This document shows positions 1 to 9,674 of a DNA stretch of 9,674 nt, piece after piece (position 1 is the stretch's first letter; every line of letters starts with the position of its first letter). Under the pieces are notes generated by a model. That model was given only the letters and a program-made list of their open reading frames with translations, was not told the origin of the DNA and searched no databases. The position numbers and the translations under genes are program-made. The stretch spans positions 3,846 through 13,519 of the forward strand of contig DHDL01000007.1 in assembly GCA_002399345.1 (NCBI GenBank), written 5' to 3'. The DNA is from Thermoanaerobacterales bacterium UBA4877 (lineage in GTDB: Bacteria > Bacillota > Thermoanaerobacteria > Thermoanaerobacterales > UBA4877).

Positions 1-327
1 GAATTTAATATATTTAGTACTTCTGCTACCGTTTCCTTGAGTTTTTCAAATTCTTGATTAATAAGCTGGGCTTTTTCTTCTTCGGGTCTTTTACTTTCAT
101 ATATGGAGTCTACCTTTTTGCGTGATTTGAATACCTGCAGTGGTAATAATGCATACATTTTTTGCTTTTCTAAGTCTGCTGGCGTATACTTCCAATACTG
201 CATCACAGGTACCTTATATAAATAAAGCGTTTAATAGATTTATGGTTACCTTTTTGGAGAGTTTAAATAGTAATTTCATTATTTGATCGAGTTTCAGTTT
301 CTCGGATGTGCTTTCTTTTTTATCCAT
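1..327 (-). pseudogene. Internally deleted Rpn/PD-(D/E)XK transposase-like gene (copy A), runs off left edge
   Basis: Read on the minus strand, an ATG at 327-325 with GGAG at 333-336 opens a frame starting MDKKESTSEKLKLDQIMKLL and ending at a TAA just after NALFI (about 213-215). In a neighbouring frame the sequence continues as VPVMQYWKYTPADLEKQKMY, then ALLPLQVFKSRKKVDSIYES, and runs past the left edge. From memory, the first part resembles the N-terminus and the second the C-terminal part of PD-(D/E)XK (Rpn-like) putative transposases of Clostridia. The whole nuclease core between them is missing and the junction is out of frame, so the gene is dead. A second copy with the same junction lies at 3316-3450. 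The family name is a pattern-level recognition only; the internal deletion is inferred from the expected family length. Confidence 0.5.
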
Positions 328-361
328 AGAATTCTCCATAAAAATATTTTCTATTATATCA
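193..361. repeat. 168-bp direct repeat, copy A
   Basis: The stretch from CAATACTGCATCACAGG to CTATTATATCA is repeated in the same orientation at 3316-3483 with only a few substitutions and one 1-nt indel (CCTTATA here, CCTATA there). It covers the start of the Rpn-like pseudogene, its ribosome binding site and the upstream region. The two copies flank the XRE/ImmA/PIN operon and the primase remnant. Confidence 0.85.
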
Positions 362-393
362 TGCTCCAAGGCTTGTATAACAAATCATATTAT

Positions 394-924
394 TTATTGG
401 GTTTTGAGATATTCAGTAAAAGTAGAAGTAGGAAGCATCCTTCTTTTAGCAATCATATTACTCCATATCTGATTTCCAGTTGTTTCATCAATATAGGCTT
501 TATTCCATGCAGCCACTAGTATATCTCCAGTTGTTATGTGATCTAAATCATATTTATCAACATACTTAGTTATATCCTTTAAATTATTAGAAGCTATAAT
601 TCCATCATAAGTTTTTGCTAAAGCTATAGCTGCTGCCTCACCTTTACCTATTATCCTCTCTCCTTTGGGTGGTGCTACTGCTAATTCATAGTAAAGATTA
701 AATTCTTCTGTATTAGTCAATATTTCTTTTGTAGCGATATCTCCACTCAAACATAATTTAGTAACTTTGCCCTTTATATGTGGAATACTTGGATTAGATA
801 ATTCTTCAAATACTTGTTTAGGTAATATAATTCTATTTGGATAAAGTTTCAATAAAAGATTCTCTTCCTTCACCCACAAAAAGGAAGAGATGCAGTCAGT
901 ATCAAAAAATAACTTATCAGTCAT
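394..924 (-). CDS. PIN-domain protein, third gene of an XRE-ImmA-PIN operon
   Basis: This 176-residue protein has the layout of a PIN-domain ribonuclease (VapC-like fold). It shows an acidic β1 motif FFDTD (residues 7-10), an E in VFEEL (39-41), GKGEAAAIALA (93-103) and IIASNNLKDI (109-118) followed by TTGDIL (131-136). PIN domains cut RNA with a cluster of acidic residues, here probably D8/D10, E40, E96 and D117 or D134. The ATG at 924-922 is preferred over the in-frame TTG at 978. It overlaps the upstream stop in ATGACTGA, sits behind AAGAGGAAG, and its protein begins right at the PIN β1 strand. The overlap points to translational coupling with the metallopeptidase gene. Role as a toxin is inferred from fold and context. 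The target is unknown, and I cannot assign it to a specific PIN subfamily. Confidence 0.8.
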   Translation of the reverse strand: MTDKLFFDTDCISSFLWVKEENLLLKLYPNRIILPKQVFEELSNPSIPHIKGKVTKLCLSGDIATKEILTNTEEFNLYYELAVAPPKGERIIGKGEAAAIALAKTYDGIIASNNLKDITKYVDKYDLDHITTGDILVAAWNKAYIDETTGNQIWSNMIAKRRMLPTSTFTEYLKTQ

Positions 925-1675
925 ATTTTTCTTCCTCTTCTGTATCAAACCCGTATACGATATCACCTCTAAAACCATTTAACAACAATTCTTCATATTT
1001 ACCAGTTGAAACGAGTTCTTTACTTTTTAATTCCTCAGCTAATCTAACATATTTTCCAAAAGTAGCATATTGCTTCTCTTCAGGTGTGGGTTTATATAAC
1101 TTATCGTCATAGCCAAGTTTTTTAGCTGAAGCTATTATTCCTGTCTTCATAGTATCAGCCTTTTCACGGGTTATATATCTATCGTTTATTAGTCTCCATA
1201 GTATGGCCTGCCTGCTTATACCATAATATTGCTCTATCCTTATAACATCCTCTATCTTAAGTTGATATTTTTCTTTTTTAATTTTATTTTTAATAAAATA
1301 ATTGAGTGACTCATATGGTACTAAAAAATAAGATGCGAACATATCTGCTTCCTTTTCCTGAGTATCTTTATTTATTTCAAGGTCTACAGAGCATACAATA
1401 CTTTTAAAATCCTCATGGAAAAACAAATGGTACAGTTCATGTGCTATTGTAAAACGCTGTCTTCCATAGGTTGAAGTAGAATTAACTCCAATAACTTTAT
1501 TCTTTCCATCTCTAATACACATTCCACTTACTCGGTTACTCATAGGGTAAAATACAATGGTTAAATCATCGTTATTGTGAATTAAAGAGAATATATCTAT
1601 TGGAGAGTCCACATCTTCTCCGAAATCTTTACGTAAGCTTATTGCTTCCCCATTTAATTCTATTTTCTCTTTCAA
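917..1675 (-). CDS. ImmA/IrrE-family metallo-endopeptidase
   Basis: This 252-residue protein carries the family signature FTIAHELYHLFFHED, with zinc ligands H79-E80-x-x-H83, and the downstream helix KEADMFASYFLVP (residues 108-120) whose E109 is the expected third ligand. ImmA/IrrE peptidases cut XRE-type repressors and so switch on the genes these repress; the repressor here is the adjacent upstream gene. The start is TTG at 1675-1673, four bases after the repressor stop (TAA 1681-1679). It is served by GAGGGGG, which lies inside the end of the repressor gene, so the two should be translated together. The C-terminal 100 residues (about 150-252) are helical and lack motifs I recognise. The end overlaps the PIN gene by 8 bases. 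Cleavage of the neighbouring repressor is known for the family and inferred here. Confidence 0.92.
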   Translation of the reverse strand: MKEKIELNGEAISLRKDFGEDVDSPIDIFSLIHNNDDLTIVFYPMSNRVSGMCIRDGKNKVIGVNSTSTYGRQRFTIAHELYHLFFHEDFKSIVCSVDLEINKDTQEKEADMFASYFLVPYESLNYFIKNKIKKEKYQLKIEDVIRIEQYYGISRQAILWRLINDRYITREKADTMKTGIIASAKKLGYDDKLYKPTPEEKQYATFGKYVRLAEELKSKELVSTGKYEELLLNGFRGDIVYGFDTEEEEKYD

Positions 1676-1678
1676 CTG

Positions 1679-2017
1679 TTATTCCCCCTCAAGTAAGCCT
1701 TCCATAAAGCGTAAATTGAGTGCTATTTTATTCATGGCTGCTATTATTTTTAAATCTTCTACATCCACACTCTTTGCTCTAAGTGCTATTGGCATTGGTA
1801 CAAATTCACTAGACTCATCCACAAAATACTCCATAGTACATCCAAATAGCTCCGCTGCCTTTTCAAGCACATCCATGCTAAACTGTCTTTCATTTTTTTC
1901 GCATTTTGAAATATAACTCTGATCAACACTTAAATATTCTGCAATCTGACTTTGTGTAAATCCACTTTTCTTTCGTAACTCATTAAATCTTTTACCTATC
2001 AATTCAAAGTTTAACAT
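1679..2017 (-). CDS. XRE-family (Cro/CI-type) transcriptional repressor
   Basis: This 112-residue DNA-binding protein has an N-terminal helix-turn-helix at about residues 8-65. The core FTQSQIAEYLSVDQSYISKC (20-39) is a typical XRE recognition unit, followed by FGCTMEYFV (58-66). The C-terminal tail (about 72-112), including PIALRAKSVDVEDLKIIA, is the linker and dimerisation segment often seen in repressors paired with ImmA peptidases. The ATG at 2017-2015 has a near-perfect AGGAGGTG ribosome binding site five bases upstream (2023-2030). It is the first gene of the operon. An inverted repeat at 2053-2096 overlapping the promoter is its probable operator, so it should repress itself and both downstream genes. 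In toxin-antitoxin terms it would be the antitoxin or regulator. Confidence 0.92.
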   Translation of the reverse strand: MLNFELIGKRFNELRKKSGFTQSQIAEYLSVDQSYISKCEKNERQFSMDVLEKAAELFGCTMEYFVDESSEFVPMPIALRAKSVDVEDLKIIAAMNKIALNLRFMEGLLEGE

Positions 2018-2039
2018 AGTTACACCTCCTCTTACTTAT

Positions 2040-2068
2040 ATTATATGTTAGTCTTGTCATAAATTCAA
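2040..2068 (-). promoter_or_regulatory. σA-type promoter of the XRE-ImmA-PIN operon
   Basis: On the minus strand there is TTGAAT at 2068-2063 (-35) and TATAAT at 2045-2040 (-10), separated by exactly 17 bases. The repressor's ribosome binding site starts 10 bases further on, so the untranslated leader is very short. Confidence 0.8.
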
Positions 2069-2096
2069 CTAATTATTCATTTTAATTTATGACAAG
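2053..2096. promoter_or_regulatory. 13-bp perfect inverted repeat, probable XRE operator
   Basis: CTTGTCATAAATT (2053-2065) and AATTTATGACAAG (2084-2096) are perfect inverted arms separated by 18 bases. The proximal arm covers part of the promoter spacer and reaches into the -35 box (2063-2068); the distal arm lies just upstream of -35. A dimeric repressor bound here would block RNA polymerase, so autoregulation by the adjacent XRE protein is the simplest reading. Confidence 0.7.
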
Positions 2097-2289
2097 ATAA
2101 AATAAGGTGTTACTATTTTTATCATATCCCATACATCTAGCTACATCATCCCAGCCCTTATTGTTTATATATCTCATCTAGCCCCATTTTGTTTCATTTC
2201 ATCTAGTGCTTTTTTAAGTGCGATGTCAGCTTCTTCCACTTGTCTGTTGGCTAGGTCTTGAGATAGGCCCTGTGTTTTTAAATCAGACT
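2097..2289. other. Decayed sequence between the operator and the primase remnant
   Basis: No intact gene is visible. The minus strand carries short open pieces in different frames, such as VEEADIALKKALDEMKQNG (about 2258-2200) and NKGWDDVARCMGYDKN (about 2160-2115), which look like leftovers of mobile-element genes. I do not recognise them. Confidence 0.4.
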
Positions 2290-2805
2290 CCTCCCAGTTC
2301 AAGCTCACTATCTGATAGTGGAGGACTACAAAGCTCCGCCTTTTTATTAAATAACTCTTTTGCCTGGTCTGTAAATAAGAACTCGTCCAGCATAATGGCT
2401 CATAACATTGTTACGATTACATCATCTAAATATTCCGTTATGAGTTTGTCTCCATCATTGATGATAATAGTAGGATTCTTTACTCCAAATATAAACCTAG
2501 CACTATCTAGAGCACCTCTATCAAAGAACGGAAAGCTATCTGCTATATTTACTTTTAGTTCTTTATATTCATCTTTATTGGTAATCTCATCTATAGGGAA
2601 ATACACATGAATTGAATACCACTGCAAATGACACATTTGGAAATGCCTTCTCTATATCTTCCATGTCAATCCAGTCCTTTGGGTCATCCAAACGTTCATT
2701 GTCTAAATCAAGTACTACATTATCTGTTGAGATAAAGTTGTCATTTGACCTGTGGTAGTTTTTATACCTAGCACACACATGGGGGATTTGCTGGATTTGT
2801 TCAAT
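2290..2805 (-). pseudogene. Decayed mobile-element primase (AEP/primase-polymerase type)
   Basis: Three minus-strand pieces line up with one primase of the kind found on Clostridia integrative elements and prophages. From about 2802 to 2610 it reads IPHVCARYKNYHRSNDNF, then VVLDLDNERLDDPKDWIDME and AFPNVSFAVVF. A frame change and a short deletion near 2610 follow, where the conserved SRNHMK-type segment is expected. From about 2609 to 2400 it reads HVYFPIDEITNKDEYKELKV, FPFFDRGALDSARFIFG and LITEYLDD. From about 2390 to 2300 another frame gives KELFNKKAELCSPPLSDSEL, like the PriCT-type region. The acidic DLDNE and the DSARF segment are expected catalytic-core motifs. Frameshifts and missing segments make it non-functional. 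The left limit is uncertain. Confidence 0.65.
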
Positions 2806-2973
2806 AATAAGTTATTCAATGAGGATTTGTATTCTTTATTTGATAAGCAATCTATTAATAATAAAATTGCATATTATAATTTTTATGTTTACACGTTACA
2901 ACTTCAAAAATATTGCTATGATGAGAGCATTTTTACTAAAGAAAAACTAGATTGTTTAGAATTAAAGTATTAA
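2779..2973 (+). CDS. Unrecognised small ORF, possibly a gene remnant
   Basis: An ATG at 2779-2781 opens a 64-residue frame beginning MGDLLDLFNNKLFNEDLYSL, rich in Asn, Tyr, Lys and Leu, ending YDESIFTKEKLDCLELKY. The helical, lysine-rich end has the look of the C-terminus of a real low-GC protein. However, its first bases overlap the primase remnant on the other strand, no good ribosome binding site precedes it, and I recognise no family. It may be the tail of a gene whose front was lost when neighbouring elements inserted. Nothing else is visible on either strand from 2806 to 2973. Confidence 0.25.
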   Translation: MGDLLDLFNNKLFNEDLYSLFDKQSINNKIAYYNFYVYTLQLQKYCYDESIFTKEKLDCLELKY

Positions 2974-2999
2974 GTATCAGTGTTAAAGCACCCCAGTAA

Positions 3000-3017
3000 G
3001 AGCCAAGGAGACGGTTC
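3000..3017. repeat. REP-like imperfect hairpin at the end of the Y1 transposase remnant
   Basis: GAGCCAAGGAGACGGTTC can fold as an imperfect hairpin (GAACC with GGCTC on the minus strand) and has the GAACCGTC core often seen at the ends of Y1/REP-type transposon elements of Clostridia. It lies just downstream of the transposase fragment. A related unit, GAACCGTCCCTATGTGTTC, is at 3559-3577. Confidence 0.4.
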
Positions 3018-3077
3018 CTGTGATTAAAAAATAACAACAGACATGAAATTATCTATTGCTATGAATATATAAATACC

Positions 3078-3272
3078 TTAAATTATTAATTTTGATGCTA
3101 TGATCTTAAAACTATATTTCTGCTTACTCCTGTAAGTCTTGATGTATTTTTTAAGAGTTCCTATAATTTTTGTTGCATCTTCTTCGTCTTCAAATATAGT
3201 TTGCCTATTTATTCCCCTTAATATCATATGATATATTCCTGTTTCGCTTTTTATTCTGGCACCTCTTGGCAT
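3078..3272 (-). pseudogene. Truncated Y1 (IS200-like / REP-associated) transposase
   Basis: From the ATG at 3272-3270 the frame reads MPRGARIKSETGIYHMILRG, then INRQTIFEDEEDATKIIGTL, which is the typical start of the IS200-like Y1 transposase family (TnpA_REP type, HUH single-strand transposases). Homology ends around residue 45, and the frame closes after KYIKTYRSKQKYSFKIIASK. The HUH motif expected shortly after (usually in a GNHIHLL segment) and the catalytic tyrosine are both missing, against a family length of roughly 200 residues or more, so it cannot be active. An in-frame ATG at 3287 exists, but the conserved start is MPRGAR. It abuts direct-repeat copy B at 3316 and has probably cut off the rest of that copy's gene. 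Confidence 0.75.
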
Positions 3273-3315
3273 ATTTTTCCACCCCATGCAACTCTACCAT
3301 GCCCATGACTTTTGT

Positions 3316-3450
3316 CAATACTGCATCACAGGTACCTATATAAATAAAGCGTTTAATAGATTTATGGCTACCTTTTTGGAGAGTTTAAATAGTAATTTCA
3401 TTATTTGATCGAGTTTCAGTTTCTCGGATGTGCTTTCTTTTTTAACCATA
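3316..3450 (-). pseudogene. Rpn/PD-(D/E)XK transposase-like gene fragment (copy B)
   Basis: This minus-strand fragment starts at an ATG near 3450 and reads the same KLKLDQIMKLLFKLSKK segment as copy A. It stops at TAG after NALFI, then shows VPVMQY in a shifted frame before the sequence turns into the Y1 element. It shares copy A's internal deletion, so the deletion predates the duplication. One T fewer at the junction puts a different stop codon there. It cannot encode a working nuclease. Confidence 0.5.
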
Positions 3451-3483
3451 GTATTCTCCATAAAAATATTATCTATTATATCA
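3316..3483. repeat. 168-bp direct repeat, copy B
   Basis: This is the second copy of 193-361, same orientation, about 3.1 kb away. It contains the start of the same internally deleted Rpn-like gene on the minus strand (from the position matching the copy A start, about 3450, down to about 3316). The start codon is changed: CAT in copy A becomes a position within TTAACCATA here, which still offers ATG. The match stops sharply at 3316, where Y1-element sequence begins. Confidence 0.85.
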
Positions 3484-3602
3484 CATATACCAAGTACAAT
3501 AAAAGCTTGAAGTGATTAAAACAAATATCGCTCAATACAGCTTAAAAGCAAAACAGTAGAACCGTCCCTATGTGTTCTTTTTTTACTTCACTATAAAAAT
3601 AT
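3484..3602. other. Intergenic stretch with one REP-like motif
   Basis: No gene is seen on either strand. The only structured element is GAACCGTCCCTATGTGTTC at 3559-3577, followed by seven T's, which can form a short GAAC/GTTC hairpin. It resembles the motif at 3000-3017 and is likely another trace of a Y1/REP-type element. Confidence 0.45.
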
Positions 3603-3626
3603 CGTCAGCTTATATGGAAGCTGACG
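3603..3626 (-). terminator. Hairpin terminator of the surface-protein gene
   Basis: CGTCAGCTT (3603-3611) and AAGCTGACG (3618-3626) form a perfect 9-bp stem with a 6-base loop. On the minus strand it is followed by ATATTTTTATAG. It lies 40 bases after the exon 3 stop codon (3667-3669), where a rho-independent terminator would be expected. Confidence 0.75.
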
Positions 3627-3666
3627 GAAAAATAAAAAGGGTGTAAATCGCTTGTACTATGCTTTA

Positions 3667-4410
3667 TTATATTTTCTGTACTAATCCTTCTTTAGCTATA
3701 TTTAAAAACCTTATTGCCTTATCTATTTCATCTTTAGTTACATTTTCTTTCTTATTTACTTCCTTAGCAGCATTTAATGCATCCTCAAAAAAATCCCAAG
3801 TTTCTATAGTATAATCGTCTTTTTTTATATCTACTGCATTATTTATTGCTGATATTAAGTCAGTCTTATCTACTGGCGGATAAAATTTAATTTCGTCACC
3901 AGTACCTATTACTTCTTTTCCGTCTTCATTTTTGTTAGCCTTTACAATAACTTTTACACCTTTATCCACTATTGCTGTTATAGGTTTTGATGTTATTATC
4001 GTAACTGTTTTATTAATAGCTACCGGATAAATAAGATAAGCATGATCGGATACATTTAGCGTTGCATTTTCTGCATCTAAAGTTAGACACCCAACTGTGA
4101 CATTCTTGCCAATGTTCAATTTACCTCCTTTTGTTTTAAAGACCAAACTATTACCAGTCGTAAGCTCATTCCAAGTATTTTTAGAGACCTTATTAATTGT
4201 TATAGTTCCAGTTACTATTGAGCGATTATTCACTGTAGCGTCCGGTGCATTTACAGTTAAATCACCATAGGTGGTCAGACCTGATGGCAGGTTTAAATCA
4301 TTTGAAGCAGTATAATTAATTGTCACATTTCCTATAACCATACCCTCTTTGATGTTAACTTTTTTATCAATATCATTTATCCCAGCTTTTAAGGTATACT
4401 CTTTTCTACC
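3667..4410 (-). CDS. Surface-layer-type protein, exon 3 (last alternative C-terminal module)
   Basis: This 247-codon segment ends at TAA 3669-3667. Its frame is open without a start codon to 4410, where intron 2 begins. The first residues are GRKEYTLKAGINDIDKKVNI. The ATG at 4341 lies inside the frame and has no ribosome binding site, so this is an exon and not a separate gene. The first 150 residues consist of short β-strand repeats with N/D/G turns (VIGNVTINYTASNDLN, LTTYGDLTVNAPDATV, LNIGKNVTVGCLTLDA), typical of β-helix or adhesin-like surface proteins. The last 65 residues (DKTDLISAINNAVDI to NIAKEGLVQKI) form a helical unit resembling FIVAR-type modules of cell-wall proteins. Joined after exon 2 or exon 1, it keeps frame. 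It is expected outside the cell on the wall; its ligand is unknown. Confidence 0.85.
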   Translation of the reverse strand, partial: GRKEYTLKAGINDIDKKVNIKEGMVIGNVTINYTASNDLNLPSGLTTYGDLTVNAPDATVNNRSIVTGTITINKVSKNTWNELTTGNSLVFKTKGGKLNIGKNVTVGCLTLDAENATLNVSDHAYLIYPVAINKTVTIITSKPITAIVDKGVKVIVKANKNEDGKEVIGTGDEIKFYPPVDKTDLISAINNAVDIKKDDYTIETWDFFEDALNAAKEVNKKENVTKDEIDKAIRFLNIAKEGLVQKI

Positions 4411-5424
4411 ATTCCTTACCTATCCTTGCGGATTTCGGCAGGTCTACACCGTACGTGCGGCTTTCACCGCATACGGCGTTCCATCGATAATTAATTACCG
4501 ACTAGGTTCCTTCGCTCCTTCTTGTTTTATCCTCTCCGTATGTTACCACACAGATACAAGCGGCAAGATATCCACGCTACTATGAACCTGCTGAGCCCGT
4601 ATATTTCTCATTATCCTGTCAGACTCAAAATATACAGCATCAAACGTTCCATTTTACCTATCCCTTTTATCAGATGATAGATGAAAGTGATAAATGATAG
4701 ATTGACATCATTCAACTCTCATTTTTTATCTGATTTTTCTGATTACCTTAGATATCCACATAAGTGCTTACTTCGCTTAGGTTTAATAGCCAATTATTCC
4801 TAAGCCCACAAGGTATTTCATCCTTATAGATTTCTACCAAGCTGAAGGCTTATGCATTTTAACAGTAGAAATTATATTTATAAGCCCCATCATCATGGAT
4901 TAGCATTTGTTTATCTTAGCAATCTTTTAAGGAGTCCCGCAGTTACTCAGAGGATAGATGATAGAGAATAGAGGATAAATTCAAATTCCTCAAAACCTCC
5001 AACTCCAAACTCTTACTCATTAATGAAAGTTCATCTGATGCCCAACCCAATAATTATGTTTTTTTATCTCTTTTTTTATCATCATGCAAATACTAACAAC
5101 CTTATGTTATTTAACTAACAGAGGAAAGAGGATAGATTTCTCTACTTTCACCTATCAACCATCATCTGGTTTCTTACGTCCTTACCTGGCTTCACAGAGC
5201 AAAACCTGACAGAGCTTTGTTCTGTGCAGGGGGATCAGACTCAAGACAGCCGGCTATTTGTCTTGGGCAGAGATTACACCTGCCAAATCGGTAAAACAGT
5301 TAGAAAACATATCTTTCATCACAAAATAGGAGGGAACTTAATTATGTCCCCTCCTAATCTTGCAAACTGTATTCAGTTTTCCGTTCTTTTCGCCGTTACC
5401 GGCTTATAGAACACCGTTTCGCAC
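4411..5424 (-). ncRNA. Group II intron 2 (no internal ORF)
   Basis: This 1014-nt intron on the minus strand starts GTGCG at 5424-5420 and ends AAGGAAT at 4411. Domain V is at 4479-4446: a 34-nt hairpin with a CGC catalytic triad, a 7-bp lower stem, a 2-nt CG bulge and a GAAA tetraloop. Domain VI (about 4444-4414) pairs CCTGCC with GGT-A-AGG, leaving a bulged branch-point A at 4417, seven bases from the 3' end, and caps AUCC/GGAU with GCAA. The candidate EBS1 is UUCAGC at 4846-4841. It is closely similar along its length to intron 1 but lacks that intron's four-helix protein gene; only its start codons remain near 4706-4712. No reverse transcriptase is present, so it needs host or trans factors to move. 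Plus-strand ORFs here are chance. Confidence 0.93.
4446..4479 (-). ncRNA. Domain V of group II intron 2
   Basis: This is a 34-nt catalytic hairpin: GCGGT-GAAA-GCCGC upper stem, two-base bulge CG, and a lower 7-bp stem holding the triad CGC in place of the more common AGC. It is identical in sequence to the domain V of intron 1. Confidence 0.93.
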
Positions 5425-5438
5425 TTTTGTTATTCAGC
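5425..5438 (-). promoter_or_regulatory. Shifted 5' splice site and stop codon before intron 2
   Basis: Exon 2 ends GCTGAA, then TAACAAAA, then GTGCG. Cutting after GCTGAA (between 5433 and 5432), 8 nt upstream of GTGCG, removes the stop TAA (5432-5430). GCTGAA (5438-5433) is perfectly complementary to TTCAGC at 4846-4841 in the intron, so it is the likely IBS1. The joined product reads NSAE-GRKEY in frame. Confidence 0.85.
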
Positions 5439-6401
5439 AGAGTTGTAATTAACTGTATAATAGCTTCCATCATACATACTGCCTGATGCATTACCAGCTA
5501 TATCTCTTACAACTAAATAGAATTCTATATCCTCAAATGGCCTGTCTTCACCAAGTTTATCCGCAAATTGATTACTATCGCCGAAATTAATTTTCCAAGT
5601 GCCATCATCATAAGTTACTACAACTCCTGCAGTATTAAATTTCGACTGTTTACCACCATAGGGGTCGTTTTTATCGGCATAGACACTGAACTCCGGTATT
5701 TGATTTTCTTCTGGAGTAGAAGAATCATTACCATAACTGTGATCTATCTCTAATTCTTTAAGTTGTACATTATCAGAAGCCTTTACAGTTAAGACATAGT
5801 TGTCATCACTATCTTTAGTAAAAGTTGTATCCGACCCATCTATATCTGGATCCTCTAGATCAGTCGTAACAAACCAAAATTGTTTTTTATATTCATCTTC
5901 TATTTTCTTAGTAAACAAACCTTCGATACCTTTACCTGCTACCCAATCACCATTAGATGTCTTTCCATCTATCCAGATAGCTGGTAAATCTTCATCTGCA
6001 GCAAATGTCAAAGTTCCGTTTACTGTTAGTTTTGGCTCTTTTGTTACACCTTCACCCTGTGATACTTCAATTCCACCAAACTCATTACCGCTTACATCAA
6101 CAGTTCCTTTCAAGGTTACGTCTGAGCCATTTACTAAAATAGCAGCGTCTCCACCAGCAATGGATAAATTCTTGATTGAACCCTTTGTCTTGTAAAATTG
6201 GAGAACATAGTTGCTACTCCATCCGTCTTGGTCATCCTTAAATGTTAATTTGTAACCATTGCCATTAATATTTTTTTCTGTTGATGCTTGAAGTTTATCT
6301 GTTACTTCGATGTCATTCATTATATTGATTGTTTTAATATCAGGATCTTCAATAGCTTCCTTTAATTTCTCAAAAGTAGTAACATCTGCTACTGTTTCGT
6401 C
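5430..6401 (-). CDS. Surface-layer-type protein, exon 2 (alternative C-terminal module)
   Basis: The frame is open from 6401 (first codons read DETVADVTTFEKLKEAIED) to TAA at 5432-5430. Without the stop, the exon from 6401 to the shifted splice site is 969 nt, exactly 323 codons. The ATG at 6320 is internal and has no ribosome binding site. Residues about 1-140 look like a right-handed β-helix start (FEKLKEAIEDPDIKTINI, INGNGYKLTF, ILVNGSDVTLKGTVDVSG), the pattern of pectate-lyase-like surface modules. Residues about 170-323 are an Ig-like, aspartate-rich β-domain with VKASDNVQLKELEI and FYLVVRDIAGNASGS, as in cell-wall Ig/bacterial adhesion repeats. If intron 1 is spliced and intron 2 is not, the protein ends here (YNSAE); if both are spliced it continues into exon 3. 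Location is outside the cell; ligand unknown. Confidence 0.87.
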   Translation of the reverse strand, partial: DETVADVTTFEKLKEAIEDPDIKTINIMNDIEVTDKLQASTEKNINGNGYKLTFKDDQDGWSSNYVLQFYKTKGSIKNLSIAGGDAAILVNGSDVTLKGTVDVSGNEFGGIEVSQGEGVTKEPKLTVNGTLTFAADEDLPAIWIDGKTSNGDWVAGKGIEGLFTKKIEDEYKKQFWFVTTDLEDPDIDGSDTTFTKDSDDNYVLTVKASDNVQLKELEIDHSYGNDSSTPEENQIPEFSVYADKNDPYGGKQSKFNTAGVVVTYDDGTWKINFGDSNQFADKLGEDRPFEDIEFYLVVRDIAGNASGSMYDGSYYTVNYNSAE

Positions 6402-6436
6402 ATTCCTTACCTATCCTTGCGGATTTCGGCAGGTCT

Positions 6437-6470
6437 ACACCGTACGTGCGGCTTTCACCGCATACGGCGT
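6437..6470 (-). ncRNA. Domain V of group II intron 1
   Basis: This is a 34-nt hairpin with CGC triad, CG bulge and GAAA tetraloop, identical to the domain V at 4446-4479. It is the most diagnostic group II intron element in the region. Confidence 0.93.
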
Positions 6471-6661
6471 TCCATCGATAATTAATTACCGACTAGGTTC
6501 CTTCGCTCCTTCTTGTTTTATCCTCTCCGTATGTTACCACACGGATTCAAACGGCAAGATATCCATGCTACTATGAACCTGCTGAGCCCGTATATTTCTC
6601 ATTGTCCTGTCAGACTCAAAATATACAGCATCAAACGTTCCATTTTACCTATCCCATTTAT

Positions 6662-6695
6662 CAGATGATAGATGATAGAGGAAAGATGATAGATT
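6662..6695. repeat. GATGATAGA simple repeat in intron 1
   Basis: Imperfect repeats of GATGATAGA-like units (GATGATAGATGATAGAGG and on) lie just before the domain IV insert. Intron 2 has a similar, diverged stretch at about 4672-4703, so slippage-prone sequence marks the edge of the insert or deletion in both introns. Confidence 0.5.
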
Positions 6696-6722
6696 AAAAG
6701 CATAAAAAACAAAAGCATAAAT

Positions 6723-6782
6723 AACAAATCCCTAAATAACAAATCCCTAAATAACAAATCCCTAAATAACGAATCAAAACCT
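6723..6782. repeat. 15-bp tandem repeat inside intron 1
   Basis: Three perfect copies of AACAAATCCCTAAAT (6723-6737, 6738-6752, 6753-6767) are followed by a decayed fourth (AACGAATCAAAACCT). Related A-rich units continue to about 6845. They fill the space between the four-helix gene stop and the domain V side of the intron. They probably arose by replication slippage. Confidence 0.85.
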
Positions 6783-6859
6783 TTAATAAAAATCAAAGAC
6801 CTAGATAGCAAACTAAAACCTAGACAACAAACCAAAGCCTTAGATAAAAGATCGAAAAA

Positions 6860-7216
6860 CTATAGAGATTTTCGAGTGGTCTTTACCGTTGAGACCAATA
6901 TCTTTATCAGTTCTCGACAATCTTCTATCATTGAGCTATACATCTTATCATCTATATAATCTGTGGATTGTAATAGATCCAGCCAATATTCCGTTTCTGA
7001 AGCTTCTTCTAACGCTACATTCATTTTAGATAAATAATCTCTTTTACTTTGTGCCTGTAGCGCTTCCTTGATATTCGCTCCTATGCTTGTACCGGATCTT
7101 AATATTTGTTTAGACAAAACATATTCCTTTTTATCCTTACACAAATATTGATACAGCCTTACAATCCGTATTGAAAACTTAAATGCTTTCTCATATCCTA
7201 TACTTTTAGGCATCAT
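6860..7216 (-). CDS. Four-helix-bundle protein (S23 / 23S rRNA IVS-protein and Avd-like), encoded inside intron 1
   Basis: This 118-residue protein has the hallmark SGTSIGANIKEALQAQSKRDY (core about residues 42-61) and four predicted helices: about 10-27, 34-61, 63-87 and 91-114. The family includes proteins encoded in 23S rRNA intervening sequences and Avd, the accessory protein of diversity-generating retroelements. Avd is a basic, ring-forming, RNA-binding helper of reverse transcriptase. The protein has the usual family length and many Lys/Arg residues. It starts at tandem ATGs (7216-7211) behind a weak GAGAG, on the intron's own strand, in the domain IV position where other introns encode their maturase. 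A role in intron RNA folding or splicing is an inference; a hitch-hiking gene is the alternative. The reading frame is intact, which suggests selection or recent arrival. Confidence 0.88.
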   Translation of the reverse strand: MMPKSIGYEKAFKFSIRIVRLYQYLCKDKKEYVLSKQILRSGTSIGANIKEALQAQSKRDYLSKMNVALEEASETEYWLDLLQSTDYIDDKMYSSMIEDCRELIKILVSTVKTTRKSL

Positions 7217-7920
7217 TAGCTCTCATTTTCATCTGATATTTTTGATTGCCTTAGATATCCACATAAGTGCTTACTTCGCTTAGGTTTAATAGCCAATTAT
7301 TCCTAAGCCTACAAGGTATCTCATCCTTATAGATTTCTACCAAGCTGAAGGCTTATGCATTTTAACAGTAGAAATTATATTTATAAACCCCATCGTCATG
7401 GATTAGCATTTGTTTATCTTAGCAATCTTTTAAGAAGTCCCGCAGTTACTCAGAGGATAGATGATAGAGAATAGAGGATAGATTCAAATTCCTCAAAACC
7501 TCCAACTCCAAGCTCTTTCTCTTTAATAAAAGTTCATCTGATGCCCAACCCAATAATTATGTTTTTTTTATCTCTTTTTTATCATCATGCAAATACTAAC
7601 AACCTTATGTTATTTAACTAACAGAGGAAAGAGGATAGATTTCTCTACTTTCACCTATCAACCATCATCTGGTTTCTTACGTCCTTACCTGGCTTCACAG
7701 AGCAAAATCTGACAGAACCTTGCTCTATGCAGGGGGATCAGACTCAAGACATACGGCTATTTGTCTTGGGCAAAAATCACATTTGCCAAATTGGTAAAAT
7801 AGTTAAGGGACTTTAACCACAGTATTTAGGCAAAAGGGGAAATTTAATCCCCTTCTGCTTATTAGTGTTTAGTCTCTCGTTCCTTTCGCCATTACCGGCT
7901 TATAGAACACCGTTTCGCAC

Positions 7921-7935
7921 TTTTGTTATTCAGCT
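7921..7935 (-). promoter_or_regulatory. Shifted 5' splice site and stop codon before intron 1
   Basis: Exon 1 ends AGCTGAA, then TAACAAAA, then GTGCG. Cutting between 7929 and 7928 removes the TAA (7928-7926). AGCTGAA (7935-7929) pairs over 7 bases with TTCAGCT in the intron (EBS1 core 7349-7344). The joined product reads IAE-DETVAD in frame. The 14-base tail GCTGAATAACAAAA is identical to that of exon 2, while the sequence before it differs. Confidence 0.85.
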
Positions 7936-9674
7936 ATCTCTGCAATAGTTGTTACTATAGCTTTTACGTCACCTTTGGCTAAGGTTACAGTAACTTTAGC
8001 CTCTGCCGTCGCATTATCAACACTTACATTTTTTACACTTACTTCATCACCTACTACAGTTTTAACTGCATTTTCTACTGTAGCAGCGTTGAAATCTGCT
8101 ACTTTTAAAGTTGTACCCTTAAGTTTTTTAACAGCCTCGTTAACTACCTCTTGGTCTAATGCTTTTTCTTTATCTATGTCTTTAGCAACATCTGCTAACT
8201 TTTCTTCCTTAGCTTTTAACCTTTCTTCACTACTTGGCTTACGATTATTAGTCTCATCTAAATCAGCTAAAGCATCCTTTTCCGCCGGAGTTAACGCACC
8301 AAAATGTTTTCTAGCAGTCTCTATTGCTGCTTTGTCATCGGCATATGTTTCATTTTTCATTTTGTCCGTATGAGGTAAATTCCCTATCTCAGTATAAACA
8401 GCCTGAGCTGCAGCTTTTATTTCCTTTGCAGTAACTCCCAGTGTTATTACATTATCTTTGATAGTTACCTTGTCGCCTACATTTAGATTCTTTTTAATCT
8501 GGGCAGGACCCATGGCAATAGTCTTGCCATCTTTTACTAGACGTGTAGTGGCATCTATCTTGTAAACATTTCCGTCTACCTCTATAGCTTTTCCATTATT
8601 ACTAAAACCTGTCACAATACCTTTCTCATTAACTGCTTCGGTATCTTTGTCTACCTTAACTACTAGCTGTGCAAGCTTACCAACTGATTTAATCTGGACA
8701 TAGTCGCCCGTATTAATATCACTGGCTTTTGCATCGTCAATCTGCTTCATACCATCTGTAGCATCAAAATATAAAGTCTTACTGTTAACCTTATATGTGA
8801 CACCATCTATATCCAATGAGCCTGAACCCTTGGCTGTTACCTCCTCAGCAGAGTCCATAGTTATATCATTGACATTAGTCACTTCATTGTCCTTGTTAAG
8901 CTTGAAGTTTATTACATCGCCCTTTGAAACATTCTCATCAAGCTTGTAATCTGCTGTCTTTCCATCCCAAACAGCTATCTCAGCGGCGCGATCACCATCA
9001 CTATCGATAAATGTGTTCAAAACAACACCGAGATTATTAGTTGTGCCAGCAATCGAATCAAAGCCTTCTGTGATTACTAAGAACTTAACATCATCCTTAG
9101 CGTCATAAACAACTGCTGCTTTAACATCATCTACACTCTTACCCTTTATGTCATCCCACTTAGCAGTATCAACATCACCATCTGTAATACCAACTATAGG
9201 TGTTGATGAACTCATGTAATAGTAAATATCCTTATCATCTGTCTTAATCCAATCATGATCTTCATCAAACTTAGCTATATTGTCTAACGGAGTTATTTCA
9301 AGATCCTCATAATCCTTCTCGTTTTTCAAAGTATTTTCTTCTATTGTACCAAATACACGCAGATCTGTTATAACATTATCCTTATCCAGATCATACTTAG
9401 CTACTACATAATTATCACCTGTAGTACCTGTTAAAGTTTTAAGTTCTGATATCTTTATTTCATTATCTTCACCATTGTAAATCTTACCATCGAAGTCATA
9501 GGATACAGTCTTATCCTGTGCAGGATCATAAAGCTTTATCCTATCACCATAAACATCGACTAGTGTTACCAGGCCATAATTTGCAGCCCTTACATTAACC
9601 TCTGTGGTAAGGTGTCTTACATTACCATTAATGTCAAGCAGAGCTGTTACATCCTCGCCTGCTGCATCAACTAT
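7926..9674 (-). CDS. Surface-layer-type protein, exon 1 (N-terminal side cut by right window edge)
   Basis: The frame is open from the right edge to TAA at 7928-7926: 582 visible residues and no start inside, since the TTG at 9329 is an ordinary internal leucine codon. The true N-terminus, where a signal peptide and S-layer-homology or other wall-binding repeats would be, is off the window. The visible part is acidic and Lys/Asp-rich. It holds repeated small β-modules of the kind GDYVQIKSVGKLAQLVVKVD and GNVYKIDATTRLVKDGKTI with VGDKVTIKDN (about residues 270-420). A helical stretch KEIKAAAQAVYTEI to EAVKKLKG (about 420-530) and a final β/α unit ending VTTIAEIAE follow. This fits a secreted surface-layer or cell-wall protein of Clostridia. 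Read without splicing, this exon gives the shortest isoform; splicing adds exon 2 and/or exon 3. Confidence 0.87.
   Translation of the reverse strand: MVDAAGEDVTALLDINGNVRHLTTEVNVRAANYGLVTLVDVYGDRIKLYDPAQDKTVSYDFDGKIYNGEDNEIKISELKTLTGTTGDNYVVAKYDLDKDNVITDLRVFGTIEENTLKNEKDYEDLEITPLDNIAKFDEDHDWIKTDDKDIYYYMSSSTPIVGITDGDVDTAKWDDIKGKSVDDVKAAVVYDAKDDVKFLVITEGFDSIAGTTNNLGVVLNTFIDSDGDRAAEIAVWDGKTADYKLDENVSKGDVINFKLNKDNEVTNVNDITMDSAEEVTAKGSGSLDIDGVTYKVNSKTLYFDATDGMKQIDDAKASDINTGDYVQIKSVGKLAQLVVKVDKDTEAVNEKGIVTGFSNNGKAIEVDGNVYKIDATTRLVKDGKTIAMGPAQIKKNLNVGDKVTIKDNVITLGVTAKEIKAAAQAVYTEIGNLPHTDKMKNETYADDKAAIETARKHFGALTPAEKDALADLDETNNRKPSSEERLKAKEEKLADVAKDIDKEKALDQEVVNEAVKKLKGTTLKVADFNAATVENAVKTVVGDEVSVKNVSVDNATAEAKVTVTLAKGDVKAIVTTIAEIAE

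Follow-up and report, generated by a model that had tools for sequence, protein, structure and literature searches.

Two C.te.I1-type group II introns in a likely surface-layer gene of a Thermoanaerobacterales bacterium, with predicted splicing at shifted 5' sites into several protein isoforms

The window (the whole 9,674-nt stretch of Thermoanaerobacterales bacterium UBA4877 DNA that was analysed) very probably carries a single gene, likely for a surface-layer protein, that is interrupted by two C.te.I1-type introns whose splicing at shifted 5' sites would generate several isoforms. Three open segments (9674-7929, 6401-5433 and 4410-3667) lie on the minus strand with two complete group II introns between them, and the coordinates that a preliminary description had given for this split arrangement were confirmed. 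The parts of the gene are as follows:

7929..9674, minus strand: exon 1, 582 codons running open to the window edge; encodes the C-terminal portion of a likely S-layer protein
6402..7928, minus strand: intron 1, 1527 nt, complete, C.te.I1-type, with predicted spliced boundaries
5433..6401, minus strand: exon 2, 969 nt, 323 codons, in phase 0 at each junction, with a Pectate_lyase_5 adhesin-like domain; predicted cassette exon
4411..5432, minus strand: intron 2, 1022 nt, complete, C.te.I1-type, without an IVP gene
3667..4410, minus strand: exon 3, 247 codons (4410-3670) followed by TAA (3669-3667), with a FIVAR domain

Exon 1 and exon 2 both terminate in GCTGAA followed by TAACAAAAGTGCG, the stop being the first codon of the spacer that follows (TAA in both cases), and all three segments are in phase 0 when joined at the shifted sites. 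No usable start is present at either junction, since the earliest in-frame ATG, GTG or TTG comes at codon 28 of exon 2 and at codon 24 of exon 3; in the frame of these two exons, a TAG also precedes both junctions by four codons. The homology to Pectate_lyase_5 starts at residue 5 of exon 2, and the alignment of exon 3 with a relative's cassette exon starts at residue 1 of exon 3, in both cases upstream of the first possible start. The stops at the boundaries of the first two segments, the missing starts of the later ones and the single joined frame had all been claimed beforehand, and each was found as described.

The elements that position the 5' splice sites are listed below:

7929..7934, minus strand: IBS1 of exon 1 (GCTGAA), exact complement of the EBS1 at 7349-7344
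7921..7928, minus strand: 8-nt spacer TAACAAAA of intron 1, from the shifted site to GTGCG, with the in-frame stop first
7344..7349, minus strand: EBS1 of intron 1 (TTCAGC), within an enlarged domain I loop
5433..5438, minus strand: IBS1 of exon 2 (GCTGAA), EBS1 match 6/6
5425..5432, minus strand: 8-nt spacer TAACAAAA of intron 2, holding an in-frame stop
4841..4846, minus strand: EBS1 of intron 2 (TTCAGC), complement of the exon 2 IBS1

GTGCG begins at position 7920 in intron 1 and 5424 in intron 2. In both, EBS1 matched 6/6 at the shifted site and had no exact match at offset 0, so that EBS1-IBS1 complementarity places the predicted 5' splice site 8 nt upstream of GUGCG, as proposed earlier. 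Because EBS1 is exactly complementary to the exon ends at this position, splicing there would remove the stop codons.

An intron core of the window type was found in 21 other bacterial genomes, one in each, which makes 22 loci with the window. EBS1 matched the exon end 6/6 at the shifted site in 20 of the 22 introns with a readable 5' end (two with one G-U pair), L111 being cut at its 5' end and excluded from this count. With the canonical site taken as 0, 18 of these 20 lay at -8, one at -10 and one at -11, and no intron of the 22 matched at 0; the IBS1 of L091, L100 and L101 was located by reading with EBS1 already known (offset scan: -10, -11 and -8, respectively), and the -8 of L112, whose motif is altered, was counted by alignment to the following AAACG. 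The two exceptions were L093 (4/6) and L090 (5/6). Among the first 21 introns, which hold 10 distinct Watson-Crick EBS1-IBS1 combinations, 19 matches were observed; shuffled partners averaged 3.7 and never exceeded 10. An in-frame stop was present in every spacer of these 21 introns and in that of L112. One of the 21 also showed a 6/6 match at -17, which was taken as chance.

The weak matches to the core model (36-67 bits; L113-L116) were conventional introns and served as a control; the host gene recA was tested for L114, while L113, L115 and L116 were read by eye. Like the window introns, they were recognised by the same core model, though weakly, and in L113 and L114 two full introns stand in series within one gene. 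Unlike in the window, their EBS1 complement adjoins GTGCG and no stop-bearing spacer was seen. The exact EBS1 complement was found at offset 0 in 5/6 of the conventional introns and at offset 8 in none, although three of them also match at offset 8 once G-U pairs are tolerated throughout the core.

The sequences downstream of the introns were consistent with the shifted sites. Domain V motifs were searched with a purpose-made profile built from nine of them. After 36 of the 39 D5/D6 motifs, frame 0 was open for at least 80 codons, against 0/39 for frames 1 and 2; automatic 3'-site patterns missed or mis-set junctions, and among the first 36 junctions four (one in L032, two in L033 and one in L091) were set by visual inspection of the tail, with the reading frames already visible, and the three added ones (L111 and L112) were likewise set from typed tails. 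Given this bias towards one frame and the complementarity in 20 of 22 introns, chance is very unlikely as an explanation. In 9 of the 21 relatives, two to six D5/D6 motifs lie behind one core, and bare extra motifs of this kind are absent from the window; two consecutive full introns in a surface gene were found in the window and in none of the 21 relatives. The Rfam D5/D6 model RF00029 stayed below threshold in L034, L036, L037, L038, L039 and L101. Of the 53 pairs of the core structure, 40 varied on both sides among 21 sequences (mean for shuffles 25.7, with 0/500 as high), in an alignment (A2) that was fitted to the model and so favours its structure. No maturase domain was seen in 10 of the 21 core-bearing genomes. 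Searches of viral, phage and plasmid collections gave no full relative of the window introns, the plasmid and phage matches covering a domain V stretch only (4-6% of the query among the matches listed).

Both window introns possess the expected catalytic parts, in agreement with the two complete copies in series noted before:

7237..7444, minus strand: EBS1-bearing domain I core of intron 1, covariance model R1, 220.9 bits; R1 seed
4734..4941, minus strand: EBS1-bearing domain I core of intron 2, covariance model R1, 221.5 bits; R1 seed
6437..6472, minus strand: domain V of intron 1, followed by domain VI to 6402 with a bulged A
4446..4481, minus strand: domain V of intron 2, followed by domain VI to 4411 with a bulged A

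Model R1 was made from seven seeds, namely both window introns and five relatives. The scores of the window introns (221 bits) were among the top seeds and exceeded that of every non-seed relative (best 213.1), and the domain V of both fits the D5 profile. RF00029 (gathering score 40) matched intron 1 with 42.7 bits, ending at 6402, and intron 2 with 47.5 bits. This second match runs to 4389, 22 nt past the assigned 3' end, which was set at 4411 from the identity with intron 1 and from the frame. The Rfam models for domains I-IV gave no match in the window, while RF02004 matched five relatives (L089, L090, L095, L098 and L099). The introns share 922 of 1014 aligned positions (90.9% identity), and their final 141 nt (6542-6402 and 4551-4411), D5/D6 included, are the same. 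The arms of a domain I hairpin differ between them with complementarity kept, as judged by eye. The bulged A in domain VI, present in both window introns and in 17 of 36 D6 overall (6 of the 36 unread by script), suggests that branching is possible. Neither intron encodes a reverse transcriptase, as the longest ORF inside is a 118-aa IVP-type gene. A RAGATH-23 match at 7770-7866 was rejected as sub-threshold (27.3 versus 92.6 bits).

The interrupted gene likely encodes a surface-layer protein. The only exon 1 homologue among the matches listed, P0001, shares 52% identity over window residues 1-370 and carries SLH domains, and SLH or SbsC domains were found in the 5' exons of 6/20 relatives (family searches covered the 5' exons of 20 relatives and 30 of the 39 3' exons). 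In the window exons themselves, where the same searches revealed a DUF5666 match within exon 1, no SLH or other S-layer anchoring domain was detected, the window beginning inside the ORF. As the N-terminus lies outside the window, the assignment hangs on one homologue; the surface-layer gene of the preliminary description is thus supported through P0001 and the relatives, and not by an SLH domain in the window itself.

The closest known system is C.te.I1 of Clostridium tetani (McNeil, Simon and Zimmerly, PMC3919590), which has the same shift and, according to its published description, splices in vivo and in vitro. By that description it shares with the window introns a surface-layer-type host gene, the lack of a reverse transcriptase, a 5' site 8 nt upstream of GUGCG that is set by EBS1-IBS1, an enlarged EBS1 loop, a stop codon in the spacer and C-terminal modules joined in frame. 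C.te.I1 is described as one full intron with three further bare D5/D6 motifs, so the C. tetani 3' exons are mutually exclusive ends, whereas the two D5/D6 of the window each belong to a full intron, and exon 2 would therefore be internal and potentially skippable. Moreover, C.te.I1 is described as self-splicing by hydrolysis with loss of EBS2, while the window introns retain the bulged A of domain VI, and the IVP-type gene in domain I of window intron 1 is a difference from C.te.I1 as described. The comparison with C. tetani, already drawn in the preliminary description, holds against this published account; of the two alternatives left there, independent or related, the occurrence of the same intron type at no fewer than 22 loci points to related.

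From these features a set of products can be predicted. As two full introns stand in series, the 969-nt exon 2 would be an in-frame cassette, and the isoforms would be 1, 1-2, 1-2-3 and 1-3. Unspliced RNA would give isoform 1; splicing of intron 1 alone would give isoform 1-2, ending at the second spacer stop; and splicing of both introns would give isoform 1-2-3. In the fourth product, 1-3, domains I to IV of intron 1 would act with the identical D5/D6 of intron 2 and the cassette would be skipped. Every exon would in this way contribute a further adhesin-like C-terminal module to one anchored base. The spliced isoforms may be minor, since 75-95% of the C. tetani transcript is reported to remain unspliced (PMC3919590).

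A tenable alternative, to which we give somewhat less than even weight, is that both introns are constitutively spliced one after the other with exon 2 always retained, isoforms 1, 1-2 and 1-2-3 then arising by graded retention. Each intron is complete with its own D5/D6, the nearest D5/D6 would be kinetically likely in cis, and pairs of conventional introns occur within one gene in L114 (recA) and, as read by eye, in L113. However, with the last 141 nt identical, intron 1 cannot distinguish the two D5/D6 by that sequence; the C. tetani core is described as reaching four D5/D6 motifs (PMC3919590), and at least two lie behind one core in the nine relatives mentioned above.

It is unlikely that the introns arose recently by unequal duplication, or are a chimera of the assembly, with a cassette exon that has no history of use. 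The 90.9% identity, the identical 141-nt 3' end and the restriction of two full introns in a surface gene to the window would fit such an origin, but the differing hairpin arms have stayed complementary, the IVP gene occurs in intron 1 only, and the exon 2 ORF (P0002, 296 residues from the first ATG) was found in three contigs, the longest of 108 kb, and one of the three may be the window's own. Still less probable is that the introns have decayed without splicing, exon 1 being the whole gene and the later segments remnants or internally started: remnants do occur, such as L037, a core with exact EBS1-IBS1 complementarity and no detectable D5 in the following 8.4 kb, or the D1-D4 remnants described beside S-layer genes of several Firmicutes (McNeil et al., PMC3919590), but both window cores outscore every non-seed relative, their domain V fits the profile, and the frames stay open for 323 and 247 codons with no start near the junctions and with homology upstream of the first start.

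Intron 1 carries an insertion, and in it a gene of its own that was missing from the preliminary description:

6659..7238, minus strand: insertion in a domain I junction loop of intron 1, closed by a predicted 10-bp stem TATCAGATGA/TCATCTGATA
6860..7216, minus strand: IVP-type gene within domain I, 118 aa, intact, four-helix-bundle (23S rRNA IVP type)

The closing stem has pair probabilities of at least 0.92, and the insertion is absent from all five relatives aligned. The ORF matched PF05635 (6.8e-30, 103.9 bits, cut-off 33.8) and TIGR02436 (2.5e-33, 114.6 bits, cut-off 24), and third-codon-position bias was seen in comparison with L001. As the least certain step of the proposed mechanism, the four-helix-bundle protein may bind the intron RNA or assist its folding, replacing a maturase. 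An obligate partnership of IVP and intron was rejected: IVP homologues are common (77/218 genomes), a scan of 30 IVP loci with R1 yielded a single weak match, in L048 (20.2 bits, E 0.004), and an IVP insert was lacking in all five aligned relatives. Nor was there support for reading the TCTATC-type repeats beside the insert as the signature of a mobile IVP element: two or more such words per ~3 kb were present in 5/30 IVP loci. Intervening sequences of rRNA resemble the insertion in that an IVP-family gene lies in an insert of a structured RNA; they are described in ribosomal RNA (PMC11270868), while here the insert lies within a group II intron of a protein-coding gene. A literature search, with most subscription journals outside its scope, returned no report of group II introns with an IVP.

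Alternative splicing of the eukaryote-like kind was represented in bacteria by one proven locus in the literature searched, and the same search, again with most subscription journals outside its scope, gave no later report of this intron type. The analysis adds to this the shifted-site design in 21 other genomes, the covarying splice-site complementarity and the predicted internal skippable exon. Since cores of the same type occur in these genomes, bacterial alternative splicing may exceed one well-documented case. The fullest reading, a bacterial cassette exon with four surface proteins per gene, within a broad unrecognised system (22 loci, up to six 3' modules, some perhaps trans-spliced) in which an IVP-type protein acts as a splicing factor, is put forward tentatively. 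If the predicted splicing is real, bacteria have ribozyme-based swapping of surface-protein modules, and the old problem of whether alternative splicing is older than the spliceosome can be tested in many species. Bacillus B.a.I2 (PMC3919590, PMC4424553) is described as a further case in which alternative splicing decides the extension of an upstream ORF, as predicted for the window, but the alternatives in that case are 3' sites separated by 4 nt.

Two group II introns separate three open segments on the minus strand of the window, and the split arrangement given in the preliminary description is right. The features are as follows.

9674-7929, minus strand: exon 1, open at the window edge
7928-6402, minus strand: intron 1, 1527 nt
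6860-7216, minus strand: IVP-type gene, inside domain I of intron 1
6401-5433, minus strand: exon 2, 969 nt, phase 0 on both sides
5432-4411, minus strand: intron 2, 1022 nt
4410-3667, minus strand: exon 3

Domains D5/D6 of both introns score above the Rfam gathering threshold, while the Rfam domain I-IV models match nowhere in the window; RF02004 (Rfam) matches five relatives. The introns share 90.9% identity over 1014 aligned positions, and their final 141 nt, D5 and D6 included, are identical. Rfam draws the D6 of intron 2 on to 4389; its end was set at 4411 because of this identity and the reading frame. Exons 1 and 2 both end in GCTGAA, which is followed by TAACAAAAGTGCG.

Relatives were collected with R1, a covariance model covering the part of domain I that carries EBS1; its seeds were both window introns and five relatives recognised by DNA similarity. 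Matches were present in at least 5 of 218, 4 of 391, 2 of 247, 12 of 249 and 7 of 398 genomes, in whole-genome sets that overlap and with search filters so strict that weak matches are lost. Strong matches (at least 90 bits) came from 21 genomes, five of them seeds, with a single core in each. The core structure covaries, with 96.6% of cells paired and both sides changed in 40 of 53 pairs, a level reached in 0 of 500 shuffles, the alignment itself being fitted to the model. Four genomes (L113 to L116) gave weak matches (36-67 bits), which are conventional group II introns; the host gene tested, in L114, is recA, and the remaining ones look like recA by eye. L113 and L114 have two conventional introns serially in one gene (recA in L114; by eye in L113), with the EBS1 complement adjoining GTGCG. 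Locus L037 (8400-1, minus strand) has a shifted-type core with exact EBS1-IBS1 complementarity and no detectable D5 in the next 8.4 kb, and in L036 (5072-5437) a D5/D6 motif leads into an in-frame exon of 94 codons that closely resembles that of L035, with no core in the 17-kb locus. An unexpected match above threshold to RF01405 (STnc490, an Hfq-binding RNA) was found at L102 8530-8645, in a genome from the order of genome G362.

In the account given in PMC3919590, the 5' splice site of C. tetani C.te.I1 lies 8 nt upstream of GUGCG, a position set by the pairing of EBS1 with an IBS1 located there. The preliminary description proposed the same 5' site for the window, and EBS1 complementarity in both window introns, and in 20 of 22 introns across the type, supports this prediction. 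The window EBS1, TTCAGC, at 7349-7344 (intron 1) and 4846-4841 (intron 2), is exactly complementary to the GCTGAA of exons 1 and 2. Among the shifted-type introns whose 5' end could be read (two from the window, 20 from relatives), 20 of 22 show a 6/6 match at a site upstream of GUGCG. It sits at exactly -8 in 18, at -10 in one and at -11 in another, and in two of the 20 it includes one G-U pair; at the canonical site 0 of 22 reach 6/6. Full pairing was missed by L093 (4/6) and L090 (5/6), and one extra 6/6 match in the offset scan, at -17, was taken as chance. When EBS1 was reassigned among loci (first 21 introns, 10,000 shuffles), matches averaged 3.7 and never exceeded 10, against 19 observed. 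The six weak-match introns served as control, scanned over the whole core rather than at one fixed EBS1 position. Five have an exact complement at offset 0 and the sixth, from L116, matches there with one G-U; none has an exact complement at offset 8, although three also match there if G-U is permitted anywhere in the core.

All 21 introns scanned bear an in-frame stop, at codon 1, 2 or 3, within the spacer that separates the shifted site from GUGCG, as does L112, and the unspliced message would therefore terminate the protein at or beside the splice site. Upstream, frame 0 is long in 20 of 21, the exception being L091 (61 codons at a contig end). Downstream, 39 D5/D6 tails were followed, including the window's two and one each from L001 and L036, neither of which yielded a core (7 of the 39 were placed by eye or from typed strings). 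After 36 of them frame 0 stays open for 80 codons or more, whereas frames 1 and 2 do so after none; the exceptions are the last tail of L033 and that of L095, cut by the sequence end, and L096, with a stop five codons past its first junction. Both window junctions are open in frame 0 and the relatives share this design, which argues for the proposed joining of the three segments in one frame. The first in-frame start codon is codon 28 in exon 2 and codon 24 in exon 3. The Pectate_lyase_5 match in exon 2 starts at residue 5, before the first possible start, and exon 3 aligns with the L090 cassette exon from residue 1 (41% identity). Exons 2 and 3 cannot easily start translation themselves.

Behind a single core, nine of the 21 relatives carry more than one D5/D6: six in L033, three in L091 and L096, and two in L032, L034, L089, L098, L100 and L112. 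As in the C. tetani plan, their last exons are mutually exclusive; four D5/D6 motifs are reported for C. tetani in PMC3919590. In L033, five of the six lead to long in-frame exons, the last being cut by the locus end; its modules are transglutaminase, MucBP and M6 peptidase, with FIVAR below the cut-off. Loci L090, L091, L095 and L111 reach contig ends. In L096 (3270-10971) the core lies at 3513-3718 and three D5/D6 start from 10041, more than 6 kb behind it and past other genes (4047-9804, efflux operon-like by eye); this is a broken intron or else a candidate for natural trans-splicing. Unlike the C. tetani plan, every D5/D6 of the window is part of a full intron, so that exon 2 is internal. 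Since the D5/D6 of the two introns are identical, we infer that intron 1 could use either 3' site, which would give isoform 1-2-3 or 1-3, while intron retention would give isoforms 1 and 1-2. Comparison with relatives lends good support to the preliminary interpretation. The window arrangement is a variant on the already known C.te.I1 plan, with two full introns around an internal exon 2.

The only match to exon 1 among 7995 candidates scored was P0001, a homologous protein of 969 aa with SLH domains. Its residue 496 aligns to window residue 1, which would put the SLH part of exon 1 outside the window; the alignment stops at window residue 370, leaving the final 212 residues of this exon without counterpart. 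Among the 5' exons of 20 relatives, SLH domains were found in L089, L090, L093, L096 and L112, an SbsC S-layer domain in L035 and Ig-like domains in several more; seven (L033, L034, L092, L098, L099, L101 and L102) and the 61-aa piece of L091 gave no family match. The 3' modules are of adhesin-like or enzymatic kinds. Those of the window are Pectate_lyase_5 and FIVAR; those of the relatives are transglutaminase, M6 peptidase, MucBP, FIVAR, BspA-type LRR, Ig-like, InlB-type repeats and metallophosphoesterase. This family search covered 30 of the 39 3' exons; ten of the 28 relatives' exons examined gave no match.

In aligned relatives, insertions fall mainly at the D4 place, right before D5; in the window introns a D4 loop is all but missing, and two inserts sit in domain I instead. 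The second, present only in intron 1, contains an intact gene for a 118-aa protein of the four-helix-bundle/23S rRNA IVP family, and a predicted 10-bp stem closes it (pair probabilities at least 0.92); intron 2 has no IVP-type gene. L001 (uncultured Clostridiaceae) contains a related intron half, in which a copy of the gene is shortened yet open. Over 76 shared codons the two genes differ at 20, 11 and 43 sites at codon positions 1, 2 and 3, with 37 codons synonymous and 18 replaced. The first block (47 codons; 26 synonymous, 5 replaced) bears the mark of protein-level selection, which the second alone (29 codons; 11 synonymous, 13 replaced) does not. The gene is regarded as a captured insert because IVP genes occur in many genomes (77 of 218). 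The captured protein may have gained an RNA-binding helper role, which is a guess. The other domain I insert lies in both introns (7664-7445 and 5161-4942, minus strand); read by eye, TCTATC-type pyrimidine repeats flank it and also one side of the IVP insert.

Self-splicing of C.te.I1 is described in PMC3919590 as hydrolytic. D6 has bulged-A geometry in both window introns and in 17 of 36 examined overall (six of the 36 unreadable by script), and branching would therefore be possible. Of the 21 core-bearing genomes (completeness not given), 10 show no maturase domain and 11 do, so that a maturase is probably not required. The family is larger than reported in the literature searched for later accounts of the type. 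Elsewhere in the window, a 147-nt direct repeat (97% identity; 215-361 and 3337-3483) lies around an XRE/peptidase M78 gene pair and a small ORF (394-978).
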